From: Psilocybe azurescens
Lineage: Eukaryota > Basidiomycota > Agaricomycetes > Agaricales > Agrocybaceae
DNA length: 64,000 bases
Reading direction: 5' to 3'
Assembly: GCA_023853785.1 (NCBI GenBank)
Contig: JAJIRX010000622.1
Location: 1,240,001 to 1,304,000, forward strand
The notes beneath the pieces were generated by a model that saw only the letters and a list, made by a program, of their open reading frames with translations, was not told the DNA's origin and ran no database searches. Position 1 is the stretch's first letter; each line of letters starts with the position of its first letter. A program made the position numbers and the translations under genes. Positions 1-64,000 of this stretch are shown piece after piece.

Positions 1-1267
1 TCAACTTAATAACGTACATACTTTTAAACTTGTACAACTCTTATTTCGAAGGCAGCAAGATATATACCTCCCTCATTCTTTCATGCATGGACACATACGA
101 TGGCAGACGACTTCATGTTTTGTTGAAAATCTGTAATTTGACCTTGTTTTCTATAAATCTTCTCCGTTTTCATAGACATGTTCGTTAAGACCCCGTGGAC
201 ATTCATCGAACGTGAGAATTTGTCTATCTCACCTGGCCTTTCTTCCACCTTCGTTCAGATGATACTAATGGCTGACTGCCACCCCTGCGCTGTCCAACAA
301 GTGACTTGGAGGGCTGAGCTCCATACAGCAATTGCTCCGGGGTGTTATATGCCGTGGACATTCTATCAAAGCAAGGGCTAACCGTCGCCGAGAGTGTACA
401 AGAGAGCCATATTCTTTTCTTCAAACCAACATGTAGGCAGAACGAGGGCTGGAACTCTACTACTGTTTCATTATAACCTGTGTCAGCTGTGTAACATTGG
501 AGATACGATACAGGGAATATGTTACTGTCAGGTTGTAGCGGGCTCATCGTAAGCCCCGACATTACTGGCCAAGAGGAATCATTCTAGTATGATCTGAAAG
601 CAAGATTTCTATTGTAAGTAATATTATACCGATCCCTCGCAATTTGTTGTTGACATTACCCTCGAAATTCAGACCAACCTCATTTGGATGATCGATGACC
701 ACTGGTAAGCAACGACGCTTGGAGCTTTTATCAGATGATGCAGGCACTGAAACTGTCTTTTAACGCTTTCGGTCTCATAAACGAGACAATGATGCGGATA
801 AACACCTCTTCGACATTCGGGGGTGAGCTTTGCTAATTTGTTAGTGACTACTGTACTGAGCGGACTAGAGAAACAATCTTCGTGTGTTTGACACAGAGCC
901 TTTACGTCCCATCCTACCAGTTTTCTATCCTACTTGTTTTTCATGAACCCGCATATCCTAAGCTCATTTATTGAGAGACCTCTGCTCGAATACCGCCACT
1001 GACTGCTCAGGTACGCCGTCCATTCCGGAGAAGACCGTAAATGGTACCCAGGAGGTTCAGTTTTCCCTGTGTTGCTGAGCCACCATGTGTATAAGAATAA
1101 GCCAAGGAAACCCTTTTCATTACAACACGACCGATACAAATATGAAGGTGACGAGAGATACGAACAAGGAAATGTGATGGAAAGTTAAGCAATAAAGTTA
1201 AGCAGTATAACTGTGTTGTAGAGATTCGAATACTTATTCAACGCAAAAAGCCACGCGCCTCAACGTC
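1..1267. other. No gene recognised
   Basis: Only short ORFs in all frames, none with a recognisable domain or splice-linked partner. The right part presumably contains the 3' untranslated region of the CVNH gene that ends at 1268 on the minus strand. Confidence 0.5.
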
Positions 1268-2760
1268 TTAATGATGTCCATAGCCAATTCCATTTGCGTG
1301 GCCGTTCCCGGAGGAGTGGCTATGGCCATAGACGTTACCATTGCCAACAGCAACCTCATAGCTTTGATGATGCTCAGCGGCGCCTTGAGCATAAGCGCTT
1401 CCGCGCCCATAGTATCCACCTCCATAAATGCGGAGGTGCTCAGCTGCTGTGATAGATGCGCTGGCACTTGCGTGGCCAACAGCTCCAGAGACCAAAGTTT
1501 CCATTTGAGCAGAAACATGCTTCATGGCAGAAGCTGTAATGGCGGTGATAGCAGTCTCCATTGCGATGGTGAGCATTTTGTGCATCTCGACCGTGACGTG
1601 CTCGACCGTCGTCTCCGCAATGCTGATGAGGGTCTCTTGCATGACAGGGTGTTTAGCGAACACGCTCAGGTCGGGTTCAGCTATAACCTTGAATTTCATC
1701 CAAGGAACTTCGCTGAGCATGACCGAAAGTTTCTTGTTGAGCTCGATAATGATAAGAACACCATTGGCGTTGCGGAGTCGAGTGCGGAGATCCAGGCGAG
1801 CAATTCGGTATTCATCGCCTGCATGGATCTTATATTTTCCAACTAGGAAGAATCCATCGAGCGAGTATTCGAAGCAGTGTTTGCTGAATCCTGTTAGGTC
1901 CCATTGGAGATGGCCCTCGAAAAACCCGACAATCGCTTCGAGATCAATGCTGGAATGAACGACGGTGCCATCTAGACGACGGCATTGGGCGTGAAGGAAA
2001 GTGCCTTTAAGCTCGAGCTTTGTGCACGTTTCTTCAATCAAAAGATTATGGCTCTCGCTGGAAAAGCATCAGACTATAGAAAGCAGCAAAAAAAAATAAT
2101 GAACACACCGTTTAAAAATACGAGGATGAAAAGTGTGTCGATTTAGAAGTCGTCGAGGATGATGTCGCCACTGTGGTAGCACTTGACGTGGTTGACGTCG
2201 CGGAGAATAAGCTGGTAGCGCTGGCAGTTGTGGCAGTTGAAGCGGCACTGGCTGTTGAAATCCCTCTGGTCAAATCTGGCGCCGCTACCACTTTGATGGG
2301 TTCGGGTCTTTTTGGACTATGTGTACTTGCAAGATGAGACACCAGCGAAAATTAGATAAACAAAGAACTTACGATGAAAGAGAAAGGGGACGGGTGATGA
2401 ATTCTAAGACACCGTCAACATTTTTGATGTGACGGTTTAGATCAAGTTTGCTCTCGAGCGACTTCTTAGACTTCGCTGTGAGAATCCCTTCGGTATTCAC
2501 TGAAAGACTTTCAGCAGCATTACTGAAGCCATGAGACCCCCAAGTCAATTTGCCATCAACAAATCCTATGTGATCTTCCAGCTTGATGGAAGAGTTTGAA
2601 AAATTGGAGGTATCACGAATCTTGCATTTGGCAGATAGAACCCCAACTTTTGAGATTGATAACTCTTTGCAAGATGATGAAAGCGTCATGGAACTATTGA
2701 AAGACAGCGTCAGTGTCTTTACTGGTTGTATCAGCACAAGCTAACATACACTGATTTGGA
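1268..2760 (-). CDS. Double CVNH-domain protein, copy A
   Basis: CVNH (cyanovirin-N homology) proteins are small sugar-binding folds; the natural ligand here is unknown. Three exons are clear on the minus strand. The first (down to about 2370) is a full CVNH domain with the Cys-x(n)-Leu-x-A-x-C start, an SSIKL strand and a VDGKLTW turn. The second (about 2315 to 2125) is a Ser/Thr/Ala-rich linker. The third (about 2050 to 1268) opens with a second CVNH module (C-TKLELKG, AQCRRLDG, SSIDLEAI, GHLQW), then an Ala/Thr/His-rich probable helix, then a Gly/His/Tyr-rich tail ending in GHH. The two introns between these exons have GT-AG ends in the same phase (2) as in copy B, which proves the linkage. 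The true first exon, upstream of a probable gtatgt donor near 2753, is not resolved. No signal peptide is visible. Much of the third exon is nearly identical to copy B. Confidence 0.82.
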
Positions 2761-5378
2761 CAGGATAATGTTTGAGGCACGTTGTGAAAGGGATATTTGA
2801 AGAGAGGTGCAGCTTTAGATTACAAAATGACTTGTTTCCTTTCATTTCTCTGTCTTTATAATTGTTGGCGGGAGTTCGTCGAGCTCTCTTACAGTGACAC
2901 TGTCCCCATGAATTCTGCTAAGGTCGGACTATATTCTCGCCGGTGCAGAAGACTCTCCAGAAATAAAACATTGAAGGGACCGAAACCTGAAACGACCTGT
3001 CATTCAGGGATATATCGAGGTACAGGTCCCGGATAATTAAAGAGAAGAACGTTAGATCTAACAAGATCTAACGTAGCCGTCGTAAATAGGTCCTCAATTA
3101 TCCAATGGGAAGCGACAGAAACGAAGGCACTAAGAGCTCAAGCCTGCACAAAATCAACAATGGATCGCCCTCGTGTCCCTGTACACCGATGCAGCAGTAG
3201 AACAATTCAGAAGCACAGGCCCCAGGCGTCACTGAAGGAATGCATGGATTGATTGCCCAGACGCCAGACAAATGCCCTTGTTTCGTCTTTCTTTGAACAG
3301 CTGGTACCAGATGTATTCGGGATCAATTGTGCCTATCTTGAAGGTTACGGAAACTTTGACAGGACAGTTTACGGCCAACCCGTTGGAACTTGCGCCGTAG
3401 CATTCAAAGGGCAATGCAGCAAATTATGAGTACACTTTCCTAGCCGCCTGATATTGCTAAGAGAACGACGTTTTAAGCGAAGTTAGGGAGTCGAAAAGGA
3501 AATAGCTTGAAGTAGTTGTCAGAAGAGGTCTTCTGGCATCTGCCTAGTCCCAAAATTGCTGACACCGTGTGAAATTTGAACCACCTCCACACTGTGCCGC
3601 CTATTTGGCCTTGTTATTTCAGGCGCATTGGAGAAGAGCGGCGGCATTCAACAACCTCCGCTCTTAAGCCTTAGTCTGGAGATCGAAATAGTCAAGCGAG
3701 AGTTGCTCAGGAACTCTCAAATCTCTCTGAGTATGTCCCACGAATGTGATTTGATTCTATGGTCGCAACTCCCAAGCTTGACGGCCATCAAGGCTGAAGT
3801 GATCTGAGGAGTCCGAGTCACTGGCAGTTTGGTCAGTACTGCTCAATACTACTTAGAACTTTGTAGTCACCCATTGCAAATCTGATTTCAAAACTGAAGT
3901 TACTAGATTCTAAAGTGTGCTGTCTTTTGAGCTATCGTCGGCCACAAAGTTGATAGTCTTATCTTGGAAGCCTGGATCTCACGCAAACCCATGGATCATC
4001 AGTGTTCTCGACATTCAAACACATACATGTCTCAGGATGGATTCATTTGACCACAACGGGAGACGGGCGTCCTCTCCGCTTAGTTGCCGAGTCTCACATC
4101 TAAAAATAATGTTGCTCTAAATTAAGCGCTGATCCGTTGGAAGCTAACATCTTGTGTAGTGGTCGGTGCAGTTTTTGTTTCCTTCAAATTGTTTTCGCAT
4201 CCCATGGGTTGGACGATGAGAGTAGTTTTAACACAATTATATCTTTTAGCCCAAACGATGCTTTGTTCGCCGGTATCTCAAAGTTTTGATTACCTCTAGA
4301 CAGACGTCCATCCAGCACAAGGTACGTAATACGTGTGATGGACAAGTGCAGATAGGCTGTGAAATTAGCAGTATTGGTCACAGTTTGGCGAAATGTATCG
4401 ATAAAAATCCGTGGTAAGTATCAGTAGACTAGCGCCACAGCACAGGCGAACCAGTCGTGACCTTATTTATCCGTCCTTTTATCCCTAAGAATGGTCTTCG
4501 GGAGAGATAGAGTGCATAGTCATAACGTAAAAAGCAGGGAGTTAACTGATGCATTTGAACATATTGCATTCATTTATAAATGCTTGATAAGACTTTCTTA
4601 AGAGAGCAGTAACCCGACGAGAAGAAAGCAAGATATTAATTGTAAACTGTCAAGAATACACGATCCTGAAGTAGAGAGAATGTAGATCGATTTCTAACAA
4701 AGGTGGACAAAGACAAAAAAAAACAGTGAAAATAACTCATGATAAAAAGAACAGAAGCATAAATAAATAAGAACTAGTAGATACCCCGTACGTTACACGG
4801 GACATTCATAATTAATGGGAAGCAATATAACATACCCACTTATAATTTCCATGCCCAACTTTCAGTTATCTTTGTCAAATCTGTGTTCACAATTTCTCCT
4901 CGAGCTAGTGTAGCGACTTGCTTTAACTTACGCCATGTGAGGCAGTCCAAATGAGTCAGTGTATATTTCTACTTCCAATAAAGTTTTTTAGACAACTCCC
5001 CGATCGATCTCCTGCCAAAACACGCACGACTTTCAGTTGTTATTACACGTCAAAAACTGAAACTTTTACAGAAATAAAACCACAGCGAGGAAGGAAATAT
5101 AAATAACAATTAATCTCTCCGGACTCACAGTCCAAAAATCGAAAACGATAGAGAATTAGACCTCACTCGCCGAAAAGGGTTCGTGGGGAAAACATTCATT
5201 TATTACAAGCCGCGCCTCGCTAACGCTACGGCAACTCACAAACACATTGAAATTTTAGACGGTTAAAGACAAAAGAGAAAGATCCTAGTTGGCGTTCGTA
5301 AATAAGAGCAGAACAAATATGTACTATATAGGTAATATAGATAGGTGCGCTTCCTTTTTGAGGATAGAGAGAGAGCGA
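2761..5378. other. Gap between the two CVNH genes
   Basis: No coding region recognised on either strand. It must hold the 5' end and promoter of copy A and the 3' end of copy B. The ORFs in it are short and lack family motifs. The part from about 4550 to 5250 is AT-rich. Confidence 0.5.
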
Positions 5379-6900
5379 TCAAACATGAGAAACCTGGGCG
5401 TGTTTCGCAATCTCCGCGTAGCTGTGGTTGTCTCGCAATTCATGGTGAGAGTGGTTATCAGAGTGGGCGCTTCCGTGAGACTCGTAGTGGGCTGAATAAC
5501 CGTGTGCGCTGCCACTGGAATAACCGTTAGCCCCTCCGCTATGAACGTAGCCACCACGTCCGTAAAGATGCAAAGACTCGGCAGCGGTAATCGATGCACT
5601 AGCGCTCGCGTGGCCAATAGCGCCGGAGACCAAAGTTTCCATTTGAGCAGAAACATGCTTCATGGCAGAAGCTGTAATGGCGGTGATAGCAGTCTCCATT
5701 GCGATGGTGAGCATTTTGTGCATCTCGACCGTGACGTGCTCGACCGTCGTCTCCGCAATGCTGATGAGAGTCTCTTGCATGACAGGATGTTTGGCGAATA
5801 CGCTCAGGTCGGGTTCAGCTATAACCTTGAATTTCATCCAAGGAACTTCGCTGAGCATGACCGAAAGTTTCTTGTTGAGCTCGATAATGATAAGAACACC
5901 ATTGGCGTTGCGGAGTCGAGTGCGGAGATCCAGGCGAGCAATTCGGTATTCATCACCTGCGTGAACCTTGTATTTTCCAACTAGGAAGAATCCATCGAGC
6001 GAGTATTCGAAGCAGTGTTTGCTGAATCCTGTTAGGTCCCATTGGAGATGGCCCTCGAAAAACCCGACGATCGCTTCGAGATCAATGCTGGAATGAACGA
6101 CGGTGCCATCTAGACGACGGCATTGGGCGTGAAGGAAAGTGCCTTTGAGCTCGATCTTTGTGCACGTTTCTTCAATCAAAAGATGCTGGCTCTCGCTAGA
6201 GAGAAGAATAGAATTAGAAAAAGTTATTTGACCATTTGCTAAATATTTTTACCTTCGGAATTTTGAAGAGGAGAACCTTGTATAAGAAGACGAAGACTTT
6301 GTCTCTGCGAATGAAGATGTGGAGACAGAAGTCGCCGTAGAAGTGGATGAGGCGGCCGAAAACATGCTACTGGCACTGGCAGCACTGGCGACGCTTGCGA
6401 CACTAGATTCGGAGATCCCTCTCGAAATTTCGGGTGCCACTAGATGCTTACTACTAATTCTATTATCAGCAGGTAAATAAATCAAAAGATCGCGGTAACT
6501 CACGCGTCAACTGGGTGAGAGTTGGGAATGACGGCCAAGATACCATCTTGATTTTGGATGTAAATGTTGAGATCGAGTTTGCTCTCCACCAACTTGCCAC
6601 CCGACTTGAGTTTGGCAGATAGGACACCGTTGGTGATGTGGATATCCTCAGAGGTGTGGCTGAAGCCTCTACCTCCCCAGGTGAGCTTTCCATCTACGTT
6701 TCCAATGTAGTCGTTAAGCGAAAGCGATGAATGAACGGTGGTCTTCTTGTCGGCCTTTTGCAGTCAGCAGAGAGAACACCCTTAGTGATGGTGATTTTGT
6801 CGCAAGTGTCAGAGAAAAGCATCGTGCTAGAGTACCAAGTGCCATGGTGAGTATACGGCCGGTGCTAAGAAGTAAAATGTACATACTCGAAGATTGAAGG
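5379..6900 (-). CDS. Double CVNH-domain protein, copy B, with a one-base frameshift
   Basis: This is the paralogue of copy A with the same order: CVNH domain 1, Ser/Ala/Thr linker, CVNH domain 2, Ala/Thr/His helix, and a His/Ser/Gly-rich tail. Introns are well formed: gtgagt..aatag between domain 1 and the linker (about 6504-6460) and gtaaaa..ctag between the linker and domain 2 (about 6251-6198), both in the phase used by copy A. Domain 1 keeps VDGKLTW and the paired LSAK/LSAD strands. Its reading frame breaks at a run of four bases at 6756-6759, where five would keep the conserved frame. This could be a real inactivating indel, but similar shifts occur in most genes here, so a sequence error is likelier. 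The tail sequence differs completely from copy A. The first exon is uncertain: reading frames continue upstream to about 7000. Confidence 0.8.
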
Positions 6901-7340
6901 TAAGGCGGGCACTGAAGTGTTTAGAGGAGGTCTGAATCTCAAGAGGTGCCTACAAGGATGTTGGTTTTCAAGGCAGGCTAGAAGAACTTTTATACTCACC
7001 TCAAGTTTGAAACTCAGGGATAGAGTTTGATTCCTGTCTTGTGTCCCCCGATATTTTGGAGCCGACTATGAAAGCAATATTTGGATCGCTATCGACGAAT
7101 GAGATTTTACCCTGTGGGTTTGAATGGTTCCGAGAGCATAATGAGCAACAAAAATAGCTCTTAAACTTGAGATCAGAATTGAACAGGATTTTGACATAAC
7201 CGCGCACTTCTTCCAAAAATCCCGTTATTTGATTGACATTTGTCATTCCATAATTAGGAACAGGCACTACACAATTCCGAATACAAAGAATGAGCCAAAT
7301 AACAACATCTGGAGCATTTCGGAGATATGTAGTGTCCAAG
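6901..7340 (-). other. Possible upstream exons of CVNH copy B
   Basis: Splice-like signals are placed so that open stretches join in frame: a gtgagt..ccttgtag intron about 7000-6950, and a gtaaaa..tttcatag intron about 7110-7065. The peptide between reads LSLSFKLEAPLE and continues to ARLTFNLR just before domain 1. Copy A has a similar QTLS stretch in its upstream region. No domain is recognised and the start codon is not identified, so this is tentative. Confidence 0.3.
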
Positions 7341-10204
7341 TTGTGAATGAGAAAGGGCTAGAAGTAACACTTTTGGTATCCTGGGGTGTCGCTTAGTTGC
7401 AGTCCTTCAAGTAACTGTAGCAGAATTCGATCTAAGATACAGATTCAGCACCAAATGAAGACGCGTTACATCCAGAGAAGGACTCTCGTAGCAAGCAAGA
7501 AAGGCTGAGATTTGGGTGAGGCGCATAGAGACTTGGGAGGGACCTAGATGAATCTGCCTTTCCAGAATACATTGTACTGTTATGAAAGGCATTGATCACT
7601 TGCCGGTTGAGATTCGACAGAAAAGCATAAGTATTCAATTGGCATGTGCAGCAACTCGAAGTGGAAGTACGGTCCAGTGGCAGGTCCACTGCTGACTTAG
7701 AGAAGCAAGTTGGCAGTGGCAAGCGTCGGCCTGATATTTTGGCCGTCAGGAGACGTGTCTGAGCCTCTGCCAGATAAGTTTGAGCAGTTGATAGAGATTC
7801 GCCGTAGAGACTATATTTGGCGTGACCAGAGTGGGTAAAGAGCGGCACAATGATGGATAACGAGACGAACAAGTGATGCTCCAAATTTCTGTTGCTTGGA
7901 CTTGATTGGCGGCTCCCCGCAACTCGTAATTAACTTTGTTGACTTGAAGGACTTCCCTGGGCTTCCTTCATTCCTTGCTGATTCCAAACTAGCAGATCCT
8001 CCATCAATCCGCTGAGGGCTGAGTGGTTGTGCCGGGGTCCGACGGAGCCAGACATGTGATAACTAGAAAGTTTTGTCGAGCCGACATTTGTATACCTTGC
8101 ATCCTTTCTTAGTACTTAATATTGACTTAATACCTTGCACTTGACAGAATATTCAGTTCATAGGAAACAGACGTTTTGCAATCGATTTTTGAAAATATGT
8201 TGAACCGTTTGGCAGGCAGTTTGGCTTTATGTTTGTGTGCCGAATAAGACAGTGTGCGTCTTACGGCTTATTAGGCGTTATAGTCCGCTTGGACCGCACA
8301 ATACTCTGAGAGACAGACGTTTGAATTAGCGTCGGCTGACAATCGATGGCAAAATACCGTTTCGAAATAAATTATTAATATGTACTTTGGACGACAGTCA
8401 CATCAACAAATCATGTCAAGACCTGTAATAGCTACCATTTTAGCCGTCAAAATCTTTCACGGCTGTTTGACTTGCTCGAATCACAGTGGCATTGGACAGA
8501 GGCTTATGTTACATAATAAACCAGCTTCTTTAATCTCTATGTACTTTGTGTGATAGATCTTCCACTGTCCTTGGGACCCTGAAATAGATTGCATCCGAGT
8601 CGGCACAACGTTTCTGTTTCGGCTCTAAAGACACCAGTAGTGGAAGTTTTATTCAGCAGACAACTGAAATTGCGACTGAACTAGACCTTTCAGCTCTTTC
8701 TTGCTTGGAAAGGTGTTCTGAATAATTTTATCGTCGCTTAAGGTTTCATCATCTAATTTTGCACAGGAATAGGGTGATTCATTTTCAAGTTGCCCGGGGT
8801 ATCAAATGGAATCCATGGATTTGAACATGCAGATACCAACAATTGATTATGCATTGAATTGACCAAGGATTGACGTCTATAGAGAAACCTTCTCAATATG
8901 TTCTTGGTGTTGAAAGTATCTGACCCATCTTTACTATTGTAGATCCATTGACCGTCGAGAGTTCCTCACCGCTTTCAGCTATTATGAAAATCTTACTCAT
9001 TGGAGGTTGCACCATCCGTTTAAGTTCTGTCTCGATCTAGAGCTCGGAGTATGATACGGCCTTATACCAAGTTACTTATACATGTGTGGTTTTACGCAAG
9101 AAAGGCGCAGAGAGCACATAATGTTTTGGCCTGCACTTGTTGCCATTATAAATTTAGATCCACAGAGTTCTCACTAAGGATGACGTGTCACTTGTACTCC
9201 ACAATGGACCTCATATTCAGGAGAAAGGTCAGTGAGCGCACACATAAAAGCTCGATTAGAATCCAGTGACTGAGTTATAGGAAAACAGCATTTTTGGTTA
9301 AAGAGTACGCGATTATCTTTAACAAAGCTGTACCGATACGAAACCTCTGCTTAATACTGTATGATTGGCTCACATCTTCTCAACGGTTATTACAGTCCTA
9401 CCACTAGCACTCCTCCGGGATGGTCTTAATGAGAGCTTGATCTTTGATTAAAGAAGCCGTCGATCAACTGGATTCATACAAAAACACTGCTATTGTGAGA
9501 CCAGGTTTGTCAAATTTGCGTGCTAGGAGCATAAGTCATAAGGAAATCCCAATATATGGCAGGAAATCAATGAAAAACATTTCGTCTCTTAATTATACAA
9601 GAAAGGGTTAAGCTTTCCATGGTTAGCGCGGTTTTCAATCTCCAACTAACCGAATTTAAGCCACGCTATCAAATCCGAAATTGCAAATGATCTGCGTCTC
9701 CCAACTGGTAAAACAAAGCCTAATGCGGTAACGCGCCACAGAAATTTATCGCATGAAGCTGGTCGGCGAAGGAGTGAAAAAGTTTCGACTGACCTTGTTC
9801 GACAACAATCCATTTGGTATATGAGAGCTAACATCAAATCCCAACATATCTGAATGTTAAGGCCCAATAGGCCTATTAGGAAGGAAGCCCCGGAGTCAAC
9901 AAGGAAGTGGCCGTATCATTGACCGTCCGTGTGTCGCATAACGCGTCGAGACCACACATAAGTAAAGTCTGGAGTCGTGTGTGTTCTAAATACTTTAGTA
10001 TGAGCGTCATAGACGGAGAGCCGTGACTTCTAACTCTGCACATATATGACTTAATTACGGACGTTCTCATATGGTAGCTGGCGTGGGAACAAGGGGCTCA
10101 TTCTGGGAGTGACCCGTGACGTCATATCGTGGTACGGGTATTTGAGAGACAAAACGTTGCGCGGAACGAGGACATCCTTCCCTTCCTTCAACACAGAATT
10201 CGAA
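7341..10204. other. No gene recognised
   Basis: About 2.9 kb without a recognisable gene. A minus-strand ORF at 7432-7884 is open for 150 codons but has no domain I know and no conserved splice context. The rest has only short, overlapping ORFs typical of non-coding AT-balanced sequence. Confidence 0.45.
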
Positions 10205-11005
10205 ATGCTCTCTTTATTTGCCTCGTACTCCTCTCCCCGTCTCCCAATGTCCGTTCGAGCGGCGGCTGTGGCAAAGTCTAGATTTAACAGTACCAGGTTC
10301 GTGGAAACTCGACCAAATCAACTGTGCCCCTTTCCCACTAACGGCTAATCAGGCTCTATTCAAGGTTTTCTGAACCTATCACATCTGCGCATCGCTAATC
10401 CTGCATCATTTTAGCACAATGCATGACAACGACCCAGAAGTAGGTTATCCTCACTTTCCTTTGGCATGCACAACTAAATCACCGTAGCTCTTGGAAAAGG
10501 AGAAGCACAGAAATCTCAACCGAAATCTCAACGATAAGACCTCTACACCTCACGAACATGCTCCTGGGTGGAATGAATTACTTGCGAGCGCCTCAGAGGC
10601 CGCGGTCAAAGTACGCTAGTCGGTACTGTGCATTTGTTCAACCACCTTACGAAACCGCATGCTAGGCTGATAGGTCAGACGGAGGACCTCAAGAGATGCA
10701 AACTAGAACTGTTGAACACCTAAGAGCGCGTCGCTCGGAAACGGATGGAGAGAGTTCGACGACGGCACACTACAGCCGAGATACCGTCTCAGGCCCACTC
10801 TCCGGGGCCACAGGAAAAGAAGAGGTGATTGTAAAACAAGGAAAGGTGGTGGTCGACATGTTAGGGGCTGACGTCGTTTTAAAAGGTTTAAAAATGAACG
10901 AAACAATGACCCCAAGTGAAGAAGATGTATGTTCCATTCCTCTTTCTATAGCTTTTAATCTAAACTTCATCTACTCAGGTCAAAGCCGATAGAGGAGAGG
11001 TTTAA
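10205..11005 (+). CDS. Small fungal protein with mitochondrial presequence, function unknown
   Basis: Five exons join without a frame break: 10205-10296, 10415-10439, 10488-10610, 10666-10926 and 10979-11005, giving 175 residues. The first about 30 residues are rich in Ser, Arg and Ala with almost no acidic residues (RAAAVAKSRFNST), which looks like a mitochondrial targeting sequence. The rest is charged and soluble: DNDPELLEKEKHRNL near residue 34, then HEHAPGWNELLASASEAAVKAD, and a Gly/Lys region near the C-terminus. I recall similar DPExLEKEKxRNL..APGWNExLAS proteins in other fungi, but no function. The first donor is a non-consensus gttcgt; the other donors are ordinary. The start is the first ATG that gives a presequence. 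Confidence 0.75.
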
Positions 11006-12412
11006 GATCTCTCGCTCTCCTCTGCGGCTCAGGCGCATTATTACCACCAAGCAGAGTAGGACCCAAAAGCCAAGAAGATTTGATTCCCTGCCGTCCGCGC
11101 AAAAAGATATGTTCTAATTTATGGCGCTTTTCATACTCTTTGAGATTGTAATATTGTACTACCAAATTTCTGTCTTCTCAACACGTCAAATCTTCGAATT
11201 TTGCAAGAGTCTGTTGACCTTGTGTGTGTAGTTTGTTTTCCCTCACTGCTTTAATCGATCGTCATTTTAGCTGAAGATTTGGGTTTATGCAACAAATGCA
11301 AAGCGCTAATGTATACTACTTAGTACTATATACACCGCAAATTCGGCAGTCGGGTAACAATTTGATGCGTGACAAACAACCGGATCATCGTCTGTTTGAT
11401 TGACTTGGGATTGTCTGTCACCAGTGCACAAAACTGTTGGTTGACTTCAACATTACTTCAACATGTTACGACTGTGGCGGTCAATCAAAATCAGCCCGCG
11501 TGAAAGACTTCAACGCAGCTTTTATCGACTACTTACTCACATACACGGTCATCTCGGAGGCCTCTCTTATCGAATTTAAGACCTTGAAGTCCAGAATCCT
11601 GTAGAAACCATCTTCGAACATATTTTGGGACTGCAACTTCTCAGCATCGAATTCGTAGTCTCAATGACCTCCAATATACGCATACCATGAGCTTTCTCCG
11701 ACTTCTTACAGCCTTTGTAAGTATGTCTTGTCATCGGTTTTTCCGTTACAACGGGTCTTCCAGCTCCTGCAGTTATGTAGAGACCCCAGCTCAAGTACTT
11801 CGGCCACACCAAGGCCACACAGCCAGGCTGTCACCGTTGCATACCGAAGCTTCCTATCTTCTAGGGCTCACACGAACCATCAAATGTATCATCTAGTCAC
11901 CTCTGTGGGGATACATAGGTGATCCAGGAATTTCTAATTGCTCAATTGGCGAGCGTGTCGCCGGATATATTCTGCATATCTAGGGTAGGCATTCTCAAGC
12001 AAGTCTTCTAAAATCGCCACCTGATAGAACTTTTGTATACATACTTGCAAGTAACGCGCTCTGCGTGTCTCATCCTTCCTTCACTTTGCACATCAATCAC
12101 TGATGTTGGGAGGCCGCAAGCTCGGATGAAAATGCAGTGTGAAGTATTACTTGTCTCATGTATACGCTAGTCTTGCGCAACGAGCGTACCTGGGAACGGA
12201 TTGATCGAGATGCCTGACAAAAGTATTGATTTCCCTTTTTTAAATTTACGACATTTAGCCTAGGGTGGTCGTTTCTTTCCGTTTCTTTCGTTCCACTCGT
12301 TCGCTTTTCTCTGCCACACACCTAGAACACCCCTGGAGGTTGTTCTGTGGAAATTGAAGGGCAGGACACCTCAATAGAGGATCATAGACTGGGTGCTAGA
12401 TCCCTTGTATCT
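11006..12412. other. No gene recognised
   Basis: About 1.4 kb between the mitochondrial-type gene and the receptor gene. It contains only short ORFs without domains. A minus-strand open stretch at 11576-11818 is not recognisable. The 3' end of the first gene and the promoter of the receptor must lie here. Confidence 0.45.
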
Positions 12413-13809
12413 ATGGCAGGTAAATATCTCACCTCGTACATACCGATAAACCTCGATTGTGCTTATCTATTGGTCACACAGTGGAAGATACTCACTCCAC
12501 TGCTCTATCTGGGTTTTTACTCGCATTCGACATTATCTATGTCTTGGGATTGATTTCTCTCGGGGCGGTCTTTTTGACAGCCTGGTGTTCGCCAAATATC
12601 AAAAGGGCGTCAACATGGTTAATGGTCGTGTTTTCATGGATTATAACCAGCCTTGGGAACTTGATTTTAATTGGCCAGCAGACGGGTCGTCCTCCAATGA
12701 TGATTGCGTGCCTTTTTCAAGCGATGTTGATTCATGCCCTGCCTATATTGTGAGGCTACCATGCTTTATCGTGCGGCTTATAGCGGTGGCTTATGAACTC
12801 AGCACGTCGTTTTATGTTACTGCGTTTATGCTACAGGTTTATTTGTCGATCCATCTTGCCCTCAAAAGCAATTCAACCATCTCGAAATTCCAAATGACTC
12901 TAGTAAGTCCCACTATCGTATGTTGAACGATACAGTCCCATAATATCCTCCAGCTTCATGTGGTTCCCTGTGGTTCCTTTTTCTGCGTTCTGCTAGAGAT
13001 ATTGATTGTACTTGCCTTTTTGTCGTCTACGTAAGCCACACAATCTGACCTAACTTCAGCTTGGAATCACCCAACCCAGTTCAGTCCAAAGACACCCTCT
13101 GGGCATGTATTGCCACTTAACACTTTCCTCGGCGTAAGCCATTCAATAAACACTTCCAAATCCTAATCCAGCTTTTTAACTAACGATAGGTCAAAAATCA
13201 CTGCGGCACTCACTATTAGCGCATTGGTAATATTCCTTTCCTTAGAGGGTGCGTTTCGTATCTCGATCGTGATAAGGTTCCCACGTTTATATTTGACATT
13301 CTCAGCATTAATCGGGGTTGTGCTTTGGCGTCTTTGGAAGTCGACAGGGAAATTAAGTCCTCTGCGGACCCATGAGCATATTTCCTTCGATGTGGCCGTT
13401 CGTGTAGTAATATTCGGATTTTGCCCCATGATCGCCATCGGGTAGGCTCTTTCTCGAGACAGTCTTTCTGTTCTATCACAAACTCAATTGGGCTGGGAAG
13501 GGTGTCATCACTTGAATATTTTCCAAAAGCTAGGATAGACACCATCACGAGCAGCATTATCCAGGCAGTCCGTGAGTGACCTGGACCCATACGCTACAAC
13601 AATGGGCAAATATCTGACGTTGTACAATTTTACTAGTGCCGGTAGTAGCAGGTCTGATATTTGGGACCCAAAGAGTGAGTTCAAGTCGATGTTGTTATTT
13701 ACGCACTTTAGTCTTGACACTTTTATGACACGTCTAGGACATCCTGTGTGTGTGGATGTTTTGGAGGAAGAATCCAGGGCCTCAGAAATCCAAATCGAAC
13801 TGTGTATAA
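12413..13809 (+). CDS. Seven-transmembrane GPCR-like receptor of the fungal orphan type
   Basis: Nine exons give an unbroken 311-residue protein: 12413-12419, 12482-12749, 12803-12902, 12954-13007, 13060-13133, 13190-13441, 13501-13571, 13637-13674 and 13738-13809. It has seven hydrophobic segments, roughly residues 13-37, 47-71, 80-112, 125-143, 168-190, 231-255 and 262-285. Family marks I know from the GPCR-like proteins expanded in Agaricomycetes are present: GMYCH after the fourth segment, EGAFR, RVVIFGF, and LPVVAGLIFGTQRDIL at the last segment. The cytoplasmic tail is short and basic (WRKNPGPQKSKSN). The likely role is membrane signalling, but ligand and G protein are unknown. The first exon has only seven coding bases. 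The last intron was placed at the acceptor that restores the FGTQRDIL motif; an earlier acceptor would stop at once. Confidence 0.85.
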
Positions 13810-14184
13810 CATTGTATAAACCTGTATTAAGTTATTAAGCACAACTTCATATTTATTAACCAGTAGCTTTCAAGTCTCGTGGTGATCCTGTCGAATTTCT
13901 TAGTGCAAGTTTGGTGCAAGACTGCAAGTGGTAATTTGGTCACTTTGTACGATCATCATTGAATCCGCTTTAGAATCGGAAATGAGTTTCAATCAGTACC
14001 GATACACAGTGCTAAAGCCTAAAGGTAATCATTTTGACGTTGTTCATAATTTTAAAAATAGAGATGAGGTCAATGACGCCAACTTTAAGAGCATGCAGAC
14101 AAACGTAATCAAAACAGGAAGAAAGTTGGAGAGGGGCTTGGCGTGCTCTTAGATTTGTACATTTATCAGGACGACTACCTGCAG

Positions 14185-17100
14185 ATGTACGAGAACCGTC
14201 GCTCGAGTGCTGCTGCTCATGCACTGCCCAGTCTTCCACCCGGGGCACAGCCGCCCGTAATCGGTCAAGCTGCCGCAGCACACGCATTTCCGACGACAGC
14301 TTACTCCTTCCAAATCACACCTCCTATGTCTGGTCACGAACCTCTTCCAAATCCCTGGGATTCGCATCCGACCTCCAATCAAACACTACCACCGATGAAA
14401 CCTACTCGACCGCGCGTAGTATCAGTGCAAGACCCGTATTCATCTCCTCTAGGCCAAGGATCGGGATCTAGTATACGAACGGGACAGAAGATGTCATTCC
14501 CTTTTCCCGAGCCAGATATCTACCGGTCTACATCATATCGAAATGAGATACCGCCCAACGAGAGACTATCGCACCATCATACCAGAAGCGATCTTGGTTC
14601 CCCTTCCAGCGCCTCTACTTTACAAGCCCCACAACAATTACATCACCGCAACACCTCCGTTACTTCATTTGCGTCCTCCTACAATGGTTACAACGAAGAT
14701 GAACATTTTGGTTCAGATTATAACGAAGTATTTATTCTATCTTGCTTCAAACATTCAATTCTATTGACAGTTTATCCAGGTAGATGACAATGAGATTGAA
14801 AACAACTCGGTGCGGGCTTTAACAGACCAACAGTGAGCATACCCAATTCCTCTTTTGCTAGTATCGTTGCACATTTTCAATGCAAGTGTTTTAGACTAGC
14901 ATCTGAGGAAGGCCTACGCCGCTTTCAAGCAGGAGAGCTACCCGACAAGGACCAAGAATGGCATCGTTTAGTCCCCGAGGAGGCAAGAGACGCATTAGGA
15001 AAGCAGGAAGTGCAAAGGCAGTCAGTCATATTCGAAGTCATAAAATCGGAAAGAGACTACGTCGCCGATCTAGAAGCAGTTGAAGCGGTTCGTCTCTTTT
15101 TTTCTCCGCATTATTCTAACATGATTGCTAAACTTTTAAAAAGGTGTATATTGACGGCCTGCGCACTGCGAAGCCTCCAATAATATCTGCATCCCGTCTA
15201 GGTGGATTCATCGACGAAGTTTTCCAGAACCTACGAGTTATATTATCTTACCACCAACGTATCCTTGCTGCACTGTTTGCACGCCAACGCGAGCAACACC
15301 CGTTGATTCAATCCGTAGCAGACATCGTGTTAGACAGTCAGTTTTTCCGGCCATATTCAACCGTACATTTGTTGACGATCAGTTCGTGAACAGCCGTGCT
15401 TGCAGCCGATTTTCGTTCCAACTACGAGACATACATCAAGCAATACCCTCTTGCAGAATCACGGCACCGAAAACAAATGAAATCCAACCGTGCATACGAG
15501 ACGTTTATTCAATCAGTCTCAAATGACCCTAGAATACGCAAACGAGACCTCATCACCTTCCTTTCGCGGCCTGTCACCAAACTTCCACGACTTAATCTCC
15601 TCCTTGAGCAAATCTTAAAATTAACAGACACAGAATATGATCACCCCGATCTAGAAACGCTCCCAATCATTCTTGGTATTTTGAAAGATTGTATCAAGAG
15701 CACCCAACCCGGAATTGAAGCGGCCGAGAGTAAGGTCAAATTTTGGGGTCTCTGCGAAAGTCTAGTGTTCCAAAAGGGTGAAATAATCGTATGTGTTACT
15801 TTTGACGTCATCATCTCTCGCACCGTCTTGACAACTTATGGCAGGACATGGATCTCTATGATGAGAGCCGTACACTTGTTTATTTAGGCCCTGTCATGCG
15901 TCGCAGTCGAACAGACACAGGGTTTTCTGAAAAATGGCTAGAATTGACTGCGGCATTACTTGATAATTATTGTAGGTTTATTTTTCATCCAGACATGCCT
16001 ATATCAACTCAAGCGTGCCCTAGTTATACTCACTCGAGAAGAAAAACGCTCGAACGGTACCGTCAGGCGTTTACTCATGTCTCGGGTGTGTTCATTTTAT
16101 GATCATGTCGCTCTCACTTTTTCATACAAATTTTACACTTGAAGCCTTTGCCACTTTCTTTCCTGCGTCTTGGAGCTTTTAACACGTCACCTGAGCTACG
16201 TCGCGAGAAAGCAGATGATGGTGGTCTGCTGGATAGGTATCGGACGCAGTCGGTCCCGATGTATCCATTCACCATATATCATGCCTCGAGTCGTTCCACT
16301 CGGCGGTATACCCTATATACTGCGAGCGAGGTGTTACGGAAGAAATGGTACAACTCGTTTGTAGACGCAATTGGAGTACACAAGGTCCGCCAAGAGGCCA
16401 ACATGGTACGTCTTTTTGTATGTAAAGAGTCCTGTTTTCATGTTCTAATTTCTTTGTCTAGTGGTTCAATCCACAAACACTTACCGATGGATTTTTCAGA
16501 ACGGTGCCGCGGGATTCTACTCCAGCCAATGGACTGAACTTTACGGGGAGAATTCAATGTGCCGTGCCATTTTGTAATGACCATTCATTTCCTTTCTATT
16601 TATCTTATCTAACGTTGTATTCTGTATCTAGTCAATGGCTCTCGACGCTTTCTAGCAGTTGGATGTGGTCCAGGCGTCTACGCCGCCCCTGTCAACACAG
16701 AAAGTGAGTGAATATTCTTTTCTGAAATACGGAAGTATTCTCTTTTCTGATTAGCGAGGAAAGAGTATCGTCTCGTCATACCTTGTCGGAACCCAACTAC
16801 GTTAGCGGCTTTCATAACATGGGGAGAAAAAGATTTTCAATCGCTTGGTGGTACAAGTCAACACTTCGATCACATCTTATTCACTGGATATTCTTGCTCG
16901 GCTTGCCGATGGACAGACGGATACTCGAGCGCTGGAGGCCTCTAAGGAACGTATCGGTGGTAATGATGCGCACATTGTCTTCTTCAAGCATGTGCATCTT
17001 GGAGGGAGGGCATTATGTGAGTGTCTTCATATCTGTTCATTTTGTCAAAATTTTGAATGTCTTTTGGGGTCGTTTTGCAGTAATCTATGTTTCAAAACGA

Positions 17101-18027
17101 AGACTTGCGTCATCTATGAATCTGCAAGTGCTAGAGGCTGTTGATGTGAAGGACCTATTACTTGCTCCTAAAAGATCTGTTGCGTCGAGCATGCACTCGT
17201 TTAGACCTTACGGTGAGGTTAGTCACCATCGATCTCGCTATTATATGTATTCGGTGTGTAAAGGAACTAACTTATGCCACTCCTCAGCCAGGTTACATAC
17301 CTAAAGATGCATACGACATTGTCGCGCTGTCGAAGACAATTGGAGTCTGCACGAGTGATGGGATTGTTACACTGGATCCAACAAAGTGAGTACTACCATT
17401 GACGTTAGTTGCATCCAGACCTGTTATCATTGTTTGCTTCCCCTTTCAAGTCTCGTGGAGTCTGCCGTAGCTATTGTACCCGACTTGAAGGACGCAAGTT
17501 CCAATGAGCCCATGGCTTTGCTAAAAGCGCGTCTTGACGGCAAAAAGCCGTTGGGATTTGTGAGAGTTGACCAAAACGACCTGCTGGTAATTTATGATGG
17601 CGAGTTTCTTTTCTTATCGTCAATCTTCGAAATATATTTATCTAGTGTTTTGTCAGAAATCGGCTGTTATATCGACAAGCGCGGCGTACCCGCTCGTCGC
17701 TGTGGTTTCATCAAATGGGAGGTCAGGGCAGTCTCTTATGCCTATCGCAATGGACATATCTTGCTGGTCTCTTCCGAGTTCATAGAGATTCGAAATGTAA
17801 CCACAGGGCGGATCGTGCAGGTCATTGAAGGACAAGACATAAGGCTGCTCTACTCTGGACCTTATATGACCAAGGATGACCCAGTACTGATAGCCATGCG
17901 CGGCAGAAAGGACGACAAAGAAGGCGTCAGCGATCGAATTGCTGAATTAATCCAGACAGAGGAGATCAGCGTGATGTCACCCACGAGGACACCATCGTCG
18001 TCGATTTGGGACGAGTGGGATATGTAA
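14185..18027 (+). CDS. Rho guanine nucleotide exchange factor (DH-PH-CNH, Rom2 type)
   Basis: Activates Rho1-type GTPases in the cell-wall integrity pathway by GDP release. A Pro/Ser-rich N-terminus (14185-14727) leads into the DH domain (about 14990-15790; IFEVIKSERDYVADLEAVE and FLSRPVTKLPRLNLLLEQIL), the PH domain (about 15850-16410; LDNYFILTREEKR across an intron, RRYTLYTASEVLRKKW) and the citron homology domain (about 16420-18000; KDAYDIVALSKTIGVCTSDG, VIEGQDIRLLYSG). It ends in DEWDM. The frame is kept over more than ten introns, including one GC-AG intron (17600-17656). One break remains: a run of five A at 16827-16831 where four would keep the CNH frame, probably a sequence error. The start is the first in-frame ATG of the N-terminal exon; further 5' exons are possible. 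Confidence 0.88.
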
Positions 18028-18329
18028 GGTATTGGTAGATTTAGTGCCTGGATTTTTATTATCTGCTTTATTATCTGTTCTGCTTTCTCTTTCTGCTGCT
18101 TCTATTTGACATTTGTAGCCCAGTATACCCTATGGATGTATCATTAAACGAAATATTATATTATATAGACTATCTCTAATCACATTTTCCCCCCTTAGTA
18201 CTGGAAGGTTGTATTCAAAAGCCAGTGACTTTCCGTTCCTTCTTGATAAAAAGATCTGGAGTTCTCTGCTCTTACAATGCATCTTGGATCGCAAGCGGGT
18301 AATATAAATGAGATTATTAACCTAAGTGT

Positions 18330-20419
18330 TTAAGAGGTTGCGCCTAATGTGCGCCTTTCTATGAATCCTTTGATGTTGGAGTGACCCTCCAATGTGCCAA
18401 AGAAGCATCGTTTGGCGCTACTTTCCCAGACGACCACGTCGAGCTCCTTTGCATAGTTAAGAACAAATTCGTAGTCTGCTTGCGATGCAAACGCGGTGTA
18501 TAGATATCCTACCATTGTTTGATATCAGTCAAATTTTTTTTTAAAAAAAAACTCTCTTGTAAGGTTGCTTACCTTCTCGGGACTTCAAACGATTTCGTTC
18601 CAGTTCCCATAGTCTTATCTGATCCTGCACCGTGACCGGAAGCAAAGGGTTCTGATGAAAAGAATTGATTACTAGAACAAGTACCAGACAGACCAAACAC
18701 GCACGTTTTTACGCATCTGTGGGTGTGCATGTGTGACTAGGTAACTTATAATCTAATAAATTGAAAAAGCAAATTAACGACAGTGGATTGAGAATGCGCA
18801 GGATAGACGAACCTGATCAGCAGATATTCCATTCATCAGCGCCTTCTTCACGCTATCCCGTGTGATAGAGCCCACAACGAGGTTCGGGAAGCGGTATTTC
18901 AAAGACACGAAGAGGTTCAAAACCGCAGTTTGCAAGGGATTGTCTGTGGCAAGATTTCAAATGAAAAAGCAAGGCCATTAAGAGAAGCAATTACCGGTGT
19001 AAGCGTAGACCCGATAATTTGTTTCCAGAATAATGAAGCCTTCCTGAGGGCCGGAACTTGTGCCAGTGGTGGTAGGGAGAGGTGGAGAAGACGAAGTCAA
19101 GGTGGTCGAAAGACGAGTGGGACTGAAACGCCGCGATGAGGGCTTTGAAGGTAATGTCAAACCCGTTACACTGAGGCCATAGAACTTGATAAATGGATAT
19201 ACCTTTCGCTGCCAAATAAGACCGTAGTCTCGTAAATCTTCCAGCATGGCTTTCTGCGTTCCGCTTAAATTCTCTGTTGAGTATTCCTGAAAACTTCCTC
19301 ATCAGTGTAGCATCAGGTGAAAGTTCGAAGACATTACTCTGCCCAGTTCCATTGTCGAAAGCATAAATATAAATCCCAGAACCTCGACCAAGTCCATTTG
19401 CCGTTCCTAAACGAAGGTCTTAATATGAGCAGACCAGATGGTACAACAAAACGCACCTCCGCTAGATGTAGGTATTGGAGCAACAAGTCCCAAAGTTGGT
19501 CGTGAGGCGAATGAAGGAGAAACTGGAAGCCCGCAGACGTAATTTGAAGTAATGAATTACTTAAGATATAAATTATCGTCAGGAGAATCTTTCTATATCG
19601 ATAGACGACATTGTAAACATACTGGGAAGTAGCCATCAATCCGCTCCGTTGCAGTAAGAAGAGCACTCCTTGAGACGGTTTTGCAGGTGATTGTCCAGTG
19701 CCGGAAGAAACCATGTAATGCAGAATAGTCTGGTTTACGGATTTAGTTCAAAATCGAGGCCAGCGATACATAGGTGATCTTTAGCCACCTCCCATCTTTC
19801 CAAGGCGAATCCATCGAGAGCTTCGAGATCAAAATTCTGTCGTTTATCGTCTTTTTCAGCAGGAACGCCAAAACTTCCACTTGTCCCCCTTTCAAGACTT
19901 CAATCACATCGGGAATTGACGAAAAACTGAAAATAATCACCCTCCCGTAATTGCCTGACGGAATCCAGACTTAAACGTCCCATTCAACGCCAACTTCGAA
20001 GAAGACGGCGGCAGGATGTTCAATCGTCCTAATGTGGCAAGGGCATCTTCATAAAGCCTAGGAAGCGATAAACAAATGTTTACGACTGTCAGCAGCAGCG
20101 ATCGACCATGTACTTTTTGCCTTCGCGAATGACCCATGCCGCCATAGTTGATACGGCAATTGCGGACTCAAGCCATAGTAAATTCATTATGATTTGCCTC
20201 TCCAAAGGCGCAAGTAGTCTGTCAGAAGATGTCAAGGACTGTAGAACATTCAAGACACCTCAGGAAATGTTACCGAAATATTGATAAACATGAAGAAGGC
20301 CTCTGGTACAATCTTGTCAATGTATTTTGTGACTGCGACTGCAGAAAGGGGAGCAATGCATGAGGGGTATGAATCTGTTCTCCGTTCTCTGAATATATGT
20401 AAGGCTGGACAGCGGGCAT
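18330..20419 (-). CDS. TFB2: TFIIH core subunit Tfb2/p52
   Basis: A structural subunit of the TFIIH core, used in RNA polymerase II transcription and nucleotide excision repair, where it anchors and stimulates the XPB helicase. The order of family motifs across about ten exons is clear: [16 protein letters not shown] at the N-terminus, [116 protein letters not shown], and a C-terminal [13 protein letters not shown] followed by the [19 protein letters not shown] region. The size is as expected for p52 (about 460-480 residues). I found no frame break. The start at 20419 is the in-frame ATG before the conserved region, but a short upstream exon is possible. Confidence 0.9.
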
Positions 20420-20759
20420 CGCATAGAACACAGTCCTTGGTTGAGAATAAGTCGTAGTAGGAACAAAATAAACTAGTCTCATACACCCAACTGTGACTCG
20501 CTATCCGAAATTAAGCCTACATAGATATAAGGTTAGGGTTTGCGCGTGACGTCATTGGGTTGAAGACATTGTACAGAATAGGCCCATTCATATCTGAAAA
20601 CATTCAACCGGACACAAGAATGAAAGATAAGAAATGTTGTGTGCAGGCAACTGATTATTCCATTTTATAATTCACTTCTTGCATATCAGAACAGATAGAA
20701 TAGTTGGTAGTCAAAAATCCAGTCATTTGATATTCATGTCTAATCTATAAGAAAAACCT

Positions 20760-22260
20760 CTACTCTGTCTCCTCGGCCTCTGTGGTGAACACCATGCACA
20801 AACCATCGTCGCCTGCGCTCACGATTACTGAGCCGTCCAACCCGAGGGATGCGCCGAGCACTGCTGCTCTGTGTCCTGTATGAGTTCGCACCAGTGTGCC
20901 ATTTCGGGCATCCCAAGTACGGAGAGTTTTATCAGCAGATCCGGATATCAAGAGATGTGATTTGGAAGCAGGGTGAGAGAGTAGCGTTGTAATCGCGTCC
21001 TGGATTACGAAAGTGAGAATTAAATTAAATACTGCACATAAAATAGAGAAGGTAGAAGACGAACCTCGTGGTGCAGCGTTGAACGTAATCTCATTGTGCT
21101 GAGATCCCAGATGCAGGCTTTACCGTCAGTAGCGCCAGTGACGACCACACCTAAGCCGGTAGTTCCAGCACCAACAAGATCCACAAACACAATAGCTTCG
21201 ATGCTTTCTCCTTCTGTGTGGCCACCTAGTGTTGAGACGATTTCTCCCTTACTCAGGCTTATCACACGGACGCCGCCAGCGGCACCGCCAACGACTGCTA
21301 ATGTCGATGCGGGATTAACGGCTACGGCTGTTATTCCGTCAAGGCTGAAGCGAGCATCGTCTGGGCCCAGTTTAAATATCGGAGTGGATGAGCGGGGATC
21401 CCAGAAGATCAGGTAACCTTCTTGGTCTGCCGAGATAATTCTTTTGCCTGAATATGGGTTAGGATTGGAAAATCATCCCAAGATGTAAGGCGTACCATCT
21501 GGTGTAAATTCACCACAGTTAACAGGACCCATGTGTCCTGCAAACACTCTGCATAGTGTTTCCTGATGGGACTGTTTTGATGGATAAAGTCAGATAAATC
21601 GAAGTGCAAAGAGTAATGAGATATTTACGTTGCCAGAGCCATAGCGTGGAATCATTAGATCCTGCCAGAAGAACAGAACCCTTTGGATGCCATCGCAAGA
21701 ACTGAAGTTGACTTAGCTAGGTGTATGAACGTCTAGTACAGTTTGGTACATACCATGACCTCATCGGGACCCTGTAACTCTGTCAAAAATTCCCAGGTGT
21801 TGTAGTTTTCTTTTCCGACTCTTCTCCAAATCCTGATCTTGCCGTCCATGCCTCCAGTAGCGATCATCTCTCCATCTGCGCTCCAGGCCGTGCTTGTTAC
21901 ACTGTCGGTGTGTCCCGTCAATTTTACAAGAATTTCGCCGTCTGTTATATCCCAGATGTAGCCCAGATCATCTTCACCTCCGGAAGCAGCAATAGGTTGT
22001 GTGGGATGGCAGGCCACGGCAAAAACGGACGCGTTGTGTGTGTTGAAATGTTGTACAGAGATATCTTGGACGCGACCTGAGGATCCTTCGGCCATGTCTC
22101 CCAAGGTATCTCCTGCTTCATCGTCCTCGTCGTCCTCGTCCATACGTTGGTCACTATCGTCTTCTACTTCCTCAAGGATATCGTCTTCCGTGATAAATAG
22201 TTCATCTTCATTCTCTTCCTCGAGATCGACGTCTTCGGCACGAGCTTTTCCTGAGGCCAT
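20760..22260 (-). CDS. SQT1: WD-repeat ribosome assembly protein of the Sqt1/AAMP family
   Basis: In yeast Sqt1 is the dedicated chaperone of ribosomal protein uL16 (Rpl10). The N-terminus is strongly acidic (DVDLEEENEDE, DEDDEDDEA), followed by WD repeats ending in GYIWD, IRIWRR, LWLWQ, LIFWDPR, ACIWDL and LRTWD. The Asp/Glu-rich head plus beta-propeller is the Sqt1/AAMP layout. The start ATG at 22258-22260 precedes MASGKARAEDVDLEEE. Exons join cleanly except near 21547-21551: there the frame for LPSGNTMQ and the frame for VFAGHMGPVN differ by one base, and this spot is not a homopolymer. The gene is divergent from the PDI gene, with 494 bp between start codons. Confidence 0.88.
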
Positions 22261-22325
22261 TTGTTTCTGTGTATAGTAGCTGGGGTGTTGGACCTTGGTT
22301 TAATGTAAGGGCAGAATTTATAAAG

Positions 22326-22343
22326 CTGCTGCTGCTGCTGCTG
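22326..22343. repeat. (CTG)6 microsatellite in the SQT1/PDI divergent promoter
   Basis: Six perfect CTG units lie 66 bp upstream of the SQT1 start codon, probably in its 5' leader (CAG on the transcribed sense). No coding role is evident. Confidence 0.85.
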
Positions 22344-22754
22344 AGTAAACGAATTGACAATTCGAGGGAGACTGACTATAGAGTATTTGCGAGCGAGCTG
22401 ACGAAGGCGATAAAAAACTACTATATCGGGAATTGACTCATCCCTCGTGGGCCGTCCATCTCACTGCTGATCGGCTCGGCGGCTCCAGAAGCTTCCCGGT
22501 GACTTCGCTAGCGGCTGCGATGGCTTGCAGTTTCAAGACCAACTATGTTTCTCGGGTTCGGAGTAGTGTACACTATTGGTGTGAGATTCCAGTATGTTTC
22601 TCTGAGAAGAAATGGACGGCATACGAACAGCATACGTGTATATTCCCGAGGGACATCAATACCCGTTAAGCCGGGATGACCAAGCAAATTATAAGGAGCC
22701 TTAGTCTCCACGTCAGTCCATCTTTAACCACTTTCTTGTTTCTTTCTTTCCACT

Positions 22755-24630
22755 ATGTTATTCTCTTTCTCTTTGGTCGTGACGGCCTTGGTTACGGCCG
22801 TCAGTGCGTCGAACGTAGTTGAACTTGTTCCAGATAACTTCGACAACGTTATCGGAAAGGGAACACCTGGTTTGGTTGAGTTGTAAGTTCTCGTTCCTCA
22901 GGCTCGTTAGGTCAAACAATATTGACAACCCCTACCACGCAGCTTTGCACCATGGTGGTATGTACACCTGATTATAGACTATTATACTCTTATGAATTCA
23001 TCTTCGTGATGTATCAGTGGGCATTGCAAAGTGAGCAATGCAAAAGCTAAAGTTAGGACGTCGCTGACAACCTCTGTATAGAATCTCGCTCCTGTCTACG
23101 AGCAACTTGCAGACGCTTTTGTACATGCCAAAGAAAAGGTCATAATTGCCAAAGTTGACGCGGATGGCGAGGGAAAGCCCCTTGGAAAGAAATATGAAGT
23201 GTCTGGATACCCAAGTGCGTGAAAGAGCGCTTACTCCAACATTTCTTTGTACTGATGTATCATCTTTTAGCTCTATTATGGTTTGACGGTTCAGGGAAGC
23301 ACGAAAAGTATACCGAGGGCCGTGATCTCGACAGTCTGGTCGCATTGTACATCCTTCCCTAATTTCTAAAGCGCGTTTCGCATTCTAATCACACGGGCTA
23401 GTATCTCCAAAAGGTTGGCGTCAAGTCAAGCATCCCCGCCCCTCCCTCAGCTGTTGTCTCCGTCGATCTCCACAACTTCGACGAAGTTGTCATGGTCAGT
23501 TGCTTTCATGGTCATCTTGCTGTCGGATGTAGCCTTACTGTTATATGCACAGGACCCTTCAAAGAACGTCATTGTATCTTTCACAGTACGTATGCATGAT
23601 ACGAACTAGTATGTATCCTACTCACAGAGTTATTAGGCTCCCTGGTGCGGTCACTGCAAAATCTTCACCCTCATTATGAGAAAGGTGAGGATAGCTATTA
23701 CGCGTTTCCTTCTGTATAATCTGACACTATCTCGTAGTCGCCGCCACCTTCCAACCTGAAAGTGACGTGAGTAGACATACTGTTCACCTATTCTAAACTT
23801 GCTAATGTTGAATCTAGTGCGTCCTTGCTAACATCAACGCCGATGAGCAAAAAAACCAGCAAATCAGCCAGAAGTACGAGGTCACTGGATTCCCTACCAT
23901 CAAGTTCTTCTCCAAGGATAGCAAGGAACCTGAGGACTACGAAGGTGGACGTACAGAGGCTGATATCGTTGCATACTTGAACAAGAAGTGTGGCACTCAC
24001 CGTGCTGTGGGCGGAGGGTTGAATGATGAGGTATGTTCAGGGACTCCCGCTGAAAGATCGTAGATCTACTACGCTTCTGTGTGTGGCTTGTTCGTGTTCG
24101 ATCATTTGCTGATGACTATCCCTGTCTTCGTCCTTCTAGGCCGGACTAGTCGCACAATTCGATTCGTTGGCTCACAAGTTCTTCACTGCACAATCTAGCG
24201 CCCGGGATTCCGTCTACAAAGAGGCGCTCAGCCTTGCCGCCACTACAGGAGCAGCAGCCAAGCATTACATCCGTGTCATGGAAAAGGTCACTAACGGGTC
24301 GGCCGAATATGTCGATAAGGAGACTAAGCGGTGGGTCTTTCGGTCTCGTCATAATGGACATATTCCTGATGCACGTTCTTTTTTTTCCCCTTTTCTTTGT
24401 GTGTATACGAATTGTGTGAACTCTGTTCTGTTTTCACCCGGTGTCTTTGGTATAACGACCTTTTACCCTATTCACGGTTCAATAGATTGAACAGCATCCT
24501 TGCGAAGCGCAACCTCACTCCTACTAAACTGGACGAGATCAAGGTCAAGATTAACATCCTCAAGTCTTTCGTCGAAGACAGAGCTGCTGAGGCCAAGGAC
24601 ACGATCTCACGAGAGGCGTCGGAGCTTTGA
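22755..24630 (+). CDS. Protein disulfide isomerase with two thioredoxin domains and a D domain (ERp38/TigA type)
   Basis: Catalyses disulfide formation and exchange in the endoplasmic reticulum. A hydrophobic signal peptide (about residues 1-19) is followed by two thioredoxin domains, each with the WCGHC active site, and a helical C-terminal D domain (ERp29c-like) from about 24140. No KDEL or HDEL signal is present: the protein ends EASEL, as is usual for the type with a D domain. The first active site is split over three exons, two of them micro-exons (22943-22957 and 23018-23030). After the second WCGHC a run of four A (23658-23661) breaks the frame, and five would restore the KNLHPHYEK motif; I read this as a sequence error in a housekeeping gene. 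Length about 375 residues. Confidence 0.92.
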
Positions 24631-25122
24631 GAAAGTTCGAGGTACCATCTTAATCATCAGTATAGTAGCACGTAAATAGCTTTCGAGCAATTGGGATCCT
24701 TTATTTATGTCTAAATACTCGTACTACTTCCGTGCCTGGCCAGGGTTTTGTAAGTTTGTGGGAGCTTAGGAGGACGTATGATCGCGCAGAAATATCCTCC
24801 TAGTGATCGAAAATCGCGCGAAAAGTCGCCTCGTGTCGGCAAAATCAAGCAACATGAGGGACCCGTGATCGACAGAACGCCTTGAGGCAAGTTGGATATG
24901 GCATTGATTAGGGCGAGGTCCGAGGATAGCGTCGAATTTAAATGAGGTGCTTGGGAGCATGGATGCTCTACCTTTCTACTGATTGGCTGTTAAGACCCCT
25001 TGAGCCACTTTATGTGTGGCGCTTAGTTTTGCTCCCCTGCTCCTCATCAGATAGGAGACCACCCTTGTGACCACTGACTAGAAGAGTCAAGAACCCACCG
25101 CTTCTAGCGATTGTGTGTTAAC

Positions 25123-25130
25123 ATATAAAT
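25123..25130 (+). promoter_or_regulatory. TATA-like box for the TDP2-like gene
   Basis: An atataaat element lies 83 bp before the ATG at 25213, in a stretch of about 580 bp (24631-25212) with no recognised gene. The position suits a core promoter, but function is inferred only from sequence and distance. Confidence 0.45.
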
Positions 25131-25212
25131 ACAGGTGGGTCAAAAGTGCCACGACAGATAACACACCATTACTTCTACAACTTTTTGTGCACAGAGTTAT
25201 TGGTAATCGATC

Positions 25213-26367
25213 ATGGCTCATTGGCCGCGTTTTGGCTCTTTTTCCCGACCGCGATGGAACCCTATGTCGGGACCAAAAGAGGAGCCCAGGGGCCCAGACG
25301 AGGAAGTAGTGATACCATTCATACCCCCTAGTATCAGCGACCTTGAGGAGTTAGAGGAAGAGGAAGAGGTTGAAGAAAGAGCAGCACAGAAGGAAGAGCC
25401 TGTGATACCACAGACTCTTATCAAGCTCAAAGCATATCGATTCAGAACATCCAAGAACGCCTGGAAGCACGTGGTAACGACGGGCATGAATGTTCATCCC
25501 GATGTCGAACAGGCTACGGACGAGAAGAAAGGGCCGTGCTCGCAGCTGAGGATCATCTCGTGGAACGTTGATTTTGATTCGCCACACAAGGAGGAGAGAC
25601 TCACAGCAGCCCTGCGACATATCGAAGAAGACGTCCTCAAGTGCAAAGAGGATGAAGCACCGGAGCCGTGTTGCATTCTCCTACAGGAGGTCAATCATCT
25701 CGTGCTGCCTTACCTATTGCGAGACGAGTGGGTGAGGCGGTGGTTCTTGGTAACGCCGTATACGAAGGACAAGTGGCCCGAAGATGCATATTACGGGAAC
25801 GTGACGCTCATCGCTCGTTCGCTCAATCTCATTGAAAGCCACATATTGCACTATGGCCATTCGGAAATGAGTCGCACGGCGTTATGCGTCAAGATCAAGC
25901 TGAATGTCCCAGGAACGCAGGAGAAAAGGATCGTTTCTGTTGTGAACACGCATCTAGAGTCCCTGCCACAGGGTACGCCATATAGACCGAAGCAGCTGGA
26001 GATGTGCGCACGTTTCTTGCGGTTAAACGGGGTGTATGGTGGTGTGATTGCAGGTGACATGAACTGCATCTCACCTGGTGATGCGGAGATTGGGAAAAGG
26101 CTAGGATTGAGGGATAGTTGGCGCAAAGGCGACGGAGATGCTGGCAAGACGTGGGGGTTCCAGGGACAAAATGCAGGTAACTTTCCAACTGCGAGGTTAG
26201 ATAAAGTGTTTTATTTGCCCGGGATGGGGTACAAGGTGGACGAGCCCAAAACAATCGGGGTTGGACTGAAAATTAAAGAGTTTTCCAATGAAGCTCTCTG
26301 GGTCAGCGACCACTATGGGCTAGATACCACGTTGCGCATGTTGAAGCCAAGATCGAATTCGTCCTAG
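25213..26367 (+). CDS. Endonuclease/exonuclease/phosphatase-family protein resembling tyrosyl-DNA phosphodiesterase 2
   Basis: TDP2 enzymes remove topoisomerase II adducts from 5' DNA ends. The single exon codes for 384 residues. Residues 1-110 are a variable head with an acidic run (EELEEEEEVEE). The EEP domain follows with its catalytic signature: SWNVD (Asn118), LLQEV (Glu159, metal ligand), NTHLES (His247), AGDMN (Asp282, Asn284) and SDHYGL (Asp366, His367). SWNVD and SDHYGL are close to the TWNID and SDHWGL of TDP2, so this family is preferred over sphingomyelinases or deadenylases. Being intronless sets it apart from its neighbours. Substrate is not proven by sequence. Confidence 0.82.
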   Translation: MAHWPRFGSFSRPRWNPMSGPKEEPRGPDEEVVIPFIPPSISDLEELEEEEEVEERAAQKEEPVIPQTLIKLKAYRFRTSKNAWKHVVTTGMNVHPDVEQATDEKKGPCSQLRIISWNVDFDSPHKEERLTAALRHIEEDVLKCKEDEAPEPCCILLQEVNHLVLPYLLRDEWVRRWFLVTPYTKDKWPEDAYYGNVTLIARSLNLIESHILHYGHSEMSRTALCVKIKLNVPGTQEKRIVSVVNTHLESLPQGTPYRPKQLEMCARFLRLNGVYGGVIAGDMNCISPGDAEIGKRLGLRDSWRKGDGDAGKTWGFQGQNAGNFPTARLDKVFYLPGMGYKVDEPKTIGVGLKIKEFSNEALWVSDHYGLDTTLRMLKPRSNSS

Positions 26368-26981
26368 TTTTTCTGTAGCTGCTTTCTGTACCTCATTTTT
26401 ATCACCTTAATCGAAAAGAGGTGGCACTGGTAGAAGAGAGTGTACTGTAGTTGGTTTTGTTATTTGTTTTGTCATCGAGTCAGAGTGACTCGACGAGCAG
26501 GTGCCAAGTTTAGGCGCCAATGACGAGTACAGGCTAACAATAGCGCTTTTAGGGGCTGTTCAAGTCCCGCTCCGCAGCTTCCGTCTGCCCACTGTCAATG
26601 TCTTCAAAACACATGTGTCTAACATGTTTCGGTCAACTGTAGCCACCAGTGGAAGGCGGTGGAGCTGTGAAGGCTTGTGAAGGCCGAGACCGGGCCAGAG
26701 TTACAGCATCGTGGCATCATGTGCAAGAAACCTATGGTATCGATAGTATATTACATATCTTGCATTCTGTACTTTGACTTAACGTCAGAGACGAGAAATG
26801 CAAACTGTGATCGGGAATCGGCAGACGGGTCAAATTGAGTTATTTTTTAAGAATGTTGACACATGTTTATTTGGTCAGAGTTTGTGTACCGCGTAGTCAT
26901 ATTAAACTGTTGATGGGCTAGGCAGGCTTCTTCTTGTTCTTCCACGTTTGCTGAACTACCCCCTCGTTGTTGCTCTCTACG
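26368..26981. other. Gap without recognised gene
   Basis: About 610 bp between the TDP2-like gene and the KRE9-like gene. It holds a 3' end and a promoter. No tRNA fold or other element was convincing. Confidence 0.5.
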
Positions 26982-28022
26982 ATGAAGTCTGCTTTCGCTG
27001 CCGTTACCGCTGCATTGTGCTTTGCTGCCAGTGCTCTTGCTCAGGACAATGGCCCCCTTTGGTTAACACTCCGTGAGTCTACCTCATGCTTCCCCCTTCC
27101 TGTTCAATTTTCTTAATCGTACCATTCAGCATCAACCCCCTGTTTGCCAACCTCTCTTGATCACCTGGGGTGGAGGAACCCGTACGTCTCTTAGCTTTGA
27201 TTTATTTCTCACTTTCTGACCAACGTTTTCTTTCTTGCAGCCCCATACTTCTTGGTTTGTGATATCTCCAGCTTATCCGTCGTTTAATTGACATTGTCAT
27301 TTTATTCTGTTTTGACTGTAGAGGTGTGTATCTTTCGTTCCAGTACTCCTTTGCGACTTTCTGACATTATTTCTAGCATTCTCCCTGGTGGTCAACCCGG
27401 CGCTGCTGCCCTCCTCGACTTCGGTCAACAGACTGGCACCTCCCTAACATGGACTGTCAACATCACAGCTGGTTAGTGGAAAAACGTAGACTCCGTTTAT
27501 ATGTTAGCTCATTGTTGTCTCAAGGCACTTCTCTTGGCCTCGTCTTGCGTGACAGTACCGGTACCGTTTCGCAGTCTGCACCCTTCACCGTTCAGTCGAG
27601 TAGTAAGTATAATCCACTGTGCACGTTTTTACAACGATGTTAATATGTGATAGGCGACACTTCTTGCCTTAATGGAGGCTCTTCGTCTTCGAGTTCTTCC
27701 TCCGGCTCGTCTACTTCCTCTGGCTTGTCTACTTCCTCCGGTCGTTCTTCCAGTTCTTCCTCCAGCTCCACCAGTATCACGAGCCCTGCCACAACTCCAA
27801 CGGCACCCACGTCCTCACATACGTATGTTTACTTTTTCAATAGTCTCATACGTTTGCTAACAGCATGAACTCGTAATTAGTAGCTTGTCTACTTCGTCCT
27901 CCCACTCGTCGACGAGTTCACCCTCGCCTTCCAACACTCCCTCTTCGGCAGCACCTATCCAGAACGTCAAATGGGCTCTAGTTGGCGCTCTTGGAGCGGC
28001 CCTTATCGCCGTTTTGGCTTAA
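26982..28022 (+). CDS. KRE9/KNH1-like Ser-rich GPI-anchored cell surface protein
   Basis: A predicted secreted, wall- or membrane-anchored protein. A signal peptide (about residues 1-21, ending ASALAQ) is followed by one KRE9/KNH-type beta domain (CQPLLITWGGGTPPYFLSILPGG, split here over several exons), then a Ser/Thr-rich stalk of about 90 residues. It ends in a hydrophobic tail (VGALGAALIAVLA) typical of GPI attachment. Short exons occur in the domain: 27241-27254 (14 nt) and an apparent exon of two bases, AG, at 27322-27323. The latter is needed to keep the frame between PPYFL and ILPGG. The run of five C at 27136-27140 breaks the frame; four would restore the conserved motif. Function in this family is linked to wall beta-glucan or adhesion, but is not established here. 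Confidence 0.8.
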
Positions 28023-29084
28023 TAGATTGATGCACCCCGGGAGATGCGATACCTGGTACCAAATGGATTTCATCGCTCTAGAGACATTGCCATTCGCCTC
28101 CGTTAAGAGTACATTTCATTTTTGGTGACGATTTACTTCTATGCTTGGATGATGTTCAGACATTTTAGCTACCTCCCTTCCTCATACCTTTTTACCCCAT
28201 TACGATTCCCACTGATCCCGAAAAGTTTGTTTCTGCTCTGATAATTACCGTGCCGTAGTTTTCGATTCTTTTCTACTTGGGTTTACTTGAATAGTCCTCT
28301 TTCAAAGTAATTCATACGTTTATTCATTTAGTTATGCCGTCAGTATTGCTCTGAAAAGCGAAAAGGTGACGATATTCGTAAGTAATCGCAAATGCGCTAT
28401 CGTGGAGTCGTGGGATTACGCATTAGTGCGACCGTTTACTTCTGCCGATTCCTACTGTACTCAACTATCAGATGCAAATCAGCAATCAAACACATCAATG
28501 ATAAGCAACATCTCGAAAGATCTGGAAGTCTCAGCGACGTGGCGTATGGAACTTGGCGCTTACTAGCGTTCTCGGCTTCAAAATTATGTACAAATAATTA
28601 TAGTTCTAAGTTGTCTTCTCCAAATTCGAATACATTGTACACACCCCAAGATGACGGAGATGATATATCATTGCAAAAATCCAACTGGAAAAACGGCGGT
28701 ACTATAGTATAATTTGTTGCTTTGACCGTGTGGTGCCTCAAATATATGAGGATCTATTTATAGCATTGACACGCATAACAATAGTCCGCAATCTAGTTTT
28801 TGCCCAAAAGCCAATCGTCATTAATTAACTGGGTAATGCGTTCATGACGGGGTTCTATTTTGCACTTGAAAGGCTCCAGATGTCTATACGTTTGTTTAGT
28901 CTCTCTATTGCAGAAAGTCGTGAAGAAATGTGCATATGAACCTTATAGCACCGGATCTGTACGCAGCCTCGACCTCGATCAGCTTTCCATGTTCATCTCT
29001 CGCGTGTAAGATTTGGAAGCAGGAAAGTATCATGACAGCAGTGATCCATAACGAGGGATCCGCGAAATCCATACCGGGGCAGCG
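28023..29084. other. Gap without recognised gene
   Basis: About 1.06 kb between the KRE9-like gene and the first arm of the inverted repeat. A short open stretch at 28930-29205 overlaps the repeat arm; it has a splice-like end near 29006 and may be a relic, but I recognise no family. Confidence 0.45.
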
Positions 29085-29186
29085 TACGGTGCGCGAGCTG
29101 TATCAGCCAGGATTTAAAGTAGAACCGCTTGACGGCGACGTTCCTGCGGACTATTGGGACCTGTCTGTCCACCACCGTGACTTCTT
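29085..29186 (+). repeat. Inverted repeat arm 1 (about 100 bp)
   Basis: The segment starting tacggtgcgcgagctgtatc matches the reverse complement of 29917-30020 at roughly 80 percent by eye, including the stretch cttgacggcgacgttc. The other arm lies just beyond the 3' end of the P450 relic, so this looks like a copied and inverted piece of that locus. Confidence 0.75.
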
Positions 29187-29916
29187 CGAAGTTCTTTTTA
29201 CGTAAATTATGTATCCTTCGGCCTCTTCTCCATAGTATGCCTATTTTTTTGCAAGTTTTTTGTCTGTTTTCCGATGTTACATATGTTGAAAATAAAATTG
29301 TCTGAAGACATCTTTCTGCTATGAGCTCACCTCCCAGCTGTCCAAAACTGCAGCCATATAAATGCAAGAGAGCCTGAGGCGAGGAGAACAAAAACGTGAA
29401 AAGTTGGCTCCTGAGGCCTGAGTACTCGGTTACTCACTTTACAAACCATTATCATGCCAGGCTTTGGCTTTTTGTTCTCCGCCTGGAAGGTCCCGTGGCT
29501 GTGCTATTTCGACAACTTATCTACGTAATAAACGAGACTCTATTCTACCAAAATATAAGTATGTAGAAGGTGGCAATTGGTGCGTATAAAAAAATTATGC
29601 TCTTGTACCTGTAATAATTATTCTATGTTACATGGGCCTACTTATCTACCATGACTGCTAATTCCTGAGTCTCCTAAGCTGAAGGGTTTGCTATTGTCGG
29701 ATATTGGTCCAGTGGTCAAAACATGAATGTTAGCAAGTTAAGTTATATAATCAGTCATTATCACTTCTCTCTTGTATGGAGGCAATTCATTCAGAAATCA
29801 AATTATAGGAATGTTAAAAGACTCAAAACATATGTCAAACATGCGGAGAAGGCACATATCTTGTACATAGCATATACATATTAGTGAAGAGGTCGAAGAA
29901 CACATATCCAACGTGG

Positions 29917-30020
29917 AAAGAAGTCAAGATGATGGACGGACAGGTCCCAATGGTCCTGCGGGAACGTCGCCGTCAAGCAGTTTTGATTTAATTTCTGGCT
30001 GATACAGCTCGCGCACCGTA
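29917..30020 (-). repeat. Inverted repeat arm 2, next to the P450 relic
   Basis: Partner of the arm at 29085-29186, in opposite orientation about 730 bp away. On the minus strand it reads on from the P450 relic (VRELYQPEIKSKLLDGDVP), but this peptide is not a normal P450 C-terminus. Confidence 0.7.
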
Positions 30021-30054
30021 GCAGCGTCTGGTGATTCATTGAAGGGAAATGAGT

Positions 30055-31922
30055 TTAGTAAATGTTCGCCGGTTCTGGACGGACAGCGGCGTACCTTCTA
30101 TCAAAGCCAAATATGTACGTATAGGGATCTAGAAGGCGCTTTGTTTCCTCGTCGGGTAAATTTACGTATCTTTCCGGTCGGAATTGGTGTGGACTATCAT
30201 GGATGCGTTCGTCGTGAAGAATTGCCCTGTATATGGCATTTTCAGAGTCTGCCTGGGTGTAATTGACGTGGACACTTACCATATGTTACCGAGGCACTAG
30301 TATAAGAGTAAGTAACATTAAGTAATAGCCGGATACCTAAATTGTTAGACTTGCCCAGGTTCCTTTGGGTATCACATATCCTTCGTAAACATCATCTTGC
30401 ATGAGTCGATGTGGCGGAGCTACATGGAGCCACCGCAAATAAGTGCTCATGATAATCATGTGAGATCACAGCACTAACTAAAAGAGACAGGTGCTCCCCA
30501 TCTAACAGATTCCTTCAGTACACATCCGACACATGGCAGGTTAGGTCGATCGGAGAACGCGGGGAGTCTGTCCCGGCCGATGACGGCGTCTATTTCAGTG
30601 TGGGCTTTAGCGAGCACTCCTGGATGTAGCACCATTGCGAGGATGAGCTGGGTGATCGAAGCGACACTCTGCTTAAATTTTTTGGCAAGAGCTGTTGGTG
30701 CAAGTCGAAACTCGAAAGAGATAACTGCGTACGCTAATGGACCCAGCTTTTAGAAGCCAGTGAGCAAGAGACATGAATTAAGTCCGAGGAATGACCTACC
30801 AGCATATACGGAAGCGGCAATCCATTTGGTGAGGTGTTCCTTCTCTTTATCATGAGTTGTTTCTGGAAGCATATTTCCCCAGAAAGATATTTGTGCCTTC
30901 GGAGTGTCCTTTGACTGTAAATGCCGTTTTAAAAAATAGTTACATATAGCCAATACAGTGAGCGCTCACTATTAAGCGAAGAAATAGCTTTTATGGTTCT
31001 TATACCTATTCTGTGGTCCTGCTAGGCCACCCCGCAGCTAGGCGTTAAAATTTGAGGAATGGAACTGACCTTACTATTATGACATGAGTACGACGTCATC
31101 AAGAATTATGTTTAGCTTACGGAAAGGGAGAGCATCCCCGACCATGGCATGTATGAAAATATTCATGAAATCTTGAGCCGCGTTGACATATAGGTCGTTG
31201 ATCTTCTCTACCCGGTAACCGTATGTTGTTCTAAAGATTAGAGAGCCGACCATCCTACGGTAATGCTCTATGTTCAGATAAAAACAATTCAAACGTAACA
31301 CGTTCGGAACACACCTTTGAGCGTTCCCAACAAACTGATCCGGCATGGAGAGGAGATTCTTCAAAAGTGATTGAACCTCTTCATGAAGGTATGGCTCCCA
31401 TCTCGCGACCGCTCTACGGCTCAAGCTTTGGCTCATCAATTGTCTCTCGGCCTTAAACCGATTGCCAAAAGTGTCCAGTTCACCAACTCTCCGAATCCGC
31501 GTCTATGGATACAATGAATAAGTACAAATGTAGTTTACAATCGCTTCTACCTACAAGTCTGACGCCATTGAAGAAACGGTCTCTGAATATATAGATGCTC
31601 TCTTGTCAAAGAGCTAGCTAGTAGCTTTGACTCCATGCACGAACATAATTGATGTATTAAGCAATCGCAGATAGACGTCCCCTGTAAGAGATAGTAAATT
31701 TGAGACGGATATGGAGTATGCGTTAAGCCCTGACATTCTTATCGTTCTGGCGACTCCATTCTGTAACCACTTCCATCTCGTCTTTTGTGGTATGATTGTT
31801 AAGTTGTTAATTAGAGGTATGCCTCTTTGGCCAGGAGGAAGACGCGAATGACGATAAAAATCGACGTAAACACATGTGAGGAGACCGCATCTAAGCACAT
31901 CAAATATCGTGGTGGCAGACAT
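30055..31922 (-). pseudogene. Cytochrome P450 relic (CYP, OrdA-like type)
   Basis: Exon-like pieces in order on the minus strand: an N-terminal membrane anchor and proline hinge (SRLPPGQRGIPLI, about 31850), a B-region (LFDKRASIYSE), RRMVGSLIFRTTYGYRV, an I-helix region (TKWIAASVYAG), then EIDAVIGRDRLPAFSDRPNLP with an ExxR-like LKESVRW, and the meander FRPERY with FGFDRR. The heme-binding end is degenerate: FGFGRRxCPG is not found in frame, and no exon with it was seen downstream. A TAG replaces the usual acidic codon before LFDKR (about 31612), and a homopolymer shift lies near 31793. The nonsense codon plus the lost heme Cys support pseudogene status more than the shift does. Confidence 0.72.
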
Positions 31923-32854
31923 CCTATCTCGTATCATGTAATGATAAAGGTAGCCCGTTTTATATGCCCTGAAACACTTGTGGGCGGTAAGTCGCAACCT
32001 TATGCACAAACCTCCAATGGGATTTAGTTTGCAGTTCTAGTGACCATGATCTATTCTAGTCTATCTTTGGTCTATCTTGCATCCCTCACACTATCCGAAA
32101 TATGACAATGTTTAAATGACAACCAGGCTCATATCTTACTGTTACTCTGAGGTGATCTGGAAAGATTACTTTAATTTATTGCTCTACCGTTAACTACGTA
32201 ACAACTCCAGAATTACCGTAAGGAACTTGGAACCAGTTCTAGACAATGCGCGCTAATCGCGGACGCTTTACTCCTAGTCACGTGGATTTATCTGCTAAGG
32301 ATTGATGCGTTCAAGCAGCCAACTCGAAGTCCCAAACGAAAACACATCTCTTTCTTTCCCGTCACTTGGTCCCAAGCCCCGGATATCGTCCCTTCATTCC
32401 GTGGTGAAGTTGGCTTTTCTTGAGGTCTTCCACAAGGCAATATTTAGGGTCTTCTGCCTGCTGTCGCTCGTAAGTATTAGACTCATCCATCACATGATGG
32501 CGTAGCAAGCTATTTCATCGGATTTTCTCCGGTGAACTCTTTCTGCCTACATCTTGATGGCGCAACGTGAGAACATGCAGGGACAACTCTCGGTCGTGGA
32601 CTTGCGCTGCCCAGCGTATTTCTACCAACTTCGGCAAAGTGATCGCAGGATAATGTACCTGGTAAAATCTCAAAACTCGGAAGCGGGGGCAAAGGTGGAT
32701 TTATAGTTCGAGAACGAGCTTTTCTACTTGAGAGAGAGAAATTCTCAATGTGGAGTCCGTAATTCATCCGTTCCTCTTATATTCCTCCGACTGTAAGGAA
32801 GAAGTTCATCTTATATTACATTTCCCTCACTCCCCTTAATTGTGGGATCCTACA
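31923..32854. other. Gap without recognised gene
   Basis: About 930 bp between the divergently placed P450 relic and the sugar transporter. It must hold both former and present promoters. ORFs here lack domains. Confidence 0.5.
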
Positions 32855-35104
32855 ATGGCGCCGTCGGGTAACGAAGGGCATTGGTCTGTCGTCGATTTCC
32901 TTCACAGAGGGTACTGGTGGCGAAACCGCGGTGCGTAGTCTTCTATCGCCTTAGTCGTGATGTGCAAATCTGACACGGCATAGGCATCTTACTGTTGAAC
33001 ATATGCCTTTTGACCCCCTCATGACATCAGTGGCCAATGGTCTTGATTCATCCCTCGTGAATGGTGAGAAAACTAACTGTAGTTCGTACACATTATGGCC
33101 CATGATTATCTGGTTCTAGGTCTTCAGATCTTACCTGAATGGCAGTCCTCCTTCGCCTTTCCTAAAGGGCGGACTTTAGGTTCGTATGCAGTGCTTAAGA
33201 GAGGTCAATGATTCTTTCAGCATACTGACGGGTCTTTGCAGGGGTCATCAACTCAGCCCAGTTCTTAGGCAACCTCACTGGGCTGCCCTTCACGCCATTT
33301 CTTTCCGATATACTCGGCCGCCGTGCAGCACTGTTCATCGGGAGTTTGATCATGTGTCTAGGCGTTGGCCTTCAAGCTGCAGCTTGGAGTGTGCCTATGC
33401 TTATTGGTGCTCGATATACAAGTGATTGAGTTATTATTTTGTTTTCATTTTCCCTCTCTGAACGTTACTGCAGTTGGGGTTGGTCTCTCGTTTTGTCAAA
33501 ATGCTTCTCCGTTACTGTTAATCGAATTGGCCTATCCGACACATGTATGTGTACATGTGGCAACTCGGTATATTTTAACTCGTGCTAATGATTGCGTAGC
33601 GTGGCAAATTAACGTCGATGTTTAACTCATGTTGGTACATTGGTAGCATTATTTCGGCTTGGGTGAGTTAATGTTAATGTTGCTTTCTTTCTTTGACTTT
33701 GATTGACTGGTGAAATCCAGGTATGTTATGGCGCATACCAACATGCTGGCGGAACTGAGTGGTCGTGGCGAGTGCCAACCCTTGTCCAGGCCATTTGCCC
33801 TGTGATCCAACTTTTCAGTATCTGGTTCGTTCCCGAATCTCCGCGATGGCTTGTCTCGAAAGGGATGGAATCGAAGGCATTAACGGTACTAGCGAAGTAC
33901 CACGCTCATGGAAGCGACGAACGAGACCCTCTGGTAACTTTTGAAATGGCGCAAATTCGGCATGCGATTCGTATGGAGGAAGATATCAATAAGAGCACGT
34001 CTTATCTTTCCCTTTTCTCCACTCCAGGAAATAGAAAACGTATGCGTATCATCTTGGCCATTGCTGTTTTCTCTCAATGGAGGTGCGCCGTTCCTTTACC
34101 TTCCGTCTTTCTTCCAGTAGCTCATACATCTGCGTTCAGTGGAAATGGTCTTGTGTCCTATTATATCGATATAGTTCTTAAGGGTGTCGGCATCACAGAC
34201 ACAAAAACCAAGTCAATAATAAACGGCTCTCTCCAGGTATTCAATTTCGTCATCGCCATTGGTGCCGCCATGCTCGTCGATATTGCTGGTCGTCGTCCGC
34301 TTTTCATCATCTCTAACTCCGGGATGCTTGTCAGTATGTACACTCCACATTGAAATGTGCCGAGCTTCATGTTTACTAATGCACGTCACAGCTTTCTGTG
34401 CTTGGACTATAACCACTGCCCTGTACAACACCATGGGCAACGCAGCTGCCGCTAAAGCTACTATTCCTCTTATATTCATATTCTACTTCTTCTACGATCT
34501 GGCCTACACACCCATGCTAGTTGCATATACCCTCGAAATTTTACCTTTCCGTGTCCGTGCCAAAGGATTCGCAATCATGGTAGGTAGTCTGTTATTGGAA
34601 ACAGACCCAATTTGCTGATAAATTCCACAGAACTTGACGATAATGGCCACAGTCGCTTTCAATCAATTTATAAACCCGTGGGCACTAGAGGCTATTTCTT
34701 GGTGGTACTATGTCGTGTATTGTGGGTTTCTCATTTTCGAACTGGGCTTCATCATCGTCTTTATTGTGGAGACGAAAGGTTAGTCTTTTCGCGTCTTTTG
34801 TGTGGCGATTTAAGTGCTCAGATATGATGCTTCTAATAGGGCGGACATTGGAGGAAACAGCATCGCTGTTCGACGGCGATGAGCAACAGGCCGACCTTGT
34901 TTCAATGGGGGAGTGGCCGCAAATATGACGATGAGGCTAAGCCAGGGAGTAATTCCCTCAGAATCTGAGATCCAGATCAGGGAAAGAGAGCGCGAACGAG
35001 AACAGTCTGAAGACAAAGTCAACGAATATTACGAAATGAAAAAGCGATATCGAAATTCGGATATGACTACGTCAAGCTCCGATCTCTATTCGCGCGCTTT
35101 GTGA
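32855..35104 (+). CDS. MFS sugar transporter (sugar porter family, lactose-permease/hexose type)
   Basis: Proton-linked or facilitated sugar uptake at the plasma membrane, by family. Around ten exons carry twelve expected membrane segments and the sugar-porter signatures: LSDILGRRAALFIGS (loop 2-3), PESPRWLVSKG (after segment 6), DIAGRRPLFIIS (loop 8-9) and VETKGRTLEE (after segment 12). The C-terminal tail is charged (REREREREQ, then EYYEMKKRY). Two G/C runs break the frame: five C at 33014-33018 in the first membrane segment and five G at 34907-34911 in the tail. One more base in each would restore family-like sequence. The start at 32855 fits the usual short polar N-terminus. The gene is convergent with the alpha-amylase. 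Confidence 0.85.
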
Positions 35105-35390
35105 ATCCATGTATATACCATCTGTTATTGACTTGTAACATTAATAAAAATGCGAAGATCCATTCGCTGTACTATATACTTCAATGCACATGAACAATTC
35201 TAATCTTACAAGAAGTTTAGAAAGAGTTTGCTGTTAACATTGTATAGAATAAGGCCATTCAATCGTTGCTAACCGGTTAAACCAGCTAACATCGAACACC
35301 ACCTATATTCGAAACATTAAACAGAAAGCAGTAAATAGCCCTATACTTAAATAATCAAATAGAAAAGTCAGATCAAATGGTCCAAACCAT

Positions 35391-37985
35391 CTAAGAAGTC
35401 TCTTCAAACGCAGTCCAGACTTGCACATTGTTTGCAAAGCAAGAAAATGTGCCCCAACCCTGGACATCGATCTCTACTCGCCCATGCTGCGTCATCTGAC
35501 TCTTGAACATTTTGCCAGCGTATTGCTATGAGAAACCAGGTCAAGAGGCAGCCGAAAATCGGAAATCAGAACACGCACAGTTCCGACATTCATACGAAGT
35601 TCGTGAACGAACGAGTCAGCTCTAAGTGGCCCCATGCGTCAGTGCGAGTGCAGACCCATCCAAAGAGGATCAACTTACCCATCTTCCTTGTTGCTGAGGA
35701 TAACGGCGCATCCTTGATGGGTCGCATCGCCTTTGCGCACGAAGCCGATGCAATTTTTCTCTGCTGGGTAGTCCTCAGTGGGCCCGTAAGCGAACTTTCG
35801 CCGCATCTCGACCAGGAGATAGATGTTCCGAGACGTGTTCTGGTTGTAGCCTTCTATATTTGGATAAAGGTCCCCATAGAAAAGGCACCTGCGGAGCGAG
35901 CGGATATATTTTAGAGTGGAGTTTGTAATGGGGAAACAAGCAACTTCTGCATGGTACACACGGTAGACCATAACCTCGGAGTAATATTATGGCATAAGCT
36001 TGTGTTTTGAAGTTGTCTCCCACCTTCAGTTCTGGATGAGAATGTGGGGAAATAAGGCCAAGGCAACATCAAAATAACGCACCCAACTTTCTAGACTTTG
36101 CCCTTCGACCTGTAAATGGTATCCAATTTAAAATGAAGCGTTGTTCTCGAAGCATCAGAGAGGAAATAATACCGTACTGCGATAAGGTTAAAAAGTGTCA
36201 AAAGTTGCGATGTGGTGACCGGCAGCCGGAAGCGAAACTCACTCATGGTTATCCACAAAGGTAACAGCATCATCGGGTTTTACCTGGACAACTGTGTCCC
36301 TGAGGATACGCCTGAGATCGTACCGCGTTCGTTCTCGACTCGCTTGGTTGAAATTCATGTGCAAAGGCACATCAAAAAGGACGTCTGCGTAAGGAAAAGG
36401 CCTAAGAGGCCTTCGGGCAAAGATCGGAAAAAAAACTCTCACCTCGCCTTTGAAAGCCTTTATGTAGGGTAGTATCAATTTCAAGCTACAAACCGGCATT
36501 TTAATGGGATCCCGCTCGGGTGCGATCACTTATTTCACCTACTTTCCTGACCAGTACTCTGCTAAATAAATATGTCAAAATTTTGATGATAAAGCGCAAT
36601 AGAGACATTTATCTTACAGACAACGAACATATCCTTCAACCCAGATCTACGACGCGTTTCCTGAATCTGTGTTCCATGATAGTCTTAGCATGTGATTGGT
36701 CAGTAGAACAAGTATTTTCACCCAATGAAGCATGTATTTCCTGTCGACGTGTTTTATGGCGTCAAGGCGGAAGCCATTTGCACCAGTTGTCTAGTTTTTG
36801 GTCAAAACGCGTCCCAGAAGGTATCGCTTGCACTCACTTCCAGAATCCATTGACCCCAGTTCTCAAGGTCTTCCCTTACGGCAGAATGACGATGGTCAAT
36901 CTACGAGAGGACGGTTAGTTTACAGGTATTGAAAACCAAATGTTAATTTACATCAACCCCTAGCAGGAAATCGTAGTTCCCTAGCTCCGAATCGACGTTC
37001 CGTGACCATCCCTTATGGCCTGGTGCGGTTATACGGTATATTCCTTTTGTTTTAGTTTTCTGGTCCCAATCAACGCCTTTTTTTGACAGTAATTTCAGTT
37101 GGACTCTAGTCTAGGCAATGGATACTAGAACACAAACCAGTAAAATGCTCCCTGTTCCATTTCATGTCGCTATACTTTAATGTTGTGGAGAGTAAATTTG
37201 ATATGAGAACCACGAGAGATCGCAGCACATACTTTGTTGCCTCTTCCTGGGTATTTAAATGCTGTCCATCCCTGATGCAAATAGTCAGTCATTAGTGCAG
37301 ACTTCGCAAGTTTGAATTAAAGCAGTACGTCTATTTCTCTAGCTGGGCCGGCGTCTTTTAGCCTGTTGTCTGGCTGTGATGGTATGGCCTGGAATGTTTC
37401 CACGTGGTCAGCGCCTAATTTGTGCTGTAAGAGAAGTGTTGAGTTTTCTTTAACACTGGCAAGACAACTGAGGTTTACATTCAGAACGGCATCGATTAAA
37501 ATGTCGATTCCGTGTTCTTTGCGACTCTACATGCATGAAGCAACTCCTCTCGAGTGCCCCATCGTGTCTTGACCGTTCCCTTTTGCTCGAATTCGCCTAA
37601 ATCCCACTGTAGAATTTATGAGTTTGCTGAAGAAAGGGGTGTTAATATGTGGCGCACCAAATCATAGGCATCATACCCTCTCCCTTTCTGCAAAATATGA
37701 GACGATGCACGGGCTAACTCCTGTGTAAAAAGACCTACCGGTTCAGCTGCCTTATTCGGGGCGGAAGCCAGACTTGGGTGACGCCGAGTTCTGCCAAGTG
37801 GGGAATCTCTGCCTCGAAATGTTTCCACCAACTAAGGGTTTCGTGCAAGCAATCCCAAGTAAAAACTGGATCTATACGCGCCAAAGATCTCAATCAGCCA
37901 AACGGAAGAAATTGCTGAAGTGTTCTCTGTCTATTACCATTAGTGGGTTGGCGTCTTTGAGCCTCTGCTCTGGCCCAAGGCGCAT
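35391..37985 (-). CDS. GH13_5-type intracellular alpha-amylase, with homopolymer frameshifts
   Basis: Cleaves alpha-1,4-glucan; in other fungi signal-less GH13_5 enzymes have been tied to cell-wall alpha-glucan. About a dozen exons contain the family marks in order: NPLMIQF at the N-terminus with no signal peptide, LAELGVTQVWL, KGRGYDAYDL, TRWGTREELL, GFRLDAIKHVDR (nucleophile Asp), VVSEYWSG (acid/base Glu), DVPLHMNFNQAS, AVTFVDNHE (transition-state Asp), YAIILLRGYGLPCV, FYGDLYP, FAYG..DYPAEKNCIGFVRKGD, and a C-terminal WGTFSCFANNVQVW. Three short runs (37861-37865, 37758-37761, 37518-37520) are each one base too short for the conserved frame. All active-site motifs are intact, so sequence error is preferred, but a young pseudogene is possible. 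Confidence 0.82.
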
Positions 37986-39671
37986 GTAGGTCAGAGGAGA
38001 CGGAGATGGAGCAGCTACCCCAAACCATAACTTGAGCTTCGCAAACATGGCGGTTTTCTTGAGTAAGCAGACAACTAAGACGATGAAGGAAGATTCAAAA
38101 GGTGCTCAAGATGCTTAGCATAAATAACATTCATTGCAGCTGGCAGCGGCTGGCGAGCGGCGAACTGGACATTCCAGCAACGGTCTCGACGGGCACGCCG
38201 CACGGATCCGCAAATGGAAGCAAAAGTGTCACTTAGACTGGGGTTGAACAATCACTGATGCGTGTGACGGCCAGTGACATGATGTGTCACATTGTGACCA
38301 GACCAATATCTTGAGACATTGAGCTTGTACTTTATAAACAACCAATTCAAAATATTTTGTGGTATGTACTGGAAGATATTAAGTATTTCCATTGCATGAG
38401 AGCATTTTTATTGCAAAAATATGATTAAGAACTCAAAAAGCGAAATCAGACTGATTTCCCTGCCAAATATAGCACTCTGGATTGCATGAAGAATATCTCA
38501 GCAACCACAGAACTTATAGACATGGTTGGCAGACATATTTTCCTTAGAATTTAAATTTGAACAAACTGATCAGAACATATTTTTTGTTTTTGGCCTCAGT
38601 GGCGAGTTAGACCCTATATTTAGGCACTTTCACCTACTTAGACTTGCTAAATTAAAAATCTGTTCTGATCACATTTTATAAATGTAAATTTAAATCAGTT
38701 TTACTCTGCAAATCTAGTCGTGAATTTCATTTTCCATGATGCTATAGTCATTATACTGTTTTGAGAGCAAAATAGGTGTAGCACAGCCACTGATCCCATT
38801 CCAAAACAGGCCGAGTAGGCCGAGCAGGCTTTTTCATGGCAGCCTTGCATGTGAGGGATGGCCCCGAAATAACCTTTAAATACCTAAAGACTGCAGGGAA
38901 ATGGTTTTGCACTCAAATCACCACTATACCTGTTTGATTACCTCTATTTCTTTGATTCTGACCGCTTTTTTACTATTTTTAGTTCAAAAAGCTTTGTTAA
39001 TGGATAGTAAGTCACAAAATTTGGTATTCTTATATGATCTTGTGTACTAAAAATACAGATTCTTGTTCTGATTCCAGCATTTATTTCTAGGCCTTATAGC
39101 CAGTCTGAAATTCAGGCAATGATTCTGCAGTAACATCTTATTATAATATACTAACATCATGGTTCAATATTATGCATTAAAGTCCAAGGGTATCAAAGAT
39201 ATTCTGCAAGGCCTGTTGGAAAGAAGGGTAGAGCTACTGTTATGGCAAAAGTATAAGGTGATCAAGCTGAGAAAAAGGCTGTAACTTCATCTGAGACTGC
39301 AGCAGAAGATATCTGGTACAAGTTGAAAGCTCTTATTCTTTATCAAGATGAAATCAAGCTCTTTTAGAAAATCTTTGTATCAACAAGCAAAACTCAACAC
39401 TCAATCATATGGAACAAATCTTTCAAATGTTCTTGACTATTCACCAACAGCTTCAGAGCCTGCTGTTTCAGCAATTTATGCAGAATATTTTCTTATCCAT
39501 ATATAAAAGCAATCTGAACTTTTAATGCAAAAATGAAAACATGCTTGATCTTGTTCCTCTTCATTCTCAGGTCTATATCCACACTTCCATGAACTTCTGA
39601 TTTATTTTTTCAAAGAAGCACTGGAGATGGCATGGGAATGCTTTACATCAGAATTTACATCTGGTGGTTTG

Positions 39672-40135
39672 TGTTACGACAAGTCTTTTTCTTTTCCCTT
39701 TCTCTTTTCTTTTCCTTTTCTTTGTCATCCTTCACATCATTGATACAGCATTGTCTGCTCTGATGAACTTTGTTTTCTATCATTCTATGAAACTCCATCA
39801 TATCTCTGATGGACTTTCACTTCCATCTTTTATGATACATCTTTTGATGAACATTTGATCTGTTTCCTTTCACTTCCATCTTTTATGATACATCTTTCGA
39901 TGAACAATTGATCTGTTTCCTCTATTCTTATATACATCTGCTGATGAACATTCAAACTTGTTTCAACTTGCTGTACAGTTCATAGTATTTATACTAGGAA
40001 GGATCCATTGTATTCTTTAGCTAGTTCTTGAGAATCTAACCTCCTCTTACTTGACACTGCTTGGAACTCGCTGTTCTTGACTACTTGACTGTCGGCTTTA
40101 TCCATGCACGTGAATATAAGCTTGAAGTCGTAACA
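39672..40135 (+). repeat. 5' LTR
   Basis: 464 bp, starting TGTTACGAC and ending GTCGTAACA, a perfect 9-bp terminal inversion. It has a pyrimidine-rich head, a 53-bp tandem duplication (39815-39867 and 39868-39920) and a TATA-like element near 39988. Confidence 0.95.
39987..40029 (+). promoter_or_regulatory. LTR core promoter and predicted transcript start (self-priming donor)
   Basis: A TATA-like tatttata near 39987-39994 lies about 30 bp before AGCTAGTTCTT at 40019-40029. Those 11 bases are the exact complement of the 11 bases at 40137-40147, just after the LTR. The spacing fits a start of R at 40019. Confidence 0.6.
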
Positions 40136-40136
40136 A

Positions 40137-40147
40137 AAGAACTAGCT
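40137..40147 (+). other. Putative primer-binding site complementary to the RNA 5' end
   Basis: AAGAACTAGCT starts two bases after the LTR end and is complementary to 40019-40029 in the LTR. Tf1-like elements use an 11-base match between their own RNA 5' end and the primer-binding site. I did not compare against tRNA 3' ends exhaustively. Confidence 0.65.
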
Positions 40148-40396
40148 CATCTACGAATCTCGCCCGCTCCCCAGCAGACGAGACCTCTGAAACCTGAAAC
40201 GAAACATGGCACCACCAAAAGCAGAATTCCCACTACCGACAGCTCAGAAGAAGGAACCCCGACACGAAATTGGCAGACACCGAACCCGTCCAGACAAAGC
40301 TCTGAAGATATCAACCTAGGCAACGAAGACCTATCAAACTCGCTATACGACTTATTATCAACCCTGGCCATAGATCAAGAAGAACAAGACACAGAC

Positions 40397-41334
40397 ATGG
40401 TCGAAACAAACGGAAAGAAAGAAATCTCAATCAACAAACCCACCGTATTCGATGGAGACAGGACAAAATCCAGGTCTTTCATGCAAGACTGCTACCTCTA
40501 CATGGACATAAACGATGACGTCTACAACACAGACAAGAAGAAAATTGCCTTCATTTTATCATTTTGCATGGAAGGAGGAGCAAAACTATGGAAGGAACAG
40601 TACTTGACCTCGAGGACGAAAGGAACTAGTCCCAACCAAACCCTCGAATGGGACACCCTCAGAACATTTCTCGAAAAATTCCACGACGCATTCACTCCAG
40701 TGGATGAAACCAGATCAGCCATGAACGACATAAAACGACTTAGGCAAAAACCCAACGAAAGGGTGGAAGACATCATCAACAAATTCAAGTTGTTGGTAGG
40801 ACAAGCCAACCTAGGAACAGAAACGGAATCAGACCATGCCCATCTCATAGGATTATTCCAAAAATGCATCACGCCTCAACTTCGCCGACAGGATCCTGTA
40901 CTCCGAAGACCTTCCAAGAACGATCCAAGGCTGGTACAAAAAGCAACAACATTTGACACCAACTACAGACTGGCCAAGGTCTTTAGAGAAGAACCAGAAG
41001 AACACAGGAGGACGCCACACTGGAACAATTTCCCAAGGAACAACAGGAACTATGACCCAAACAGGATGGACGTAAGCGCCATGACAGCCGAAGAACGAGC
41101 CGAATTAATCAGGAAAGGCACCTGTTTCAGGTGCAAACAACGAGACATCTATCCAGAGATTGCCCACAGAAAGGACCAACAAACCAGAACAGAACCCAAG
41201 GACAACCCAGCAAGAAGTGGACCCCAAAGGAACTCCATGCCCATATCAGGAGCCTGAACAAGGACGAAAAAGACGAACTCGCAGACCTCATGGTTAAAAC
41301 AGGATTTGAAGAGAAAGAAGAAAAGGATTTTTAA
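40397..41334 (+). CDS. Retrotransposon Gag
   Basis: The capsid-like region (FDGDRTKSRSFMQDCYLYM, then IAFILSFCMEGGAKLW) is a typical Ty3 gag domain. A CCHC zinc knuckle follows (CFRCK about 41125, then HLSRDCPQKG), but a missing base near 41142-41144 puts its two halves in different frames. The ATG at 40397 is the first in-frame Met after the LTR; the frame is open further upstream, so the start may be earlier. The final stop follows a T run (41328-41332), so a Gag-Pol fusion without that stop is conceivable. Confidence 0.8.
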
Positions 41335-44300
41335 AGTGGAGAAACAGGACGATGTCTGTCTCTCCTTATTTGAAGATACAATCTGTACTTACGGCAACAA
41401 TCAAGAATAAAACTATGCTTTTACCAGTTTCATTCCCCACCAAGAAACAGAATGGCTCACAAATCGTCGAAACCTCTGGGCGCTCTTAGACTCAGGAGCA
41501 GGAGGGAAATTCATTGACCAGAACTATGCACAAAAACTTGGACTCAGAACCCAACCCTTGGAAAAACCAATCCGGGTTTATAACGTAGGACGGAACCCCG
41601 AACAAGAAAGGAACCATCTCATCATTTGTAGACCTGGACCTAAAGGTTGGAAACCGGAACCATCGGGAACAATTACTGGTCTCTGGGCTAGGAAAACAGA
41701 AAATTATTTTAGGATTCCCTTGGCTACAGGAAAAGAATCCAGGAATCAACTGGCGGAATGGACAGATAACTTGGAAACCACGTCAAGGGCCTACGATAAA
41801 TCAAACCACCATTGAAGAAGAAACGGACGAACGAACACCAACAATCGAGACTACCCACCCATTGGAGGAATTCGAATCATTAGTCATCCGATATATCGGG
41901 ATGCAAACGAAGACAAAATAAAAGAAACTTGGCTTAACACCAAAATCACGACCTCACAGACGCTGGCCCAACAATATGAACCAGAGAAACCGACAAGACC
42001 TCTTCAAGAAATCGTTCCCCCAGAATATCAATCATATATGGACCTTTTCGATAAACAAGCGGCAGACCGATTCCCGGAACCAAGACCATGGGACCATAAA
42101 ATTGAGTTAAAAGAAGGATTCATACCAAAGAAATTCAAGGCATACAATATCACACCGGCAGAACAAACAGAACTGGACACCTGGACAAAGGAACAATTGG
42201 ACAAAGGATACATTCGACCCTCAGAATCACCTATGGCATCTCCCTTCTTCTTCGTGATCAAAGAAAGATGGAAAGCTTAGACCTTGTCAAGACTACAGGT
42301 ATCTGAACGACTGGACGATCAAGAACGCTTACCCACTACCACGGATTACGGAACTTATGGACAAATTGAAAGGTGCAAAATTCTTCACCAAACTAGATAT
42401 CCGATGGGGCTACAACAACATCAGGATAAAAGAAGGTGATCGATGGAAAGCAGCATTCAAAACCAACCAAGGACTTTTCGAACCAACTGTAATGTTCTTT
42501 GGCATGTGCAATTCCCCAGCAACCTTCCAATCCATGATGGACTCAATCTTCAAAGACATGATATCACAATGCTTCGTAATCATCTATATGGACGACATTC
42601 TAATCTTTGCGAAAGATCAAGGGGAATTGGAAAAATACACCAAAATGGTTCTACAATGACTCCGAGAAAACGATCTCTATCTCAAACCGGAAAAATGCTC
42701 TTTTGCTCAAGGAAAAGTGGAATATCTCGGAATGATTGTTGAAGCAGGAAAAATCTCTATGGATCCAACAAAACTCAAAGGAATTCAAGACTGGCCAGCA
42801 CCTACTACTCTCAAACAAGTCCGATCGTTCCTGGGCTTTGGGAACTTCTACCGAAAATTCATCCGGAAATTCTCTGAAGTAGCTCGACCTCTAAATGAAC
42901 TCCTGAAGAAAGACAAAGGATTTCTATGGAATGACACAACTCAAGCTGCCTTTGATGAACTGAAGAAACGATTCACAGAAGAACCGGTACTCTTGATGCC
43001 CGACCCCGCCAAACCATTTCAAATCGAATCTGACGCTTCAAAATATGCCTCCGGAGCAGTCCTTACTCAACTGGACAGAAATGGCGAAAGACACCCATGC
43101 GCATTTATATCAAGAACGTTCTCTCCAACCGAAAGAAACTATGAAATCTACAACAGGGAATTACTGGGAATAATCAGATCATTACAGGAATGGAGACACT
43201 ACATCCAAGGATCAGAACACACGACTATGGTATATTCAGATCACAAGAATTTGACATATTTCAGATCAGCCCAAAATCTAAACCGATGACAGGCGCTGGC
43301 TGGTCTCTGTATGTCTCAGAATTCAATCTGAAGTTGGTACATCTACCTGGAAACAAAATGATTCAATCCAATACCCTTTCAAGACGCCCGATTTCACCCC
43401 AGAAGAAGACCACAACAATGAAAACATCACCTTACTTCCAGAAAAGCTTTTCATCGACTTAATTGACGCCAAGTTACAGGAAAGAATTGCCAATGCAAAC
43501 AAACTGGACCACAACACAGCAGAAGCAATGAAAACCCTATTAGAAGGAGGACCACCAAATGCACGACATGACCTCAGAGAATGGAAAACAGAGAACGTGA
43601 ACGGCAAAACTATCTTATACTACCAAGGACGAGCCTACATTCCAAAAGATCAAACCCTACGGAAAGACATAGTCAAATCATATCACGACCCTATCTCAGC
43701 CGGACACCCTGGAGAATTAGAAACATTCAATTCGGTAAAACAACACTACTGGTGGCCAGGATTACGATCATTTGTCAAGCAATACGGTAAAAGGATGTGC
43801 CGCCTGCCAACAGTTCAAAATAAATCGACATCCCTCTAACCCATCATTCATACCGATACCTGGACCAAAGTCAGCCCGACCCTTTGCAGACAGTGCTTTG
43901 GACTTCCTTACAGACCTTCCACCGATCCTGGACAAGCAAGGAGAAGTTGAATTTGATGTGATTCTAAGCATCACCGATCACGGGAACACAAAAGGACTTA
44001 TCCTTATTCCATGCCGAATGAAAGGACTGGATGCCGAAAAGACTGGCAAACTCTTACTGGACAATCTCTACAAAAGGTTTGGACTACCAGACAGCCTCAC
44101 ATCAGATCGAGACCCCAGATTTGCCGCTGAATCATTCAAAGAGCTAATGAAACTCCTTGGAGTAAAATCAAAATTTTCAACTGCTTATCACCCTCAAACG
44201 GATGGAACAACAGAACGATATAACCAAGAGATCGAAGCCTATCTATCCATATACTGCTCGTCTCACCCAGAAGACTGGCACAAACGACTTGGGACCCTCG

Positions 44301-44931
44301 AATTCACTCACAATAACCGAAGACATGCGGACAGACAGAGAACACCATTCAAATTAATTCTCAGATACTCCCCATTGCAATTCCCACCGCATTCGAACAC
44401 ACCAAGTTTCCTTCAGTAGAAGAAAGACTGAAGTATCTTCAAAAGGATCGAGAAGAAGCCCTAGCAGCCCACGAACTAGCCCGGACAAGGATGGCTGAAA
44501 GGAAAAACTCAAACTTCACACCGTTCATCCAAGGACAAAGAGTTTGGCTAGAAGCAACAAATTTACAGACAAATTATCACAAGAAAATGGCACCAAAACG
44601 AGAAGGCCCCTTCAAGATCAAAGAAGTCTTAGGACCCCTAACTTATCGACTGGAACTCCCCAAAGGATGGCTCATTCACGATGTATTCCATGCAACACTT
44701 CTTAATCCATACCACAAGACCAAAACACATGGACCCAATTTCATTCGACCGCCACCAGAGATATTAAACAAAGAAGAACATTGGGAAATAGAGACAATTC
44801 TCAAACATTGAAAAAGAGGAAGAGGATACCAATACTACGTCAAATGGAAGGACTATCCGATCACCGAAGCAACGTGGGAACCGGCTTCGGTCTTTGAAGA
44901 AACCGGTAACAAAATCTTACAGACTTACTGA
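41335..44931 (+). CDS. Retrotransposon Pol (PR-RT-RH-IN-chromodomain), disrupted
   Basis: Domains in order: aspartic protease (LLDSGAG, 41490), reverse transcriptase (42040-42660; YPLPRI region, [23 protein letters not shown]), RNase H (42960-43290; [25 protein letters not shown]), integrase (43520-44400; HPGELETFN zinc finger part, [28 protein letters not shown]) and a chromodomain ([13 protein letters not shown], 44830-44930). The frame is broken by about six one-base shifts, for example near 41593, 42262, 43390, 43787 and 44371. Three TGA codons (about 42657, 43288, 44809) stand where CGA would encode Arg. As printed it is not a functional ORF. Confidence 0.85.
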
Positions 44932-44972
44932 ACAGGTCACAAGCTGTAAAAAGACCACCAACTACACAAACT

Positions 44973-45322
44973 TTGATCATCCCTACCATCCTGATGCCTC
45001 ACTTTCTCCAACGCATCGCCTCTTCCTTCACTCGAAACTCTGAAACGAACCAACTCGAAACTCCCATCTTCGATACCCCTTTAACCGAACAAACCGTAGA
45101 AGAACTCGAGACGCTCGCGAAGAGAAATTCTCACCAAATACAACAAGACGATCGATCAGAAGGAGACGGCAAACCAGAACCATTGCCTGGCTGCTGCTAA
45201 ACTGGCCCACCACCAAGCCAGATCTTTACGCCTCAAACTAAATAGGGTCGAACAAGAGCTCTATCGACGCCTTCCATTAATTGCCAAAGCGGTTAAAAAG
45301 GCCAAGTCATTCTATCTCTGAA
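44973..45322 (+). CDS. Short third ORF of the retrotransposon
   Basis: Downstream of the chromodomain there is a charged, helix-prone ORF: LETLAKRNSHQIQQDD in one frame, then ARSLRLKLNRVEQELYRRLP in another after a one-base shift near 45180. The Leu/Arg/Glu pattern suggests a short coiled coil. I do not recognise a family; an extra 3' ORF is seen in some fungal Ty3 elements. Confidence 0.4.
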
Positions 45323-45595
45323 CCATACCCCAACTACCAAAGCAACACAATATGTCTTTCATCGATACCCCTGCCGCTTCTTCCTCTTCTACGCCTGCCA
45401 ACTCACGTCCTACGAGGGCAAACGACCTGCTGTGCCTCGTTACGCTCAAACACTTTCAACATTTGAAGCCCTAGACCTCTTCGCCAACGACGCCGGAATC
45501 GCAAACACCACAGGTGAACCATACAGAAACTAATGAACTTGTACAAGTATTAGACTTCACTCCTTCTGAGGCATAAGGAGTGTAGTACGGGGTAA

Positions 45596-46059
45596 TGTTA
45601 CGACAAGTCTTTTTCTTTTCCCTTTCTCTTTTCTTTTCCTTTTCTTTGTCATCCTTCACATCATTGATACAGCATTGTCTGCTCTGATGAACTTTGTTTT
45701 CTATCATTCTATGAAACTCCATCATATCTCTGATGGACTTTCACTTCCATCTTTTATGATACATCTTTTGATGAACATTTGATCTGTTTCCTTTCACTCC
45801 CATCTTTTATGATACATCTTTCGATGAACAATTGATCTGTTTCCTCTATTCTTATATACATCTGCTGATGAACATTCAAACTTGTTTCAACTTGCTGTAC
45901 AGTTCATAGTATTTATACTAGGAAGGATCCATTGTATTCTTTAGCTAGTTCTTGAGAATCTAACCTCCTCTTACTTGACACTGCTTGGAACTCGCTGTTC
46001 TTGACTACTTGACTGTCGGCTTTATCTACGCACGTGAATATAAGCTTGAAGTTGTAACA
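45596..46059 (+). repeat. 3' LTR
   Basis: 464 bp, the same length as the 5' LTR and about 99 percent identical by eye (four differences, three of them in the last 40 bp). It is preceded by a short purine stretch (ggggtaa) that may be the polypurine tract. Confidence 0.95.
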
Positions 46060-47276
46060 GTTTGATTGATGAGGCAACAGTTGAAGAAAGAGAACTTGTA
46101 TGGATGTCTGCCACAAATACTGAAAATGAAGTTGCTTTAGATGCTTTCTGAGTTCTTATGTGACAATAGCCACAGCTTACACTGCTTGATCATAATCATG
46201 CAATATCTGTATATTTCCATAACAACACACAACCATTCATGGCTTCAAAATTTACTGAAGAAGACTATCAGTATATACATAGACTGGCACTGAATACAGG
46301 AAAAGAAAGAGGAAAAGACACAAAGAGCTTGTAGACTTCTGCAATAAATGTCAAGCAAAAACTCAAGCATATAGAAGTTTGTGAGGAAAATACAAAAATA
46401 CAGCTGCCAGAATTGCACAGCTAGAACTGGTACTTGAAAAGAAAAAACCCTGGACCTCAAAGGCAAGAAATTAAAAGATCAGCTAAAGCTGTTTAAGCAA
46501 GCTGGTGCTCCAAACTTGTAAAGTGGACAGCTTCCAACTTGTGTAAATGATATTCAAGCAGCACTGATTGATGCAGTTGATTTACATATGAAAGGCACAT
46601 GAATATTTGAAGCTGATGAGGGAAGCAAGGAGATAGAGGAGATAAAGGAGATAGAGGAAGAGGAAGAGGAAGCCATGGAGAGGGACAATAATAGAAATTG
46701 ACTCAATTTTGAAGATATGTCAAATAACTGAGGTTATTGAGTGTTGTAAAAATATGTTTTATATTATTACATACATGTGGAATGGTATATGCATGGTTCA
46801 AAACACTGTAGGCCTTACTTATTACTGTGATTTTTAATCATATTCCAAACTGTAAAGACTTGGACATGTTAAGAATCAAATTTTTGACAGAATTAGATGT
46901 ATTTGGCTCAAATCTCTATGAAAAATTATGTTTTTAGAATTGTTTTAAATGAAATAACTATATGCATGTTAATATATAACAATACCTTCTATATCATTGT
47001 TCACATCCTCTGCAATCTCATGAATCTGTCTTATCTTTGACTATATATAGTGGAAACTTGATGTAATTTACTATTTTTAACTTATTTCATGCATTTTCTG
47101 AGCTAAAAGTACCATTAATAGCTACTATATATATTATAGTATATACAATGCACAAAAAATTTGGAAGAAAACAATGAAGAACTGACGAAACTGAGGTGTC
47201 TCAACTTTTGTGATGATATTGGCCGTGTGACATGATGTCACATGTCGACGGCGTTATCAGGGATTGTTCAACCCCA

Positions 47277-48330
47277 CTTAGACAAAGCACGTGGCGCGTG
47301 TGAACAATCATCTGCAAGTAACCGGCACCTCCCGAAAAACTATAAAATTGCGCACATCTAGTGTATTTGTCTCTTGAAAGTTCCCACCACAGCGCTTCCT
47401 CGTCTCCCTGTTGGCGTTTTGCTTCACATTGGGACGTGGATATTGTGCACTCTTGTAGTAAGCTGGTGGGGAGAACAAACGGCCTCCTTAATCGCTCCGA
47501 CCACACTATAACCTACGTAGGAAGGAGTTTCATGATGACGGCAACATTTTCCCTTTTTCACCATTGCCATTGTTGCTTTCATATCCCTGTAAATTAGCTC
47601 ATGTAACACCAATTTACTTTCAATGTCATGCCCAGTTACTACAATATCGCAATGTCCAGTTTTCAAAAGTGCTGGTGCACCTAAGTATCATTAATCTATT
47701 TGGAAACCCCTTTCCCAAGAGAAACCCAGGGCTTCCAACTGTTATTCGAGGAACCCATGAATGGTCGTCTTTTGCCGTTCCGACACGCGTTGTCGGGGGT
47801 CCAAAATATGAGGAGAATATTCAAAGAGGACTTGTGTTGTGTTGTTTGAAGTTGACAGTTGGACTGAGGCGGGTACGTCCCTTGTTTTACTTTCCACTGT
47901 TTCTTATTATTAAAAGGTAGACCCCGTGAAAAACGTATAACGGGGGCGATCGAAAGTAGACCGAGAAGCGGAGACGCGAGGGCCATTTCTTCTGAATCAC
48001 GCGGTGCTGTTCTGGGCAGAAAATATGGAGTTTGTCGAGAGGCGGGTCATACTAGATCCCGATGCAATGCAAGAGCATCGCAACTAACTGATTTTTACCT
48101 GTAGGCCGCGTACTAACTGTAGCTCGACTCCCTAAAAACAAGCTAAAAACGTGAATTCTGTATGCCGTAGCTATCAGTAAACAGACACGCTAATTGAGGG
48201 TTTGATATCTGTCTCTATCTGATTCAAGGCAATCCTTGAACCGTCCTTCAGGGAGTCCCACACTGGGGTCATGAGTGTCGTCGTCACCGAAAACGAGTTG
48301 GAGTAAAACGTAACGAATATCGTGTCTATT
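47277..48330. other. Gap without recognised gene
   Basis: About 1.05 kb between the DNA transposon and a candidate solo LTR. A TATA-like ctataaaatt at about 47340 could start a transcript, and a short plus-strand ORF follows, but nothing in it matches a family I know. Confidence 0.45.
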
Positions 48331-48506
48331 TGTTAGAGTAGCCTGCACCAGCCTACTCTAATATCGTAGCGTGTCCTGCTCTATAGGTCACTTGACCGTA
48401 TATAAATCCATGTCATAGCTCACTTGTACCTCAGTTTCGTTCTGGTCAATACACCCATTTACATCCTCTCATTCGCTCCTCACTATCTCAGGGTCTTCGT
48501 CTGACA
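48331..48506 (+). repeat. Candidate solo LTR (small LTR element)
   Basis: 176 bp running from TGTTAGAGTAG to TCTGACA, with a gtatataaat TATA-like element inside and Ty1/copia-like size. Flanks are CTATT and CTGTT, which differ at one of five bases. No internal coding region is near, so a solo LTR is suggested rather than proven. Confidence 0.4.
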
Positions 48507-48809
48507 CTGTTCAAAGTTAAACATTAAGGCTGTAAGGCCTAAAATTCAGCGATGGTAGAATGGCAACTATTGGCAACTATCGAACCTCAAGCGCACAAAA
48601 ATGTCTTATGAATGAACCCGGGGGTTTCGAAATAGATTAATCCACCTGACTGCTTTCAACCACGAATACCAGATGCTTTGTGAACAAGTTCGGCCAATTA
48701 ACAGTTAAGATTCCATCCAAGTTCTTGAGAATGTTACAAAATATTACATGCCGTAGATATCAATAAGAAATGAGGTGGCGCAAAATAAGGAGGATATGAT
48801 ATAAAAAAA

Positions 48810-50936
48810 TCAAGGCTTCCGCATCCCAGATATTGAACCTTTCACAAAGCTCCCAAGTGAGCTTACCAAATTAGAAGATGTAGACCTGTGGGGGACACGT
48901 TCATCTTGCTTGAGAGGCGAGAGTGTTGAAGGTATATTCAATCCATGATCGTCAAACTACAGCGGCAGCCCCGCTGTTAGTTCGCGAATTTGAGCAAGAA
49001 CAGGGTAAAACGGCTTACCTGTGCCAGACCCAACGTGCTAAAAGCAAACGGACCACCAGAGGTAATGGGTGCTATGATTTTCCGTTTCTTCTTCTTCGGT
49101 ATCGTTTCATCTTCCTCTTCTTCGTCGCGCTCAGGTTCTGTTCGTGCGGCTGGCTGTTTACTTCCTGCACGCTTTCCCTTTGCCTTCACTGCAGCTGTAT
49201 CCCTCACTTCGCTCGGCGCTCTCGAAGCTTTCTTTCCACTTTTCGGCTTCTCTACAATCTCCTGCACGTCCGAATCGTCGTCCTCTGTGGCTCTCCGTTT
49301 GCCCTTGCGATTTCGAGGGGCAGGAGCATCTTCTTCCTCGATATCTTCGGGCTCAACTGCCTTGGCTTTAGCCTTCCGTTTTTTGGTAGGAGCAGACTCT
49401 TCTTGCATATCGTGGTCGGATACCTCAACAACTTCCTGCTCAACAGGAATCGACACCTTCCTAGGACGAGGTGGTTTACCGCCTGTTGACTTTTTAGCTA
49501 TCTGTTTCAAAGTTTTTGTTGCTTTGACGGGTTCTTCTGCTAGACCTGAGTGACCGGGTTTCGTGGTTGTAGCTTTCGATAATGACTTCTTCCTGGGTGC
49601 AACAGGTTCCTCCGGGGCTTCATCTCCTTCGATCTCGTCAATTTCATTGTCGAGTTCCAGCGGGGGTGATTTCGGCTTTTGAGACTTCTGTTGGACGACG
49701 TAAGTTGTCTGGACTAGAGCGATAAAGTAAACAAACCTGAGGTGTAGGAGGTCGGACCCTGGCTCTCTCTTCCTCGAGGTCTGTCTTAAGTTTGTCCTTG
49801 ACTTTCTGTAACTTAGCTAATTGTTTTTTTATTTCATTGTTTTCTTGTTCCTGGTTATTCGCCTGAGCCTATTGGTAAAAACAAAGGAGTTTTATGAGAA
49901 ACGCAGTGAAAAAGTGGAGGAAAGCCTCACCTCCCAACCAGCTAAAGCATTTTTCATTTTTTCCACCCGCTTCTGCGCCTTTTCCAGATCCTTTTCAGCC
50001 TTCTCCGCTTCTTGTTGACGAGTTTCTTCAAGTTCACGAAGCTGTAGTTCGAGGGCTACAATCTGTTTACGTTGTTGCTCAGCCGCTTCACCTCCTTTAG
50101 TTTCTAGGCTTTGCCATCTTTCAAGCTGATTTGTGAGGCTGGCGTTCGCACGTTTCAGCTCATCATTGAGACGTTCGGCATCCGCCACCTTGGTTTGCGA
50201 ACCTTCCAGTTGCAGTCGAGTCCTTTGAAGCTTTGTCTCCAGAGAGTCAATTTTAGTTTCGAGGACGGCATGATTCCCTGCTAGTTCGCTGAGTTCCGCC
50301 TATCGTGGTGTTAAAAGGGGCTCGAGATATCAGGAAAAACCTCTTACTTCTTTATTATCCCTGTCCTGTTTGGCCAATTTGAGGGCATTACGAACTTCAT
50401 TCAATTGAAGCTTGGAAGACTCGCGAGTTTCCTTCAGCTTTGAAGCATATAAAGTTGATTTCTCTCTCTCTTCTTGCAATTCGTGGTGCGCTTCTTCGGT
50501 AAGGGAGGCCTTTTTCTTCCTCGAGCTCCTCTATCCTGCTTTCCAGCTCCAGCTCCCTCATCTGGAATCGTTTTATCTTCACATCCCTCTGTATCCTCTG
50601 CAGTTTCTCTTCTCTCGTTATGGCCATTTCCTTGATAATAGCGGCCCTCTCCGTCTCCACTTCTATTTCGAGCTTCTTCTGCACGATGCGGTACGAGCTC
50701 AGAACAGCCTCGCAGCCCTCCTTCCACAGCTGCTGGTTTGCCTCCCATTTGCTCTGTATTTCATTGACGGCGTCTCGCGTGCGAACTTGCTCCTGAGCCA
50801 CCTGTTCGTTTAGCTTCTTGATGGTGTGTTCGAGAGTTCGGTTCCGTTGGACGAGATCGTCTATTTGGGCTTGATTAGCCGCCTCCAGCGACGGAGGGGC
50901 GTTTGTAAAATGTGGTCCTCCGCGTCGGAGAGACAT
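48810..50936 (-). CDS. Coiled-coil protein with basic, probably nuclear, C-terminal half
   Basis: The N-terminal two thirds is a long coiled coil broken by short introns (QIDDLVQRNRTLEHTIKKL, then ELKRANASLTNQLERWQ, then ELQLRELEETRQQEAEKAEK). The C-terminal third alternates basic and acidic runs (PTKKRKAKAK, DDDSDVQEIVE, PKKKKRKI), consistent with nuclear localisation. It ends in a conserved-looking tail (GLNIPSTLSPLK, LGSFVKGSISGMRKP) in a last exon at 48965-48810. A run of five T at 50511-50515 (A on the coding strand) shifts the frame; four would rejoin the coil. I do not recognise a named family. Confidence 0.75.
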
Positions 50937-51246
50937 GGCTTGCTGGTCTCAACACAGATAACAACGCCGAGAACGAGGTCGGCAGGAGCAAGAAGCAAAT
51001 GAAGACTAAAATGAATTCAGTCAGCATACTGATTCGCAGAAGAGAAGCATGTATTATTCAAGTCGAATATGCTATGTTGCTCACAGGAGTACTAGATGTG
51101 ATATATAGGAAGATGCATGGAGGTATCAAAGCGCCTCCTTGTCTACATATCCGGCCGCTGAGAGAGTGCGACCATTATGCGTGGGAAGAAGTTCAATAAA
51201 GTCGCACGTGGTCGCGACGATTTCAAACAAACAGCTGCAATCACTT

Positions 51247-53119
51247 TGCATGGCTCCCGCCAAACCAGCCAAAAACATATCCCTCAGGGTCCCCAGACAC
51301 AATGCCCAGAGGATCAACATAAAACTCAGTACAGAGGTCGAGAACCAAGCCAAATTGCAACATGTACTGGTGGACACTGCCCAACCCAGCTCAAGGCTGG
51401 CTCAAGCAATCGTGTGTTGTGTTCGTTTCGTCAGGCCACTGTTTTCAGCGCTAATTGTATGGACTGCTGTAGGAAAGCGCATCGGATTGGAATTCTTTGC
51501 TTATGACAGCTAGAGCCGAACGTGGACCTCAATGGGATGTTGGCACTCAACAGTCTGTCGCCGTTCTGTTCAGAATTTGTTTATGTTCCTAACATCCAAG
51601 TTCAATCATAGATTCTTGGTGGACAAGTATTCTGATTTATACTACGACCCTACACCTCTGCTCGAGACCATCAGAAAACTGACAGAAGACGAGAATGGAC
51701 CAGAATCTGCATCGCAAAGCCAACAGCAGCAACAGCAACAGCACCGTGATCACCACCACCAACAACAATCTCACCACTCCCAGCACCAGCACCCACAACA
51801 CCAGCCCTTCCAGACCTCGCTGCCCTCGCGTCACCAAACACCCATGCGGGACAGAGACTACGGAATGTCCCAGCACATGCCCCGAGATCAGTCACCGCAC
51901 AGACATCCAGGAGGAGGCAGCACGCCGGGGAACTACCCATATCCTCCAGGAATGAACATGCGTGGCCCGTCGAGTGGTGGGTATCCTGGAGGAGGCCCTT
52001 CTAGCGGTTCTCCATTTAACCCGTCCGCGAACCGGTATATGCAAGGGGATCCTAGCACCCCGATCCGTGGAGGAAGTGGAATGGGTATCTCCTCCCCATG
52101 GGTGGTGATGGTATGCGACCTAACATGGGTGGTGGAGGCATGGGCATTGGAGGCATGGGAGGAGGAAGCATGGGAGGAGGTGGTATGGGAGGAGGAGGCA
52201 TGGGAGGAGGTGGCATAGGTGGAGGGGGTATGGGATCTGGTAGTATGGGAGGAGGAGGAATGGGAGGTGGTGGTATGGGAGGTGGTATGGGAAGCATGGG
52301 CGGAGGGGAATAGGAAACATAGGCGGTGGAGGGGAATAGGAAACATAGGCGGAGGGGGAATAGGAAACATAGGCGGAGGGGGAATGGGCAACATTGGTGG
52401 AGGGGAATGGGCAACATTGGTGGAGGGGCATGGGCAACATGGGCGGAGGGGGATGGGCAATATGGGCGTAGGTGGGATGGGTAACATGGGTGGAGGAGGA
52501 ATGGGCAACATGGGAGGTGGAGGAATGGGCAGTCTAGTAGGAGGCGGGGGATAATGAATATGGGAGGTAGTATGGGCAACATGACTGAACGAAGCATGGG
52601 TGGTATCGGTGGCGGTGGCATGAGTGGAGGTGGCATGGGTGGTGGCGGCTTAGGTGGAAACAGTATGGGAGGAAGCGGTATGGGTGGTGGTATAGTTGGA
52701 GGAATGGGGATCGGTGGAATGGACGGCGCAGGCCTAGGCAATATGGGATCAGGAATGGGAGCTGGCGTAGGTGGAGGAGGTATGAACTCAGGCATGAGCT
52801 CGGGCATGGGTCCTATGGGTGCAGGAATGGGTGCCGGAATGGGTACAGGCATGGGCGTAGGCATGAACTCTGGGATGGGCGGAATGAACACAGGAATGGT
52901 GGGATAAACCCAGGCATGACTGGGATGAACACTGGTATGGGTGGTGGGATGAATCCAGGCATGACTGGAAACATGGGCGGTATGGTCATGGGAGGAGGCA
53001 ATATGGGCATGGGAGGCATTGGAATGGACCACGGAAATTCAATGGGCGGCAACATGGGTATGGGTATGAATATGTCTCCAAGAGGGATGCCTAGGGGGAT
53101 GACCGACGGCTATAACTGA
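51247..53119 (+). CDS. Low-complexity Gln/His then Gly/Met-rich protein, function unknown
   Basis: A first exon from 51247 reads MAPAKPAKNISLRVPRH and is followed, through introns I could not fully fix, by an ordered stretch at about 51620-51700 (VDKYSDLYYDPTPLLETIRK). Then come a Gln/His run, a Pro/Ser/Gly region and about 1 kb of Gly/Met repeats (MGGGGMGGGG units, 52100-53100), ending in SPRGMPRGMTDGYN. The Gly/Met part switches frame many times, each time at a C or G run that is one base short (for example cccc at 52094-52097 and several gggg runs at 52305-52470). With normal run lengths it would be one long frame. The antisense Pro-rich ORF is an artefact. Confidence 0.6.
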
Positions 53120-54373
53120 TTTAACAGTCTTGTCTTTATTTTCTTTCTTTAATGTACTTATGTGTATATCCTCTATTTCAGCCATCACGTCCATGACAGC
53201 CTTCGTTGCCCATGGGAAAATCCCCTCACCATATCAGTATCGCAAGTCAAAAAACCTCTCAAGTTATCACACAGATGTAGAGTGAAAAACTGCTCAATTG
53301 GGTGCATCAAACCCTATGGGAAAAGCTACCAATGGCAGGAACATGAACGAAGATGAACAGTACAAAACATAGTCCCCAACACCAACTTCTACGTAAATGC
53401 GAATGCCGCGCCTCTGTCTTGCGTCCACGACAACGGTTGGAATAGATAGGATAAAATGAAGACATTACCTTTTTGTGATCGCAAACATAGCTTTTTCCTG
53501 AAGAACACGGAAGTACTTGGATCTGGAATGGTGATGCGACCTCGATGGGCGTTCATCAATCGGAGTGGTGAAGGCGCTTTCTTCAACGGGCGTTCGTCGA
53601 CGGGACTCTTGAAGGCGTTTTCTTCAACGAGCGTTCTTCAGAAGTTGTTCTTCCACAGGCATTCTTGACAAGTCGAGGCGAGGTGAACCTTCTGCATCGA
53701 GTCGTCTCCCATGTGCATACTGCCCCTTCCGCGACTTGAACCCGCCAATACCGATCCAGATATAAGGACAAAACACATCCCCAGACGACATGAATGAATC
53801 GGACAATACAGAATATACGGCCACATCAGCCATAATACGAAAAGAGATAGAAAAAGCAGGCCTTAAAGATGATGTTCACACAATTGGCTGTCGTCTTGGA
53901 GAGGCTTTAGGGGCTTGAAGGTCGATGAGTCACGGAACAGAGAGGCGATATCGATATTCAGCTGGGAGGTCATGGGGCCGTCGTCACCTAGATGAGATGC
54001 AGTTGCAAAGGACAAGGGCGACCCCCACATCTTCACTGCCGCAGTCACCTACATGAGACGACCAACCATGGAGAGTATGGGGAGAAACATAGTCCACTAT
54101 ATGTCAAAGAGTCCTTTGTTAGTGGGATAGTTGGATACTAATGCGCGATATCATACCATTGGTCTTTGATGTGCCTCTTGAATGGCTATTGAAGGAAGTA
54201 GATGTCAAACAGAAAGAACAGCGAGAACACATGACTCAAGGAGACACAGTTTCCGCAAACAGGTATCCTTCCATGCCAATCTTAAAATTTGGGCTGTCTG
54301 ACGACATCGCTTAGGCCCGTTTCTTAGGTCTTGCTTGGTCGCCTTTCTCACTCGCTTAGAGACTTAATGTCGC
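53120..54373. other. Gap with fragments but no clear gene
   Basis: Contains a short plus-strand exon-like stretch at 54141-54262 (LVFDVPLEWLLKEVD, ending at a gtatcc donor) and a minus-strand stretch at 53863-54048 (PMTSQLNIDIASLFRD) with a stop. Either may be real exons of genes I could not complete. Confidence 0.35.
53569..53647. repeat. Short imperfect tandem repeat (about 42 bp unit)
   Basis: Two adjacent copies of a gaaggcgYtttcttcaacgR gcgttc unit, with a partial third upstream near 53545. No frame is kept open on a recognisable protein. Confidence 0.55.
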
Positions 54374-54426
54374 ATGAAGGTTAGCTGTAACATTGAGGTC
54401 AAATTCAAGGCAAAGTCGAAGAATAA

Positions 54427-55115
54427 ACAGAAACTCACAGAAAAGAATCACGCCCGAGAAATAATTCTCGCTGAAAGTGATGTGCTAACACCGATAGATG
54501 TTAGGCAGAAAATAGTAGCACAAAGAATAGTGAGAAGCATACCATGCGAGGCACATGTCAGCTTGTGGGTTGTTCTTTTTTTTTTTTTTTGTTCACGGCG
54601 GGGAGCTGCGCTGAACACTGAGGTTAGCCGCAGAAATAACGTCGAAGAACAACCAGAACTCACAAAGAATCACGCCCGAGAAATAAATCTCGTTGACAGT
54701 GATGTGCTAACATCGATAGATGTTAGGCAGAACATGAAAGCACGAAGAACAGCGAGAGGCGTACCATGCGAGGCACATATGTCGGCGTCCTGTCTGTTCT
54801 CTTTTTTTTTTTTTTTTTTTCAGGGCGGGGAGCGGCGCTATACTAAACAACGCTGAGGTTATACACAAAAACTACATCGAAGAAATATCCAGAAACTCAC
54901 AAAAGAAATCTCGCTCGAGAAACGCTGACAGTGATGCACTAAGGTCGATAGATGTTAGGCAGAATATGAAAGCATGAAGTAGGTCGAGAAACATACCTTC
55001 GAGGCACATATGTCAGCGTTTCGTTGGTCCTCCTGTTTGTTTTTTTTCCTTTTTTTCTTCTTTTTCTCTTTCTCTTTTCCCTGGTCTGTTTCTTTTTTTT
55101 TTTTTCAGGGCGGTG
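54427..55115. repeat. Three tandem repeat units of about 222-232 bp with poly-T tracts
   Basis: The anchor gatagatgttaggcagaa starts at 54493 and 54715, and its near match at 54947, giving periods of 222 and 232 bp. Each unit also holds a cgaggcacat motif and then a poly-T tract (15, 19 and 13 T) followed in two units by cagggcgg. The three copies diverge from each other, so the array is not recent. Confidence 0.85.
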
Positions 55116-55710
55116 TTGTCGTTGTCGAATACCGAAGTCGCCCAATGTTCGGAGGGTACCCGCCTTTGACGACACTCACAACGCTCGAAGGGTATGGACT
55201 GGTAACGCCTTGGCGTCGACCCAGCCATCCTCCAAGCGAAGATAGGTGAGGCCAGGGCCAACCCCCGACACTAAGTGTCAAAGGGTCGACCCCCACGAAG
55301 ATGGGAAGCGAGGAAGGAAGTGGAAGGTAGAAAACCTGGGCAGAGTTAGGAAGAAACCCTCGGACGAGAGTGAAGGCTTTTATATGTAAAGGGATGGTGG
55401 CTGACCGATCTACTGTATATCTGATCAGGGGGCTGACTTGAACGGCACACACAAAGTTATTTCGGGACCAAGGCGTCGATCTTCAATCCTGTTTGGAATG
55501 CGTCCGGCATTGGTATGTCATATCATTGTAATGAGGGCGATTGATCAGTGGTGATCGCGATATGGGAAAACTAGTATTTCCAGTGTTCTAGGAGCAATCT
55601 AGGAGTTACAAATAGATAACAGTATAAATTGGTTAGTAGGAGGATGCCGCTGTTACAATAGATGAGTGGGGATAGGGGCGAGTTCGAATGAGTAGAGTCT
55701 TTCGACTAAT
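55116..55710. other. Gap without recognised gene
   Basis: About 600 bp after the tandem array with no coding signal. It includes the 3' flank of the DUF155 gene. Confidence 0.5.
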
Positions 55711-57089
55711 CTAAGCGTGGGTAGGCTTTTCTTCGGTTTCGGGGTCAACCAACATATGCCATAGTTCTGGTCCATCTCTGATTAGAGCCTGTTTCCAAAA
55801 AAAATTAGTTGGCAGTACAGAATGTCAGCGTATGAAGGCGATCGACGCACAATGACAACTTCCACAGCAATGAGGGCAATGATAATGAGCTCCATTGAAT
55901 GCGTCGAAGACTGGAAAAGCCATATCAATGGAAAAACTACCACGACATTCTGTAAAAGATTTGCCTACCTCGGTCAACAATTGGCGGAGCATCGACTGAG
56001 CCTCAGCGGCATATGTAATCTTGTCATTGAAAGATGCAGTTCGTGACTTTACTTCCAGAGCATTACTCAAAGACTTGAAGTGTGCTGCGAACCTGTATTG
56101 GATGTCGCCCAACAAAAGATATCTGATACATTCGCACCTTCCAACTCCGGTTCTGACCAGTAGAAGTCTGGCACTTCACTGAAATTCTCCCGATTGAGGT
56201 TCAGGAGCTGCCTGAATTTCATCAATTCACCCAGTTTTTTTATGAGCTGCGTGCGTCCCATCCCGGGTTTGCCTGTTTTCGCTAGTGTATGAGGAAGCAG
56301 TGCCATCGAGGTGAGATATTGATCAAGAGACACTTCTAGCGCTGACAGTGCCGTCGAGCGAGAGAGGGCTTGAGAGAATGCGTATCGAGCCAGCAGGGTC
56401 TCTTCCGGAAAAGCCATCGGTGGCAAGACTTTTGGTAGTAAATCAGGTTCGTTGAGAGGTTTAGTCTGACCAAGTATAATTAAGTCTCCCTGCAACCTAG
56501 TTTTCCTTTGAAGGTCATCAAGTCAGCGACTCGAGCTCCAGAGACCAGAAATCATAGAAGCTAACTCAATAGGATCGACCACGAACTCCAATTCCTCTGT
56601 TTCCGGTTCTCCCAACGGGGAGACTTCAATGCCTTTGGCTCGGTCAATGACCTCAGTGACGAAGCTCTTCGCTTCTGTCTCTCCAAGTCCCCAGCACACG
56701 ATGCTGCCATTTGAAAAGACAAAGATTTCGCCTTCTTTTCCTGTTTCACCCCACTTCGGAATCCACCAGGACTCGTGAAGAGCCTGAGACCGCGCTGGCA
56801 GCTCCGGATGAAAACGAAGACGCGAAAGGATGTACCGTTCAGCAGTCGCAAGGGTGGTGACAGGCTGAATAACACCTCTAGTTGGGGTCGGATTGGAACG
56901 AATGGGAAGGGAGTCGGAAGCGGAACGACGGAGGGGTGTCGTTGCCTTTGGCTTTGCTTTACTGTCGGACAAAGGGTTCACTGATGCAGCAGAGGACTTT
57001 ATGGTAGAATAACACCGTACAGCAAGCCATTGTGGGTTGAATATAGCCCTGGTCACACTATGACCGATACGCATAGAGAGTGAAGCCAT
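55711..57089 (-). CDS. DUF155 (RMD1/RMND1-like) mitochondrial membrane protein
   Basis: RMND1 in animals is an inner-membrane protein needed for mitochondrial translation; yeast has Rmd1-type relatives. The N-terminus (SMRIGHSVTRAIFNPQWLAVRCYS) is basic and looks like a targeting sequence. The DUF155 core follows: EIFVFSNGSIVCWGLGE, ELEFVVDPIEL, GDLIILGQTK, FAFSQALSRSTALSALE-type helix, then HFKSLSNALEVKSRTASFNDKI and AEAQSMLRQLL. Near the C-terminus a membrane helix (MELIIIALIAVEVVIALI) crosses an intron, followed by RDGPELWHML. About five exons keep frame. The start at 57089 gives the presequence. Confidence 0.88.
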
Positions 57090-57299
57090 GACAGGCCTAG
57101 AAAGAGAATGATTATATCATAAACTTAGATTTACACAAAATTAAGGCATCTCAATCAAGTAAATTTTTGTTGTACTCGACATGCATGTACGTAAAATTAG
57201 CCTAGTACACGGAGATGCCGGATGACCTGGGGTAATTGATTTGAAGATTCTGGAATCCACACCATGATACACGAACACGGCCCATACAACAATCCTCTG

Positions 57300-57905
57300 C
57301 TTTCCCTTCTCAGTTGATGCCGCGAATACCAGACAAGAGATCAACAACAACTGCAATGGCGCGGTTATCCTTTCCGCCCACCAGCTTTGTGCCCTTTCCC
57401 ATTCCGACACTCAAACTCAGCAAGGGCCAAAGCCAAGAGTGATACCCTGTATGCCCCGTAGGCGAAGCACGTGCAAACCTGCAATTATTTGTCAGTTTTA
57501 TGAAAGAAAACAGTGTGAATAATTGAACTGACACCAGCCGAGGCGCCTCCAACAGGCGCCTCCAAAAGTCGCCGGCAAATACCAGCTGACACGGTACCGA
57601 AAGTAACTTCAAGACGACAGTACGACGGCGGACAAAATCCTATAAACACAATATTAATAACACCACCCAGGTATTAGATAGTATAGAATAACAAACCGAT
57701 CGGCCATTAACCAGGGTAACCTAAAAGTTCCCAGACATTGGTGACAACACACACAATAGACACGATAAACCGACACAAAGACTTCGACTCATAACGATCG
57801 GGAGAAACACCACGCTCTAAAATGAAAGAAAAGTCAGAAGGGCAGAGCTGAGAGATTAGGCGATGAGGGATAACATACACAGACATGGTGGGGATTACGA
57901 CCAAA
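57300..57905 (-). other. Possible small multi-exon gene, unresolved
   Basis: A tttataaag TATA-like box (57929-57938) lies just before an ATG at about 57896. Open pieces with hydrophobic character follow (FIVSIVCVVTNVW; then LKLLSVPCQLVFAGDFW; then GGKDNRAIAVVVDLLSG), separated by intron-like sequences. The pieces do not join in one frame with canonical splice sites as printed. No family recognised. Confidence 0.3.
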
Positions 57906-58086
57906 GAAAGGTCTCATGTCAAAAGCCCCTTTATAAATCCGACCATTCTAGTTTCGGGCAGGTCTTTTACTGCGCGTGATCCTTCTTCAATATTCGCGTT
58001 CCGGCCGGACCGTCATTTAGGGGCTTGTAAGTAGAAATGATTCATCTATTTAATGTGTGTGTACTCTGATACCGCAGATACTATCT

Positions 58087-59903
58087 TCATACATTGTCAA
58101 ACCACCCTGCCTGAGTCACCTCCTGCGCTAAACCATCCCATCCTCTCCGTCGGGCTTTTTCTTCCTGAAAGTTCAGTCGCAAACCTGTACCGGGGGATAA
58201 ATAATGCTTCGTATCATCTCTTTGAATGGCAAACATACCTCAGGCATTCATCCAATTTCCATCGCCCCCGATTATCCTCGCCCGTTGAGCCGCTCACATC
58301 TTCGCCGCTCCAGGCTGGAGTATAAGGAAGGCCAGGGCATATTCTCCTGCTCAGAGCAAAAATCATTCCTGAGATGAACGCATCTTGCGCTCCAACCTCA
58401 TCCAAAATACAGTCATCTCCATCATGATCACCACCAGGTGTTTCCGTCCCTTGGGAATCGTTGTCATCTTCTTCATTACTACTCGTGAACTGGCTACTCT
58501 CGTTTGTGCCTTGTCCCTGGCGTGTGTGCGACTTTGCCTGGTGCTGGTGGTGCACATGGTGCTTGTCACTCTTGTCCGTGTCCGAGAAGTAATGGCTTTC
58601 TCCAACAGTAAAAGCTCTTGAGGAAGGTGTTCTGCTCCTTCCATCGGCCCAGAAATCGCTCCCGCTTCTCACTGATCGGAGCTCGGGGCCCTGTTGTGGA
58701 TATGGATTTCGCAGGTGATCGACATCTACATTCTTAGAGTGGGTTGGAGGCGGTTTGTCTTCGACCCAGCCCGAACTCTGAAAGTATTCCTTCGTGGGCA
58801 ACGACAATACTGCGCCTCCTTCTTGGCCCCAATGTGCAATGAGCAAGGCATGAGGAGGCGCAATCGACGCGAGAGACAGAAGAAACGCGCGTGGTGTCGT
58901 TTCGTAATGTGGTGAGTTTGCTTGGGCGTAATGTTTATTGAAAAACAGAACGTCTGCATGGGGTATAAGCTGGATCAATTATCAGTTCCGTGCCACTGAT
59001 CATGACGAAGAGCATGAACAGACTGCTTCCACTCCTTGTTTGCCTTTCCTTCCCACATCTACGCTGAAAACACAGTGACTTCTCCATTTTCTTTCTCGTG
59101 CCAGGCCATCTAGTCCAGTAATATTGCTCAAAGTTGTCTTGACAGACCTCCCTTCAAAGTGTAGCCAGTCGAAAGGGGCTGGACTGTTGGGATTATAAAA
59201 TACAGGATTCCCCGGTATCCTGGTACTTGACTGTGATGGCCTGGGTGTAGGTACAGCTGTGGGAAGTGAAGCCGACGAGTAATTGGGTATCGTAGGGCTG
59301 ACTGTGGGTGTCGTCTGAGGATAGTTCTCTGGTGCAAGCAAAGGTCCAAGTAAAGAGACGAAGTCTTCATGTGTGATATCCGGTAGTGGGTTATGGTTCA
59401 CGACTGTCCGTGAGTTATCCTCGGCTGTAGAACAGCATTAGATCTTAGAGCAATCCAAACTAAGGAGCTTACTTGAGTGCAAAACCCAAGCACTAGGTAC
59501 ACCTGCGTCTCGCCAGATTTTGCAATACTTCGTGACAACACCTTCGTTCTCTAAATCCTTCAGAACCATCCGTCCATCTTCGTTCCCGCCGAGAGGTGCG
59601 ACAAGCACGGCTTCCACGCCAGGGAATTGCGCAAGAAGCGATAGCAACTAAACGTAAGACACAAACTTAGTTCGCTCAGTTGTATCTTTGCGCTTGATAG
59701 CATTACATACCATGTTTGCCGATCCCCCTCTCGCCTTCCCTGACCGAATGAGCCCGAACCACGGAAGATGGTGCTGGATGGCACGGCACATACAGCGTAT
59801 GTGTTTGAAAAAGTGTCCCCGAAGCAACGATACGAAGAGGCCTGGATGGTTGCAGGAAGTACGGGTTGTTATTATCGTCAGATCGGTCGCGTCGTGATTT
59901 CAT
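58087..59903 (-). CDS. pfkB-family sugar kinase resembling ketohexokinase
   Basis: Ketohexokinases phosphorylate fructose to fructose-1-phosphate. Motifs across about five exons: RIVASGTLFQTHTLYV and a sugar-binding RGGSANM region near the N-terminus, VLVAPLGGNEDGRMVLKDLENEGV, SRTVVNHN with LPDITHEDF, FDWLHFEGR, HADVLFFNKHYA, LLIAHWGQEGG, and the anion-hole/catalytic motif. The last reads EVGAQDAFISGM, so the family GAGD is GAQD here, with the Asp kept. A low-complexity insert of about 110 residues rich in His, Asp, Ser and Glu lies just before it. The last exon ends GWFDNV. Two homopolymer shifts (ccc 59738-59740, ttttt 58156-58160) break frame. Confidence 0.8.
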
Positions 59904-60275
59904 TCTGGTAAGCAGATGGGTATAATATGAGTGTATGAGGTATATATGTTGTCCAAACGAAAGCAAAAGCAGAAAGAAAGTCAAGAATTAACGGGGCCCC
60001 ACATGTTTGTTTTGTACCAAACGCGGGTGGTCAATCAGGAATCAGGATAAAAAGTGGGAGCGCTTTTCTTTGGATCTGATTAAAAAAGGTACATATACTC
60101 ACTTTCTAAACATGATCAAGTCTCGAGGTTTTGCCAAAGTGAATTTTGGCTAACTGCCCCCACATAAAATGAAATGAAATGAATTGTCAGTCGGATGCCG
60201 AAAAAGATGTCAATACTATGGTAATACTTTTAATAAAGAAGATGGAGCTGGAACAAGAATCCCGGCTCAAGGGGT

Positions 60276-61634
60276 CTACTGCATTTCGACATCACTATCG
60301 CCATCTACACTTCCGTCGTCGCTCTCCCAATCACCCTCTCCCTCTCCACCCTCATCGTCCTCATCCAAAGGCGATGCTGCAATGCCTAAAGAATCCAATT
60401 TAGATATGAGCTCCCTGACATGTTCCAGCAATGGCTTATCAGGGTGCTCTTGATTTCGGTGAAGCTTTTGGTTTAAATTAACATTAATTACAAGCCAATG
60501 AAAACAAGGGAAAGTACCGACCACTTGACATGTCTCGAGGCAATCTCTGGCATCTTTTCCTAATTCTTGCCATGTTAGGTCGTCCAAGATTCCGCCACTT
60601 TCCTGAGCTTGTTCGGCCATGAGGTAGAAGCACCACCCTTCCAGGTACCACGCCTCGACATCTTGATCGTCTGAGGACATTATTCCATGGAGAACGAGTA
60701 GAGCCGGTGTATATAAGGACAATTCAAGGAATAGCTTGACGAGAGCAAGGCGAGTAGGAATCGGAGGCAATTTGGGATCATCTGGAATACGATGATAAGG
60801 TTTTTATCTCCTGCCGATGTAGTTAGGACGCACCTAAATCGATATCCTGCATTGTTGCCCAGGCTTGCTCGAGATACGTCTTGGCCTCATCCGGACGCTC
60901 TTGCGACATGCGTACAGAGGCTAGAGTCTGCAAAGCCTCTGAATTCCCTGGATCGATTTGAAGGGCTGTCGCCAATAGGTCTTCACAGTTTTGTTCAGCT
61001 TCTGGCTCATCACTGTCATAAAAATGTATCCATGAGACTAGAAAATAAGGGTAAAGGAGTGGCATACCATAGATCATATGAAGGATCCATCCAGATCTCT
61101 ACTTGGCCTACAAGAGCTCGGACGATGCTGCTTCTCAGCTCTGATTCGTCCTTCCTGGACGCTTCATCATCTGCGCGTTCCTTGCCCTTTAATTGGGCAT
61201 GCAATATGTTGATAGCAGCCTGATAGTGCTTTAGCGCTCCTCTTGGATCGTCTTCACTAAGTTGTGCGAGATACAAATGTGCAGATGGGGGAGATGGAGA
61301 CGGAGCATCAGGGTTTGGAGGTAACAGAGATAGGAAGGCCTATAATGCACTAAAATTAATAAAAGAAGTTCCAATCATTGGGTATATTGCACCTGTTTCG
61401 CAGCTTCCAGTTCTCCAGTTTCTAGCAGAGATACACCCAGCATCTCTTTTGCTTCTACATTTTTGGATCTTGCTCTAAAGCCCGGCGAATAAAGCGCAAG
61501 GCAAGATCATAGTCGCATTGGATAATCAAAGTTTGGGCTTTCTCGAGAAGAGATGCGCTGGATGGTGGGGCAGCCTGGATGGGAGGGTCTGCCGCCTTTG
61601 AATGCGCCTTTTTCTTAGTTCTAGTTCGTCCCAT
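60276..61634 (-). CDS. ACL4: TPR-repeat chaperone of ribosomal protein uL4 (Acl4 family)
   Basis: In yeast Acl4 binds newly made uL4 (Rpl4) and escorts it to pre-60S particles. The N-terminus is basic (MGRTRTKKKAHSK) as in the family. TPR helices follow: LLEKAQTLIIQCDYDLALRF, LETGELEAAKQAFLSLL, HLYLAQLSEDDPRGALKHY, DLLATALQIDPGNSEALQTL, and AWYLEGWCFYLMAEQ near the end. It closes with a strongly acidic tail (DEDDEGGEGEG, DGDSDVEMQ), also typical. A run of five T at 61460-61464 (A on the coding strand) truncates the frame after DPK; six would continue the repeat. Divergent from the next gene with 271 bp between starts. Confidence 0.86.
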
Positions 61635-61905
61635 TGGAAGTTTAAGTAGGAGAGGAGGGGAAAGATTTTGAAGATCACGTGGGCGAGATGAAGGAGGAAA
61701 TTGTAATTTGGAATGATCACGGTGGCAACAGTGACCGGCCGTCTTTCATTCCATGTGTAGCCTTGCATACTTGTCTACTCCTATTCCCTGCGCCCTTGCG
61801 CAGCAAACGATGATAAACCCCTTCTACAATTCTTAGACAAAGCTTCATCTTCAAAGCTCTTTTTATCATCGTCTGCTAGTCTTGTTGCTCTATAACTGAC
61901 AATCA

Positions 61906-63195
61906 ATGACTGCATTTTCGACCGGCATGTTTGAATTTGAATCGCCAGCAGTAGATGCTGCAAAAGACCCACTTTTCAATGAACGCCTCGACGCCTTTCT
62001 ACAAAAGAATCTCGCAGAGATTAGAGCTTTTGCTGAACGAGAGCTGCGTCCATACGAAGAGGTCTCTTAGGACCTCCATCAGGAGTACTTGGTATTCTGA
62101 CTATGCTCTGCACAGACAAGGCGGCGCGTCGCGGAATGGCATGCCAAATATCTATTTCAGTCGCCTTCATCGCTTGTATCAGGGAAGAGTCCACCTCAAG
62201 GTCCGTCTTCCACATCGTTGTGTCTCAGTTGTTGCGTTTTGATTCTTTCTAGTGAGATCTATTCTCTGTGATACTTCTCTCATTCTCGAATCACTGTCTG
62301 TGGTATCTGGTGCTCAGTCATTCGTGTTGGCGATAGATCCCAGCGATCCGTCAGACCATGGGTTTTTGGGTGGATCGGTGACCGGCCGGGAGTTCTGGCG
62401 AGGCTTGAGGGGTGGCGGAGTGCATGGAGCCAGAGCCTTTAAAACATACTGCGTTAACCATCTCCAACAAGTGGAAACCTCCAATGCTCGTAAACCTGAA
62501 CGCCATGTGTCTACGCCTCCTGCAAAATCGATCAAGTCTGAACTTTATGAAAGTGTTCGCAACGCCCTTAGGTAAAGGATCATTTCTCCTTTATGTAAAA
62601 GTCGAGGCTTAATCTTGTTTTACATAGACTTGCGAGCGGTGTCCGCAGTGCAGAAATGAAATGGACGAATCCAGAAAGATTGGACGCGTACGGAGTACGA
62701 TTAGTGGGGTGGCCAGACGGTGTCCCTGCCCAGAACCCTTCTACATTGAAAGTTAATCAGAATAAAGTGCTCCTCGAGGCAATTCAAAATGGCTCGATGA
62801 AGTTTGTCAAAGTCATCCCGGATCCTAGTGGGTCGCGCGACACACCAAGCGGAGGCGATGATGATGCTAATGAGGACTTCTCATGGGCTTACGATGCGGA
62901 CGCCCTCCCAGCCTTGCCTTCACCTGCCCCGACTATGGCTTCTTCTTCGGCTTTCACCAGAGCACCTACTGTAACCCCATTGTCGTCGACAACAATTGAT
63001 GACAATGACCCATGGAGCATGCAGCCGACCATGACCGCTGAACCTGACCAAGCGCACTCTTCTTATGATGTAAACTACGCTTGGGAAGGCGAGTTCAATG
63101 AAGAAGCCATAAATACCCTGGGAGAAGAATGGGACCTGGAGCGGCCGAGAAAACGGCAACGAAGCGAGGAGCCGTTCTCTGGTTTTACAGAGTAG
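61906..63195 (+). CDS. Uncharacterised fungal protein with C-terminal nuclear signal
   Basis: Four exons join in frame (61906-about 62070, a short exon to about 62200, about 62272-62571 and about 62629-63195), giving about 370 residues. The N-terminal part has FEFESPAVDAAKDPLFNERL and an acidic/aromatic helix. The centre has RSILCDTSLILESLSVV and KWTNPERLDAYGVRLVGWPDG. The C-terminal third is Ser/Pro/Asp-rich and ends in RPRKRQRSEEPFSG, a likely nuclear localisation signal. I recognise the central WTNPERLDAYGVRLVGWP region as recurrent in basidiomycete hypothetical proteins, but not a function. No frame break was found. Confidence 0.75.
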
Positions 63196-63468
63196 TGAGA
63201 CATAAGTGGTGTCTATAAAGATCTACTGTCTACCTATCCATCGATAGTGATGTAGAGCTACTTAATGTTGTTGTACAAAACTCCTTTGCATAGTTGAATA
63301 GTGAGGCAATAAATTGAATTGGAAAAGAGGGTCTAGGTTTCATCGATGTTGTAGAGAGCGATGTTGTTCCGGATTCGACCATGATTTACGGAGACTATAT
63401 TTGTATATCAAACACGACCTCCTTTCCGGCTGCGATTCGTTCTTGAATCTTGAACCATTACTTCCACT

Positions 63469-64000
63469 ATGTTTTCTTCGATCTTTTCGTGAGTTCCTCT
63501 GCTCTTATTTGATTTCCAAATTTGTCAATATTTATACAGAACAGCGCCCCCTGTCGATCCGACAGCCCCAAACTTCCACTCTGTCTCGTCTACTGTCTCC
63601 GAGAATGAGCTTTTCGGCGAACTCGAGCCCAAAGATACTTCACTGCTGTGCGCAGGAGGCTTCGTGACCGAGACTCAGACTTTCTATGTTATCACAGAGG
63701 ATGGCACGTCCGTCATGTGTCAAGTAATCCATTCTGCCGTGGGGTAAGCTTATCTTGTTAGATCGCGGTTCCCCAACCGACACTTTTACAGCGTATGGTA
63801 CCCAACCATCCAGTTCACATGCAAAATTGCCAATCCAGCGAAAGGAGAGAAGATCTGGAAGTCTGTCAACGTCAGCAACTTTGTTACACCACCCCCAGGT
63901 GGCTTCGATAAACGCTCAAGCAAGGCCGACGAGTACTCAGTGCTTTACAAGGCAACCTCTGATCCAGAATTCCCTGAATCTTACACCATCCGTGCCAACC
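63469..64000 (+). CDS. SVF1: Svf1-like survival factor, 5' part (continues past the window)
   Basis: Svf1 is a ceramide-binding lipocalin-like protein that protects yeast from oxidative stress. Exons 63469-63488, about 63540-63745 and 63793 onward join in frame: MFSSIFS, then FHSVSSTVSENELFGELEP, FVTETQTFYVITEDGTSVM, QVIHSAVGVWYPTIQFTC and KRSSKADEYSVLYKA. These match the N-terminal half of the family. The gene is cut by the window end, so length and C-terminus are unseen. Confidence 0.9.

Follow-up and report, generated by a model that had tools for sequence, protein, structure and literature searches.

Two neighbouring genes of Psilocybe azurescens are nearly identical over the core of their third exon and strongly diverged on either side of it. 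How did two such genes come to share their middle, but neither of their ends? We addressed this in a window of 64,000 nucleotides (the whole stretch analysed, C529:1240001-1304000), taken from a genome of 70.4 Mb in 937 contigs.

Two tandem CVNH genes and their shared block

The genes, A and B, lie head to tail and are both on the minus strand. Gene A (2689-1268), with an a-type head and an a-type tail, has exons at 2689-2373, 2316-2122 and 2057-1268 and encodes 433 residues in a frame that is open across all three exons; we took the first ATG of exon 1 as the start, and an additional exon upstream is possible. Gene B (6822-5379), with a b-type head and a b-type tail, has exons at 6822-6504, 6453-6253 and 6195-5379, and carries a 1-nt frameshift in exon 1, near 6759. 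The splice sites of both genes were read by eye from the sequence, and the exon models are predictions; an automated splice finder, which is permissive to stop codons, served only as a guide to the open pieces of a neighbouring Sqt1-like gene.

Both proteins run from a CVNH domain through a Ser/Ala-rich linker to another CVNH domain, a helix and a Gly/His/Tyr-rich tail. The CVNH family (Pfam PF08881) comprises cyanovirin-N and its fungal and fern homologues. Both halves of A and of B score above the Pfam cut-off (51.9, 54.4, 56.9 and 55.8 bits versus 24.5), and the named sequences most closely related to A and B come from Psilocybe cubensis. A genome-wide family search found at least eight CVNH stretches, making at least four gene copies: A, B, one on contig C670 and one on contig C113. 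We refer to the latter two as locus 2.

To look at the fold of the exon-3 product, we modelled exon 3 of A. Without an alignment the model was uninformative (mean pLDDT 36). With an alignment of 42 sequences, the prediction gave a confident CVNH fold over residues 11-100 (block means of pLDDT 92-98), a helix over residues 137-195 (means 73-92, dropping to 53 at the helix end) and a disordered tail. A Foldseek search with this model returned 25 matches with E <= 0.001, all of cyanovirin-N/CVNH type, with a target-normalised TM score of up to 0.87. The predicted model thus supports a CVNH fold for the second domain only.

The first CVNH domain of B is less straightforward. The frameshift lies just past its second conserved Cys and is common to B and to the copies on C670 (L009) and C113 (L010), while in the P. 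cubensis relatives P0002 and P0004 the domain reads through at this site. A tiny intron, tried by hand as a rescue, does not restore the frame. The Pfam match in the first domain of B covers the later part only (profile 25-101), and the stretch after the frameshift has a dN/dS of 0.18-0.28 between B and locus 2, on few changes, as if it were constrained. The genes had been introduced in a preliminary description as double-CVNH; the profile scores bear this out in both halves of A and B, but the first domain of B is not one frame from an ATG. Judged from the sequence, B appears to be double-CVNH by descent and its product perhaps not. Three related gene models (P0013, P0015 and P0020; one each from a metagenome, a Galerina and a Gymnopilus) are without the first CVNH domain, as a B product starting in the linker would be; broken first domains may recur in this family, or these may be poor gene models.

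We delimited the shared block by a maximal-segment scan over the 1377 gap-free A/B columns of the gene. It covers the second CVNH domain and the following helix, at 1488-2046 in A and 5626-6184 in B (both minus strand). Of its 559 columns 12 differ, whereas 370 of the 818 columns elsewhere in the gene do. Its segment score of 134 was reached in 0 of 20,000 permutations (permuted maximum 15). The longest identical runs are 155, 143, 98 and 77 bp, whereas the longest run in 5,000 permutations was 45 bp. Counted per 50 columns, there are 15-29 differences upstream, 0-5 in the block, 7 in the interval that straddles the 3' edge and 19-28 beyond it. The 5' edge falls ~10 bp after the start of exon 3, which is at 2057 in A and at 6195 in B; the 3' edge is within the same exon, immediately ahead of the variable Gly/His/Tyr-rich tail. 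The preliminary description had placed the block at 1488-2059 in A with about 15 differences; those bounds stand, with 14 differences in the interval, including two more at A 2048 and 2047. It had also described the first CVNH domain, the linker, both introns and the tails as strongly diverged, and this holds.

The contrast extends to silent sites (Nei-Gojobori counts). Outside the block, A and B differ by synonymous changes at 45.3 of 56.2 sites in the first domain (exon 1, 2373-2689 in A and 6504-6822 in B), 37.6 of 49.7 in the linker and 32.3 of 36.8 in the tail, all of them saturated. Inside the block there are 14 changes in 131.2 sites, a dS of 0.115.

Different histories of the 5' half and the block

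P. cubensis has an a-type gene (JR316_0005891) and a b-type gene (JR316_0005892) with consecutive locus tags, on contigs of equal size; we call them 5891 and 5892. All comparisons with orthologues were made at the protein level. Over the 5' half, A is 76% identical to 5891 and B is 80% identical to 5892, while A and B are 52% identical to each other. The tails tell the same story: the a-type tail of A (1268-1480, minus strand) matches 45 of 66 residues of 5891 and the b-type tail of B (5379-5625, minus strand) matches 48 of 63 of 5892, against 27 of 67 between A and B. Tail matches pair A with 5891, B with 5892, and locus 2 with A and 5891. Head and tail of A and B therefore follow their P. 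cubensis orthologues, and the flanking markers are unexchanged on either side of the block.

The block itself behaves differently. A and B are 98% identical there, whereas A and 5891, B and 5892, and 5891 and 5892 are each 90% identical. Equal conservation of the block between species, which the preliminary description had named as the sign of purifying selection, is thus not what the proteins show. The P. cubensis pair differs at 19 block residues. Both A and B match 5891 at 7 of these and 5892 at 10, and at 1 they have a third state in common; at the remaining one, residue 73, A matches 5891 and B has a state of its own. There is no site (0 of 19) at which A has the 5891 state and B the 5892 state. 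As to donor direction, the shared states point both ways, 7 being a-like and 10 b-like. A middle that A and B share, between flanks that they do not, argues for conversion rather than a single crossover or a swap of the whole domain.

To place these genes among their relatives, we built trees from 23 of 55 matches together with the four own copies; Crucibulum was dropped, as the pattern did not find its block start, which left 26 rows. The matches left out are P0008, which closely resembles P0006, P0024, which is partial, and a further 30, including P0025, P0026, P0048 and P0053, which are long enough. On the block-protein tree (26 rows), copies group by species with support of 95/83 for the own copies, 98/93 for Gymnopilus, 93/94 for Agrocybe and 81/84 for P. 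cubensis, while the two Galerina copies do not group. Species-wise grouping of the block is therefore strong in this genome and in Gymnopilus, moderate in Agrocybe and P. cubensis, and absent in Galerina. A tree of just the second CVNH domain agreed with this at lower support, and the helix on its own held too little signal.

The tree of the 5' half has 23 rows, as three of the 26 are without this half. It places A, 5891, one Agrocybe and one Gymnopilus copy in an a-type clade (99/96), in which A pairs with 5891 at 100/99. A b-type clade (85/77) holds B, both locus-2 copies, three P. cubensis, one Galerina and three Agrocybe copies and two metagenome rows; within it, B groups with locus 2, 5892 and two more P. 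cubensis copies at 99/98. Independently of the tree, the four a-type rows have in common a linker motif that starts with SPK-K/R-P and ends in IK.

AU tests on the 23 rows, with groups named after the trees had been seen, separated the two histories. For the block, they rejected the a-type clade (p 9.9e-5) and the pairing of A with 5891 (p 0.004); for the 5' half, they rejected an own-genome clade (p 3e-10), a P. cubensis clade (p 2e-7) and an Agrocybe clade (p 0.007). Mapping the a/b label takes 1 change on the 5' tree and 4 on the block tree, and mapping the species label (five groups, minimum 4 changes) takes 6 and 4, respectively. Overall, the 5' half sorts by old a and b lineages and the block mainly by species. 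A duplication of even age is ruled out by the silent-site contrast and the 5'-half tree. That homogenisation of the block has recurred in other lineages is partly supported: the P. cubensis blocks, at 90%, are no closer to each other than blocks are between species.

A third gene at a second locus

Window positions 1-8258 belong to a segment that is shared, in diverged form, with locus 2 (C670:464765-470863 and C113:11239-17358), starts 4 bp before the window and is abrupt at both ends; its length is ~8.3 kb on C529 and 6.1 kb at locus 2. The two locus-2 contigs, C670 and C113, resemble alleles (95% over 20 kb, 96% over 5.1 kb). A 4.8-kb stretch of C670 (473404-478163, L009/L043) is missing from the C113 allele and is likely a recent insertion. 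We rejected the idea that the C529 and C670 segments are simple alleles: the C529 match ends abruptly on both sides, and window 12000-20000 matches neither C670 nor C113, its single other match being at 73% to another part of C529. We saw no second allele for the C529 locus.

The single locus-2 gene resembles B throughout exon 1, the linker and both introns, and resembles A in the tail and 3' flank. At the 3' edge of the block, locus 2 still agrees with B at A 1480 and agrees with A at A 1469, so that the switch lies between these two positions. Position A 1480 lies in the codon of residue 189, which is Ile in B and locus 2 and Val in A and both P. cubensis proteins, so that the B-likeness of locus 2 at this point looks derived. 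Recombination of paralogous copies at the 3' edge of the block, which would join a b-type head and block to an a-type tail, probably gave rise to this third gene.

The intergenic DNA has also been rearranged. On C529 the order is X, b-head, block, b-tail, I1 (4833-5151), I2 (3064-4328), I3 (2877-3063), a-head, block, a-tail, D. At locus 2 it is X, I2, I1 and I3 (each inverted), b-head, block, a-tail, D, so that the single gene has the pieces from window 2877-5151, reordered, on its upstream side. A simple unequal crossover of directly repeated copies would be insufficient to produce this, because the intergenic DNA is inverted and reordered. By our reasoning, one path could be an inversion from the X/b-head junction to the I2/I3 junction, a second inversion across the two blocks, which by then face opposite ways, and the disappearance of the gene with a-head and b-tail; excision of a circle and its re-insertion would explain the order equally well. 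An 11-bp inverted repeat with a 4-base loop (3049-3074) sits exactly at the I2/I3 junction, which is a breakpoint between the two loci. The ~500 bp between I1 and I2 (window 4329-4832) are without a counterpart at locus 2, reflecting an insertion here or a loss there. Directly 3' of B, window 5190-5328 has 16 further matches on 15 other contigs (71-93% identity) and is probably a small transposable element or solo repeat.

For the Sqt1-like WD40 gene near window 20.8-22.3 kb, the best match is on a P. cubensis contig of the same size as that of 5891 and 5892. CVNH and Sqt1-like genes are on equal-sized contigs in Galerina marginata too, and for one of two copies in Flammula alnicola; contig sizes disagree in Hebeloma, Gymnopilus, Agrocybe pediades, Crucibulum and Rhodocollybia. 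Agreement is thus found in 3 of the 8 species compared, among assemblies of unequal quality. Together with the P. cubensis pair and the tail matches, this leads us to take a tandem pair near Sqt1 as the older arrangement and locus 2 as derived.

Probable gene conversion, its alternatives and known systems

We consider it highly probable (roughly 0.88) that patchy ectopic gene conversion of the exon-3 core homogenises A and B, which would be old tandem CVNH-CVNH-helix paralogues. The preliminary description had suggested ectopic conversion or domain replacement, and is supported by a block dS far below that of the saturated flanks and by the shared middle between unshared flanks. In our model, the second CVNH domain and the long predicted helix would be homogenised between A and B in patches, within ~560 bp, the first domain, linker, introns and tail having diverged too far to take part. 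Slow protein change in the block would keep long identical runs as a substrate for recombination, and conversion would in turn reset the silent sites and keep those runs long; intron 2 and the low-complexity tail, being without homology, would end the tracts.

A further comparison concerns timing. Between block positions 36 and 556, a range that we fixed with the data already in view, 4 changes are private to A and 5 to B, and 20 lie on the locus-2 stem. Within this range, the sequence that A and B last had in common seems to be younger than the split of the loci: a test of this against C670 is strong there (p 0.0015 and 0.004) and modest over the whole block (p 0.036 and 0.019). The block-protein tree puts B closer to locus 2 than it is to A (98/88), which counts against conversion between A and B. 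Two residues that contribute to that grouping, 10 and 189, lie at the block's edges, and in A both are in the P. cubensis state.

Could the exon-3 core instead have been moved once, by a double crossover or an exon-sized duplication, with no continuing conversion? The position of the 5' edge at the start of exon 3 would suit such an event, and a single long replacement would likewise spare both flanks. The ten interior A-B differences are clustered, however, with five of them within 16 bp; only 56 of 100,000 random draws were as tight. This points to several tracts that left some patches untouched. Moreover, the block, unlike the 5' half, groups by species in several genera. We regard a one-off replacement as unlikely. 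An assembly or polishing artefact, in which reads of one copy corrected the other, is more doubtful still. Identical runs of 77-155 bp are about the size of short reads, but A has 8 and B 7 private block sites, mostly silent; the locus-2 copies have stayed distinct, differing from A or B at 29-38 of 579 sites; and the tandem pair is present in P. cubensis too. Lastly, purifying selection on the protein, the codons or an embedded signal could be imagined to keep two old copies alike, given a very conserved block protein (dN 0.004-0.023 among the four own copies, 20 columns invariant across the 42 aligned relatives), but we give it almost no credence, because the silent sites of the block are not frozen (dS 0.19-0.25 between the A/B locus and locus 2, 0.064 between the two locus-2 alleles) while near-identical between A and B, so that protein or codon selection alone is insufficient, and because orthologues are less alike than A and B.

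Beyond patchy conversion between A and B, a broader view is tempting, to which we would give slightly less than even odds: the exon-3 core may be a long-lived conversion island across several mushroom genera and a crossover site for new combinations of head and tail, such as the C670/C113 gene. Recurrent conversion would then keep a shared chassis (the second CVNH domain with an oligomerising or partner-binding helix) alike among the copies of one genome, as the first CVNH domain and the tail go on diversifying. Such a diversifying first domain beside a homogenised core offers a testable guess as to which part meets variable ligands. With saturated flanks, ~560 bp reset between them and a third, probably recombinant gene in the same genome, the locus is a natural experiment on how conversion partitions a gene. 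It also means that trees from whole CVNH proteins, or from the conserved part alone, will misplace orthologues in the CVNH-CVNH-helix family.

The process, gene conversion, is already well known; the A/B case is unusually clear in form. Among the matches listed by our literature search, judged by title and start of abstract and with most subscription journals outside its reach, none dealt with conversion between CVNH genes. Compared with the CVNH family at large, A and B are typical in scoring above the PF08881 cut-off in both halves and in an exon-3 model that resembles cyanovirin-N/CVNH structures. They are atypical in carrying two domains on a Ser/Ala-rich linker, followed by the predicted long helix and the disordered tail; by sequence they are lectin-like. 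As in chimeric genes made by paralogue recombination, the C670/C113 gene joins a B-like head and block to an A-like tail and 3' flank, but it differs from them in its inverted and reordered intergenic DNA. In an Aspergillus flavus/A. oryzae region, neighbouring copies are reported to have undergone conversion in each of the two species, accompanied by gene splitting (PMC12844118). The reported case and ours are alike in that paralogues within a genome are closer than orthologues. They are unlike in that conversion between A and B would be limited to the exon-3 core, whose two flanks are saturated, and in that A and B belong to a lectin-like family of a mushroom.
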